Positions 1 to 64,000 of a stretch of DNA of 64,000 nt are shown here, piece by piece. Positions within the stretch are counted from its first letter, which is position 1; every line of letters begins with the position of its first letter. The DNA is from Telopea speciosissima. Taxonomy: Eukaryota; Streptophyta; Magnoliopsida; Proteales; Proteaceae. The position numbers and the translations under genes are program-made. Where the stretch lies: contig NC_057918.1 of the NCBI RefSeq assembly GCF_018873765.1, positions 8,750,862 through 8,814,861 on the forward strand, given 5' to 3'. The notes beneath the pieces were generated by a model that saw only the letters and a program-made list of their open reading frames with translations, made no database searches and had not been told where the DNA came from.

Positions 1-601
1 CACAAGCAAAACAACCCCTCAAACAACTCTTGCACCACAATTTCAACCCCAGAAAAAATCACTCTTTCACTTACTAGGGTTCAAAACCTAAACTCACAAT
101 ATATAGAGAAGGGATATTGTTATTTGATCAGGAATATTGAGTCCCTCTCTCATGCTCTATTTATAAGTAGCTATCCCTATTTGGCTTCATCTTTATGTTT
201 AATGTGCAATCACAAACCTCTAACCGTTCCGAAACTACTTGTATCGGTCCCGGGTTTTCCTAACGGGCCAGAATCATCTCGCTTGTAGGGCCCTTGCTTT
301 TCCTCTCCACCGACTCTTCAATGTTTCAGTCTCAAGGTCTACTTTCGGCAAATGTCTTCTACTATTAATTACTTTTATCAAACTGGTTGGGCAAATAGAG
401 TTATGAAGTCTTTTTTCTGTCTAATTGCATGAGTTGCCTAATCGGGAAAATGGGGAATGAGGTTACCTCACACTGTAAAGCTTGTTGTCGTCACCGGTCT
501 TAACTATTTTCCATCTCTTTTATTGTTTCTTATTAATTATTAGCTTAGTTTTACAGTTCATAATAGTGCTACCAACCGTCACACCACACTCCCTAACTAA
601 T
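1..601 (-). promoter_or_regulatory. Possible promoter/leader of a leftward gene outside the window
   Basis: No coding sequence is recognised here. On the minus strand a TATA-like stretch (TTATAAATAG, about 157-167) is followed leftward by an initiator-rich, pyrimidine-containing stretch with the GGTTTTGAACCCTAG-type wording often seen in plant leaders. This could be the core promoter of a gene transcribed out of the left edge. It is only a guess from base composition and spacing; an LTR fragment is an alternative. Confidence 0.2.
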
Positions 602-638
602 ATACTATATAGTATTATTTAATAATACTATATAGTAT
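602..638. repeat. Near-perfect AT-rich palindrome
   Basis: The two halves (ATACTATATAGTATTATT and its reverse complement) mirror each other across 37 bases with one centre mismatch. It may be the core of a small AT-rich foldback element or a slippage product. No gene lies near it. Confidence 0.7.
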
Positions 639-2576
639 GAGTCTTACTTAAAAAGCTAAGCTAAAAGTTGTATATTATATAGACGGAATTGAGGAAAAAG
701 AAGAAGAGTAAGGATGGATCATAGATGGATGTTTTATTTTCTCTCCACCGGCCTACTTCTAATGCCCATTTTGAACTTTATAAGCTACATGGTGTAAGAA
801 AGTTTTATTATTATTATTATTTTTTTTTTCGATATTTCTTGACTAAAAGAAGAAGGAAAATGGTTAAAAAAAAAAAAGATCAAAGAGCATATATACTACA
901 TGATCAATTTGAAATAGGTTACAAGAACCAGTATTAATCAGAATCGGGGGCTGTCGATTCCAATTTGATTTAAAACCTTAACTTGACCAAATGAAGACAT
1001 GCACAATATGTCCATTGAATTTAGATAAGAACCTGATTACCACGTGGTAGTTATGGTAGGGATGCACTTTTAGCGTTGTAGTAATGGCAGCTAACTAGTG
1101 AAGAGCTAGCTTAAGTTGAAGGAGTCTTTGTTTGGCCTTGTTGTGGGATTTGGTTCCTTTCTCGCTCATACCTCAATGTAATCACTAATTTTTTTATTAT
1201 TATTATTTTTTTTTGATAAAGATATAATCACTAAAATGGATGTTTGGTAATGTGGTAGAATACTTGAGCAACTTATTATTGAGACCAAGTTACTTCATAA
1301 ATTTGACATTGGCATGGAGAGAGAGAGAGAGGATATTGGTATAGATTGACAAATTTCAAATATATGAGAAATGAATTTAATTGTCGTTTGACCCTAAATT
1401 TTGGAGTCTATTTAAAGATTTTTTTTTTTTTGTTTCTTTTAAGTGGCTTGAAAAGGCTGGGTGTCGTCAATGTGTTATTACAATTTCCCACAAAAAGAAG
1501 AAAAAAAAAACAAGTGTAAAAAATGGAACTAGCTAGCTGATTACTTGACTTGTTTATATCAACAAAAGACGTGATGAGATGTTATTCACAACAAATCCAA
1601 CCCAATCAAATCGACAGAGGAGGCACACAAACCTAGATGGCCTAGATCTATATAAGATTCTTTTAAGGTTAAACTGAATATTCTTTTTTTTTTTTTTTTT
1701 CTAATATTTATATAAAATATAATTAAATTGACTTATATCTCAGTTGCCTTTTTTCTATTTTCAAAACGTACGTGATTGTAAAGAACTGTACGATCTCAAA
1801 TGTATCTCTGGCTGTCAACCCTAGCAACGGATCTAATCTCCCGAGAAAATTTAAAAAAAAAAAAGAAAAAAAACTACAATGTAATTAGTCAAAAGATGAA
1901 AGCCTCACAAGCGGTGAGACGGAGACTTAACGTCTCACGTCTCTTATTTTTTTGGTTCAATCCAGCTGTGATTATAATCAATCCAGCTGTGATTATAATA
2001 AATAAAAGCTTGTTTAACACTTTAATTTGTATTTCCATATAAAAAATAAATATTTAAATACTAATAATCCCATAATAGAATGCGAGGTGCCAGGTGGGAC
2101 TGTGGTCCAGTGTACACATGTGAGGATGCCCATTGCCCTATTATTATTATTATTATTAATTATTAATTATTAAAATACAAAAGAAAGATATGAGAGTTGA
2201 AATTCCCATAAACACATATAGATAGATGCGTGCGGTCTCAAATCTCAACAGACCAAAACACCCAATTTCATCCCATGTTTTTTCTATTTTATTTAATTTA
2301 ATTTTTCTAAAAATAAAAGATTTGTGGATCCCATGTTATTAAGAAATTTATTATTATGATTTATGAGGGGATGGCATCAGGATTCAGGAGACAGGTTCCA
2401 TCGAGGAGTCCGCCGTTTTTCGACGAGTCTTTGGTTGTCCTTCATGAATTTGTTTTTTTAATTTCTTTTATCCTTCATTGTTTTCACACCCTTAATTAAT
2501 GGCAATGGCGGAAGATTATAGAAAAACTTTCTCACTCCATATGGAACCACATCCTCATCATTGATCAAGAATATGA
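639..2576. other. AT-rich intergenic DNA, no gene recognised
   Basis: This stretch has many poly-A/T and ATT microsatellite runs (for example around 2140-2170) and a 21-bp tandem duplication near 1959-2000 (AATCCAGCTGTGATTATAAT twice). Short open frames at 725 and 1800 consist largely of homopolymer codons and resemble no protein family. Confidence 0.6.
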
Positions 2577-3028
2577 GTTTTTTTTTATAAAGAAAAGTTT
2601 TATTGATGAAGAAACAAACAAAGTCAACAGCCAAAGATAAGATAATACAGTGGGGGGGGGGGGCGGGGGTGGGGAATCCAATATGCAGAACTATTGGAAG
2701 ATGCAGCTAGGGAGGCCAGAATGTCAGCAGGAGCGTTGCCCTCTCGCAAGGTGTGGGAGAATGGCGCCGCTTGGAAGCGTTGCGAAAGGCACCAACAATC
2801 TTCGACAATGGCCTGGATTCTCCAAGGAATAGCTGTGATTCTGTGGTTGAGGATCTGGATTAGAAGTAAGTTATCTCCTTCAATAATGATGTGTGTGATG
2901 TTCTAATACAGGGCGAAGGATAAAGCTTGGCGGATGGCGAGAGCTTCAGCTACCAGCGCGTAATTAGAACCAATGTTGATGGCAAAACAATCGATGAAGG
3001 TGGAAGAAGACCTACTGATACCATCTAT
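2577..3028 (-). pseudogene. LINE 3' part: C-terminal RNase H domain and tail
   Basis: Read on the minus strand from 3023 down to about 2695, the translation gives the second half of a plant non-LTR retrotransposon RNase H domain (RVT_3). It shows ALAIRQALSFA, then IIIEGDNLLLIQIL with the acidic D of the active site, then PWRIQAIVEDCW and the terminal LREGNAPADILASLA. An in-frame TAG follows SFALY, so it is dead. An AATAAA (as TTTATT near 2605) and an A-run (T-run 2578-2586 on the plus strand) mark the LINE tail. The matching N-terminal half lies at 6456-7030, beyond the inserted element 3029-6450. Confidence 0.8.
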
Positions 3029-3394
3029 TGTTAAACCCGTGCCTAAAAAAAATACGGATTAATTTGAATTTTCAGATATAGATCCAGAACCCGATGGATC
3101 CTGGGTTTTTGCCCACTAGCAACCTGTGGTGCACTGATCCGGTGCTCATTTTTTTTAAGGGGAATCTCCGGTAATATCATACCAATCGATCCGGAGGCAA
3201 CTACCAGACTTGTGTTGCTGTTCCATACACTAGTTGATGAGCAACCTAAGGTACAACCCCTGCTTAACCAAACCAGGATTAAATTCAATTTTAAAATTTT
3301 TAAACATGGTTTAATGGCCACAAATTATACGAGGACAATGCCCTAGGCATGGCACAGGCCTGAGTGGGACCCAAATGCAAAAACAACAGGGTTT

Positions 3395-5062
3395 TACCTA
3401 CTGGTCCATTCCTACTGGTCTATTGGATCGACCAGTACTACTGTACTGCACAAAATGCATCTCAGATGCGTGGGGCCCAGTGTTTCACACCTCGGATCAC
3501 CTCCCAGTACCTAGAATGACTTGTGGGGATGTTACCCTAACAATGTGATCAGGTGGGGCCCACTTTGAAACCATTTGCATTGGAGAATGGGTTTCAAGAA
3601 TGCATTCCCCATAGAAACAACTTTAACTAAACAGGCTTTAAGGCAAGCCTATATATAGAAGCCAGCACAAATAGAAACCCCTCTTATTTCTTTCGTTGGA
3701 GAGAAGGAAGAGAGAAAGAGAAGGAGAAAGAGGAAGCACAAGAAGAAGAAGAAGGAGGAGAAGGCTTGGGACCCTTTTGAGCTTGGATCCTTCAAGGTAA
3801 ACTCTAACCCAGCAACTCCATGCTGTTTACCTACCTTTTTCATGGCTGCAACCATGCTGTAGTCTGTAGATCCTGTTGTACAGCCATTTTTTCATAATTT
3901 CTGTGATAGGAGTCATGTCTTACTAGCCTTAGATACTAGGATTCTTACATGCATGCATGAATCTACTAAGGTTGACCTGTTATCTACTTTTCTCATGATT
4001 TATACATGCTGTAACTGACATTAACAGCTTATATAATTGATTCTCATGCCCATTTCTAGTCTTCAATGGTCCATAAAGGTGTAGGAGCCTCAATACCTAA
4101 ATGCATGATGAATCCATAGCCTTGTTTCTTGAAACAGAGCAGTTACAGAACTGATAAAGACCACTCTTTATGTTTAAAAACCCGTTGATCTTGTGTACAA
4201 GCCATACATGCTTGCATAGGTATCCAAACCCCCAAGAACCCCATGCATGTTTGATTTTTCACCATACATATGTTGATTGTCATGCATGGAACTCTACTGT
4301 AACTTCTGATCATCCATGCATGCTCCTGATCTGTAGATAAGCCAAAACAGCTTTATCTTTTGAATTTTTCGAGTTGCTCATGCACTGGTCGATTGCAGTG
4401 GTCGATTGGATCAACCACTGTGAATCAACCACTGCAGGAAATTAAGACCTGTGTTACCTCTGACTTACCTCTTGGTCTGTGATGCCCTGCATAGGGTCCT
4501 ACATGAAATCCCAGCTAAAAATATTAGAGCCAATTGGACATCCCCGAAACGGGTTTTGGGCAACCAAACTCATATTTGGCATGGAAGCATAACCCAAATC
4601 ACTGATGGAACTACTGCAGTACCATCTAAAACCCTTGGTGTGAACCCTTTCCAATTCTGCGACTGAAACCCCCACTGGTCCATTGGATGGACCAGTACCA
4701 ATCAACCACTGCTGGGAACCTAACCCAGTGTTGTCTCGGACCTACCCCAAGGTCTGAAACACCCTTTTTAGAGCCATTAGTATAAACCCCAATGCAAAAC
4801 ATATCATTCCAGCTCTGTTCCTACACTTGGAGCAATGGGTTGATTGCCACTGGCCCATTGGATAGACTAGTCCAATCAACCAGTGCAAACCACGAATGAA
4901 GAACATAACCTTAACCCCCGAAATTACTTAAAATAGTACCTAGGCACCCATATGGGTCTAAACACACAAATTCTTTCTTATTTTGGCCACTGCAGCTCTA
5001 CTGGTTCATTACCACTGGCCCATTGGATAGACCAGTGCCAATCGACCACTGCTGCTGTCATG
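3395..5062 (+). repeat. Interspersed ACTGGTCCATTGGAT hairpin repeats inside the LTR
   Basis: At least five degenerate copies of a hairpin module occur near 3400-3445, 4383-4437, 4672-4712, 4851-4890 and 4997-5060. Its core is ACTGGTCCA, a short TTGGA loop, then TGGACCAGT, usually followed by CCAATCRACCACTGC. The copy at 4674-4696 is a perfect 9-bp stem. They lie only within the LTR-like element. Confidence 0.7.
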
Positions 5063-5416
5063 GCAGTTTTGAGTCCTGCTTTGGTTTAGAAGCTAGACCA
5101 AGGTTACCCCTAGTCTCCTAGGGTAATTTAATGTGTATTAATATGAAATTCTAATTTATTTATCATAGGTTTAACTATTTACCCGACGACACACATCAAG
5201 GTGCTTTTGAGGACCGGTAGTCCTTCGAGTAAGTGGAGCATAGCCAAGGTGAGTGGAATTACAGCATACGTGTAGGTGTAACATAACTAATGAGTTATGA
5301 TAACAATAACAAATTTACTTTTCTGTCTTTATATTTATATTCTCATGTTCCTATTGGAATTATGTTGAGAACTATTGATGGAATGCTTGCATATAAATTG
5401 TTAGCCTAAATAGAAA

Positions 5417-5575
5417 CGAGGCCGGTGGTAGCCTTTAGAATGGGATGCGGTTGACATCACCCGACTTGTACGATATCATTAAAACTGCTAGTCTAGATGC
5501 CGTAGTCGGCTTGGAAATGAGGCTTGTGGTGGCCCATAGAATGGGATGCGGGACACCACCCGACTCATACTATGT
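5417..5575 (+). repeat. Two direct repeats inside the LTR (GAATGGGATGCGG units)
   Basis: The phrase GGTGGTAGCC-TTTAGAATGGGATGCGG followed by ACCCGACTTGTAC recurs about 100 bases later as GGTGGCCCATAGAATGGGATGCGGG ... ACCCGACTCATAC. These are internal duplications of the LTR-like element, not coding. Confidence 0.6.
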
Positions 5576-6455
5576 CATGTAGAATGCATATGACTAGGCA
5601 ATCATCACTCGTGCTACGAACCCTTGCCAACAGGGGTTTAAGTGTTGGATACCACAAAAGTGTGAGGCTAATGTCCTGAACGGCATTGCTCGGTCAGTTG
5701 GCTCATCGGGTCACTAGGACAGGTGATGTCTGTTGGCCCATCAGTTAATAAGGCTGGTGGTAGCACAGTGGTAACCTAGAGGGCCGGTCGGGCTGACCTT
5801 GGGAAGTCTTCTCCAACAACTCAATGGGTATATCGTGGGAAGGGGTTAAAAGCCCGCACCAGGGATACATGTATTGGGGATTGTAGTAGCACTAACCCGC
5901 CTTAATTGTGATGTTAGGTGGCTAATAAATAAAATGAACTGCACCTCATGTAGGACTCATTTGGTTGTGCTTGGTTGTGCTTGCATGTGCATGCATGGTT
6001 TATATTTCATTCATGGACTCGGTGGGGCTCACACTCTTATATATTCTCTTTTAGCAGATTTTACAGGTACTGGTTTGCCAATGGACGACGAAGTTGTTGA
6101 TGGACTGTAGATTTTCCTCATGTTCTTGATCTATGAAGATTTTATTATTATTTGAATTTCTCTCTTTCAGGAAGTGTAATTACCATGACAATGTACCTTT
6201 TGAACATAAATGGATATGTATATAATATAACATAGGTACTTGGGATTTTACTGTAATTAATATAATCTATCTTTTGGGTAGTTTTTCTTTTATCTTCTGT
6301 GGCACTATGATATTCATTTATTATCTTTTACCCTCATTGTGTGGTTTGTGACATGTAAATACTGTTTCTAGATCCTTGGGGATTGATGGATGCGGTTCAA
6401 CATCCGGGTCACCCGTCCGATCCTCCCACGGGGTGGCTTGGGGTGTGACACCTAT

Positions 6456-7035
6456 ACCTGTCATTCTCGGGTTCCCATGACTTGCTCCATCGACGTTGAA
6501 TTTGAGGTAGGAGTCTTGCGGTGGAGACCAGGAGATGAGGCGGGGTATGTCCCAAGTTGAAGGACCCTGTTTTGGCAAGAAGTCTATGACATTTGACATA
6601 GCTCAGAATACGATGCTCGATTGACTGAAGGGAATACCGCGATAAATGAGATCCCAATAGCTGTTCCATATCTGCCAGACAATGTTGCAAAATAGTGCAA
6701 ATTTAAATAGTTGGTCCTAGGAGCGAGTTGTGGGTGCCCCCATCAGTTGAATGATGCCTTCTTTGATGCTAGTACCTTGTACGTAGCAAAATTGTGAGCC
6801 CAACTTGATTCCATATGCTGCTAATGATGGGGCAATAGAGGAATAAGTGGTCTGCATTTTGGGTGCTAGTGCTGCAAATTTGGCATTGTGGGTTAAGTGA
6901 CAACCCCTTAGGTATGAGGATATCCGGCAGAGGGAGTTTGTTGTGGATCATTTTTCAAAGGAGATGTTGTATTTTAGGTGCGGTGGGGAACATGCCAGAT
7001 TTTCAACCAAGAAGAGTTGAGTCTTTCATTCAATC
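6456..7035 (-). pseudogene. LINE fragment: zf-RVT and N-terminal RNase H domain
   Basis: On the minus strand this holds the end of a plant LINE ORF2. At 6769-6951 there is a reverse-transcriptase zinc-binding (zf-RVT) segment: IPKGLSLNPQCQIC, then NADHLFLYCPIISSIWNQV. After a frame change comes LKFNVDGASHGNPRMTGIG (about 6456-6515), the start of the RNase H fold with the first catalytic D in NVDGAS. The domain then stops because of the 3.4 kb insert at 3029-6450. Frameshifts between the two segments show it is a decayed copy. Confidence 0.8.
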
Positions 7036-8200
7036 AAACTAAGCCCAAGAAACCCTCTCGTCAAACAAAGAAGGGATGTGTGGGTTTTGTCCCACATCGA
7101 GTGTGTGTTGTGTATATCCGCCATTTCATGGTCCTAAAAGTCGGTTAAACTTTTAGGATTGGTGTGTGGTCTGTGTGATTACACTTTCATTAAAAAAAAA
7201 TTTTAAAAAAAAAGCTCAAGAAACCCTAGCAATCCAATATCCAAAGAACACAACCTCGACAATTGAACTAAAATAGAATGTATGGTGTACAACTTTAGCC
7301 ACACTTAGAACGGATAACGAAATGGTGAATATTGGGACACTTAAATAATATAATTGAGAATTTGCTATCTTGTATCATCCAATACATTCCAATCCATATC
7401 GATAACATATTTTGTATGTGTATTTGAAAAATGGGCATAACAATGAAAGATTTTGATAATAATACAGTGATAAGTCATTTTCAAATATATGTTTGAAAAC
7501 CTTTTTACACCTATAATTTTAAGAACTTTGGAATAAGACAAGAGACAATGAAAAGAATGTGTAAAGGAAAGGGTTTTGAAAGTCATAGAACGAGAGTGAG
7601 GCTCTATGGTGCACACCCTCAATTCCAGTGGACGGCTATTTGCATAGTCGACCACACAATCGAAAAGGCACTTTGTTGGAGAATTGGGCATTCTTTGAAC
7701 ATGGGGGTTGTTCGGGAGAACACGTCAACACTCATAGTGGATCGGTCTTGGTTGATACTGATCTGGGTCATCTCTATCAGTTTGGATTGGATAGATTTAC
7801 CTTTGTGTTTTCATTTAAAAATGAAGTTTTTAACCTTTTTAACCTTGATTTGTACCGATCCATCAATATGAGATCACTTTTAAATCCTTATCGAGGACCA
7901 CCGATAAGGATACGAATCGAGTGCTTCAACCAAATTCAATATCAATCCATAAAACCCTGGTAACTCACATGGTATTTCTAAACAAGTGGAATTTGGGACA
8001 AGTGAAGAAATAGAACAAGAAAATGAAGGAAGTGGATAATGGACGAAATAAGTATACATACAAGGGTGGATCATGGATGGAAGTGCATACAAAGGTACCT
8101 ACGAAACTTCCCTTCACCCATAGTCAAGGGCTCCTTCATCGTGAGCCATTACGGTAGCGCGATAGGAATCATTATGAGAGGAAGGGTAGTTTCCCTGAGA
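7036..8200. other. Unassigned intergenic DNA with a possible TRIM-like LTR remnant
   Basis: At about 7077-7185 the wording TGTGTGGGTTTTGTCCCACATCGAG followed by CTTTTAGGATTGGTGTGTGG resembles short LTRs of plant TRIM-type retrotransposons, but no pair or duplication is visible. Open frames at 7365-7963 overlap each other on both strands and match no family I recognise. Confidence 0.35.
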
Positions 8201-8203
8201 ATG

Positions 8204-8366
8204 GATCATCTGCAAGTACCAACAGGGTGAACGTACATGTGAGAGCCAATCACATTTTAATTTTGTCTCTATAAAAATCCTTCATTCCCTTATAAATGGC
8301 AAAAATACGACAAGTGGTTGGCTCTCACATATACGTTCACCTGTTGGTACGTGCAGCAGAACCAAA
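8204..8366. mobile_element. Foldback MITE (GCAAGTACCAACAGG arms)
   Basis: The left arm (about 8204-8253, reading GTACCAACAGGGTGAACGT then GTGAGAGCCAA) is mirrored by the right arm (8317-8366, TTGGCTCTCAC then ACGTTCACCTGTTGGTACGTG). The roughly 45-bp arms surround a 65-bp AT-rich loop. The structure fits a foldback or MITE element; the target duplication is unclear. Confidence 0.7.
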
Positions 8367-9030
8367 CTCAGTTTCCCATGTTCCCGACTGGCCATTCCAA
8401 AGGAGTGACACCCATCAATGAAGGAACTCCTGCTCTGTTGTGGGTGAAACGAAACTGCCTCACTGGAATGAACTTTTGAATATTTTTAGAAGAAGAAACG
8501 TATTGTGCAGATATGCCCTCTCAGATGGTTTGAGTCTACAATAATATTTTCTCTCTTATTCAGAGTCATGCATGGTTTGAGGCATTGATTTTAGATCAGT
8601 CGTATCAGCCAATTCGGATCAATATTAGCACCCCTACCTAAACACATTGTCCGAGTGAGATTAAGTCGTCATTTCTGCCCTCCTCTAAGAGGAACTGGAC
8701 AACCATATCGAGCAACAAACCTGATAGCAAAAAAAATTCCTCATTGATCCCGATACTTGAAAGATCCTGGAATAGTATCCCGGATTGGGCCATGTACTTG
8801 ATCCAGATCAACAGATTCATCGATCCCGCCTTTTAAACCCACAATTAAAAACTTCTACTTCGTTGATTTGAAAACCATATTTTTTGTTTTGAAGAAAATG
8901 GTTCCCCACCGCCAAGACTGTAAACTATCTTTGCAACAAAAAAAACTGTTATGTGTGTCTTGAATTCTTGTACCCGTTACGAAGAGTGACCACTTCGACA
9001 TTTTTTGTGTCAATCTAAATGAAATTTTTT
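8367..9030. other. No gene recognised
   Basis: Only short frames are present, none resembling a family. The part near 8570-8840 (GATCCCGATACTTGAAAGATCC, GTATCCCGGATTGGG) resembles the dispersed GATATCGGTATC-type repeat wording seen again at 10,090-10,240, 55,590-55,740 and 62,330-62,730. Confidence 0.4.
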
Positions 9031-9740
9031 CTGAGGACAATGTGGTATCAGAGGGTTAGGGCCAATGGACCCGTCTTGCAAGAATTTTACCCGATTTGAA
9101 TGTCTTATTGAGTAAGCAAGGAAGAAGTCGATTTTGGGGGTTTTAGGTGTTGAGATTTTGAGATTAGAGAAGCAACACCATTTTGGGTGTTCTTAAGAGA
9201 TCTCTATTTGTAACTTTCTTCCATAACATAGTGAAACATCTTCAACTACGCCTATGGATGTAGCACATTGTATTGATGTGTGAACTATTAAGAAACAACG
9301 CCCAGAAGTGACGATTTGCAGAAGAAAACAAAAAATTGAAAGAGAAAAACAACACACAAACACACAACACAGAGGATTTACGTAGTTCACCCCCAAGATG
9401 GGTAGCTACATCCATGGCCGAGCAACAAAACGAATTTCACTATCTCAGAATGTTACAAACCCTCAACTTACTACTCTCTCAAAGAAAAGAAAAATAAATG
9501 TATATAACCCAAAAAGTACTTAAATGCCCCTATAACCCAAAAATGACAATCCGATCAGGATCGGACTAGAACTGAACATATGTCGAAATACATATCGTTT
9601 CGAAGGTCTCAACGAGCTCTACATGGCACACCCCTTAGACGCCGTTGTACGCACTTTTTAGACAATCCGAGCTCATTTCGAGGCTAAAACGACTCTCCAA
9701 AGATACTCTCAACCACTTTATAAATCGAAATCAGGCTTCA
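9031..9740. mobile_element. Copia-type LTR retrotransposon remnants
   Basis: TGGTATCAGAGG at 9043-9054 is the usual initiator-Met-tRNA primer-binding sequence of plant retrotransposons, just after an ACAAT-type LTR end. At 9260-9420 the minus strand reads like the 3' part of a plant Copia LTR (GTGAACTACGTAAATCC, then a TTGTGTG/TTTTTCTC run, ending near ACAATGTGCTAC). The two LTR/PBS-like junctions face each other about 230 bases apart, suggesting rearranged or nested fragments. No gag or pol frame remains. Confidence 0.5.
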
Positions 9741-10257
9741 CCAATAACATGAACCACATTAAATCTTTGTATCATCTTGCTCAATTTTTTGTTTTCTGTT
9801 CATATTTCTTTGGTATTTGTTTTAACAAAAACCATTTTGTGGGGTTTAAAAGGGGGAGATTGGTGGATCACCAACTCAGTTGCATAGTAAGTTTTAAAAA
9901 AAAAAATCCAACCCAACAAGTTAAATCTTCAAAACAACAAAATGAGTTGTACCCACAGTCCAAGATTGAGAACGAAGAAACCATATATCTCTGCAAAGAG
10001 CGTAAGCAGTGCATGAAGATGCCATCACCACCCGCAACACCTTAGCCGATACAGGGAGATACGTGAGTTGATAGTAAAAAAAGTATACTGACTCGATGCA
10101 TAACTACTCATGGTATTGTCTTGATACTAGCTGATTCGGCCTATCCATATTCGATCTCCGTATCTGTTTCAGAGGTGATCGATCCAGATCCGATACCGTG
10201 AACTTAACCCATGGACCAATGTAGACCCATATCACTACACTGCCATCGGTGCGGGGG

Positions 10258-10316
10258 ACCTATTTTCCTCCGGTGTTATCAAAAAAAAAAAAAAAAACCT
10301 ATTTTCCTCCGGTGTT
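10258..10316. repeat. 20-bp direct repeats flanking a 17-A tract
   Basis: ACCTATTTTCCTCCGGTGTT occurs at 10258-10277 and again at 10297-10316. Between the copies lie only ATC and 17 A. This looks like a target-site duplication around a poly(A) tail, i.e. an extremely truncated LINE-type retroposition. Confidence 0.65.
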
Positions 10317-10369
10317 TTTTTCAACTGAGATGACACATGAAGATGTGACGAGTAGACCCCAAGCGTGAG

Positions 10370-10615
10370 ATTTGTCGTCCGTATTGGGAGACGGGAGAAT
10401 GCAAGTGTCGGATCTCAGCAGACTACATAAATACACCTCGTTCAGTGTGAAAGATCAAACCACACTTTTTTCCGAGTGGGGGCCTCGGGGGAGGAGTTCA
10501 GATCTGCTACCACGCCCCAGGGTCAGATCTGTCTCCACCCCTCCCACAGTATGTATCATCGGAGTTAGAGCCCTGCAGAATCCACACTTGCATTTTAATA
10601 TTACATCATTAGACC

Positions 10616-10648
<33 letters not shown>

Positions 10649-10870
10649 GCAGCGTACCTGGTGGCCGGGGGCTTGGGGTGGGGTGTTCGTGTTGATAAAT
10701 CTGCAAGATGCCTGTACATGCGCGCAATTACAGATAACAACCATCGACTTTCATTCCTTTGTTTACATCAGGAGACTCGTTATGGATCACCATTACAACA
10801 CGCTATATTCTCTCTCACATTTAGAGAGTACCCTTTTCTAAGACGAATAGACCAAACAAAAACCCAAATT
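10370..10870. other. GC-richer block with a (GA)n microsatellite, unassigned
   Basis: A (GA) run of about 30 bases lies at 10617-10647. The surroundings are more GC-rich than the neighbourhood and open on both strands (10372-10695 plus, 10455-10727 minus). Neither translation resembles a known protein; both are dominated by the repeat. Confidence 0.4.
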
Positions 10871-11234
10871 TAGTTCTTTTAGGCTCTTTTGTTTGATGGA
10901 TAAAAGACGTGAAAAACTTGGGTTGGGTTGGGTTGGGTTGGATTAAAAAAAATAATAAAATATATATTTTGTAGTGGAATCAAATTTAATGAGAGAGATT
11001 GAGAGGAAGGAAATAGACATTAAGTGAAATTCTATGGGAAAAAATGAAATAGGAAAAAAAGAGCGACTCAAAAGTAATTTGTGCATTAATACTTAATAGT
11101 CTGTAAAAAGAGATTATTACATTACTAGATAATAATAAATGCATTTAATGATCTTATCTAGAAATTTATCCCATCTAATCAAACAATTATGCGTTTCACA
11201 CTTTTTCCACTTTTCTCTTTCAAACAAATAGGGT

Positions 11235-11356
11235 CTTATGCTTATGGTCCCACACTCATTCTACGCTTTGGTCGCTTAAAGTTGGTGTTACAATCCCTTA
11301 TGCTTATGGTCCCACACTCATTCTACGCTTTGGTCGCTTAAAGTTGGTGTTACAAT
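11235..11356 (+). repeat. 62-bp tandem duplication
   Basis: The unit starting CTTATGCTTATGGTCCCACA and ending GTTGGTGTTACAAT is present twice with period 62 and no mismatch that I can see, which implies a recent duplication. Confidence 0.85.
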
Positions 11357-11359
11357 ATA

Positions 11360-13020
11360 CCTAAGGTCCACTAAAAAAATACTTCGACCCACTTACTTGA
11401 GAATCTTTGATTGTATTAAGCATTCATACAAGAACCAACCACGATACTCAATGCGACTAACAAGGTGCAAAATATACTACACTCGTTAATTTTTCACAAT
11501 CGAAACTAAACGTTTAATTGAAGAGTCCATCAATACCGTGGATGTCTTCCATCATTACCCATTTAAGACGTTAGGCACTAAAGCAGTGTTAGTTCGATGA
11601 CCTTTGTGCAGATTCATCAATCACCAACACCATAATCAGACTCACTCTCCAGTCTATGATACCCCGGAGTATAGCTGATACAATCCAAAAAAACGCTTTC
11701 CGCATCCTCTTTTCCATTAAAATTAAAACCTCGAGTCCAAGCGCGCTCGCACACACACCCCCCCGAGCTGGACCACCCTTCAGGTATTGTTAGGCGAGTT
11801 CTATCTGTTGTCAAAAAATCTTCCTTCAATTTGAACCTGATAGTATGGTTATTTAGCACAATGACGACTCCTGCTGAGTGCTGACTGAGAATTGTACAAA
11901 AACTTTAAAAAGTCATCATCAGTTACCCCGCTCACAGACATTCTGGAGTTCACAACTTCTTTAGGAAAGCAGGTTTCACAACTTCAGTCTTAAAATCTTT
12001 CCCAATACTACTACCTGCTTTTCAGACAAGAACCCAACTGCCGCATATTCTGCAACATCACCTGGCTCACAAAGAGTGCACATACAAGAGACCACAACAA
12101 CAACCAAGGTGGATACAAAGAAATCAATCACAAGGGGCCGCTCGGCCACATAAGACATAATTATAAAGAGACGTAAAGAAAGATGAGAATTATTATCCAA
12201 CAAAGTACTAAAACCGACAGCAACGAGCAGATGAGCATTCCTGAGAACATCAACGAAGGATCGTGTGATGACACGCGGGGGAGGTCTTACAAATTCTAAA
12301 ATACCAACCACAAAAAAATGGAAACCTGCTTTCTTACTTGGGGGGTCGCACAATCAAAACCATGTTACATGGTAAACACATTACAACTCTTGCCAACAAT
12401 AAATCAACGGAAAACAAAACAATTAAGGATCTGATTACCACAGGGTCAAACCTACCATGAAAAGTAAATATGTTAATAGTTAATTAGAATTTTAGCAAGA
12501 TATCAAAATGGTATTTTTGAGGCAACTACATTCAGAGTGACACTAACCATAACATAAACATGAAATAAATGTACATCACCACCACACCAACCAAAATCAA
12601 GAACCAAAACCTCAATTACCAAAATTTTTTGGTCAAGACTAGATTATATATAAAATATATGCAAAGAAAAAAATTATAAATTAACATCAAAGAAGATATG
12701 GAAGGGCTTCTTCTCAGGCCTGTTCATACACCCGAAGCCATTTATATAAGGGGTTGGAATGGGAAGAGGCAATGACACCACCCAGCAGAATACAGTCAAG
12801 GTACCACACACCATGTTGATAACCAATCTCAAAGTGTCTGGGCAACATGGCATAGGTGCTTTCCAGCAAGTTAAATATCTACAAAAGGAAACTGATCTGT
12901 GCAGAGGCCATCTCACCCAGAACAATTTTAACGAACAAACAGCTTCCAGAAGCCGACCGATTCTTGTAAGTTACAGTTGGTACAGTGGAGAGGTGGTGGT
13001 CAGAGGTTATAAACATATGT
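11360..13020. other. Intergenic DNA, perhaps partly distal 3' UTR of the SUO-type gene
   Basis: No coding feature is accepted. The minus frame at 11976-12353 (125 aa, valine-rich) and that at 12674-12925 match nothing I know. The part closest to 13 kb has a composition similar to the transcribed 3' flank of the minus-strand SUO gene and could belong to a long 3' UTR; RNA evidence would be needed. Confidence 0.35.
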
Positions 13021-13021
13021 A

Positions 13022-13445
13022 AGGCACTCCCTTGCTGCCCATTCCCCAAGAAACATTAGATAAAGTCCTCTTGGAGCTGGCCGGCACCCATCCCGAGAGC
13101 TGGAGAGGATACAAGAAAAGGAAGACAACAATGCCATGAAAATCATTTCAGTGAAAACGGAATATAAAAAATTTACAGGTATTACAGCAAATGGTACATT
13201 TTCTCTTCACAGTAAAAAGCACAACATATGTGGGAGTGAACTTTGAAACTGGAGTTGAAAAAAAATACCACAAACAGAGAAAAACCCCCCACATATGTCT
13301 GGGCTCTGTAATTCAAAGTGTAAAGCGGCCTTGTGTGTCTCAGCACACACAATATGAACACCATCAACATTCTCAAGGTTTCAGGGGAAGGGAATATGAG
13401 CTCACCAGCATTCATAAATTGAAGAATTTTTCTCTCAGAGCTCTC
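13022..13445 (-). other. Probable 3' UTR of the SUO-like gene
   Basis: This is the first stretch downstream of the TAG stop at 13446-13448. It has no coding frame of interest and no clear AATAAA, so the end of the transcript cannot be placed. Confidence 0.45.
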
Positions 13446-16400
13446 CTACTGCCATGAGTGTTGTTTGTAGCTGAAACTCTCCGGATTCCACCCTCCTTCA
13501 GGCTCCTTCCTCTTCAGCACCCCACCTGCTGCCTGGTACATTCTAACTTGATCTTCAGCTAGGGCCTGGGAACTGGCGACTGAAAGTTGCCTCGATGCTG
13601 ATGGTATCCTGTCATCTCTCCCTTCCATCTCTGTAGCTCCTGGACCTGCATTCAAATCTAGACCATGCCTTCCCCACTTCCGACTGCTTTCAGGCCCTGT
13701 CGTGTTGGAAGCACTATCAGGAAGGCTTATCACATAGGGCCTCGGATAATGAGAAGAGACTGCACCTGTATGTCCCACTAGCTGTGAGGGTACAGCAGGG
13801 AAGCAGATTCCCCCACCAGGAGAAGAGTCTACATATGTTGTCGAGCCACCAGAAAAAGTCGTTGAAGGTAGAGGGAAACTAGTGCCGAAAGGGAATCCAG
13901 GATATGGGAATGGCGCAGCCAGAGAAAAAGCTACTGCAGGGGATGAAGATAACACTGATCCTCTGTACACTTCAGGCCCAAAAGTGGTGCCACCACTAGG
14001 AGGTCCTAAGATCCTTTGTGCCCCACCAGTAGCAACAATTGGGTAAGGCTGCTCCCCCCTGTCAGGCAAGATCGATGGAATGGCTACAGCCGGATAAGAG
14101 TTTCCCGGAGGGAACCATGAAAGATTTCCCAGTTCTGCATTGTTCATCCTGAGTCCAGCAACAGGCGCTAAAAATGGCACATTACTCTTGGAATGCTGGA
14201 GACGAGGTACCGGTTCTGCACCCATCTCATCAAGCCCTGGCCCATTATTCAAATCAAAGTCTCTCAACACATTAACTCCACCATTAGGTAGTCCACTAGA
14301 TGAAGATGCCCTAACTGGCATAACAGGGATTTCTACCCTACGATTGGTACTCACCGTGAATTGCGCACTCTCCGTACCTTCATCAACCCTGTTCAAGTCA
14401 AGGTCAAGTCCACCAGCACTACGGCCAGGTGCAGATGAAGCCCCAAACATCTGACTGTGTCCCAAATCTCGATTATTAGCAGACCCAGACCCAGACCCAG
14501 ACACTCTCTCTTGAGCAGAACTTTGAGAAGCCATGTCCTCAAGAAGTCTCTCATCTGGAACATTCAAGTCAATATCCAGTGGAGGGCGACCTTGTTTGCT
14601 GGCAGTCATATCATGGTGGATGTCAGTTGTACTGAGTGGCATCTCCAGAACCTTCCTAGGTTCAGCTGGCCGAAATGCACTAGTAGCAGCTGAACCTTTC
14701 CACCCAAGCTCCCCTTTACTCTTCAATAGGTTTTCAGGAGGAACAAAAGGCCTTTTATTAGGAGCAGCAACTGTAATTTGAGCAGGTACACTGCTTGATA
14801 AGGAAGGAACAGAGAAAGGTAGATGGATAGGTAGATGAATGGCAGAACTAACTGGCTCACTTTGGTTCCCTTCATCCACAGGAAAGCCTTCATTCAAATC
14901 AAAATCCAACTTAGCAGCCATATCAGTTACTGCTGCGACAGATGAAGAAGCTTCTGCCGTGGACATACATGCTTCCACATCATCGGCTTCAGGGCCAGTC
15001 AACTTTGACCCAGCTGCCTTCAAGCATTGCTCATTTTGTCCAACAGTTAATGGGGACAACTCTTCGTTGGGAGCTGATCCACCAGAACGATTCTCAAGAT
15101 GCTCCCTCTTTTCAGAAGCCTCCTCGTTCCCTTCACTTCTATGATCTGAAACAACTGAACCTACTCCAGCTCCACCTCGATCGTCGAAAGTTGGAGGAAC
15201 ATTACTTGCCTGCTCCTTTCTTTGGCACTCACTCTGCTCAACATGATTCCCCAAGTCCATGTCATCAGGCTTCTCATCCTTAATCTCATTGTCTGGAGCC
15301 ATACCATTACCAGAACTAGAGGGTAGCGGTGCATCCTTGCCAGTGAACTCTACAGACCCAGAGTCTAAATCAGCAGGTGGCTTCTGCTCGGCAGCAATGC
15401 CAGCATTAAACCCTTCATGCACAGGATTCTTGTTCTCACTATCAAATTCCACCGCTGGACAAGATGGTGACTCATCAATGGATTCCTTCTCAACTTTTAT
15501 AACAGAAACTGCGTTGTCAATGTTACAGGCATCAACAACACAACCACGAACAAGATTCGTTGCCGCTGCTATACTACTACCAGCAATCTTTTCTTCCACA
15601 TGATCAACTTTCTTCTTTTCATCTAACAGGGGACTCCAAGCCTTCGGTTTTGTCTCTGGGAAACCATCATTAGCCCCGGGAACAGCCAACTTATTCCTCT
15701 CTCGTAGTTGGCTGACTCCACCCTCTATGTCATCTTCTCTTGATTCTAGAGTGCACAAGGCCACAGAAGCAGCAACTGTATTGTCATCAAGTCTTCCATT
15801 GGATTTAAAGCACAAGTCTCCACTTTGCTGCAAACCTTTACTGGTAGATACTTGAAGCAGCTCAGTTCGCTCCCCTATTGCCTTCTCTTCAGAACATGTG
15901 ATTTTATTGTCCCCTGAAAAAAGAATTATAAAAAAAATTAATGTAAAGATATGGTTTTATTCAACCTAAAGCTATGGAGGACCCAGATATATTACCTTGC
16001 TTCTCAGTGTCACCATCTGCACCCTCAACAGGCTGACCTTGGCTTCGGGGTCCAGCATCTTCATGTGATAATCTCATTTTGGCATCATTACTAGTATAGG
16101 AGTTCTCTTGTACAGGTGAGCTTCTCCGAGGAGAATTAACAGGTGAAACCAGATCAGATTTTGACATCTCTCCCGTAGCCACACTGGCAAGCAAATTCAT
16201 TCCAACATCATCCCCTACCATAGATGCACTAGCCTCAGAGTACTTGACACAGCTTTCAATCAAAGCATTTATGGAGCTGAAAGAAGCCTTGGAATCATTT
16301 CCTGATAACGAGCAGGTAGCTTTAGATGTGTCTGTTGTTTTAGCAATCTCATCAGTATTTCTGCAACGCTCTTCATCAGGAACTGCAGCAGGTGACCCAT

Positions 16401-19400
16401 CTCCCTCATCAGATGCAATGACTCCATCTTTTACATCATTACTCTGCCATGACTCTATATTCACATCTGCCACAGTATTAGCCCGACAAGCATCAGTCTT
16501 CCCCTTCACTTTACGATCAGAGTGGTCATGCTTCTCAGAGTGCCCGGGAGAAGAAGCTCTGCTAACCATGATGGAAGTATCATCAAAAGAACCTCCACTG
16601 GCACTTCGTGCAGGGCTACGGCCAGGATTTGGAATCCTAACAATCAGCCTGTGGTTACCAACATGATCAGCAATAGGTGTATCAGGTGCTCTTTCGCATG
16701 TTAGTCCAGACTGTGATATCTTTTCGGAAGAGGCATTCCTGTTCATGGAGCTGCATTTTCCCACTGTAGTTTCCTTTTGAACTCCAGAGACAGCTGATCC
16801 TAGAAATCCATTACTTGATTTCCGATGTCGGGAAGCAGCACCAGAGGTTTTATTCACACTTATAGACCCAGCAGTGGAGCTCCTTGCATCCTCTCTACAA
16901 GAAGAACCAATAGTTTTAGCATGATCACTTGAACAAGACTGGCTATTGTTCTGAGATTGACTAGAACTGCTACTCTTTTCCTCCTTTATCGTTGACAGAG
17001 GTAGATCTGAGGCACCACCACTAACTGCCAATTTGCAATGAAAATCCTTTGAACCAGTAGCCACCGGAGCAGGTAATGACGCTGACAATTTAACAGACCC
17101 AGGGGATGCCGATGTTGACTTGGAAACAGCATCCCCTTGGCCTAGTTTAACTTGTGCCGATTTAGAAGCAGAAGGTTGTGTAACGGAGCTCTTCACAGCA
17201 ACCTCAGAAGATCCTCCTGTGCGTCTGCTTCCTCCATGGGAGACGTCTGAAAAACCTGGCTTGCTATGCCATGAAACAGCCTGGCTAGACCCAGATTTCG
17301 CATCATTGATTTTCATTTCTGCCTCAACACGTTTTTTCCATGTGTCAACTAAACTCCTAGCTTTCTTCTGGATTTCCAAGTTTTTATGACTACGCAAATG
17401 ATTCACAGACTTGCCAACATTACAGGTCTGCAGAGCATGAAGATTCACAGGCAACTTATCAAGTGCACGAAGCAAAGCCAAGAGCAACTCTTCAATTGAT
17501 TTGTCACCTTCCTTGGGGCTGCTACCATCTCCAATCTTCCCTTTATGCACCTCTTGGAGCCATTCATCCAATACTGGCAGACCCCTAAGCTGCACAAAGC
17601 GGCCAAGGCAATCAAACCTATCAGTGCCCGCTATCACATCTGCAAGCATTATTCGGCCAGCCAAGTCTATCTTCTTCTCAGCTCTATCAGGCTGCATAAG
17701 CTGAACGAATTTTTCAACCCCTTCGAAGTCAACAAGTCCTCCTTTGTCGGTTATTTTGGCAATTTCAGATTTTAACAGGTTCTCAGGTCTACAATGGCCT
17801 GGATCCCCATCATCGGTTTTTAAAGAGCGTTCTCGTTTGATTGGCTCAGAGCCCTGATCACCCCTTTCCCTCTTCTTTCCTTTACCTTGAGATGGCAATG
17901 AGCTGGCACTATTTTGTACACTATCTGAACCAGGCTTTATTGGTGGAGTTGATGTTGGACCATTCAATGGTTTTGGAGAACGCCCTCCTGACTGCACTGC
18001 TGCATGCATTTCTAGTCGTGTTTTGTCTAGTAGCTGGTCTACTTCTTCCTGTCGCTCCTATAGAAAATACAATATAGTTATAGGAACTACACATAATCAG
18101 GACAGCAATCAAAGCATACCAGAAGCAGCTCTAATACGAAAAATTATGAAGCATAAAGCGTACATTGATATAATCTTGATCAGTTAGCCACCATAAGCAC
18201 TTGTTCGCAATGTCATAAACCCGCCTGCAAACAAATGAGGATATCCCTGAAGGAAGTTCAACACCTTTACGAAGGAATGCAACTTTACACGGATGGAGTA
18301 ACGATGCAGCAGGTATCTCATCCTTGTGAAACGAATAAAACACTTCGTTTGGTGCAGCTTCCAGCAGAATGCCTTTGCCAAGCTTTACTTCAGCAGGTCG
18401 GTAAAGCCAATTTACACCTAACTTAAGATTATCCTCTTTGCCTGATGTCAACCAGCGAATTATGCCAATGAAAGGTGGTGATTCTTGCGGGGGCTTGAAA
18501 AGTGCACAGTCACCAACACTAATTTTGCGTCCATCCTACAAAACACGAGAAACTTCAGTGGAAATAAAATAAGTAGAATGGATACAAATAGAGAACAGCA
18601 AAACTACAACTTGAAAAATGAAAACCAGAGAAGATGTGGTTGTGGTCAGAAGATAAACTGATAGTTGGATCATTAGGAAATGGAATACTAAATCATAACT
18701 AGGATTACCATTAAAATGTCCAAACCATAAGCTATTTCATATAAAAAATTTAAAGCACAAACTTTCACCGATAACCAAAAAAATCCAGTATCTCAGACTC
18801 CAGAGGGCTCCTAAGCAGAATACAAGTTTTCAAAGGAGGAATAGGGAAGAATAATCCAACTACTTATCTGCAAATGCCCCCATTAATATTTTTTTCCCTT
18901 TTACCCCCTCCTGACAGGCATTTCATAAAACTTCTAAATTGATGGCCTCTTTACTGTCACCAAACAGGATCTTAACCTGCCAATAACACATTTATGATTG
19001 CAATTTAAAGAAATATCACTGCCAAGCAACTGATACGCAATTAGGTGGCTATGACTTGGAAGGAAATAAAAAATACTAAATGATACCAAAATTTAATGAA
19101 ACACTAAAGAGAAAATTTGCTAAGAAATGAACACGCACAAGTACAGCAACCAAAAAGTTAAAAAACTGTTACTGAGAACAATGTTTTTGGATGTGTAGCC
19201 TCAATTTTATAAACCCAACTGCAACTAGATCAGACCAGGCAGTAGGTGATGAAGATTCAAATAAGTTTTTAGTTAATGAGAATGAGAAAAATAACACTAC
19301 CACACAGAATATCAATGTTCCATGAAGATGCTAAGAAAAAGAAGTTTACTAACAAATGAGACTTTATTGAAATTAAAGGCGTTATGTAAGAGGTATTTGC

Positions 19401-21792
19401 TTTTCAAACTTCAAAGCACCGTAGGAGCCCAAACAGAACAGTCATCTGCAAAATAGGACTAGGCCAAAAAAACAAAGAAGATACAAGGTTCTGGGAATGA
19501 AAAAGCCACATACAAAAGGAAAATCCCACTCCACATTTTCTAAACAATAAGCTAATGCTTTTAGTGCTTCAATAAAAAAAAGGGCAGAAGATACCACAAC
19601 CAAGATTTGTAATAAAGGAATCAGCTCACATCCTCCTCACATCCTCTAATCAGATATATGAAAGCAATCTAGTTTGGTTAACAGTACAAATAGAGTCATC
19701 AAAATACAAATTCAACTGATATCTAGCTGTCCACCTCTAAGTCATCCATCCCAAATTCCACTAGGGTTTCTACCTAAAACAACATCCGTAGTATGGCACA
19801 GCTAAAATGCATACAAAAATATGGCATGCAAGAAAAGCATGCAATGTCTTTGATACAGAAGCCAGCAACATTTATTTTATTGGCAACAGAAGAAAATTTT
19901 ATTTGATAAATCAAAAATCAGCTAAAAACTTTACAGGTGAACATACTTAAACTCAGTTTCAAAAAAGTTAGATAAGAAAGCTTTTTATGAGAAAAACAAG
20001 TCAAGGTAGTAATCAAATTTAGGCCTAAAGAGACACATTTAATGGACCTGCATTTAAAAATGAAAGAAAGAAAGAAATGACTTTTATTGAGCACAACAAT
20101 TTCCAGCATTTTTTAACTCCACCAAGTTCAAAACATTTAAATTCCTTAGAAGTTAGTTTTTCTTCTGTTCCCCCTTTCGAGAGCAAACCATGTCATGAAT
20201 CTCTTTTTACATCTTAAACCCAAGACTATTTAGTACATTTGATTATTGAAATACCAACACTGGAGGAAACATTTCACCAACCATATTTGGGGGGGAAAAA
20301 AAAAACAGCTAAGACAAAAGTAAAGATAGATTGAAACCCTTTTGAAGTTCCAGCAATTGCAGAATTCCATACCATCCTAGAATTGTGGTGGAACATTCAA
20401 TGATGAGGACAAATCATTCAGTGACAAAGTTCCACAACATACAATGACCCAAAAAACAAACTGACAGTCTGGTTAATCGGAATGCTCTAGTTTGTTTAAG
20501 TAAACAATATCTCTGAGAGTATACAAATGGATAAAGCCAAGTAACACATGTTACTAAAGAAAAGAAAAGAAAAAGAAGCTCAATAACATATGATGTGACA
20601 ATTGTGTATATATATATAGGGCTCCTTCTAACACTATATATAATCTACCTATAAATAAAAAACGACTGGAATTTTCACTCAAAATAAATGATCCAGCAAC
20701 AGGAAGCTAGCATATCCAAGAATCGTTTCTTCCAAGTAATTTCAACACAATAGGATCCTAATTAAAAACAATTGTACTTTTTCTTAGTTCACTCATCAAA
20801 TAAGAAAAGCAAGCATACATATCCACCCAATTCTAAAAAAAACACACATTGAGACAAAACTTATCAACCAACTAGATTATCACATAGAATTAGCAAAAGT
20901 ATCAGAAATGACACTGACAGCAAATATTACTTTAAAGATCCCACCAAAGAGCTTACAAAATGTAAGTAAGTAATGTTCATTTCTTATTCACGTGTCTCTA
21001 TTGTCAGCAAACTCTTTTCAAACTTAGTAATGCAATGTCACCAGATTCAGTTTCATAAAATCAACGCTACAATACACCCGACCCAAAAGAGCAAGAGCAA
21101 TCAAAGAACCTCAACAATCTAAGAATAATCAAGAGGCTGCACAGTCCAGTAAATTCAGTTCAAAATTATAACCAAGAAGAATCCAGAAAACACAATCCCA
21201 GAATTTGCTATCATGTTTTGAGCTGAACCCCCATCCCCCCCCCCCCCCCAAAAAAAAAAAAATCAAATCAAATCAAAACTCCTATTTCCCCCGACATACA
21301 GAACTGCATAGACGGATAGTAGCAACCCTCCCCGCAAGGGGAATTAAAAAATAACAAAAAGAGCAGTTAAAGTTGAAAACACCACCATCGACTACAACTC
21401 CTAACAAATAGCAAGTCTACCGAACCAATTCCCAATCTTTCCTCGTTGTCCACCAAAAACACAGAGGAGAGGCATAAAAGGGGAACATGTAAGAGAACTC
21501 TGAATTCCATAACCAACAGCATGCACAGATAATCTATAGCTCCGAAAGTCAGGTTCTTTTCTCTCCCCGATGCCTACCTTCACAAAGCCCCAACAAAAGA
21601 ACACCAATCGATTTATATCAACAATCGGAACAAAGACGAATACCCAAAAAACACATAAGGGGGGGATACCTTGCAGAAAGAATCAGCTGTGGATGTAATT
21701 GTAGAATCGGAAACTACAGTCGTCGTACCAATCGCGGGGACCGGCCACATGTGCCGCCTCCTTTTCCACTCCTCACCTTCCCGCCCATGCAT
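13446..21792 (-). CDS. SUO: SUO-like BAH and TFIIS N-terminal domain protein (GW protein)
   Basis: Coding exons on the minus strand are 21792-21670, 18535-18164, 18057-15996 and 15913-13446. All junctions are GT-AG and phases close exactly (1,674 aa). The start MHGREGEEWKRRRHMWPVP is the conserved N-terminus of this family. Exon 2 (residues 42-165) is the BAH domain (DGRKISVGDC ... WLTDQDYIN). Residues about 261-415 form the TFIIS N-terminal helical domain, ending in NHLRSHKNLEIQKKARSLVD. The rest is Ser-rich and disordered, with two GW pairs (residues 1256 and 1660) and five DLN motifs. The Arabidopsis homologue SUO promotes miRNA-guided translational repression and has been reported in the nucleus and in P-bodies. 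Intron 1 is 3.1 kb; the others are 106 and 82 bp. Plus-strand frames over it are shadows. Confidence 0.92.
18536..21669 (-). other. Long first intron of the SUO-like gene
   Basis: The donor is AAG|GTATCC at 21670/21669 and the acceptor is TTTTGTAG|GATGG at 18536/18535. The 3.1 kb is A-rich on the plus strand (T-rich in the transcript, as usual for plant introns) and holds no repeat fragment or ORF that I recognise, apart from a C10/A12 homopolymer pair near 21235-21265. Confidence 0.85.
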
Positions 21793-22310
21793 AGCCTTGC
21801 ATCTTCGCCAATTTTTATTTCGATCCCACCTTCGTCCCGAACGAGAAACATCAATCCCGCCGTAATTCCACCGCCCGATCCAAGAAACCCTAGAATCGTC
21901 CTAAAATTAGAGGAACAGGAAACCCTAGATCCAATCCAAAGCCTTGTATTACCATCTCCGAAACCTCCCCAAAAACAGAAACCCTAATTTCCGCCCAAGC
22001 GACGCCTCGAAACAAGGGAATTCCAAGATTAGGGCTCAATTCGTCTACGGCAGAGATTCGTACACCGATCGAATTGACGCTACGCAGTTCAGATCCAGGT
22101 CGACATCTAGCGATGATTTCGCTCGCGATCTCAACAGAGAGAGAAATAAGGGAAGAAGAGATAGAAAGAGAAAGAGAAAGAGAGAGAAAAACCCTGGGGA
22201 AACAAACGAAATGGTTTTATGAGACCACGCCAGACGGCAACGGCAAAGCGAAGGGTGTACTTGGTACCGCAGCACGGGCAGTTCGGGTAGGTCGGGCAGA
22301 GAGAGAGAAC
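21793..22310 (-). promoter_or_regulatory. 5' UTR and promoter region of the SUO-like gene
   Basis: This lies upstream of the ATG at 21792. The transcribed strand carries a CT-rich tract (GA-rich on plus, 22137-22192), common in TATA-less plant promoters and leaders. No TATA box is evident, so the start site is uncertain. A 5' UTR intron is possible. Confidence 0.5.
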
Positions 22311-22530
22311 CACCCTACATTGTTTTCATACGTACATCGTATCCGATTTAATGATTATTATTATTTTTATTTTTATTATTTTCCTAAAAATGCCCCTATT
22401 TCCTGCATGTGCTCGCCACTAAGATACGCCTTGAGTGATATAATTGGATACAGCGGCCAATTTATATTTTTCTATGGGTAGCTGGAGCTCTCCAAGTCTC
22501 TCTATTCTCACCCCCTCGCGCAACCAAACC

Positions 22531-22560
22531 TTCCTCTTCCTCTTCCTCTTCCTCTTCCTT
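22531..22560. repeat. (TTCCTC)n microsatellite
   Basis: Five hexamer units of TTCCTC-type wording occur in the intergenic flank of the SUO-like promoter. Confidence 0.8.
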
Positions 22561-22619
22561 TGAATAAGGGTCACCATTTTTACCAACCAGAAAAAACACA
22601 GAATAAGGGTCTCCACCAC

Positions 22620-23061
22620 CTAAGGATGTTAAAACGGTACAGTTTCGGTTTAAATGATTCGGAATGGTTCGTTTCAGAGTGTTTGTGGATGTAGAAATGT
22701 AGAAACAGAATCATTTATCGAACAATTTTCGATTTTGGGTATTGTAATGATTTCGGTTTCACAGTTTTAAGTGGTTTTGATCTTCAAATTGTTATCGATT
22801 TGAGGTAATAGGCTCATACATGGTCTTCCATTACGGACAAGAGATAAAATAGTAAAAACAAAAAATCCATTTTTTAAAGGAAAACTCAGGGTAAACTTGC
22901 TTAATACAACTTAAGTGTATCAATACCGCATCAATATCAGTTTTGAAGGTGACTGATATCGGAAAATTATCTCCTGCAATTTTCTGTCCGGTCCAATTCA
23001 CTAGTGCCTGTAATAAGAGAGGTGAAATCCACCCGGGCAGGGGTGGAATGGTTATTGCGCC
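22620..23061. other. Intergenic; possible left part of an hAT-like repeat
   Basis: CTAAGGATGTTAAAACGGTAC followed by GTTTCGGTTTAAATGATTCGG resembles the left end of the GGGTGTCAA repeat family that is complete at 23062-23895, but no right end is found. The rest has nothing recognisable. Confidence 0.4.
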
Positions 23062-23895
23062 TAAGGGTGTTAAATGGTCCGGTTTCGATTAAATGGTTCG
23101 GTTTGATTCGATTTTAACTGCTTGAGGGTGGGAATCGTAACCAAACCGTTTAACTAAACGGTTGCATATCCAAAATCGCAACCATTTAGTAAACAGTTTC
23201 GGTTATACGGTTTTTAAACGGTTTCGGTTAAATGGTTATACACGGTTTTCAGTTACATGGTTATACACGGTTTTCGATTAAATGATTTTACACGGTTTGG
23301 GTTAGCCGATTATGAATAACATCCCTGTTACTAAATAGTTTAATAGTTTTCGAACCAAACCTCCTGTACTTTTTAATAGATAATGAGTTGTAGCCTATAG
23401 TGCTATCTCTTTTAATTAGTAAATACCTTCAATGGATGATGGATCCCATGAAAATATTGTACCTTCAATCATTGTTTACCCATTTTTTATTTTTTATTTT
23501 TTTCGGATAGAAAACCGTTTACCTTTTATATACTAATACTAATTAGTTAGTAGTAATTATGAAGTTATTAGTTTTTTTTTTTTGAAAAAAAGAAATCATT
23601 TATTGAAGAAACGAGACTTAGTGAGTTAGTGACTTAGTGGTTAGTACTTAGTAGTTGCTATTGCTAGGTTTTGAATCTTTTGATGTTTGGTTTAAATGGT
23701 TATAATCGATTGTAATTGAATTAAACGACCTAAAACCATTGGATTAATTAGTTAAAATTGGACCAAACCGTTTAGTTAAACGATGGCATTTTTTAAACCA
23801 TAACCAGACCATTTATTTAAATGGTCTACCAATTTCGGTTTAAACGATTCGCTTCGATTTCGACAAATGGTTTCAGTTTTGTTTTGACACCCTTA
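23062..23895. mobile_element. Non-autonomous hAT-like element (TAAGGGTGT termini)
   Basis: The ends are TAAGGGTGTTAAA and TTTTGACACCCTTA, inverted to each other. Flanking octamers ATTGCGCC and AGTGCACC agree at 6 of 8 positions, fitting a decayed 8-bp duplication. The interior is built of GGTTTCGGTTAAACGG-type phrases in both orientations and has no transposase frame. A LINE-tail-like stretch (T-run then TTTATTGAAGAAACGAG) is nested near 23571-23620. Confidence 0.6.
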
Positions 23896-24733
23896 AGTGC
23901 ACCCCCCCCCTCCTATTAGGGGCACTAGGGGAACTGGACCGGGCAGGGAATATAGATCCACTGATACCCCAATACCGTGTACTAAAACCATATTTACCAA
24001 TCATCGCATAGAATTTGTAGGATGAAGCTTTTATTACACACTTAGGTGGACTGTTCACGTGTGAGGAATAAACAATTTATACAATAACAAATATAAGAGT
24101 GAATAAATAAATACTATTGTCCATGTCACAGTATTACAAATTTATTTATGAGAGAAACAATGCTATTTGAGCGTGTACAGTGCATTGCTTCTACGTCGAG
24201 ACACTACGACGAGCAAAATGACCATCATGCTTCATGAAAAGTTGGAAATTCATGGAGGCACAACGATCATTTAATGTGACCCTATGCCCAGTGCACCACA
24301 CACGCCCAGATAACATTCTCTTATGAATGCAATATTTACTTTGTAAATATTTTATAGTATAACTCATTAATCTCTTTCAAAAATTTTATTTAATTTTTGC
24401 GGTAGATGAACAAATACAGCAAAATGTTCCCTTTGCCACATGTCACTTGGTTATCGGGTAGAGTCGGATGATGATGAAGCAAGTCAAAGAGTGTACCCAC
24501 CTTGCATTTCCCCTCTAATGGTATGATGTCAAGTTAGGTCTAAGTATGGCATTTGAAAAGCTCTTGGTTTGTTCTGTGGGGAGAGTTTTGTAACGACCTT
24601 GTACCTATTTTAAAAGGAAAGCTCAGGTACGGAAGAGGAAATCCCATTCCAAACCCCACTGCAATGTATGGTGAAGTTGAAAAAGCTTGTAATTTACTAA
24701 TTTAGGCATCACTTGTAACTAATGCTTGCCATG

Positions 24734-25097
24734 AGGGGTGTCAAACACTCAAATGATGGGTCCGGTCTATTTTCCATCGGTTTGAATTGATTTTTTGGGT
24801 GCTGGTCTAAATTAAAGTCAAACCATTAAGGTGAAATTTGGTTTCCATTGGTTATGGTTTCGATTCGATTCAATTTCAAGTGTCATTTTGGATTGATGTT
24901 CTATTATTGGTCCGGTCGGGTTTTTACCGGTTCATTTTGATTTTTACACATATGTAAAACTAAAGTATCTGTTTTTTTTTCTTTCTAGTTTTTCTTTTGT
25001 CTATTGTGACGATTCAATTTGGATTGATGGTCTGTGTATACTTTTTTTCATTGATCGAAATCGGTCCAACCAGTTCAAATTGGAACTTGACACCTCT
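24734..25097. mobile_element. hAT-like GGGTGTCAA repeat, short copy
   Basis: It starts AGGGGTGTCAAAC and ends TTGACACCTCT. The inside contains GGTCTATTTTCC, GGTTTCGATTCG and GGTCCGGTCGGG phrases typical of this repeat. No target duplication is visible. Confidence 0.55.
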
Positions 25098-25104
25098 ACT
25101 TGTA

Positions 25105-25777
25105 AAGGTGTCAATTTATGGTTCTAGTTTGGTTTACATTTTCACAATATCCAAATCACAATAGAACTGGTAAAAATCAGTCAAAATCATAATCGTTTTG
25201 CATTCGATCTGATTTTACTAGTTTATATTCAATTTTTGTTATCTAATATACATGCGATATTACTGATTTTGAAAAAACAGTTTGCAATTCTGATAAACTC
25301 CGATTTATATGTGGTTTGCAATGTTGGTTCACATTCGATTTCACCCTTGTACCTTATAATTCGATTCCCTTTTACACCTAATTTGAGAGCATGAACAAAT
25401 AAGTTTAGAATAACTAAAGCTTACTATCTCAATATATATTGTGTATTTTCTTATTGTATATTATAAATATTATAGAAAACCTCCCTATAAATACAACCCA
25501 TTAGAACACACAAAACCAGTATTTACTTGAACATAAGGTAATACCAAAAATTGAGTGTTTCAATTCGGTTTTATTAATTGTACTGGTTCTATTCTGTCTG
25601 ATTTTATTCGTTTCTATTCGATTTAGAACCATTGTTTTTCAGTGCAAATCAAATCAAAATAGAAATGAAACTTATGAAATCAAATTTTGAATCATTTTTC
25701 TATAATCTGATTCGATTCTATCATAAACAATTGGGATCGATTCCTAGATTCAATTTCGGTTCCATTTTGACATCCTC
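25105..25777. mobile_element. hAT-like GGGTGTCAA repeat, adjacent copy
   Basis: It begins AAAGGTGTCAATTTATGG only seven bases after the previous copy and ends near TTTTGACATCCT. The interior is AT-rich with GATTCGATTC and TTCGGTTTTATT wording. It is degenerate and has no coding capacity. Confidence 0.5.
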
Positions 25778-25914
25778 ATTACTACTTGTCATCAAAGGCC
25801 GTCTCCACCGGTAGGTCGGATATGCTTCTCATCTGTCTCTAAAGTCTAAACCAAATTGTATGAATTTGCTTTGATTAAGGAGGAGCATCGCTGGTTATAT
25901 GGTCAAGGAGAATA

Positions 25915-26117
25915 AAGGATCCAAATTCTCTACTGCCGAGCTGCCCAGCAGGACCGTGCTGTCCAGACACGGTGCTATGTGCAAATACCACCTTACCCCC
26001 ACTCGGGCAAGGCATTTGGGCAAGGGTAAGGTAGGCATTGTGCACAACATCGTGTTTGGGCAGCATAGTCCCGCCGGGCAGCTCGACAGCAGTGGATCCA
26101 AATTGGAGAATAAATGG
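25915..26117. mobile_element. Foldback MITE, family A copy 1
   Basis: The arms carry GGATCCAAATTCTC...CGAGCTGCCC (left) and GGGCAGCTCG...GGATCCAAATT (right). At the centre is a second palindrome, CCTTACCCCC ... GGGTAAGG (about 25991-26032). Related copies are at 35845-36033 and 45788-45971. Frames called on both strands here are products of the inverted repeat. Confidence 0.75.
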
Positions 26118-26536
26118 GTTTGTCTGTGGCTGGTGAGAGGAACCCGAACCCTTTATTCTGACCTTGACATCAAACGTACCCTTAAAGTTCATGATGAACA
26201 CAAATTCATATGGACATGTGTCGTATGTCAAAGTACAATGGTGACTATATATCAAGGGATATCAAGTAAGATGGGTCTTGAGAGCAGGGTCTCAAGAACT
26301 GGGTCGGATCGGATTTGAATCAGAATTGACCAACAAAACTGATCCAAATTTTGACCTGATCGACTCATCCAATCTTTTAATTGATCTCAATTCTAGGTTT
26401 TTAACTCTGATTGGTATCTCATACATGATTCTTTCTCTCTTCTTATTGTAGTGTATAGCCAAAAAGATGAAAACATGAAAGAACGACAGGTTGTTATTTG
26501 TTTGCTTGGGGTTGGAGGTGAGAGAGAGGCTGGATC

Positions 26537-26646
26537 AGGTTCTTGTACGAAAACCATTATTGTACGCGTGGTCCCACACAAATGAATGAAATCCACTCAC
26601 AAAAATAGATTCCATTTGTGTAGAATCAAGCATACGAGAACCTGAA
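26537..26646. mobile_element. Foldback MITE, family E copy 1
   Basis: The ends are CAGGTTCTTGTACG and CATACGAGAACCTG, inverted. The centre has ACACAAATGAATGAAATCCA mirrored by TGGAATCTAT...CATTTGTGT. A related element is at 42985-43110. Confidence 0.65.
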
Positions 26647-26649
26647 CCA

Positions 26650-28990
26650 TTCTCGGTATAATATATATATATTTTTTGGTAGGAGGTATGGACGATACCA
26701 TTACCATATAAAATGTAAATTTGCATGAGTGTTATGCAACGACTCTCACACATATGGACAATCCAATCACATGAGAAAAATATTACTAGTAGAATATGTC
26801 CTTTGATCAACAATTTATTCAACTATAAACATATACCTTCATTCCATCCCTTTATCCATCCATTTGGTATCTTGGTCATTTTAAATGTGATGAATCAAAC
26901 GGCTAAAATCATCTTCATCACTTCCCCATGCGTGTATCCATGCACGCATACATACACAAAAAAACACTTTTTGTGATATTTTTATATCTTCGTAAATCCA
27001 CAAACATATGAATTGACGGATGCACTTCTTAAATCATTAATAACATACATGAAGAAAGAAAAAACCTGTCTGGAAGCGTGGTCTATATTAGCGCTTCCAT
27101 GTGTCTGTCATTCTTCTCACAAGTAAAAAGACATGTTAATCCCTTTATTTTGGGAGGAGAGAGATAGACACAGGAACAGAAACACCCTCTCTACGAAGCA
27201 AGATTAAGGATACGTACATTATGACCTCCCTATACCTTACATTGGCAGAGACCAAGCCGAGACACTAGTGGAGTGACGCTAATGGATTTGGACATGTTGA
27301 AAGAGACCCCCCCCACTATGATTAACGCGTCTTAAACGCCACAAAAATGCCCTTGAACCCTAGAAAGCCTCATCGGATTGCTTGATTTGAGACGATAGGA
27401 ATCAAGATCGATCTCATCTGATTCCGATTCCGATTCCAATTTGAATGAATCGATTCGCCTGATCTGATTCCGTTTTTTCATATCCATGGTGTATAGCCTT
27501 TTTTGGTGCATGGGATCCATTTGTTATCAATTGAGAAGTACCAAACATGAGACAATGGCACATTATGGGTCCTGTAGGTATAAAACTCACACATATTCTA
27601 AGACTGGCCCGGATCTAAACTCTTTTTATTTGGGTACAAACACAATTTCAGATGGTGGTTGGGTGGGGGAGTAGTGGTGGTGTTTGGAACATTGGGGTCA
27701 TGACCTCACATGGCATTGCCTGTCTCTTTTTAATGATAAGGAGATGAAGGGGCGATAGGTTTGTTTGGGGTTTGTTCATCTATAGACTTCCTTCAAACCA
27801 TGTCTTTATCAATAGGTTTGTTGACAAACCCACCCATCTTTATCAATTTCTTAATCAATTACCATATTTCATGTATTGTTTATTGACCATAATTTTCATG
27901 AAAATGACTCTGTAATAATGGGTCTTTTTTTTTTTTTTTCCCTTCTCTTTTAGACCCCAACAAAGGAAGGAAAAAAAATATTTTTACCTGAAATATTACT
28001 TCAAAGCAACTTTACAATCACTCACCCTATCAAACTCAGTTCCATGGCATCGTTAACACCGATGGTCCAGCTGACAGCCCCAAGGAAGTGAAAGGAAAAT
28101 GAGATCAGGGTTGACTAGAGAGAATAGAAGAGAGCTTTTGATGGCATGATTTGAGAAATTGGAATCGGTGACCCATTGAAATGGATTGGAAACACGGTTT
28201 TAAGAATCGGAATTTGAATCAATGAATCAGCCGATTCAGGTTGAAAAACTGGTCATGATTGAGAGTCGATATGGCCAATTCATGGCCCAAAACTCTAAAA
28301 TCGTGGGGTTTTTGAGGGTCGATTCTAGGGGGTTTTTTTTTGGGTGGGGGACCGAGTCCAGTTAACCCTTCTATGAAGGAAAAGAGCAGGTACAGCTGCT
28401 GCTTCTCTTGTTTTTTTCTCTTGGTCTGAAGGTTAGGTTTTAATGGGCTCAGCCCAGGTTTCAATTGCCGCAAATATGGACTTGACAATTTACCTACTCG
28501 ATCTACACCATTTATATACCCCGACGGGCCCCCATCATCAATGGCAGGGCCGGGCTAGGGAGAAGTCGATCTCAAGCTGTTTCTTTTACACGTGCCACAT
28601 CTACAAACATATGAATTTTTTTTGGAGGGTTGTAGGGAGAAAGAATGCTGCTTGGTCCTGTAGGACCGATGGGAATACGCATCAGGCATCCACCATGGGG
28701 GCGGGGTGATCATCTCACTACTCCTATGTCTAGGCGTAGGGGCATACAACCAAGCAGTGTTCTTTTTCTCTTTATTCTTTCAGAACAGGTTAACAAGACT
28801 AAATTCTCAAAAAGTTGACCTCTATCTCAATCTCTCTCCCCCACCACCCCCCCCCCCCAAAAAGTGACACGTGCAACTCATGTGACACTCATTCATCACT
28901 AATGTAGATAGTAGGTAAGAGCCTTGGACTTTGTTAACCAGTTTAGATAGGAATATTACAACTTCCAAATCCCAGGAGTAAGTCTGGCAG
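26650..28990. other. Intergenic DNA with a MITE half-copy, no gene recognised
   Basis: Near 27065-27185 there is a partial family B foldback (GGAAGCGTGGTCTATATTAGCGCTTCCATG, then GGGAGGAGAGAGATAGACAC). Poly-pyrimidine runs occur at 27928-27950 and 28841-28862. Short frames at 28219-28749 do not resemble known proteins. Confidence 0.5.
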
Positions 28991-28999
28991 ACTGGTCAT

Positions 29000-29195
29000 A
29001 TATTTTTTTGTTAGATGGAAGATTTTTGTTCTTAGTTGCAACTTCATCTTTTTTGGAACCAGAACTTTACAGTATTAGAATGGGCCTCGACCATGCGGTC
29101 AGCATGGGGTTGAAGATAAAAGAAGTGTGGTGCTCCAACCAATCGATCACTGATGTTCTTCCATCTCCAACAAGTGCTCCTTGGCCTTGATATCT
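29000..29195 (+). pseudogene. LINE RNase H domain remnant
   Basis: A plus-strand frame reads EPELYSIRMGLDHAVSMGLK, then IKEVWCSNQSITDVLPSPTSAPWP. This matches the middle of the plant RVT_3 RNase H domain (usual form AEL-AIR-GL--A--LG---EV-SDS), with the catalytic SDS region changed to CSN. It is a short dead fragment with no flanking domains. Confidence 0.55.
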
Positions 29196-29374
29196 TGTTA
29201 CGAACTTGGTATATATTAGTAGTAGGGCCCCTGATATCTCTTATGATATGATCAAAGACAACTTTTGTTTGGGCATTGCACTAAATCTAGCTATATATGT
29301 GCAAGCCAAAAATTATGTACATATTTCTTTGTTTTAATCTTAATAGTTTTCTTTCCTATTCAACCAAAAAAAAA

Positions 29375-30694
29375 GGGGGAAATTTCATGGACACCCCCTC
29401 TAAGTATTCAAAATGGCACGAACTTATCAAACTTGGTCAAAATGGCAACCTTCCCCCTGACGTTAAACAGGGTTACCACCCAAAGTTAATATGCCCATTT
29501 TAACCCCATTAGTTATTTAAAAAAACAAGATGAAATATGCATTTTAACCCTAAAATATCAACCTTCCCCCTTCTTCCCTCTTCTTCCCTATTCCAACAAT
29601 CTACCCCCTCCCCCAAACCCTAACTCATCGCGGGCAGCCCCTCACCGCTCCTTTCATGTCTCACTCATCTCTCACTGCCTGAACCTGATTCAACCTGGTG
29701 TAGTAATACCTTAATTATCCCCATTTTTTGTTTCCCCTTTCTTTCTGGGTCCTCTAGAGTAGTCAGATTGCGAGGAGCAGCAGCTGTTCATACACGGTGA
29801 GCATAAAAACCATGCTGCTCACCAGTAAGATTCACCCAAGACAGAATCAGCCTCTCATTCGACAAAGCTTATGGTAACCAGGTCTGCATCGATGATCACT
29901 TTTTCTTCAAGTTTTTATTATTTGTTTGTTCTCTTGAAATTCCATATTCTTAAAGGAAAGGATTAAAGGAAAATGTATCTATTTTGATATCTGATCTGAT
30001 CTAATCATCTGGGTGGATTAGGTTTATGCCCCAAGGCTGGACGGCCCATCGTCTCGGATTTTAGAACAATGCTCAACGGATACGTTTCAGATAAGAGGGC
30101 CATGTACCTACCAAATTTGTTATCTATATCTACTAAGATCCGGTTATGATGGTTGGAAGCCGAAGATAGTGAAGGTGTATGGGGGCCTTCTAAGGTTTCC
30201 TTCAATTACTACACCTTCATTCCCAATGGAGTTTGGTTTGGTTTCAATCTCTGCAATTCCAATGTCAACCAGAGTTCATCCTTTTCTGTTTGTGTCAAAC
30301 CTGGATTTTCCAAGAAAGTTGCAATGCCAAGACCAGCACCATCACCCTCTCCCTCTCTGATTTTTATGCTCTTAAGTTCACATCAAACACTTTGGCAGGC
30401 AGTGAGAGATGAGAGGAGCGGTGAGGGGCTACTGACAGTGAGAGGGGGGATCGAGTTAGGGTTTGGGGGACGGAGGAGACCGTGAGACAAATAAAAAGTT
30501 AAGGGTATTCACCCTGTTGAAAGGGTAATTTTGCCATTATAAAAATGTTAACAGCAGCTTAACTGCAAAAGACTAACGGACTGGACTTAATTGAAATATA
30601 ATCATAAAATAAGGGCAGTCTTTGATATTTTTTCAAAGTTTGATGAGTCTGTGACATATTGAATACTTAGAGGGGTGTCCGTGAAATTTGCCCC
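29375..30694. mobile_element. Non-autonomous Mutator-like element with long TIRs
   Basis: The left end GGGGGAAATTTCATGGACAC is mirrored by the right end (reverse complement GGGGCAAATTTCACGGACAC). Homology continues, with gaps, for about 300 bases per side: left to about 29690, right from about 30390, sharing CCCCAAACCCTAACTC, GCCCCTCACCGCTCCT and CTCTCACTGCCTG. It is bounded by A9 on the left and A10 on the right, consistent with a 9-bp duplication. The central 700 bases are not part of the TIRs and encode no transposase. The right end lies 245 bases before the LSM12 start codon. Confidence 0.75.
29691..30389. other. Internal sequence of the Mutator-like element, origin unknown
   Basis: This is the non-TIR core. 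It has splice-like signals and short open stretches on both strands (30153-30485 plus, 30005-30205 minus). One plus frame reads NYYTFIPNGVWFGFNLCN then FSVCVKPGFSKK, which I do not recognise. It may be captured host sequence (Pack-MULE) or ordinary element filler. Confidence 0.4.
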
Positions 30695-30938
30695 AAAAAA
30701 AAAACACTATGTAATGTGCTTAGAGATACAGTAGAACCTTTATTGATCTCATGATTCCCATCCCACATTCGTAATCGGAGGTTTGGCTTGTAGCTTGGAC
30801 GGCCACGGATCTCCCTTTGAATCCGTGAGTAATAAGATCGACCTACACTAAGTCATACGGCGGAACTTTTCGCTTCGGTCTTTACATCGTCAATAACAAC
30901 GCCGAGCTTGCAGTTGCAGGGGCAGCACCACAGCAGCC

Positions 30939-33900
30939 ATGGCCATGGATTCGAGCTACGGCGATGAATTCGCGGTGGGTTGTTTTCTTTCCATTAAGAC
31001 TACGTTGGGGGACGAGTTTGAGGGTCAAATCATCACCTTCGATAAGCTTTCCAACATTCTAGTCCTTCATATCCTTTGCTCTCGCAGTCTTTACTACCAC
31101 ATCTATATATATTTGTGTTTCCCTTTTTATCTTATTCTCTTTTTATTTGTATTCACTGAAATTCTTCACATGGGTCTTTGTTCTTTCTACTTTATGCGAT
31201 TAAATTCCTTATCGTAGTTTGATTAGCACAAGAAGGTTCGAAAACGGGCCCTCGTCGAAATATTCGGCTTTTGAAGGCGAACTATATTAAGGATTTCACG
31301 CTACTGGGTCAAGCTGAGGATCCTCTTGATCACAAGAAATGTTATCTCGATCTTGCTAGTCTTCAAGCAAGGGAGGAAGCTGCTATAAGGTGATCGGATT
31401 TGAAGCATACGATGATCCAGATGCTTGTTTTGATTATTTTGTCTCCCCCACCCCCAAATAAATCTTGATGAGGTTAATTGCAGGCAAGCAGAACTAGAGG
31501 CTGTGAGAATTGGGGTTGGGGTTACCAGTGAGGCCCAGAGCGTATTTGATGCATTGTCTAAGACGTAAGTATGCTGACCTATTGGTTTCATATCGCAATT
31601 TTCTGTTTTTGGATAATAACAGCCTTTAAAAGAAGAAAGAGGACAAAGTAGACATAGGGATACATAATAATACATATAAGTACCAGTACAACAACAAGCT
31701 GGCCCTCCTCAGAAGGACCGATCCCTCAACCCCAACCCTAACCCAATTACTAAGACATACTATGAGCTCCAATTTACATCTCACAGGGGAATATAATCCC
31801 CAAAACAGATCCGGTATCTAACCACTCCTTGCTTAGCCAAATTATCAGTAACCTCATTTGCACTTCTTAGTGGCCAACGAAATTTAATATCAAATGGGGC
31901 TGTTAGTTGCTGAATTGGCCTTATAAGATGATTATAGTGCCAAGGAGCTTCCCTTAAATCTGTCATCCATTTAATCACATCAGCTGAGTTCCCATTCACC
32001 ATTGCATGAAGCTACCCTTTTCTCATATCTCAAAGTAAAGCATTTTTTTAGTAGTGTTAACTATGCCTATTACACATATAAGCCATGACAAGAGCATTGC
32101 AAACATTGGATGTAGAAGGGTATGGAAGTATTGAAATTGATGTGTCAACTAAAAGTCGGAATTCAATAGGCTACATAATAACAATAGATCATCTATAACA
32201 TAAATTAAAAGAAAAAGAAGACAGAAACACAAAAAGAATAAATGGTCGTAAACCAAGGGTTTCGAAATTGTTGATAGCTGCTCATTGGTCTCTAAGGACG
32301 GTATGTGCTTAGATTGTTTTTGGTTCGGAGGGATTTTGGTATCTAGGATGATTCCAAATAATGGAAAGGTGAAATACAAAGTATGTCCTGGTGAAGTCAA
32401 AAGTCGGGAAAGTTTGGTGTTAATGGATGAAATGACTGTGTAAGGTTAAATGGTAAAGTGTGAAGGGGGTGACAATAGAAGAGAAGGAAAATGAGAGAGG
32501 CACTAAGAACTAAGAAGTTGCAGTACTCAGTGAGTCAGTATGAATAAGTAGTTATGATAGATGTGGGAGAGATGAAATTGATGGTAATAAGATTCAAAGA
32601 GTTGTAGCCAACTATTTCTCTTTTTCCTTCCCCCCTTTCAGCTGCAGTAGTCCATTTTCTTATCTCATGAGTCTGGGTATTCTGTAGCATGGATGGTGTT
32701 TAAAAATTTTATTGAGATGCTATGTAGGCAAAGGTTCCATTGTGATGGTCTGAATTGGATGCTATCTTGCTAGATGGCTAATCTGTGTGCCTGAATTGTG
32801 TCCATGGTTTATTGGACTTTTAAAGTTGGATGTTTGGTGAACTTGTCCCAACTACCCATTTGTCGAAATTTCCCTAATGGGGATGTGTTAAGCTACTAAT
32901 TACCTGATTAAGTTGCCCCAGTGCCATCCCTATTCCCTTCTCATGTCATGGTCTTGAATCTTGATCGCATGCTCGTATGCCTGTAAGGGTCCACACACCA
33001 AATATTTGTCAGTGTTAGCAAGATTTCTCTGACATTGATAAATTGCTGCATTATAAGTGACGGGTTATAACTCTTCTTCACCCTACGTGCTCCTCATGCT
33101 TCGGTGCCTTTGCTCAATTCTGTCTAGCACATCGGCAACCTGTTGATAATTCTTTTGTCTGTAGTGCTTAGTGTTTCTAATTATCTCTTTCTTCACAATA
33201 ATAAAATTTAAATCATTGATTTGGTAAACAAATACTTCAGAGAATTTAGTTTTTCTCTTTTGGTCCTTTTATGATGTTCTCTACATTTGTCATGGTCTTG
33301 ATCTTATATGCTTGTTTGCGCATAAGGGTCCATGCACTAAATGTTTGTCAGGATTAGTAAGAACTCGTTGACATGGATAAAAATTGCTGCATTTATATTC
33401 AACACATGTTTCAGCGCCTTTGCCTTATTCTGTTTAGTTCCTGTGTCAATGAGCTGTCCATTGATAAATTATGTTTTTGGCAGTGCTTAGTGCTTCAAGT
33501 TGTCTCTTCATTTACAATGACAAGAAGGTTTAGATGATTGTCTTGGTGAACAAATACTTTAGAGCATTTAATATCAGCCTTTTAACCCTTTTATGACCTG
33601 TTTCTTCTATCAAGACTTTCTTCCTCACAAGCTTCTTGCATTAATTTTTTAAAACTGGACATTACTGTATTAAGATTTCTCAACTTCACTTTATTATAAA
33701 CCATTGAGTTTTCTCACAGATTGGAGTTACTACTTCTGGTGCCAAAAGTATGTGTAGTTGACAATCACAGTGAAATATTCTCTAGTGTATTGTCTTAAAA
33801 GTTACATCACATCCTTACTTTCAAATGCATCTGTTCTTGCTGACCATTCATGTTCACTGATCAGGCTTCCAGTTCACTGGGACAAGACTGTCATTGTGGT

Positions 33901-34146
33901 GATGAATGAAGTTCGCGTTAGCAGTCCATATCTCCCTGAAAATGTAATTGGTGGAACCCCTGCTGCCAATGATCGGGTGAAGAAAGTGGTAATCCATATT
34001 GATACTCGGTGATGCGGAGTTTTTGTTTTTGATTGTCCTTTCATTTTTTAAATGTATTTCAGGTTTCAGTTGGGGGTTTTGGCTTATTGTTTTTGCAGCT
34101 AGAATTTGAAAGGAAGAGGTTGCATGCCCGTGGTCCAAGCCAGTGA
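30939..34146 (+). CDS. LSM12: LSM12-like Lsm/anticodon-binding-domain protein
   Basis: The exons are 30939-31068, 31230-31389, 31484-31564, 33865-33988 and 34099-34146 (180 aa; phases close). The N-terminal half is an Lsm-like fold ([36 protein letters not shown]). The C-terminal half is the AD domain: [18 protein letters not shown], then [27 protein letters not shown] and [12 protein letters not shown]12 proteins are small RNA-associated factors; yeast and animal members bind Ataxin-2-type partners. Intron 1 has AT-AC ends (separate entry); introns 2-4 are GT-AG. ATG at 30939 or 30945 could start; the first is used. Intron 3 (2.3 kb) contains a LINE piece. Confidence 0.9.
31069..31229 (+). 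other. U12-type AT-AC intron of LSM12
   Basis: The intron begins ATATCCTTT immediately after GTCCTTC and ends ...GATTAGCAC before AAGAAGGTTCG. Joining CTT C + AA GAA GGT gives LVLQEGSK, the expected Lsm2-like continuation; no GT-AG choice keeps this frame and wording. TTCCTTATC, 16 bases before the acceptor, matches the U12 branch-site consensus TTCCTTRAC at 8 of 9 positions. Confidence 0.85.
31640..32025 (-). pseudogene. LINE RNase H fragment in LSM12 intron 3
   Basis: The minus frame 32002-31781 encodes [21 protein letters not shown], then [23 protein letters not shown], the C-terminal end of a plant LINE RNase H (RVT_3) domain. The rest of the reverse transcriptase is missing, so the copy is 5'-truncated. 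It lies antisense to LSM12. Confidence 0.7.
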
Positions 34147-35190
34147 TGGTTTATCCTTTCCATCATTTAGCTGCTGGGGGAGTGCTGCCGTATGCTTGGT
34201 AACCATATGCTAATACCCATTTACTGCATTCATTGGTGCGCTGAGGTAAGGTGTCTGGCTATGTAGCTTGGAAACAAGTTCTGTTGGAGGAGGGGGAAGA
34301 CATCTGAGTGACTTTTAATCACACACTTATCTAAGTTTTTACTTTGTAGTGGCTAAGTTAATGCGAAAGAATGTTAGAAGGTTGTTGAATTTTGGAGCCC
34401 TTCTCTGTTGGAGGTTGTTTTACTCCCTCTTTTTATTTCCCCAGTGGTTTGTTGTTGACTTTTCAATGGGTCTACATGAGACCATTGTCTAGATCTATAA
34501 CAGTTTATGGATGAAAAGTTTACTGTGGTGCACCTTAAATAGTTGCTGAAGGAGTGACGTTTTGTGAACATTGGTGTTGCAGAGTGCGACAGCCTAGTGG
34601 TTGACTAAAGTTGAAAACTTAAGCTCCACAATGAGATCTTTTTCAAAAGGCTTCTAAAATGTGATTTGTTGGTTGTGAATGGAACTCCGATTGGTAAAAT
34701 TATAAAAGTTCAGAGTTCTTGGTGCTGGATTTTCTATTTTACTGGTAAAAGAATGATTCAATTAAGAGGCTATAAAATTTCTAAAAGATCAAATAAAGCA
34801 TCTTCCTTCACAAGTGGAGCTTAGCTTTGTTTGACTTAAGATTTATGATAATTGCTAGTACTCTGAAGGAGTTCTCTTTTTTCTAACTCAATGGAGACTT
34901 TTACGAATATCCCATCTTACTTGCACATGGGATTTTGGAAAATGTGAAAATAAGGGGATCACTCCTATAAACAGAGGAGTGAAACCCTCTCAAGACATCC
35001 TTTCAAATTTGTTTTTAAAAGGTATGTGTTTTATTTTTTTGTTTTTTGGTTCGAAGACCCCACTCAATTGAGGCAAAAAGGGTGATACTGCAACCAAAAG
35101 GTCCTCCGGAAAGGAAGACACCCAAAGGTATGTCTTTTGAGATTATTGGAAGGATGTCGTGAGGGGTGTCACTCTTTTATTTCCTCTCAC
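34147..35190 (+). other. LSM12 3' flank and intergenic DNA
   Basis: The first few hundred bases are probably the LSM12 3' UTR. No canonical AATAAA that would fix the end is obvious. Beyond that I see nothing but AT-rich intergenic sequence. Confidence 0.4.
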
Positions 35191-35196
35191 GAGTTA

Positions 35197-35272
35197 GATG
35201 TGTTTGATATGATTTTTGGAATGCATTAGCAATCTAGAATGCATTCCAAGAATACATACCAAACACAGCCTA
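35197..35272. mobile_element. Small foldback element
   Basis: GTGTTTGATATGATTTTTGG-AATGCATT is mirrored by AATGCATTCCAAGAATACAT-ACCAAACAC. The arms are about 32 bases around a tiny loop. This is a typical small MITE-like hairpin. Confidence 0.65.
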
Positions 35273-35844
35273 AGAATAACATGGAAAATTGGAAAGTACT
35301 GTTTAGGTGTCTATGGAATAACATGGGAGGATATTTTATTGAATTCGAATATGAAATTTAACATTCTATCCAATGGTAAAATTTCCCACAACATTTGCTC
35401 ATGCGACTCAAAATGACATACTATTTACTATGGACCGAGTTATCCCACACCCACGGTCAAGGTAAAATCCCTTGACTGAGATGGTGTTGAGAGGGTATTG
35501 TGCAAGGGTGAGGGTTTTATGAGCTGTTGGGCCGGGGTACACTAGCATGTCTCTCTTCTCTTTATGTGAAATGACCTCATTGCCCTCTTATGTATGATAG
35601 CATTTTATCACACCACTTTGGTTTACTCCCCTCAACCCTGTGCCGCTTGCTCAAAGAACCTCTCTCTATAAGTTTATTTACGCAATGGGGTGAGGTTTCT
35701 GTCCAGGAGTGCAGATCCTACGCCAGCATGAGGGCCAATGAGAGTGTATGTGGAAGCATCAACAAGGATAGAATTTTCACTTTTTATGGAGGTAGGGCGG
35801 TCAATCGTAGTGGACCACACTTTCGGAGAGACTCCTTTGCCAAT

Positions 35845-36033
35845 CCAGATCCTCTATGACGCAGCTGCCCGTAACGGCCTGTGTGGTGCAGATTGAGCTG
35901 CACGCGCAATGACTGCCTTACCCCCGTTTGGACAAGACGTTTGGACAGGGGTAAGGCGGCCTTTGCGTGTACGGCTCAGTCTACGCCGCTCAAGCCACTA
36001 CGAGAAACGTGCCGTAAAGGATCTAGATCCCTC
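35845..36033. mobile_element. Foldback MITE, family A copy 2
   Basis: The core is CCTTACCCCCGTTTGGACAA ... GGACAGGGGTAAGG, flanked by inverted CGCAGCTGCCCGTAACGG / CCACTACGAGAAACGTGCCG-type arms. The organisation matches the copies at 25915 and 45788. Confidence 0.7.
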
Positions 36034-36262
36034 CTTTTCCCATAAAAGCAAAAACTGCAAAAACGGAATTCTTAACCGTCGGAGACTCCAATGCCACTCG
36101 GCACACACTCGGCACACATTATTATTAAGAAATAAGAACCATTTAATATTTACAGTCTCATGGCTCCAGTCAACTTCTTAACAACGACTAAACCCAGTAA
36201 AGGATTTCAGTGAGGGTACCCTCAAGGGACTGAGGGGGTAGTTACTTGTTCTTTCTCCCATT

Positions 36263-36270
36263 TATAAATA
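36263..36270 (+). promoter_or_regulatory. TATA box of the CSLC gene
   Basis: TATAAATA is followed 25-35 bases later by a CT-rich initiator area (CATAGTTTCTCCCATTGCAC). It lies 344 bases before the CSLC ATG, leaving a leader of about 310 bases. TTCTTTAACAG|GATATTG just before the ATG looks like a splice acceptor, so the leader may hold a small intron. Confidence 0.6.
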
Positions 36271-36613
36271 TATGCAGGGACTTCATAGTTTCTCCCATTG
36301 CACAAGAATTCCAATTCAGCTGATGGAACTGGTGCAGTGAGACATAATTGGACGAGAACGGGATCCTAGTACTATCTTCTTTGGTTAGAGCTTTTCTACT
36401 CGCAGATTCTCCATTTTATATTACAAATGGAGATGATGGGAGTTTGTTAACCCATGTTCAGTCCTCCTTTCTTGTCTCGTGGAGAGTCATTTCAATTGCT
36501 TCTGTTTGGAAATTTCAATCCGACTGTTGCAATTCATTTTCCATTTTTTAACTCTGAAACTACTTAAGTTTCTTTAACAGGATATTGTACCTGGTTCCCT
36601 TGTAGTTTTTACT

Positions 36614-38989
36614 ATGGATAATCCCAACAATTACTCTGTACTAGATATCAATGGCGATGCTGTATCAGTGCTTCCCGAGAAATCTAAAACTAAGAACACC
36701 AAGCAGTTCGCTTGGGTTCTTCTCCTCAGAGCTCACAGAGCTGTTTCATGTCTTTTCTGGTTAGTGAAAACTTTCTTCGCAATGGTTGCTGCAGCGAAGA
36801 AACGAATAATCTTCTTGAGAAGAAGAGAAGAACCCAAAAACAGGGGAGGATTATTAAGGTTTGTAAAAGTACTTCTTCTTGTTTCAATGGCAGCTCTCTT
36901 CTTAGATGTCATTGCCCATCTGAAAGGATGGAATTTAGGTCTAATTCAACCTTTGAAGGCTCAGAGTAGTATACATTGGTCTTATCTGGGTTGGCTCTCA
37001 TTTAGAGCTGATTATATTGCTCCAATGATTAAGGGGCTCTCTAAATTCTGTATTGTTCTGTTCTTGGTTCAATCACTCGATCGGCTACTGCTCTGTCTCG
37101 GGTGTTTCTGGATTAAATTTAAAAGTTTGAAGCCCACGGCAGAAGGAAACGCATATGACCTTGAGGATTCCTGTGGATTCCCTTTGGTTCTCGTTCAAAT
37201 TCCCATGTGCAATGAGAGAGAGGTAACATTCTATTTAATCAACACACAGATTTCTTTGTTTCTTTTACAAATGCCAATGGCTGTGTTCCAAGACACTCTC
37301 CTCTAACTAGATTCATTATATCCTGAGAGAGGCTAGTTAGTGTAGTTACAATGCAAGTTCTCATGTTTCAGTGTTTTCTGTTTGTCTAATTTGGTTAATT
37401 GCATTGCATTCTATACAGGTTTATGCACAGTCAATCTCAGCTGCATGTCAGTTGGATTGGCCTAGGGATCGGCTCCTAATTCAGGTCCTAGATGATTCAG
37501 ATGAAGAAAGTATACAGCTTCTAATCAGAGATGAAGTCTCTGCATGGAGGCAGAAAGGACTGAACATAGTCTACCAACACCGACTCATCAGAACTGGTTA
37601 CAAAGCTGGCAACCTAAAATCAGCCATGGCTTGTGATTACATCAAAGACTATGAGTTTGTTGCAATATTTGATGCTGATTTCCAACCCAATCCAGATTTC
37701 CTTAAATTAACAATCCCACACTTCAAGGTTATTATAATCCTAACAAACCCAAGAACAGAATATATTTTGGAAAAACAATTAAGAATTTGTGCTCTTGATA
37801 ATCTTCCTCATTAGTGATATATTGTGATTGACTTCACAGGACAATCCTGAGCTGGGTCTTGTTCAAGCCCGTTGGTCTTTCGTGAACAAAGATGAGAACT
37901 TGCTAACGCGGCTCCAGAACATAAGTTTAAGCTTTCACTTTGAGGTAGAGCAGCAAGTAAATGGCATTTTCCTCAACTTCTTTGGGTTCAATGGAACTGC
38001 AGGTGTGTGGAGAATTAAGGCACTTGAGGACTCGGGAGGTTGGCTTGAGAGAACCACTGTTGAGGATATGGATATTGCAGTTCGGGCTCACTTGAATGGG
38101 TGGAAGTTCATCTTCCTCAATGATGTTAGGGTGCTCTGTGAATTACCAGAGTCTTATGAAGCTTACAAGAAACAACAGCAACGTTGGCATTCGGGTCCAA
38201 TGCAGCTATTTCGATTATGTCTTCCCAGTATCATCACCTCTAAGGTTATTCTCAGTTGCCACAGCTTCAATTACCTAAAGGCTATGAGGTTGATCTTCAC
38301 TAAGTTTGATAAAATTATTCTTGGCTAACTTTGATATTATTTTGGTGCAGATATCAATTTGGAAGAAAGCCAACTTGATTTTCCTCTTCTTCCTTCTCAG
38401 AAAACTGATTCTTCCATTCTACTCCTTCACATTGTTCTGCATCATCCTTCCATTAACAATATTTGTACCAGAGGTCGAATTACCTACATGGGTGATCTGT
38501 TACTTGCCCATCTTGATGTCCCTTCTGAACATCCTACCTGCCCCAAAATCGTTTCCTTTCTTAGTTCCATTCCAACTGTTTGAGAACACCATGTCCGTGA
38601 CAAAATTCAATGCGATGGTGTCAGGGCTATTTCAGCTGGGGAGTGCTTATGAATGGGTTGTGACAAAGAAGTCAGGGAGATCATCTGAATCAGATTTAAT
38701 AGGGATGACTGAGGTGGCATTGAAGTCTTCTAATCAGCAGAAGCTCCATGAGAGAGTATCTGAATCTGATCTAGCAGTTTCAAGTAAATTACATAAACAT
38801 GAAAAGATTCCATTGAGAAACAAGAAAAACAAACTCTACAGAAAGGAGCTTGTGCTTGCATTTCTTCTACTCACTGCATCTGCAAGAAGCCTAGTATCAG
38901 CTCATGGTTTGCATTTCTATTTCTTGTTGTTTCAAGGTCTATCATTCCTTATTGTTGGCTTGGACCTGATTGGAGAACAGATGCAGTGA
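36614..38989 (+). CDS. CSLC: CSLC cellulose synthase-like C (xyloglucan beta-1,4-glucan synthase)
   Basis: The exons are 36614-37222, 37419-37727, 37840-38244 and 38351-38989, all phase 0 (653 aa). It is a GT2-family enzyme of the Golgi membrane; CSLC proteins make the beta-1,4-glucan backbone of xyloglucan. The start [15 protein letters not shown] aligns with the usual MENPNYSIVEVDG start. Catalytic signatures are DD (228-229), DAD (288-290), TVED (379-382) and QxxRW (418-422). Hydrophobic segments near residues 85-105 and 140-165 precede the catalytic loop, and more follow from about residue 450. The tail has a Ser-rich linker (GRSSESDL) and two final membrane spans. It is slightly shorter than typical members (about 670-700 aa), mostly in the linker. 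The exact subclass (CSLC4, 5, 6, 8 or 12) is not determined. Confidence 0.93.
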
Positions 38990-39427
38990 GATGAGAGTGA
39001 AAATTCTCCATTTGGAGCCACAAATTTTCTTTAATAAATTACAGTTAAGAGGTACTCCATTTAACATCAAAAAAACTTAATCAAAGAGTTGGTATTGAAT
39101 TTCATAACAGTTATCAAGATCTCTTTTATATGGAATCAGTAGATCAGAGATACCGATACCATTATTCAGTTGGATTCTTAGTATTCTTTCTCTTCTCAAC
39201 ACTCACCCTCACATGGTAGCTTCTGTGTACCTGTCTCTCTACACATGGACAAACAACTTAAGGAGAAATAACAATGAAACCTGAGCGATCATGATACCAT
39301 GTTGGAGCGTCTAACCCAACACCTCAAGGTATTAAGTTGAGATAGCTTCCTAAGGACCTAAACAAAGCGATGTGAGACTATAGCCCTACAACTCTCAAAC
39401 ATCTCATTTTGAAATATGTTTGTACGA
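38990..39427 (+). other. CSLC 3' UTR and flank
   Basis: A TTAATAAATTAC stretch at about 39032-39043 contains AATAAA and could be the CSLC polyadenylation signal. The rest is intergenic. Confidence 0.5.
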
Positions 39428-40326
39428 TCATGTCAAAACCTACTCCGAACCGTTAAGACCGATCGAAAAAACTTGGGCCGAAATTGGTTTGGTTTTGGGC
39501 TGGGGTATTGCAAGACCGGCTAAAAACCGAACCAACTGATAACCAAACCGAATGAAACCGATAAAAAAACATAGAGTATAAGGTTATGAATAGGTGGATT
39601 GATTACTCATTGATTTCAATATTAGTGAGCAATTTTCTGGTTGTAAGGGGAATTATTACAAATCAACGAGCATGAGGTTGAAAAAAAGGAAACTGATTTG
39701 TAACCATGCTTCTTCCATTGATCTCCTTGTTTACTATACAAAATTAGTTGGTTATCCAAAATGACTTGATAGTAGGGTTCTTTTTGTGATTTCAATATTA
39801 ATTATTTTCTCAGTGATTATTCATTGATTTCAATTTTAATTATCTTCTCTTTACAATTAATGATAAATAACTATATGATTTGTAACAATGATTTTGCTTC
39901 AAACTCTATTTATCCATTGATTTGAATATTAATTATCTTCTATTCTTCCCCATATAATTTATTCTTTTTTGTTTGAATTACAACATGAACTGATGAACCT
40001 ATCAAATCATTTTTCTTATTTTTGGTTGTATATATATATTTTTTTAACTTGGGAAAGTGAATTGAAGTGTTTTTATTGAATCTTTCCTCACTACAAATTA
40101 TGAATTTAAGATTTCATTGTGGCTCAAACCCGAAAGCAAACCAATCTAAACCGGTATTAACCCGATATTGAAAACCCAAAATAAACCAAAATCGCATCGG
40201 ACCGAAACCGAAACCGACCGAAAACTGAAGTTTCTTAACGGTTTGATTTTGGTCTCACCATTCCAAGATCGAAACCCGATTCAACCGGACCGAAACCAAG
40301 CCGAACCGATCATTTGACACCCCTAG
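39428..40326. mobile_element. hAT-like GGGTGTCAA repeat (inverted partner 1)
   Basis: The left end TGTCAAAACCTACTCCGAACC is degenerate; the right end reads CATTTGACACCCCTA. The interior holds AACCGAACCAACTG and ACCGAAACCGAAACCGACCG phrases and an AT-rich middle. Its left 230 bases are the reverse complement, with changes, of the right part of 40626-41256. Confidence 0.6.
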
Positions 40327-40625
40327 TACGCACCCCCCCTTCATCAGTAATATTACCTCTTACTAAAAAAAAAAGAAAGGAATTTTCAATAGGGTTCAGA
40401 ATTAATGATGAACCTAGAGTCTAATCATAGCATGTCACATTACCATAGGTGAAGAGAAAAACCATGGGTGAATGAAAACTTAATTAACTCTGTTTTAGCT
40501 TATTGTATCATCTCAAGACTCTATACAGTATTCTACACTGTTTCATTGCTAGGAAACAAAAAATAAAAAAGGCATACCGGTGCACGAGGCTCCCATCACT
40601 GTAGACTTACCTCTACTTTAGCAAG

Positions 40626-41256
40626 TAGGGGTGTCAATGGGTTGGTTTGGTTCGGTTTCTGTTCGGGTTTTTCGGTTTCGATGTGTTTTTTAGAGAAATC
40701 GAGACCAATCCAATAAGAACTTTTTGGATTCGGCTCGGTTTCGATTTCGGTGCGGTTTGGTTTTGTGTCGGTTTCGATTTATGATAACGGATTGATATCG
40801 GTTTGGATTCGGTTCGGTACCGAGTTTTTTTAAACAAGTTGGATTCGGTATGTGCTTATTTTCTTCTCTTTCTCTTTTCAACTACATAAAATATTTCATT
40901 AGCCCCACACTTAAAAAGGAGATCAATGGAACAAGCACTGTTACAAATCAATTTCCCTATTTTCATAACCTCATACTCATTAATTTGTAATAATTTATCT
41001 TACAACCATAAATTTGCTCACTAATATTGAAATCAATTCAATGATTCATAACCATATACTCATTATTTTCTTATCGGTTTAATTCGGTTCGGTTTTTGGT
41101 TTGTTATCAGTCGGTTCGGTGCGGTCCAATTTTCAACCGGTCCCGTCATACCCCAGCCCAAAATCAATCCAATAAGGAATGGTTCGGTTCGGTCTCGGGT
41201 TTTTTCGATCGGTTTCGATCGGTCATAATGGTTCGGGCTAGGTTTTGACACCCTTA
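40626..41256. mobile_element. hAT-like GGGTGTCAA repeat (inverted partner 2)
   Basis: The ends are TAGGGGTGTCAATGGG and GGTTTTGACACCCTTA. The interior is GGTTCGGTTTCGG-rich at both sides and AT-rich in the middle, sharing CACTAATATTGAAATCAAT with the inverted neighbour. Minus frames called here reflect the low-complexity repeat. Confidence 0.65.
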
Positions 41257-41316
41257 GTGCGTACAACCAGTGGCTGCACGAACACAGAGATCATGAAGCC
41301 ACCGAATGGAATTTGG

Positions 41317-42255
41317 TCAATCTGTCGTACCCCCAAGCGACAGGGCCTTTCGAGCTAGGGCATCTGACATACCATTTATAGCCCTAGGGATAAAAAAGAA
41401 AGATACAGAGTGAAATTGGGAAGCCAGCCAATGAGCATCCGAAATCAAATCCTCCACCTCCAAGCAAGGAGTTTTATCGCCCTTGATACATAAAACTGCA
41501 TCATTACTATCAGTTTCAACGAGGATATTCTCAAGACCCATCTCCAAAGCTGCAGTGACCACTTCGAATAGCAAGGACCTCCCTTGGATGATGGAACCAA
41601 AATGATAGGGGATAGACAGTGCCTTTTTTAAAACTCTAGTATGATCCCGCAAGACCACCCCTAAACCACCTCTACTTCTATCTTTTAGAAAGGCAGCGTC
41701 GCAGTTTAACTTGATCACCCCAACAGGTGGGGGTTTCCAGTGATGGCAAGATTGGGGGGTACTATCAGCTCTAACATTTGGAAGAGCATTCTGCTTCTGA
41801 GTTACTGCTATAAACTCCAAGTAGGCCTTTTCTGTGATCATAATAACATCTGTGGGGGTCCAGGCTTTACCATTGAAAACCAACTCATTGCGAGCTCTCC
41901 AAAGGAACCAGCAAATAAAAGATGCTCTTGCAAGAGCATCACGGGCCATCCTCCTGTCATCATGAAACCACACGCCCTAGCTTTGGATCCAGTCCACTAA
42001 ACAAGGAGCTTCACTAGGGGGGGAGAACTGCAGAGGGGATCCAAACCATACACTTCTCGCAAAAGGACAATCAAACAGTAAATGATCACCTGTTTCTGGG
42101 GTTGCACTGCACCTCGGATAGATAGGATCCACTTGAACTTTGCAAGACACCAAATTTGCTCCAGTGGCCAGGGCTTCATTGCAGGTCCTCCAAAGAAAGG
42201 TTTCTCCATCTAATAAGAAAGTCAAATACCATAATTGAAGAGATTCACTCTTCAT
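41317..42255 (-). pseudogene. LINE ORF2 3' fragment: zf-RVT plus RNase H
   Basis: It is one frame on the minus strand, broken only by a TAG at 41977-41979. Residues from 42255: FLLDGETFLWRTCNEALATG, then a zf-RVT Cys/His cluster (C-TPETGDHLLFDCPFARSVW). After the stop comes FICWFLWRARNELVFNG and a full RNase H domain: KLNCDAAF, RGGLGVVLRDH, FEVVTAALEMGLENILVETDSNDAV, IPRAINGMSDALARKAL. Reverse transcriptase and endonuclease are absent, so it is 5'-truncated. The near-intact frame suggests a fairly young insertion. Confidence 0.85.
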
Positions 42256-42259
42256 TTTT

Positions 42260-42980
42260 TTCCCTGGGTGAAGAGTATGAATAAATGAAATAAGAAATAT
42301 CAGAAGTGGACCTTAATAGTAACCCGGACCACTTATCTATACATGTACTTTTCACGTATGATTAGATGATGACATATGTTTCTTTTGTTTTCATAAATAC
42401 CCCTCTATCTCTCTGTCTTGACATTAAACATTTGATAATTACTCGTATTTGCCATTGTCATCAACTTATATTGATGTCTTTTTCTTTTGCCATTGTCACT
42501 TACAAAACATATATAATACAATTTTCGTTAAAAAGGGAGAGGGTTTCCCATGCTGCTAGCATGAGAAGGAATCTGCATGCACCAATTAGTGGTCTAAAAT
42601 ACATCATGTCGTAAGTACATTGATCACCATCATATTTTTTTAAAAGGTTACAAAAATCTACAGGGAAGTTTGAAGGATATAAAAAATAGTTTCACTGAAA
42701 GTGTTGCCTAGAATGTCACCAAATTATGTACATAGCTTAGAGAAAATCCTGAAATATTTAACAGAAGGAAAGAGAAAAAGATGAGTATTTTGATTTTCAA
42801 ATGTTAAGCCAATTAATTGTCCTTGTTTAAGAAAGAATTATGATTAGAATTGAAAGCAACAACTTAACGGTTTCAAAATGATAGGTTCACATATAGATCA
42901 TTCTAGACTCCATACTCAGATGACCAAGGTTAATTATAAAGGCCCCACCTCCTCACTCAGGAAGAGTGAGATCCTGTAAA
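42260..42980. other. AT-rich intergenic DNA, nothing recognised
   Basis: Short frames only; no repeat family or RNA gene identified. Confidence 0.5.
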
Positions 42981-42984
42981 AACA

Positions 42985-43110
42985 TGTTGAGAGCAGTTTA
43001 GGTTCTCGTACGGCCTAATTAAGCCGCACAGATGAAATCCACTTACTCTCATGGATTACATCTGTGCGGCTCAAGCTGTACAAGAATGCTTCTCGTACAA
43101 GAACTCAAGC
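42985..43110. mobile_element. Foldback MITE, family E copy 2
   Basis: The inner arms are AGCCGCACAGATGAAATCCA and TGGATTACATCTGTGCGGCT. The outer ends are GGTTCTCGTACGGCCTAATT and CAAGCTGTACAAGAATGCTT-CTCGTAC. It shares the outer GGTTCT(C/T)GTACG wording and the ATGAAATCCACT core with 26537-26646. Confidence 0.7.
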
Positions 43111-43351
43111 CACACTCTAATATACTTTACCTTTTTAATTAATTTTATTTTGGACAGAGATTTTCCACATTGTTAAAGTGAAAAATCATATCAATGAGAG
43201 GACAAAAGACAAATTCATGTAATAGAAAACCCACAATTCGGTTGAGGAGCGAGAGCATCAATGTAGACCCTTAAGCTCATTATGTGAGAGGGTGTTGTAA
43301 CTTGTAAGAAATCCCACTCTGACATTGTGGAAATATATATATTTTTTTAAA

Positions 43352-43498
43352 GGGAAAAAGATCTCTACTTGGTGGTGTTTTCTACGCTCTCCAATGGGTG
43401 AACACATCTGGGTATCTACTCAGGGATAGAGATGTCATCTCACGGTTCCTTATGAGAGAGTATAGGAAATACCATCAAGTAGAGATCTCTTGTCCATT
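43352..43498. mobile_element. MITE, family C copy 1
   Basis: The left end AGGGAAAAAGATCTCTACTT is mirrored by AAGTAGAGATCTCTTGTCC at the right. Inside, GGTGGTGTTTTCTAYGCTCTC pairs with GAGAGAGTATAGGAAATACC. A second copy is at 44689-44842. Confidence 0.7.
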
Positions 43499-44359
43499 TT
43501 ATTTTTAAATTATCTCTCTCAAAATGTATTTTAATCATTGCCGTGTGGGAGAGATCCAATCATCCAATGCATGCATGCATGAGGGTTTTTGAGGCCCAAT
43601 TGTTTGAATAGAAACATTATTTTTATTAGCAATCATGGATTACGTGAAGCTGAAAGTAAGGGAAGTACACTAACATATATATAGAACGAGGACGGTCAAT
43701 CGTTTTCATTCATATAAACACATTCATTTTTTTATTTGTTTTTTATTAAAATATAATACACATTCATACTTCCTATTTTTTATACGTTTTTGTTATACAT
43801 ACGACACGAGAGAGAGAGAGAGAAGTGGTCCCATACAGCCCATAAATCTTATGTAAAGAGCGGCGGGAGCCCATTAACTGTGGGTAGGGGTTGGGTAGAG
43901 TCGAAAGGAAGGCCCACAGCTTATGCGATGAGTGGGCCCCTTATTCGGAGATGGGCCATTGAATTGAGGGGGGGAGGGGAGAGTCGTGTAAAGGAGTGAA
44001 AGCAACAGGCACGTTCGCCTTTTGTTCTTTCCTTTAGGAAGGCTCCCTAGAACCTTCTCCTGCCTTTTGTTAATTCCTTTCAAACTCTCATCATCATTAG
44101 TAATCGCGTTTGCTTTTATTTGGCCTCCTTAAGAAGTTAGTAAGATGCTTACATTTCCTTCATTTACAAGGATTGCTTTTATGGGTCCTTCTAGGCGTTA
44201 CTATGCTCAGTAAAGTATAACGTTTCATTATTTTCTACTTGATAATACATGGGTTAATCAATGTGACAAAGGACCACACAAGGTAGTTGCTCAAACTCTG
44301 ATTCAAAGTTTTAGTAAAATTGACAAAATACCATAAAAAGAAAATAAATATAAAGGGAT

Positions 44360-44485
44360 AAAGTTCTCTCCACTGCACTAGGGTGCAAGGTACGTCCAAA
44401 CATATTGGGGTGGGCAAAATGACTAGCCAGCCCCATGTATCTGGGCGCAGGCTGCACCTAGATACGCTCCCAAATAAAGAACGTA
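44360..44485. mobile_element. MITE, family D copy 1 (partial)
   Basis: It contains GGGGTGGGCAAAATGACTAG and GGGCGCAGGCTGCACCTA, matching the middle and right arm of the complete element at 59331-59467. The left arm (CTCCACTGCACTAGGGTGCA) is degenerate. Confidence 0.5.
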
Positions 44486-44688
44486 CGCCCAAATTTAAAA
44501 TTTCAAAATTCAATTATTTGTTCTCCAATTTGAAGCCATACCCTATTGTGTATCTCCATGTACTTTCACTAAAATCTCCAAATTTTCAATTCCTTGTTTT
44601 GCCACTTGTTATCTTAAGGAGATTATTTTCTTAACGTCCACTAAAAGATACTATGTTCGTAACACAATTTAAAAAATTAAAATTAAGG

Positions 44689-44842
44689 GAAAAAGATCTC
44701 TACTTTGTGGTGTTTCCTATGTCCTCTCACACAGGGCACTATGAGATGAAACCTTTATCCCTTGGGTAGATACCCAAGCGCGTTCACCCATTGACGGAGA
44801 CACTTGTATAGAGACCATGCGACCAAGTAGAGATCTCTTGTC
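44689..44842. mobile_element. MITE, family C copy 2
   Basis: Its ends are the same as at 43352-43498 (GGGAAAAAGATCTCTACTTT and CAAGTAGAGATCTCTTGTCC). The two copies have inner sequence in opposite orientation: GGGTAGATACCC lies mid-element here against GGGTATCTACTC in copy 1. Confidence 0.7.
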
Positions 44843-44879
44843 CTAAAATTAATTAGAATCAAGCAAACTCTAATTGGAA

Positions 44880-44965
44880 TTACCCATTTATTTTGAGGAA
44901 GAGAGAGATAGACACGTGGGAATACTAGCGTAGGCCACTCCCGAACCGAGAACTACTTCCCTTAA
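44880..44965. mobile_element. MITE, family B right half
   Basis: GAGAGAGATAGACACGTGGG followed by AATACTAGCGTAGGCCACTC matches the arm of the complete element at 57646-57796 (inverted). The other arm is missing. Confidence 0.5.
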
Positions 44966-45394
44966 ATATCTGACGTACCAAAAATGAAAGATATTAAATA
45001 ATTGGGATTTAAGCTCTCAACATTATAGCACTCCTCACTTAAAATTACTACACACCCCTTATATGATCAATTTCTCGTAATACCCCTCTCCAACGTTCTA
45101 AACTGCACACCGGTGACTCAATTTCGGGTGGTCTTGTGCATGCGGTGTGGTTGGCAGATTTTAAATTAATACCTCGAAAATGGACTAATGAGTCCGTGCG
45201 GGAATGGTGCCTCTGGTTACGGGATTTTGACTCCCAATTGGTCTGCTCTTGTCCGTGATATCCCTGTTATGTTTATGTATATTTTTTTTGTTCCTAAGTA
45301 TAATTTATGTTTCCTAATTGCCGTATGGCCCGTATCTATACCAACAAGAGAGCTGCATTTAGAAAGTAACAACAGATTTAGGTATTGGCATGGA

Positions 45395-45478
45395 TGTGAT
45401 CAATCAATCAATCAACAGCAATACCATCATAGCCTTATCCCAATTTAATGGGATCGATTACATGCATTTTATAACCGA
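45395..45478. repeat. SINE-like 3' end fragment
   Basis: The phrase ATAGCCTTATCCCAATTTAA-TGGGATCGATTACATG is close to the conserved AGCCTTATCCCA...GGGGTCGGCTACATG tail of widespread plant SINEs, and is preceded by a CAAT-repeat run. No pol III boxes are seen, so only the 3' portion is claimed. Confidence 0.45.
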
Positions 45479-45787
45479 CAATAGAATAATAATAAAGAAA
45501 TAAAGAGGGACATAAAATTTATCGACACAAACTCTAGGGCATCAATGATCGATCCTTCTTAATTACATAATGCTTCTTAACTGTCCAACATTTTTTATTG
45601 ACATTGATTATGATCGATATCAATATATATACCATTAGCATTAGCAAAAAAAAAAAGAACTTTTCTAAACTAACACTTTTTGATACACGTAGATGGAACA
45701 CAAAAAAGGAAAGATGGAGATGGAATGAAACCGAAGTAGGGACAGAACGTAGTAAGACTTATCTGATGAGATGTTGTTTACGTATTC

Positions 45788-45971
45788 AGATTGTCTACGG
45801 TGCCCTGCCCAGAGCGGTCTGAGCGGCTCACAAACAGGGTGCCCTGCAATGATCGCCTTACCCCCGCTCGGGCAAAGTGCTCGGGCAGGGGCAAGGTGAT
45901 CATTGCAGGGTGACTTGTATGTGCGCCGCTCAAGCCGCTTTGCCCGTGGTGCCGTAGAAGATCAGGATCCG
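45788..45971. mobile_element. Foldback MITE, family A copy 3
   Basis: The centre CCTTACCCCCGCTCGGGCAA ... GGGCAGGGGCAAGG lies within nested arms TGCAATGATC / GATCATTGCA, GAGCGGTCTGAGCGGC / GCCGCTCAAGCCGC and CTACGGTGCC / GGTGCCGTAG. It is the best-preserved of the three family A copies. Confidence 0.75.
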
Positions 45972-46883
45972 TTGTTTACTTATTTATTAAGTAAATATAT
46001 TAAGAAAAGAATTTTCATTCAGTCAATGTAGACCTAACATTGGGTCCCACAAGTGACTTAGGAGAAGCACTTTTTTGTTTTTTTTTCCTATCGAGTTCTT
46101 AATATTAGTGAATTGCCAAAAACCTTTGATTTTACTTCAGGAGTAAGCGATCACAGCTAACAAAACATATATCACCAGAGTGAGGAAAGTTCTCTCTCTC
46201 TCGGCCCCTCAAAAAACCGGAATTTATTCCGGATTACCAGAATCTCAGAATTTAGAATCAAACAAATTGATAAACGCTCCCCAAAAAATGCGTTATAATA
46301 TTTTTAATTAATCATCTGTTCCTAATGACAGATAGGTGTATCTGTATTTTATTATTGTCAGGGCCCACAACAAACAAATCAACCATATGAACAGGTGGCC
46401 AATTCATTCATTTCTTAAGGTTTTTGGTCTAGAAAACCTACATTATTGATTGATTGTTCAACGATCATGATCATTCCCCATGTGGAAGATTCTCCAATAT
46501 ATGGGATCCAAAAGGCATCTTTGAGGGTACGGTTGTAAATAGATCACACCATGCTCTAGGGACCATCGATTCCTTTCTCAGTCTGTTTTTTTTGTTAATT
46601 TTAAGGGGTAGGTGGTTTGTTTGCTTTATTGCACATTTCAGTATTTTTGGAATAACCCTGGGCCCACTCAACAAATCCAAATTGCTTACAAAGCTGCCTA
46701 ACACCATTTCAACGGTTGAAAAGCCACGTCTCATGCGAGACAGCGGTGCAGTATCCTCCTTGATTGAAGAAAGACTTCGTCAGGCGTCAGATGATAGAAT
46801 ATACGTGATTTGGTGGTTCCCATTTGCCCACTCTTTTCTCTTCCGATTGGATCTTTACCATCATTCAGACTAATGACAAAGTC

Positions 46884-47250
46884 GAATGATTTTGATCATT
46901 TGATTTTTGGATGTTAGGTTCTTGATCGACATGTAATAGTTTCAGAGATGATGAAACACATTAAATTAAGTATTTTAATTTATTTTATACTAGACTGGTC
47001 TAATCTAACATCTAAAGTAGATCCCATTGGCACATAATACACCATCATGTTTTTTGAAATCATGATCCTCAATGGTTAGGCAACTCTCATCTGAAGCGAA
47101 TGGTTTTGACCATTTGATTTTTGGATGTTAGGTATTTGATCAATTTGTTCAAAAGTATAGACTTGATGGAATGTGTTAAATCAAATCTTTTAATAGATGC
47201 ATTCTAGGTTGACCTAACGTGTCATACACTAAAGTGGATCCCATTAAACA
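46884..47250 (+). repeat. Degenerate direct repeat, period about 214
   Basis: GAATGATTTTGATCATTTGATTTTTGGATGTTAGG (46884) recurs as GAATGGTTTTGACCATTTGATTTTTGGATGTTAGG (47098), and both units end in TAAAGTRGATCCCATT. Similarity over about 150 bases of each unit suggests an old tandem duplication. No coding potential. Confidence 0.6.
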
Positions 47251-47739
47251 CAACACTGAATCCTCCCTTTTTTCTTCTTTTAATGGTCTAATTTAACAGC
47301 CTGATTACTTATTCTCCAAGAAAATAAATATAAGGTGCGAATGGGAGAGGAAAGGGACAAAATCTGTTTCATTGCAAACAAAGTAACAACACATGTGTGA
47401 TGTGTCCGTATTGAACAGTTAAGGACCAAGTGTCACACACACGGAGAGAGGGTAAGAGGGTAGAGGGTTAGAGGTGCAAAGACTCAAGAGTATTGGTCAT
47501 TGAGAGGAAAGAAAGGGGCTAATTAGTCCACTCACTCCACCTCAAAATATAAAAAAAAATATTGACAACAAAAAAATAAAAAGATTCTCTTTATAAAAAA
47601 GTGCAATTAATTATGGTTACGTAAAGTTAAAAATTAATTAATCTTCTTAGTTGTATCTTTGTTCAACACCCGAACTGGCAAAAAAAATAAATAGTTAGTA
47701 ACTGAAATCAAAATTCTGGGGAGACAACTAGGAAAGAGG

Positions 47740-48704
47740 GAGAAAGAAGGTGTCGGTTCTCGGTTGTCTTTTTCTTTTTTATTTCAAAAAATTATTTCCC
47801 TCCTTTTTCTTTTTAGTAATAGTGAATTTTTTTCTGACCTTTTCCTCCTTTTCCTCCTCAGCAAACAACTTTGCTATACAGCCAGGGTTCGAGTGTCAAA
47901 AAAGCAACTCAGAGTCTGAAAATTGGGGTGCTGCTCTCTCTCCCTGCGTTGTATGGAAGTGTGAAACAGGTTTATGCTTCAGTTTAATAGCTTGGTTTAT
48001 AACTTTTTTTTTCCAAGTCTGTTTCGCTTTTATAAGAAGTGGGTTTTCAGTTTTCACTACATTTGTCAATAAATAGTAAGTGTGTAGGACTGTGAGATTG
48101 GTGGAGGCGGTGCAGATGCTGCTTTATCTTTCTCTTTACGCGACTGGGTGAAGACGAAATAAAAAATTCATTTACTGATTCCTTGTTTGCAGAGAGAGGT
48201 ATTTTGGTTTGTTGCTCTCTTTTGGTCATTTTGGAGGTCTTTTTTATTCTTCTATCTTCTCTCAGTATTTCTCTTCTCATTTCCAACTGGTTTCTCTCTC
48301 TCTCTCTGCCTCCTTTTTCCTTCTGTTTTTCCAACTTCAGGAGAGTTTTCGTTTCAGTATTTCCGACTGTGATGTTTTCCTTCGATTTACAACTGGCGAT
48401 TGTTATTAATACTTTTCTGGGCATCTAGTTTTCTTGTAGCAGTTTCAGTTTCAGTTTCATATATATTTTCCCCTCTTGGCGGTCTCTATCAGTGCACCTT
48501 GTGGTCGGTGTCGATTTTGCTTTTTTGAGAGTCAAATTTCGGGGTTTCTTTTTTAAACTCTTATCGTAGGCTTTTGAGAGTTTTGGGTTTTGGATTGCGT
48601 GGAGATTTGGGTTTTCTAGTGTACGTGGAGAGATTCATTGATTATTGGGTTTTTAGAAGAAGAAGGACGAGGAGGAGAAGGAGTAGTTGTGAGGAAGGAA
48701 GATC
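47740..48704 (+). promoter_or_regulatory. Leader/promoter region of the NAT transporter gene
   Basis: The region is strongly pyrimidine-rich on the plus strand (for example TTCTCTCTCTCTCTGCC near 48292), typical of plant 5' UTRs. No single TATA box stands out. A 5' UTR intron is possible. The minus frame at 48047-48424 is an antisense artefact of the CT tract. Confidence 0.45.
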
Positions 48705-51700
48705 ATGGCGGGAGGTGGAGGCGGCGCAGCTCCGGCGCCCAAACAGGACGAGTTGCAGCCACATCCCGTGAAGGATCAACTGCCCAACATTGCTTACTGC
48801 ATCACCAGCCCTCCTCCATGGCGTGAGTTTCTTAATCTGTCTTCTCTTTCTTTTCAGTTTTTGGTTATCTTTCTCTTTGTTTCCTGTTTAAGAGTAGTGG
48901 TGCGGTTTATTTAGTAAGAATGAGGTAGTTCTATTTATAGTTCTGCATTTCCACTCCCATTTGTGATTAGTTATCCTAGATTTTTAATTTTTCTGCTGCT
49001 TTATTTAATTGGTGAAGCTACCTTCTTTGCCTTTTCCAAAATTTTCTCTTCTTCTTCTTGGGGTCTACTTGTACCTGTTCCTATTACGCTTCATGTTTTT
49101 TGCTCATGGAAGGAGGAGGGGAGGGGGGAGGGGCGGGGCGGGGGGGGGGGGGGGAGAGTAATCGTTGTTTTTCCTCGAATTCCATCTTGAGATGAGGCTG
49201 AGTTGTACAACTCCTCTAAGCAATTGTTAGCTGAAGCAAGGTTATAACTAAAGTAGGAATGAAGACGAAACGCGGGGTAGGTTTTCCATAGGAACTTGAG
49301 ATGAGGCTGAGTTGACTAACCTTCCTGTGTTTTTAAGCTTTCCACTGATCTGGATGATCCAAGTTGTGTTCCGCTCTCTTTTTGCTGCAAAATATTTTGA
49401 TTCGCCTTTATATGCAGTAACCTGCTCTGTTTGGATAACTGGATGTTATGAAACTTATTGGGTTTTCCTCTTTGTTTTGCTGTAAGCATTTGTTCGTTGT
49501 AAAATCTTTATCTGACTTCTTGAACCCTTTTGGGTATCTCTACTGCAGCGGAGGCCATCCTCCTTGGTTTCCAGCATTACCTGGTCATGCTAGGCACCAC
49601 AGTCATCATTCCCACTGCTCTTGTCCCTCAGATGGGAGGAGGAAATGTAAGCCTTTGGAAAAATAAATGATGAATAGACATTTCTTCTCACTCTATTCCA
49701 TCTGGTTCAGTTTGTGTGGTTATTTTCGTTTCAGATACCTTTCTTAATCCTTAATTGGAATCATATTTTTGCAATTTGTAGGACGAGAAAGCTAGAGTTA
49801 TCCAGACACTACTGTTTGTTGCTGGTTTGAACACACTGACCCAGTCACTGTTTGGGACTCGATTGCCTGCTGTGATTGGAGGATCATACACCTTTGTGGT
49901 GCCCACCATATCAATAATTTTGGCTGGTCGATACAGTAATATTGTTGATCCTCATGAGGTCTACTGATTTAAACCCCATTCTTTTGGCTTATCATTTGCT
50001 GGTATTTTGTGTCATCCTAGTTTTAACCATCACACTTGTTTTCTATAATTGCACAGAAATTCGAGCGAACTATGCGTGGAATCCAGGGGGCTCTTATTGT
50101 TGCTTCAACTCTTCAGATAATCATAGGATTCAGTGGTCTCTGGCGTAATGTCACGAGGTTGGTTCAGAATTTGAGGGTTAGGTTTTGTACAATTTCTAGT
50201 TTTGTGGACTGAAGGGACTTGAATGAGCTAATGCTGCATGATACTGAATTGGAAAATAAAAAAGCGTCCAGATTTAGCACTTTCTTTGGCTGATTCATCT
50301 ATCTGCTTTTATCGAGTTTATTCCAAGTCAACTTGAGACATACAGATTTTCAATCTTAGAACTTGTCTGAACTATTCCTGACTTGCCATAACACATGACT
50401 CACCCTGTTCATTCATGACAATTCTAAATACTTGCTCCGAAGCAGTCGGCATCCAGCAGAGGGATATTCTAATCCTTGACTTTTCCTGCATCTTCAAAGC
50501 ATGTAAAAATTTTGCTTATATTTTTTTTTACTTTATGTATATCTGTTCAGGTTCTTAAGTCCACTGTCAGCTGTTCCCTTGGTAGCTCTAGCTGGTTTTG
50601 GACTCTATGAGCTTGGTTTCCCTGGTGTAAGTACAGCATCTCCTTTTTCAAATTTGTACATGGTTAATAAGGTGATACTTCAGTTTTAGCTTGGATATTT
50701 CTTGAGAAGACAATTTTGTTGGTAATTTGCATGTTTAATCTTCCCTGCTCAATATGTTGTTTTCTGAATATTTTTGCGTTTGATTTTTAGGTTGCAAAAT
50801 GTGTGGAAATTGGACTGCCAGAGCTCATCATATTAATTATTTTCTCACAGGTAATGTTCTTTAATCTATGGCAGAAACCCAAATTTGTTTTTTTACAATT
50901 GCAAGGTCACCAAGTGTAGAACAAATCTTGAGGGCTTTATGTCTCTGGTGAAAAGTATTAATATTGTTCACACCGCAATTCTTTAGGTCTCACTGACACT
51001 CTATATGTTGTCTTCTACGCTCTGTCTCTATTTAGACCAACAGATTTTAATACTTGAATGCTTGTCTTGCAGTATATACCCCATGTGATACGCACCGAGA
51101 GGCATGTATTTGATCGGTTTGCAGTTATCTTCTCAGTGGTGATTGTGTGGGTTTATGCCCACCTCCTTACTGTGGGCGGAGCCTACAAGAATACACCTCA
51201 AAAAACTCAAATGACTTGCCGTACTGATAAAGCTGGGCTTGTGGGTGCGGCTCCATGGTAAGTGTCATTGTCTGTGAACCTTAGTCTAACTTATTCCCTG
51301 ACATTAGGACTGTGTTACCCTAGCTATTGAGTCCAATTATGAGGCTGGAGTATCTGCTCTTGCATTTCAGTTAGTTAATTATACTTATTGTTGAAATTTG
51401 GTTTTTGGGTTTGCATGTGCTATGCTCAACTAACAAAGCTTATGATTCCATTTGTACAACGTTCATACAGCAGGATGAAATCAATCTAGGTGCTGATGAG
51501 TGGTTTTATACTATGATGTATGTATGCAGGATAAGAGTTCCATATCCATTCCAGTGGGGAGCACCTACATTTGATGCAGGTGAAGCCTTTGCCATGATGA
51601 TGGCTTCGTTTGTTGCTCTTGTGGAGGTCTGTTCACTTCTAATTTCTATGCTTACAGATATAAATATTTCATTGAGCATCATTTTTCCCCCCTGGCCCAA

Positions 51701-54222
51701 CTTGACTATTTTAGTTGGTACATCTAGTTATTAATTTCTGTCCATATGCTTTACCATTGGGTTGCTGTTGATGGTTTACTAGAATACTTATCTACAATGA
51801 TCTGCATTTTAGTGCTAGCATTCCGAATGTGTTTTATGAGCTCTGTGACCAATCCATCCTATATGATAATGCTCTTTCTCATGATCCTAAGAGTGAGCAC
51901 CTACAACCTTCAATTTTTTTGTACTGGAGAGAACTTTTTTGGGTGGGGGGGGGGGGGGAGTCTTCCCCTTAGGAATATTAAAAAATTTGTAAATGATTTA
52001 CTGGGACATTCTAGCTTGAAATGCATATCAGGTCAAAAGTTGGAGGTGATTCCCATGGTCCCATTCTTTATTAACCAAATGTAGTTCAATATATACTATC
52101 TGGTGCTGATCTTGGCCTTGGAGTGTTTGTTACACTTTGGTCTGTTTTGCTCTTGCACTAGTGTTGCTAATGGTTCAGTTTGGGCATTAATTCTTTGAAT
52201 AACTATAATGATTTGGATGCATTTGATGCAGCAGCTTATCGTTAGTATTTGTTTGTTGTTTTTTGCTGAAAATGAACATTTGGTCACAAGTTCATTTAGG
52301 GCAGTTATTATTGGCCTTTGGTTACTGTCTGGTATGGATAGTTTAATATTTGCCTCATGCATACTGGACCGTAGTAGTGGTTTGATACTCTAAATTCTAC
52401 TAAGTGTCCTCAGTTTTCATGATCAAATGCAGTCCACCGGCACCTACATTGCAGTTTCAAGGTATGCTAGTGCAACTCCATTGCCACCGTCTGTTCTCAG
52501 CCGTGGAGTTGGTTGGCAGGTATGGATAATTTTCAGTGTGATGTATGTGTCTTTATGATACATAGAAATTCAGTAAGTACAATTCAAGAATTCGAGAACC
52601 TTAATAATGGTATGCTAAGCATCCATGAAGTAGCAGGTCAATCCTTTCTTACCCCCCTTTCCACGTGTGGAAGGGGAAAGAAAAGAAATAAAAAAAGGAA
52701 TTTCAAAGTAAAAAAAATATGGAAAGGTGGTGTAACGGAACAACTACTGTGATGCTTCTATCTTTAGTATATGCATGGCCAATCCATGCATCAGGTCCCT
52801 GGTTAGTGTGGGACACCTCTTGGAGGTGCCTTATCCGAACATTGTACTGGTGGCGATCGTTTGGGCCCACAATCTGGATGGAAGGACCACATTAATTATA
52901 GAAGCTTGCATGAAAATTCCTGTCCTGTGCAGCAGGAGATTGTGCAAAATGTGCAATTTTTCCTCGGGATTTTATGATTCCAGATGTCGTACAGTGATTA
53001 AGCCATTTGAAATGGTGCATAGGTTTAGGTCTATGGTTAGCATTGAAGGCAACACCAGTATCCTTGCTGCATCCTAATGCTACTGTTGATTTTTCTAAAT
53101 GTAGTTGGTACTGTATGTTGTTGTTTCTAAATTGGCTATTTGATATGATTTCAGGGAGTTGCGATTTTATTTTCTGGGATTTTTGGAACTGTAAATGGGT
53201 CCTCAGTATCTGTGTAAGGCTTTCATGAGAAGAAACAATCTGTGCTTTATTGGGATAATAATTATATATAATGAACCACAGATAACCATTAATTGACATG
53301 ATAATCTCTTTCTGTTATCCTGGAAACAGTGAAAATGCTGGTTTGTTAGCATTGACACGTGTTGGCAGCCGAAGGGTGGTCCAAATATCTGCTGGGTTCA
53401 TGTTATTCTTTTCTGTCTTAGGTAAGTTTCCTCGGATTTTGGGATGAAATTTTATGGTTTCTGTATTTTTAGTATTAGATTCTGATCCAAGTCAAATTTT
53501 ATTTACTATGTAGGAAAATTTGGAGCGGTCTTTGCATCCATTCCTGCACCGATTATTGCTGCACTGTATTGCCTGTTCTTTGCCTATGTGGGTATGTTCA
53601 ATTTAAAAGCGAGAACCCTTTGGTGTCATAGTTTATATTCAACTGGTTCAAGTTAACAGCATTTTTTATCATCCATCCCTTTTTTCCTACTCCCACTCCC
53701 CCTAAAAAATCATGGTGGAACAGGTTCTGTTGGTCTGAGCTTCCTCCAGTTCTGCAATCTCAACAGCTTCAGAACGAAGTTCATACTAGGTTTCTCTGTT
53801 TTCATGGGCTTATCGGTGCCTCAATATTTCAATGAGTACACAGCAGTTAATGGTTACGGTCCGGTGCACACCCATGCAAGATGGGTATGAATGAAACTTC
53901 TTTCCTTCTGATCTCCCTTTGTGATTTCATGCGAGTTGGTTAATCACCTTAGTGTATGGTTGTCCAACTAACTGCTCTGAGTTTGTTCTGCTGGCCTTGG
54001 CAGTTCAACGACATAGTCAATGTGCCCTTCTCTTCTGAAGCATTTGTAGCTGGCCTCCTGGCACTGTTCCTGGACGTGACATTGCATCGGAAAGACAGTG
54101 CGACGAGGAAAGACAGGGGAATGCACTGGTGGGACAGATTCCGGTCCTTCAAGTCAGACACGAGGAGTGAGGAATTCTATTCCTTGCCTTTTAATCTCAA
54201 CAAGTTCTTCCCATCAGTATGA
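48705..54222 (+). CDS. NAT6: Nucleobase-ascorbate transporter (NAT6-like)
   Basis: There are fourteen exons: 48705-48822, 49549-49646, 49782-49958, 50057-50157, 50551-50626, 50791-50850, 51073-51257, 51530-51626, 52433-52519, 53155-53213, 53330-53421, 53514-53591, 53724-53884 and 54004-54222. All introns are GT-AG and phases close (535 aa). It is a membrane carrier of the NAT/NCS2 family, with about 12-14 spans, moving purines or pyrimidines with protons in characterised relatives. The QH pair is at 48-49 (GFQHYLVMLG). The NAT signature ENAGLLALTR is at 354-363. The C-terminus SFKSDTRSEEFYSLPFNLNKFFPSV is the one found in Arabidopsis NAT6 and its close relatives. The Gly-rich start MAGGGGGAAP is also family-typical. 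Substrate cannot be read from sequence. Confidence 0.93.
49109..49156 (+). repeat. G-rich tract in NAT intron 1
   Basis: Runs of 4-6 G separated by single A or C lead into an uninterrupted G-run of about 17 (to 49153). It lies on the sense strand of the first intron, so DNA or pre-mRNA could form a G-quadruplex. Homopolymer length may also be an assembly artefact. Confidence 0.6.
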
Positions 54223-57200
54223 TTGTGGAATCTGGCCATGGTTCAAAAGCTGTGACGTAGGCTTGTCCCCCAATGTCTCCAAGGGGGAACACTGCAATGC
54301 CTTTCTTGTTTTTTTTTTTAAAATTTTTTTTTCTTTATATTATTCCTCAGTCGTTCAGGCCAATAGACAGTAGTGATATAAATGAATCTCTCATTTTTAG
54401 TTGCTGTAAATCAAAGAGGGGTTTAAATGAATTTCAAGTTGCAAAAATGCAAATTTTCCGCCTTGTAGTTCTCACATGTTTACAAGCTGATTCTAATCTA
54501 TTTATGATGAGCTTACTAGGGTGGGAGTAATTTTTAAGCTGTGGCTGTTGGTGACTTGGAGTAGTGGTTGGGTTCGATTTTCCTCCTCTCAAGTGCACAC
54601 TTGAGAACCCAACAGTAAAAATATGAGCAGTGGCATCTTTTATCGTCTCCAAGTGTTGAGAGGATACATTTCTGGGTTGGGTTCAGTGTAAAAATAGTGA
54701 AAGCGAGATGAGTTACATCTTGAAAATCATACCTAATTTAATCAAGGGAGAGTTCTTTGATCTGGTGTAGTGTCTGCACCAGTGCATGGTCAATAACAGT
54801 GCACGCAGCAGAATCAATAGGATTGGGATTTTTTATTTCATGAGGGTAATGTGCTCCTGTGTTTGGGTGTAGGAGCCAGTGACCAATCATTCTCACCCCC
54901 CTCATTGATGAAAAATGCACTCTGGAGTCTGGCCATCCGTCTCTCTAATTTAAATACTGAAAAAACCTGAAATTTTTGTATAATAAATCCATTTCTTAAG
55001 ATGCCTCTTTTTCTCTGGGATACTCGAGATGAGTACCAAAGTAACATAATCCGTAAAACTGGGCGTAACAATTACGAATATTATTATAGGAAGAAAGAAC
55101 ACTACCTAGGCATGTGTGGTGCAAGGTTTGAAATGACCAACGTGCCCCCATGGAAATGCAGAATTTTCTGGGGGTGCGGCGTTCATTTCATGCGCCAATG
55201 TTTGGGCACAGAGATAGCACACTGCACGCATACATGTAGTGTTTTCTTTCCCATTACTATATTAGGTACAAAACCATAAAAAGTTGATCAACAACAATGA
55301 AAGGGAGGAAAATTTGATTAGGCTTGGCCTCATTTAGTTTAAATTCAGGTCCAAACTCCAAACCACTTCAGTAGCTGGTGAATATGAAACTCATGAACAT
55401 TCAAAAGTCAACTACCCATTTTGTGATAATTTAGTGCAATTTAAGGGTTAAGGTCTCCTTTGTGGATTTCCCTTGTATAAAATGAAAAAAAATAAATAAA
55501 GATCTGCTAAACAACATAAGGTGTTCCTGCTTCCTGGGGACTGCTTGAGGATGGCTGGATTTGTTCCAACACGGAAGGCTATAGAGAGTTTTAGATATCG
55601 GAATCATATTGGCTGTATACCGATACAGGTAGGTTGTATTGATAAAAAGTGGATTTTTTTATCTTGAATCGGACCGATACGGTCTGATCTGCACTACTAT
55701 TAGTATCGGTATTGATATCGACAGTGACCCATACAATATCCAATGCCGTGTTTTGTAACCTTGATCTCTCTATCCATGGTTAGGATCTGCCGCTATATAT
55801 CAATATCTAATGGAGATCTGTCAATCTTCTCTATTGCAGTTTGCACTTTTCAGGGATGGTGTTGTTCTTTCTCAGGGTGGGGCCTGTCAAAGTTGATGAG
55901 AAGGTGCGAATCGTGCAATTGCTCGAGCATTTGATGAAAGGGATCACCCATAAAACTCCAAGGCCCAGGTCCAGGTCCAAGTCCAGGTCCAAGACCAAGC
56001 CCAAGGTTTCCTCATAACTAAAGAAGGCTTTTTCTCCAGTGAGCACATCGCCCAAGGAGTGCCTAGTGAAGCATCCAATGGCTGGGCTGGGCTGGGCTGG
56101 GCCCCATGCAGGTATACCCTGGCATGTGGATCTTGCGTCTAGACATAGGAGAAAGTGAATTTACCATCCTACCCCCATGAAATCAAAATTTTGGAAACCG
56201 TATCTCCAATAATGAGATTTTAATGGAGAGAGTGACAGTGAGACTGTATGGGATAACGAGCATGTGAGAGGGCACATCTACACACTGGCGTCATGGTAAT
56301 TCTTTTTCTAATTTTTTTTTTTTAAAAAAAAATTTTATGGACTGTGAGGGTACCCACCAAATTAGACTTTGTAGGGCATAAGGTCGAAAAGAGAGAGACG
56401 TTGGGGATTTGGCTTTTGGGGTTAAAAAAAAATATTAGAGACACGCATGGGTAGAATCACTTTTTGGCATGCTTGTTCCAAAGCTCTATCCAGAGATTTC
56501 CAGACTCCAAAGAATATCATTATAGCTCTAAAAAATAACTGTGTTGCGTCTTTACTTAGAATTATTATCACTGAAATGATAAAAAGGGAAAGCAAAATTC
56601 AATTAGAGATGAGATTAAGAGAGATGAAAAAAGCTTGGACAGCAGATAAATTAATTGACAGAAGAAAGGAAAAGGAAATGCGGGTGATGATGGTCTTTTT
56701 ACTTCAATCTCATAATTCTTATATCAATTCATATAGATTTTTATGCTAAAGGTTGTTGTTGGTGGCAGAAACACATTAGACTGCTATGATGTAAAAGTTG
56801 TCAATAAAGGGCAAGGCAACACCACCCTTGAGCCTGAGGTGATCCCTTTTTTTTTTATATCAATTCGAGTAGACAGGTCAGAGTATGAGAACCCCCCCCC
56901 CCCCTTCTCCCACACCTAATTTGTTTTCTATCCTATCTTTAATACTACAAGTGGACCTTGCTGCCTAATCAATAATTTGTGTCTCAAATCACAGCCTATT
57001 GTTATTACTAGCCCTATATCCATTTGTGTCAGTTCCACTGTTCTAAGAATCAGATTTCGCAATTGATTCCGGTTGAATTAGATCAGCATTGGTTGGATCC
57101 GATTCTCATCGATTGATTCCTATTTTAAAAATATTGGATTTTTTTAGGGTTCGGGCCAGAATTGAGTAAGACCGACCGATTTGATTGCCGATTCCACTAC

Positions 57201-57640
57201 CTCGAACAATGGTTACTTATAGAGGCGATGATCTTAGTCCATCACATGTAATGTCAATGCAAGAATGTAAAAAATGTTCACCAATGTAGGTATAAATAGC
57301 TTCAAATGCAACTTGATCTTCTTGAATAGTTACTGTTCACCAGATGTGATTTATGATTTAAGGGAAGACCTACAACTTCTTCTTCCATTATGGAAATTTT
57401 ACAATGTCATGGATTTCCCACCTCACTCAAAACTGGTGATTTGAAGAGATCAATTTTAGTAGTCCTTTTTTCTTTTCCCTTTTTGGGTTCTTTTGGTGGA
57501 CAAAGCCAGTACAGATGAAGGAAGACCTCTTACAATGTAGGCAATAGAGAGAAACCTTCAAACTATGTTTGAAGGCAAGAAAAGAAAAGAAAGCATGGTG
57601 TCCTCAAATAGATTTTCCAATACATATGTTTTTTGGGAAG
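54223..57640. other. NAT 3' flank and intergenic DNA
   Basis: The first few hundred bases are probably the NAT 3' UTR. After that there is a GATATCGG-type dispersed repeat (about 55590-55745), a CCAGGTCCAGGTCCAAG tandem stretch (55964-56005) and (GGGCT)n at 56082-56102. Frames at 56447-56749 and elsewhere match no family. Confidence 0.45.
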
Positions 57641-57645
57641 TAGTT

Positions 57646-57796
57646 TTCTGTCGGGGAGTGTGGCTTACATCAGCACTCCCATGTGTCTATCTCTTTCTTT
57701 CTCAAAATAAAAGGATAGAGGTATCATTTCGTATGGGGATGAGAGAGATTGACTCATGGAAGTGCTGACGTAAGCCACACTCTCAGACAGAGTTCT
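57646..57796. mobile_element. Foldback MITE, family B complete copy
   Basis: The left arm CTGTCGGGGAGTGTGGCTTA-CATCAGCACTCCCATG is mirrored by CATGGAAGTGCTGACGTAAG-CCACACTCTCAGACAG. The loop contains TCTATCTCTTTC and GAGAGAGATTG, also inverted. Partial relatives lie at 27065-27185 and 44880-44965. Confidence 0.75.
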
Positions 57797-57799
57797 CTG

Positions 57800-59325
57800 T
57801 TTGGACACTTGCGAAGCTGCAATAACTAGTGAGGGCTTTAGACAAACAAGCAGACATGAAGTGACCATTCTCTTGGATGTTGTTGCCCTTGAAGAAAAAT
57901 TTAAACTCCACACTAAGTGGGAATCACTGCAGCTGAGTATGCTCTGAACAACAATTATTTGGTGAACATCATATGCAATTGGGCTTCCTCTTTAATCCAA
58001 TATTTCCAAACAATCTTAATCAAATGTATTTCATGGAAATTTTTTGAATCATTAGCTGTTTTAGGGAATATGATCGAAGGACCAATGCAACACAAGTATT
58101 TATTTGTTCCGGTTGCAAGAAAGGATATTTTGTCATCTCTAAACTCCTAAGCAACTGAAGTAAGTCCTGTTCATCTGTGATCTTTGCATGCAGGTTTTCC
58201 CCCCTTCCATAATGAGTGAAATTGTTTGTTTTACACTTATGTGAATCCTCCTAGTACTTGATGAGTTATTTTGTTATTCAAGAGTGGCCTATTTCTCTTG
58301 ATGCCTGAAAATCTCTAATTTTATTAAAGAGGGTTGTAAATCCTATTATTTCTTATGGCAGACCACAGTACTTTTGGGACATTGAGAGGGTGTTTTGGAC
58401 ACTTCATTCAATAGGAAGGGGAGATATATTGGATATTCGTGGTTTGGTGTCGATCAGAGAACTTTTCAATATTTCCTATAGTGAAAGTTTTATCTAGACG
58501 ACAGCTTAAGGATTAATTTTCCTTTTCACATTGGAATGGTTTTTCACGTTAAAAATTAGTATATCATTTCGTGGTTTGGATTAAATTTAATTTATCTGCA
58601 CTATTAGTTTTGCACATATGTTGTTGCTATATATCTTCATTAATTTGCACACGTGTAGGAATATAACTTGTTTTTCTTAACACAAACTTTATAGGAAGCG
58701 AGGTTACCCTGACAATGGACCAACCTTACCTAGTGAGCTAGTTTGCACCTTCATCTTTGAACCATTGAGATAGACAAGTACTTTCATGATTTGAAAGTGG
58801 GAATTGGTGAATGAAAGAGAAGTTAATTTACAACAAGGTAACTTATTTTACATTTGCATTTTAGGATTTGAAATTATTGATTAGGCTTAATCCCCTCCTT
58901 TCTTCTTCTAGTTAGCTTTCATTCTTGGTTTTAGTCTATTTCCTTCTTCTCATTTACAAAAAGAATTGCTAAATTTTACAAGTGAGCCAAATTGGAAAAC
59001 TAATAATTGGTGAGAGAATGGAAGAATGTCCAGCCAAAAAAAATTGTATGGGCACAAAATTCAAGCCATTCTTAACAACACTATTAGCCAGCTGGCCATC
59101 TATATATAAAGGTAAAAACTTGAAAGTGACTTTAATGGGGTCTTATTTAACTTTTTGTCTCAAGAGGTTGAAAGGATGTGCAACAATGACTCTGATGTTG
59201 CAGATTCAGAGCATCCCTTAAATATATATACCATCCAAGCAGATTGTAAGAAATACATTGAAAAGCTATAGGCCATTTAACCTCCATATGACTTGATATC
59301 CAAAGCATGTTCATTAATATATATA
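57800..59325. other. Intergenic DNA, nothing recognised
   Basis: Frames at 57917-58150 and 58982-59221 are short and do not resemble known proteins; no RNA gene fold is apparent. Confidence 0.45.
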
Positions 59326-59330
59326 TACGA

Positions 59331-59467
59331 AGGGGTGTTGTTCTCTGTGCCGCAGCACAGGCTGCACCCAGGCACATTGGGATGGGCATAATGACCACCC
59401 TGACCCCTGAGTGGCAGGCTCATGTGTCTGGGTGCAGCCTGCGCTGCGGCACAGAGAACATTCTCCC
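59331..59467. mobile_element. Foldback MITE, family D complete copy
   Basis: GTTCTCTGTGCCGCAGCACA-GGCTGCACCCAGGCACAT is mirrored by ATGTGTCTGGGTGCAGCCTG-CGCTGCGGCACAGAGAAC. The arms are about 40 bases, nearly perfect, around a 55-base loop. The high arm identity suggests recent activity. The frames called here on both strands are artefacts of the palindrome. Confidence 0.8.
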
Positions 59468-59469
59468 AT

Positions 59470-61920
59470 ATAAGAATTCGTTGTTTCACAGAGATTACTG
59501 GGGTTGGCTGAGGTTGTGGAACTCTTTGATAATGCAGAGGGGATGAACTTTTGGTTCTAGTGAAGTCAAGTTTGATTGAAGCTGCCTCATCCAAACAAAA
59601 CAATGAACATACAAAGTATATATTATTCATTGAACATGTCTAGAATTATATCACTTTCTGTTCTTTTGTGTTCCCCTTTTACTGGTTTCAGCTTCTGACT
59701 CCTTTGTTTTTTTCATTCTTTACTCTTCTTTTTTCCCCTTCCCCTTTTCATGTCAGCAATCTCTTTAGAACACTATGCAAATGGTCCCCTTTGGATAGTT
59801 ATCTTGTTTGTGGTTTGTATTATGGGGGAAGAGTTTGAAACATGCTACTTGAAGGTGATATCTTCACAAGGGAAGAATGTTATTTCCCTCTCAAGACCAA
59901 TCTCCCCCTCCCCCAAAAAAAAGAAAAGAAAAGAAAGAGCCCTTTCCTTGGTGGGTTTAGTGGGTGAGAATATTAAATCCAAGAAATAGACATTTGGGCC
60001 AAGAAATGAAGAAATGCAGTCCCTACACCCTACAATTAATGAATGAAAGAGAGTTATAAAATTCCTACTTGAATTAATTCAAGTAGTCTTCACCATATAA
60101 AAGCAAGATCTTTCATTTAAATATTGAAGGATGTTTACATCCTAACCAGAAGAGTTTTAAGTTCATCATTTAATATCAATGGCTGTCCTCCCCAGCAGGT
60201 CATCTTTGAACAGCCAAGTAGTCCATTAATTTATAAACCCAAGATCCCCAACAGTTCACATGGCTACAGAACCTGACATTAATTGAAGAGTTAAAACACA
60301 TGTGAGCTAAACAAACAAATTCTAGCTGTGGAAGTCAAATACTTTTTAGGGAAGCACATATTAACAAGGGTCAATGATCTTTTGAGTATCTTCATACAGA
60401 TTATTGTCTGATCTATCTTAATCAACTTAATTAATCTTTGGTTATAATCAAATATTATAACAAGTGACAAGGCATTATAGTTTCATATTGATTATCTGAG
60501 ACTTTTATATGTTTTCATTTACCATTGGTCTTCTGGGTTAAACCCCTAAATTGTGAGGCTTGCAAATAAAGCCCTAGAATTAATTGAGAAGATATATTTT
60601 TGTTTCTTTTGTTTTGGGGGTTGGGAGAGGGTGTTATACTTTTTATCTTTTTCTTATTCCTTTTGATCAGAAAAGGGATTCTCATGGTCTGTTCCACATC
60701 ACATTATGCAGTTTACACAAAAGCAGAGGTCACCACCACTTTCTATATTACAAATCAGGCTAAAAAAAAAAAAAAAGTTGGATATGTGTGAATAATAGAA
60801 GCATCTTGAGAAGATCTAAAAGATTTCTTAATACAAAGTCAGTTTGAGTTTTACTTCTATTGCATTGGACTTTGAAAAGCTTTATAAAGAAAGTGGTACC
60901 TTTTTCTGTCTATAATAACTATATGGTAAAGCAAGATAAGCTTGTGGGATTAGAATTTTAAGTTGGTTTTAGTTTTAAAAGTTGTAGAGGTTCAAGCACT
61001 TGGGAGATTTTAATGTTTAGGTGTATGAAAGCCCACACACACACACACACAACTTAGTGGGAATCCACAGAGAAGGACTAATTTTTTTGTTTCTTTTATT
61101 TGATAGGTGGGGGGCAACCCTAAATCCTTGGGTGATATGTGGAGGATTCTCAGTCTCACAGCCCTTTGATTAGCATTCCTTTTGGGTTTATAATAAGAGA
61201 GAGGCACTCCAAATCTGGTCCATCCATAGCTTTTTTTTTTGGGTATATTTTTTATGTTTTACTTTATATGCGTGATAACATTGTTAATGATGTATTCTGA
61301 TGGTGCAAAGTAACTAAAATGAGTCAAAAGGAATCAATTCATCTTGATTGATTGGGTGTGTGTGACCGTCTGATGTAGGGACAAGAAACTGGTGGGACCA
61401 GAGGCACCCGCTCCACCGTCAATGGTGGTCGGCGAAGGACTAACTAAAGCAGAAGCTTTCCTTCCTTACAAAACCAATAATAATACAAAAGAGACAAATG
61501 CAGAGTTGCGGGTGGAGAAATGATAGCTCAATGCACTGTTCTTCTTCTTATTTAAAGCACAGGTTGGTCAGTCACGCAATCAGAAGCTTGCTGCTCTTCA
61601 CTACTTCGTTGGAATAGTTTTCTATTCTATTCTATTCTATTCTATTATTCTCTCTCTTTCTCTCTCTTTTGTTCATGGGTACGTGGACGGTGTAGATAGA
61701 TTGCGTGGGTTCGGATGTTTGAATCCCAACGGTTAATTAAGTCAAGATAATAAAGGGTTTCAAAATTATTTGAAATTGATTTATCATTCGGTCATCTCAT
61801 TGTTTTGCATAATTTATTATTATATATATTTGAAATCATAGAATTTATTTTTAGTAAAAAAGAAAAACAAGTGCTATACTAAAATAAGATTATAAATTAT
61901 TTGACACCTTAAGAGACCTT
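59470..61920. other. AT-rich intergenic DNA with microsatellites
   Basis: There is a (CA)n run at about 61034-61050 and (TCTAT)n at 61619-61645. No gene, RNA or clear element is recognised. Confidence 0.5.
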
Positions 61921-61924
61921 AATT

Positions 61925-62209
61925 AAGAGGGGGTCAATCCGTGAGTTTGGAAAATGTGTATCTAAAACAAAAGAACAATAAAGAGAGCTTCAGTTTTTTG
62001 TTTTGTTTGATTTTCGGTTTAGCTTCAGTTTCACCCGGAATTTTTTTTAATGAGTTTCTAGTCGGTGTTGGGTTACATCAATTGGGTTTCGGTCTGTTTG
62101 GTTTTCATTTGTTTTTAAGAATGCAATATTTTAATACAAAACTGATCTAATAATGATCGGTTCAATTCGGGCAAATTTCATCTATTCGGGCTAAGTTTTG
62201 ACACCGCTA
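61925..62209. mobile_element. hAT-like GGGTGTCAA repeat, partial
   Basis: It ends with GGGCTAAGTTTTGACACCGC, and the interior has GGTTTCGGTCTGTTTGG and GATCGGTTCAATTCGGG wording of the family. The left terminus is unclear. Confidence 0.4.
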
Positions 62210-62329
62210 ACTCCAATAAAGAAGCCCACAGTTAATAGATCGAATAAAATTGCAAGGGTTTTCAAGAAACAAAAAGAAAGATACCAAGGAAAATGAAACT
62301 GTTTGTGATGTTCTTGAACTCAGTGGATA

Positions 62330-62740
62330 GGTTTAGAATTTTAGATACCGGTACATATACATGCCCATATATATTCATCGATATAAATGAATATATAATT
62401 AAATTAAAATTTGAAATTCGGGCCTTACGTTTGAATGTCTTATAGAGAAACTTAGTCCAAAAAGTAAATCTCCCAATCAGTACAGCGTCAAAGTCTTTTA
62501 ATTCTCACCCTCTCTCGGTGATAAAGATATTCGTTTGATTGCACACGGTTCTAAGTATTGATATTGTATTATCCGATATTGATTTTATGTCTTATCGATT
62601 CTGATATCGTATCAATAACATGGTACAAAGGAGGGATGGAGTAATATGATCAAAAGAACTTATTTTTAAAAAGAAGAATAAGAGCAAATTTGTCCGATAT
62701 GACCAATTTTTACTGAACCCATTCCAATACCGTGCAGTAA
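62330..62740. repeat. Dispersed GATATCG/ACCGTG repeat
   Basis: It is marked by TTAGATACCGGTACATATAC and GATATTGTATTATCCGATAT, ending AATACCGTGCAG. Similar wording occurs at 10,090-10,200 and 55,590-55,745. Boundaries and class are undefined. Confidence 0.35.
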
Positions 62741-62972
62741 AAGTAAAACCATGAGAGTACAGAATCTTCACACGGGAGTACACACGCACTTATTAGAGAG
62801 AGATGATGTATGGGAATGCTTTGTAATGGGACCTACCTACCTAAGCGATCCCCGGCGTCCTTCCATTCTTAACTTGTGTGGGTTATCAGTGTTATATGTG
62901 GTGGGGCCATGGACATGGGTATTTGTGGTTTTCCCCCGTCAATTATTTAAAAGCACGGAATCTCACGCACGT

Positions 62973-63887
62973 TCACTCACTCACTCACTCACTCACGTAG
63001 GTGGTAAGCGATAAGGTTATAAGAAACGTATTCCCTTCCTATCATTTATTTTCTTTTCTGTTTTTTTTTTTTGTTTTCTCAGAGGCAATGCAATAGCGAA
63101 TAGGCAGAGGTAGAGCAGAGAACGGAAGAGTAGTAGTAGTACAGTACAGGGGGCCTAGTGCCCAAATGCCGAATGAATACGCAAAGTACAACCAACAGAA
63201 GATAAAGAGGGGAGAAGACACACCATCCTCTTCCTGCCTACCGACCTACCTACCTACCTCTAGCTACCAATAACCACATCTCACTCAGTACTCTCTCTGT
63301 CTCTCTTTCTCACAGTAATAGTAGTAGTAATAGTAAGTAAGTAAGTAGTCCAGCATCTGCGCTCGTGGGATCAAGCCACGAGGCTAACATAGAAGCCAGC
63401 ATCCAAGGAACGGTGCTACCCATTGGTTGTTAAATAATCAACTATTATATTTCTCCCATTATTAAAGTCTCAAAGTTAATTTGGTGGATCGAGAGTGAGT
63501 CCTATTAATAGTGTAAGCAGTGTGTGTGTGTGTGTGTGTGTATCACTGTATTGTGTTGTGTAATAAAGACAGCTTCCTTCCTTATTAGGAAGGTTTTTTG
63601 CCAAATTGTATTATTAGTGTGCGTGTTTGCGTTATCAGCAAGGGACGGCCTGTGTCATTCTGCCCTGTGGACCTCCCCACTTGCTCCGCTCTGTCCCTCC
63701 TCCTTTCTTTGGTTCCTTCCTTCTCTTAACTCTACTTTTGGCCTCTTCCCTCCTCCTCCTCTCTTGTGTGTCGTTGACGACTGCCTTCTTCTCTGCAACC
63801 AAGATTCTGTTTTCCTTCTTCTCCTTCTGTCTTGTTTTGTTTCTCTAATCTCTATCGATTGGTGTTGGTGTTGGTGGATCCATCGAG
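62973..63887 (+). promoter_or_regulatory. Promoter and SSR-rich leader of the PADRE gene
   Basis: It contains (CTCA)n at 62975-62996, (TACC)n near 63243-63256, (GTA)n near 63317-63335, (GT)n at 63520-63541 and a CT-rich leader just before the ATG at 63888. No certain TATA box. These simple repeats sit where the 5' UTR and core promoter should be. Confidence 0.5.
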
Positions 63888-64000
63888 ATGGGGAATTGCC
63901 AGGCGGTAGATACGGCGACCTTGGTTATACAGCATCCAAGTGGGAAAGTGGAGAGGTTTTATTGGCCGTTGAGCGCCAGCGAAGTCATGAGAACCAACCC
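63888..64000 (+). CDS. PADRE/DUF4228-domain protein, N-terminus only (runs off window)
   Basis: The frame MGNCQAVDTATLVIQHPSGK, then VERFYWPLSASEVMRTNP, is the conserved start of plant DUF4228 (PADRE) proteins, whose members respond to pathogens and abiotic stress. Gly2 followed by Asn-Cys is a good N-myristoylation/palmitoylation signal, so plasma-membrane association is likely. Only 37 complete residues plus two bases of the next codon lie inside the window; the rest of the domain is beyond 64000. The biochemical role of the family is not settled. Confidence 0.85.
   Translation, partial: MGNCQAVDTATLVIQHPSGKVERFYWPLSASEVMRTN

Follow-up and report, generated by a model that had tools for sequence, protein, structure and literature searches.

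Evidence for a U12-type AT-AC first intron in a plant LSM12 gene and its diverged duplicate

Results

The LSM12 gene in the window

The window, by which we mean the whole stretch of 64,000 nucleotides that was analysed (C3:8750862-8814861), carries an intact LSM12 gene on its plus strand at 30939-34146, which according to our exon model has five exons and encodes 180 amino acids followed by a stop codon. The coding part of exon 1 runs from the ATG at 30939 to 31068, ends in ...CTAGTCCTTC and stops in phase 1. It is supported by its translation and by the Pfam family LSM12_LSM, and is likewise 130 nt long in a duplicate of the gene. Exons 2 (31230..31389), 3 (31484..31564), 4 (33865..33988) and 5 (34099..34146, including the stop codon), all on the plus strand, are given by the exon model and by the duplicate, and introns 2-4 are of the GT-AG type. 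The protein has an Lsm domain followed by an anticodon-binding (AD) domain, with scores of 50 bits for PF21166 and 86.2 bits for PF09793, both above the Pfam cut-off and both obtained with a query protein whose sequence had an additional V where exons 4 and 5 meet.

The third intron is 2300 nt long in the window copy and 1816 nt in the duplicate. On the minus strand within it, at 31781-32008, lies an RVT_3 fragment (reverse-transcriptase-like RNase H) of 20.1 bits, just below the cut-off of 21.6, which is probably the remnant of a retrotransposon. An Rfam scan of the window gave no match above the gathering scores. Pattern matches to LSM12 were found among the genome contigs (103) and the viral contigs (7), and none of them was confirmed as a relative. 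The PDB sequence search, carried up to E 1, returned a single match at E 0.67, which we did not accept as a relative.

Splice signals of intron 1

Intron 1 lies at 31069..31229 on the plus strand, is 161 nt long and of phase 1, and is kept in the duplicate gene. It opens with ATATCCTTTGC and closes with GATTAGCAC. The first-pass annotation had placed an intron with AT-AC ends here; its coordinates are exact, and so is the CAC at which it let the intron close (31227..31229, the same end as in the duplicate). The 5' splice site ATATCCTTT, at 31069..31077, fits the U12-type motif [A/G]TATCCTT in 9/9 positions and is identical in the duplicate in all nine. The branch site TTCCTTATC, at 31205..31213, has one mismatch to TTCCTTRAY, and every other 9-mer of the intron has three or more. 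The mismatch falls on one A of the branch pair, which reads ATC in the window copy and AAC in the duplicate; in U12-type introns in general, either A of the pair can act as the branch point. From the last base of the branch site to the last base of the intron there are 16 nt, as had been claimed, which is more than the optimum of 11-13 nt given for U12-type introns in PMC3584512. A U2-type AT-AC intron was ruled out, since position +5 is a C here and a G in the sodium-channel U2-type AT-AC introns treated in PMC2831892.

To choose the junction we combined donors GT, GC or AT at 30990-31139 with AG or AC acceptors whose last base falls within 31150-31269, enumerated as GT-AG, GC-AG, AT-AG and AT-AC pairs, and retained those that keep the frame. 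There are 28 such pairs, and 31069/31229 is the only one that gives LVLQEGSK, so the earlier statement that no other choice restores this wording holds. The N-terminal part of the product of each of the 28 junctions was scored against LSM12_LSM. The pair 31069/31229 comes out on top with 53.0 bits, followed by the GC-AG pair 31078/31226 with 50.7 bits; the AT-AG pair 31069/31226, which shares the donor of the best pair, reaches 49.0 bits, the best of the eight GT-AG pairs 48.8 bits, and the product of intron retention 34.4 bits. The margin over the next junction is a modest 2.3 bits, and the profile by itself is thus not decisive.

Three bases upstream of the AC both copies have an AG, in the context TTAGCAC in the window and TCAGCAC in the duplicate. 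In the window this possible alternative acceptor (31225..31226, plus strand) would give an AT-AG intron of 158 nt; the frame would be kept, and with one proline added the predicted product reads LVLPQEGSK. If the intron is retained altogether, the frame meets a stop at 31215..31217 (plus strand) and yields a product of 92 aa, of which the first 43 alone are LSM12, so intron-retaining transcripts would be unable to make the LSM12 protein.

The motifs were also compared with chance, using 200 first-order Markov sequences. For the 9-mer ATATCCTTT the expectation is 0.68 copies per strand, and the window has one copy on either strand; the combination of donor, branch site with at most one mismatch and AC within 1 kb is expected 0.225 times per strand. 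The minus-strand copy of the donor, at 58128, has branch-site and AC partners too and is presumably a chance match. When one mismatch is allowed in the donor, partners are found for 9 of 22 donors on the plus strand and for 9 of 27 on the minus strand. For one given position, such as the break in the LSM12 frame, the expectation for the donor is 0.68/64000, about 1e-5. The bare 9-mer is not rare, and the case therefore rests on its position at the frame break and on its retention in the diverged duplicate.

The duplicate gene

In the assembly to which the window belongs (822.9 Mb, 1287 contigs) we found a second LSM12 gene, on contig C8, with an intact frame of 180 aa and exons of 130/160/81/124/48 nt, the same lengths as in the window copy. 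The two copies differ by a dN of 0.053 and a dS of 0.41 (NG86); a dN/dS of about 0.13 together with the intact frame makes the pair look constrained. The first intron of the duplicate, C8:10249398-10249259, is 140 nt long, interrupts the same codon position and has the donor ATATCCTTT, a perfect branch site TTCCTTAAC and the end CAGCAC. The presence of the same signals at the same codon position implies that the intron is older than the duplication of the gene. The ATC of the window branch site is most simply read as a change from AAC, although a comparison of two copies makes this direction tentative.

In the donor, the branch site and the last five bases taken together, 22/23 positions are identical between the copies, as compared to 89/117 ungapped positions in the remainder of the intron, where 21 more window positions are gapped. 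The binomial probability of this difference is 0.015 for ungapped positions and 0.0006 if gaps are counted as differences. The conservation of the signals is suggestive rather than overwhelming, because the entire 3' part of the intron is alike in both copies. We regard the duplicate gene as the strongest evidence for a U12-type first intron.

Minor-spliceosome RNAs in the genome

The assembly contains at least one match to the U12 snRNA (87.2 bits, Rfam cut-off 53) and at least ten matches to U6atac above the Rfam cut-off, the top one at 91.3 bits. These counts are lower bounds, as the best candidates alone were scored (44 and 46, respectively), and the same searches in 14 control genomes gave no match. 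The U12 match includes AGTAAGGAA, which is complementary to the core of the branch site. Three of the ten U6atac loci were examined. All three have AAGGAGAG near the start, two have AAAGGA, to which the TCCTTT of the donor is complementary, and all three are preceded by TAGTCCCACATCG and a TATA-like stretch, which we take to be similar to USE and TATA, the promoter elements of plant snRNA genes. Among the lower-scoring U6atac matches there may be several pseudogenes. The predicted duplex energies between U12 and the branch site, -9.1 for the window copy and -7.4 for the duplicate, were set aside as support, since no A is bulged in either pairing.

Discussion

Judging from the sequence, the first of the four introns in this intact plant LSM12 gene, 31069-31229, is very probably a spliceosomal intron of the U12 type with AT-AC ends. 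The donor, the branch site, the acceptor, the reading frame, the Pfam score, the duplicate and the genes for U12 and U6atac all agree with this assignment, which the first-pass annotation had proposed. In the minor spliceosome the donor is read by U11 and then by U6atac, and U12 pairs with the branch site. For the intron described here this would mean that U11 followed by U6atac reads ATATCCTTT, that U12 pairs with TTCCTTATC, and that the joining of the exons at 31068/31230 completes the Lsm domain across LVL-Q-EGSK. The AT-AC sites are probably in use. It is conceivable that U12-dependent splicing of this intron is slow or limiting, and that transcripts which retain it, with the stop at 31215 lying upstream of four exons, are either destroyed or give rise to a short protein.

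The acceptor is where another outcome comes closest, although that too is improbable. The donor would be the same, but the AG at 31226 would be used wholly or in part, giving an AT-AG intron and LVLPQEGSK. This AG is in frame, is kept in both copies and lies closer to the end of the branch site, at 13 nt instead of 16, and the choice of 3' site in U12-type introns is described as error-prone (PMC3584512). The same source describes AT-AG combinations as disfavoured, however, and with this acceptor the LSM12_LSM score drops from 53.0 to 49.0 bits. It is even less probable that the window gene is a decaying duplicate in which the first intron is no longer well spliced. The mutated branch site, TTCCTTATC as compared to TTCCTTAAC in the duplicate, would fit such a gene, but its frame is open through all five exons, introns 2-4 have kept their GT-AG ends and the dN/dS between the copies is low.

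The least probable explanation, to which we give hardly any weight, is that the intron is of the ordinary U2 type, with GT-AG or GC-AG ends at other positions, and that the U12-like motifs have arisen by chance. The donor motif alone is indeed no rarity, being present once per strand in the window, and the GC-AG pair 31078/31226 comes near the best score. Yet all 13 frame-compatible GT-AG and GC-AG pairs make the Lsm domain longer or shorter and stay below the score of 31069/31229. The donor, a near-identical branch site and the AC end moreover recur, with the codon position unchanged, in a second copy that has diverged to a dS of 0.41, which makes chance an unlikely cause.

As a U12-type AT-AC intron, the first intron of LSM12, an RNA-associated Lsm gene, is a solid and newly documented case of an established class, though not a surprising one. 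It resembles the plant U12-type AT-AC introns of the IAOD (Table 2 of PMC7367187) in its termini, in its donor consensus, in having the branch site near the acceptor and in not being of phase 0, and differs from them solely by one base of the branch site and by a slightly long distance from the branch site to the acceptor. The remark in the first-pass annotation that AT-AC introns are rare in plants needs context: AT-AC introns make up 13-26% of the U12-type introns in the four plants of the same table. It has also been pointed out that ab initio prediction has difficulty with non-canonical splice sites (PMC5716242), and for this reason gene models may miss the first intron of LSM12.

A U12-type intron in LSM12 has been tabulated for animals. 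In PMC2831892 a GT-AG intron of this type, number 1 of 4, is listed for Drosophila (CG15735) and human, the species to which the number refers being unspecified. The plant gene thus shares with the fly and human entries the gene itself, the U12 type and the position as intron 1 of 4, whereas the subtype is AT-AC in the plant and GT-AG in fly and human. Since the plant gene has four introns of which the first is U12-type, and a U12-type intron is published for animal LSM12, the two introns probably share an origin, the subtype having changed since. Compared by type and intron number, plant and animal LSM12 are likely to have one ancient intron in common, which suggests that LSM12 is among the genes with a U12-type intron common to plants and animals. 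A more elaborate scenario, in which one U12-type intron retained from the common ancestor has switched between AT-AC and GT-AG, the copies in this plant differ in the efficiency of minor splicing owing to the altered branch site, and a conserved tandem acceptor of AG and AC gives rise to two variants of the Lsm domain, is improbable as a whole.

The first-pass annotation also tied the expression of LSM12 to the activity of the minor spliceosome. The fly evidence on this point is mixed. In ovaries that lack the minor-splicing factor Miso, retention was up in the 14 minor introns measured, and eight of the 12 detected proteins from genes with minor introns were lowered, among them Lsm12a (PMC12084885). 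In U6atac-mutant flies, on the other hand, all five LSM12 probes were unchanged throughout the larval stages (PMC2952598). A regulatory tie of this kind in a plant is conjectural.

Among the papers listed by our literature searches, judged mostly by titles and the beginnings of abstracts, none was seen to describe a U12-type intron in plant LSM12. Among the titles of the literature that names AT1G24050, presumably the Arabidopsis LSM12, none is on splicing. The databases U12DB, ERISdb or IAOD, which are named in PMC7367187, may well list the intron. The most useful aspect is that the duplicate pair differs by one base of the branch-site consensus. The two copies could serve as a test of how much weight the A pair of the branch site carries in plant minor splicing.

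Other features of the window

Some further coding features were seen in the window. The open frame at 41317-41973 on the minus strand scores 56.6 bits for RVT_3 and is retrotransposon-like. Two long open frames on the minus strand, 15961-18054 and 13446-15953, nearly abut each other in different frames. Pfam recognised a Med26/TFIIS helical domain (51.1 bits) in the first and nothing in the second; the two may belong to a single gene for a large nuclear protein, separated by a small intron or a shift of frame. Downstream of LSM12, consecutive open frames cover 36578-38986 on the plus strand. Three of the four that were scanned there gave no Pfam match, and the remaining one, 37828-38325, matched glycosyltransferase family 2 at 56.1 bits. 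The region reads to us like a cellulose-synthase-like C gene.
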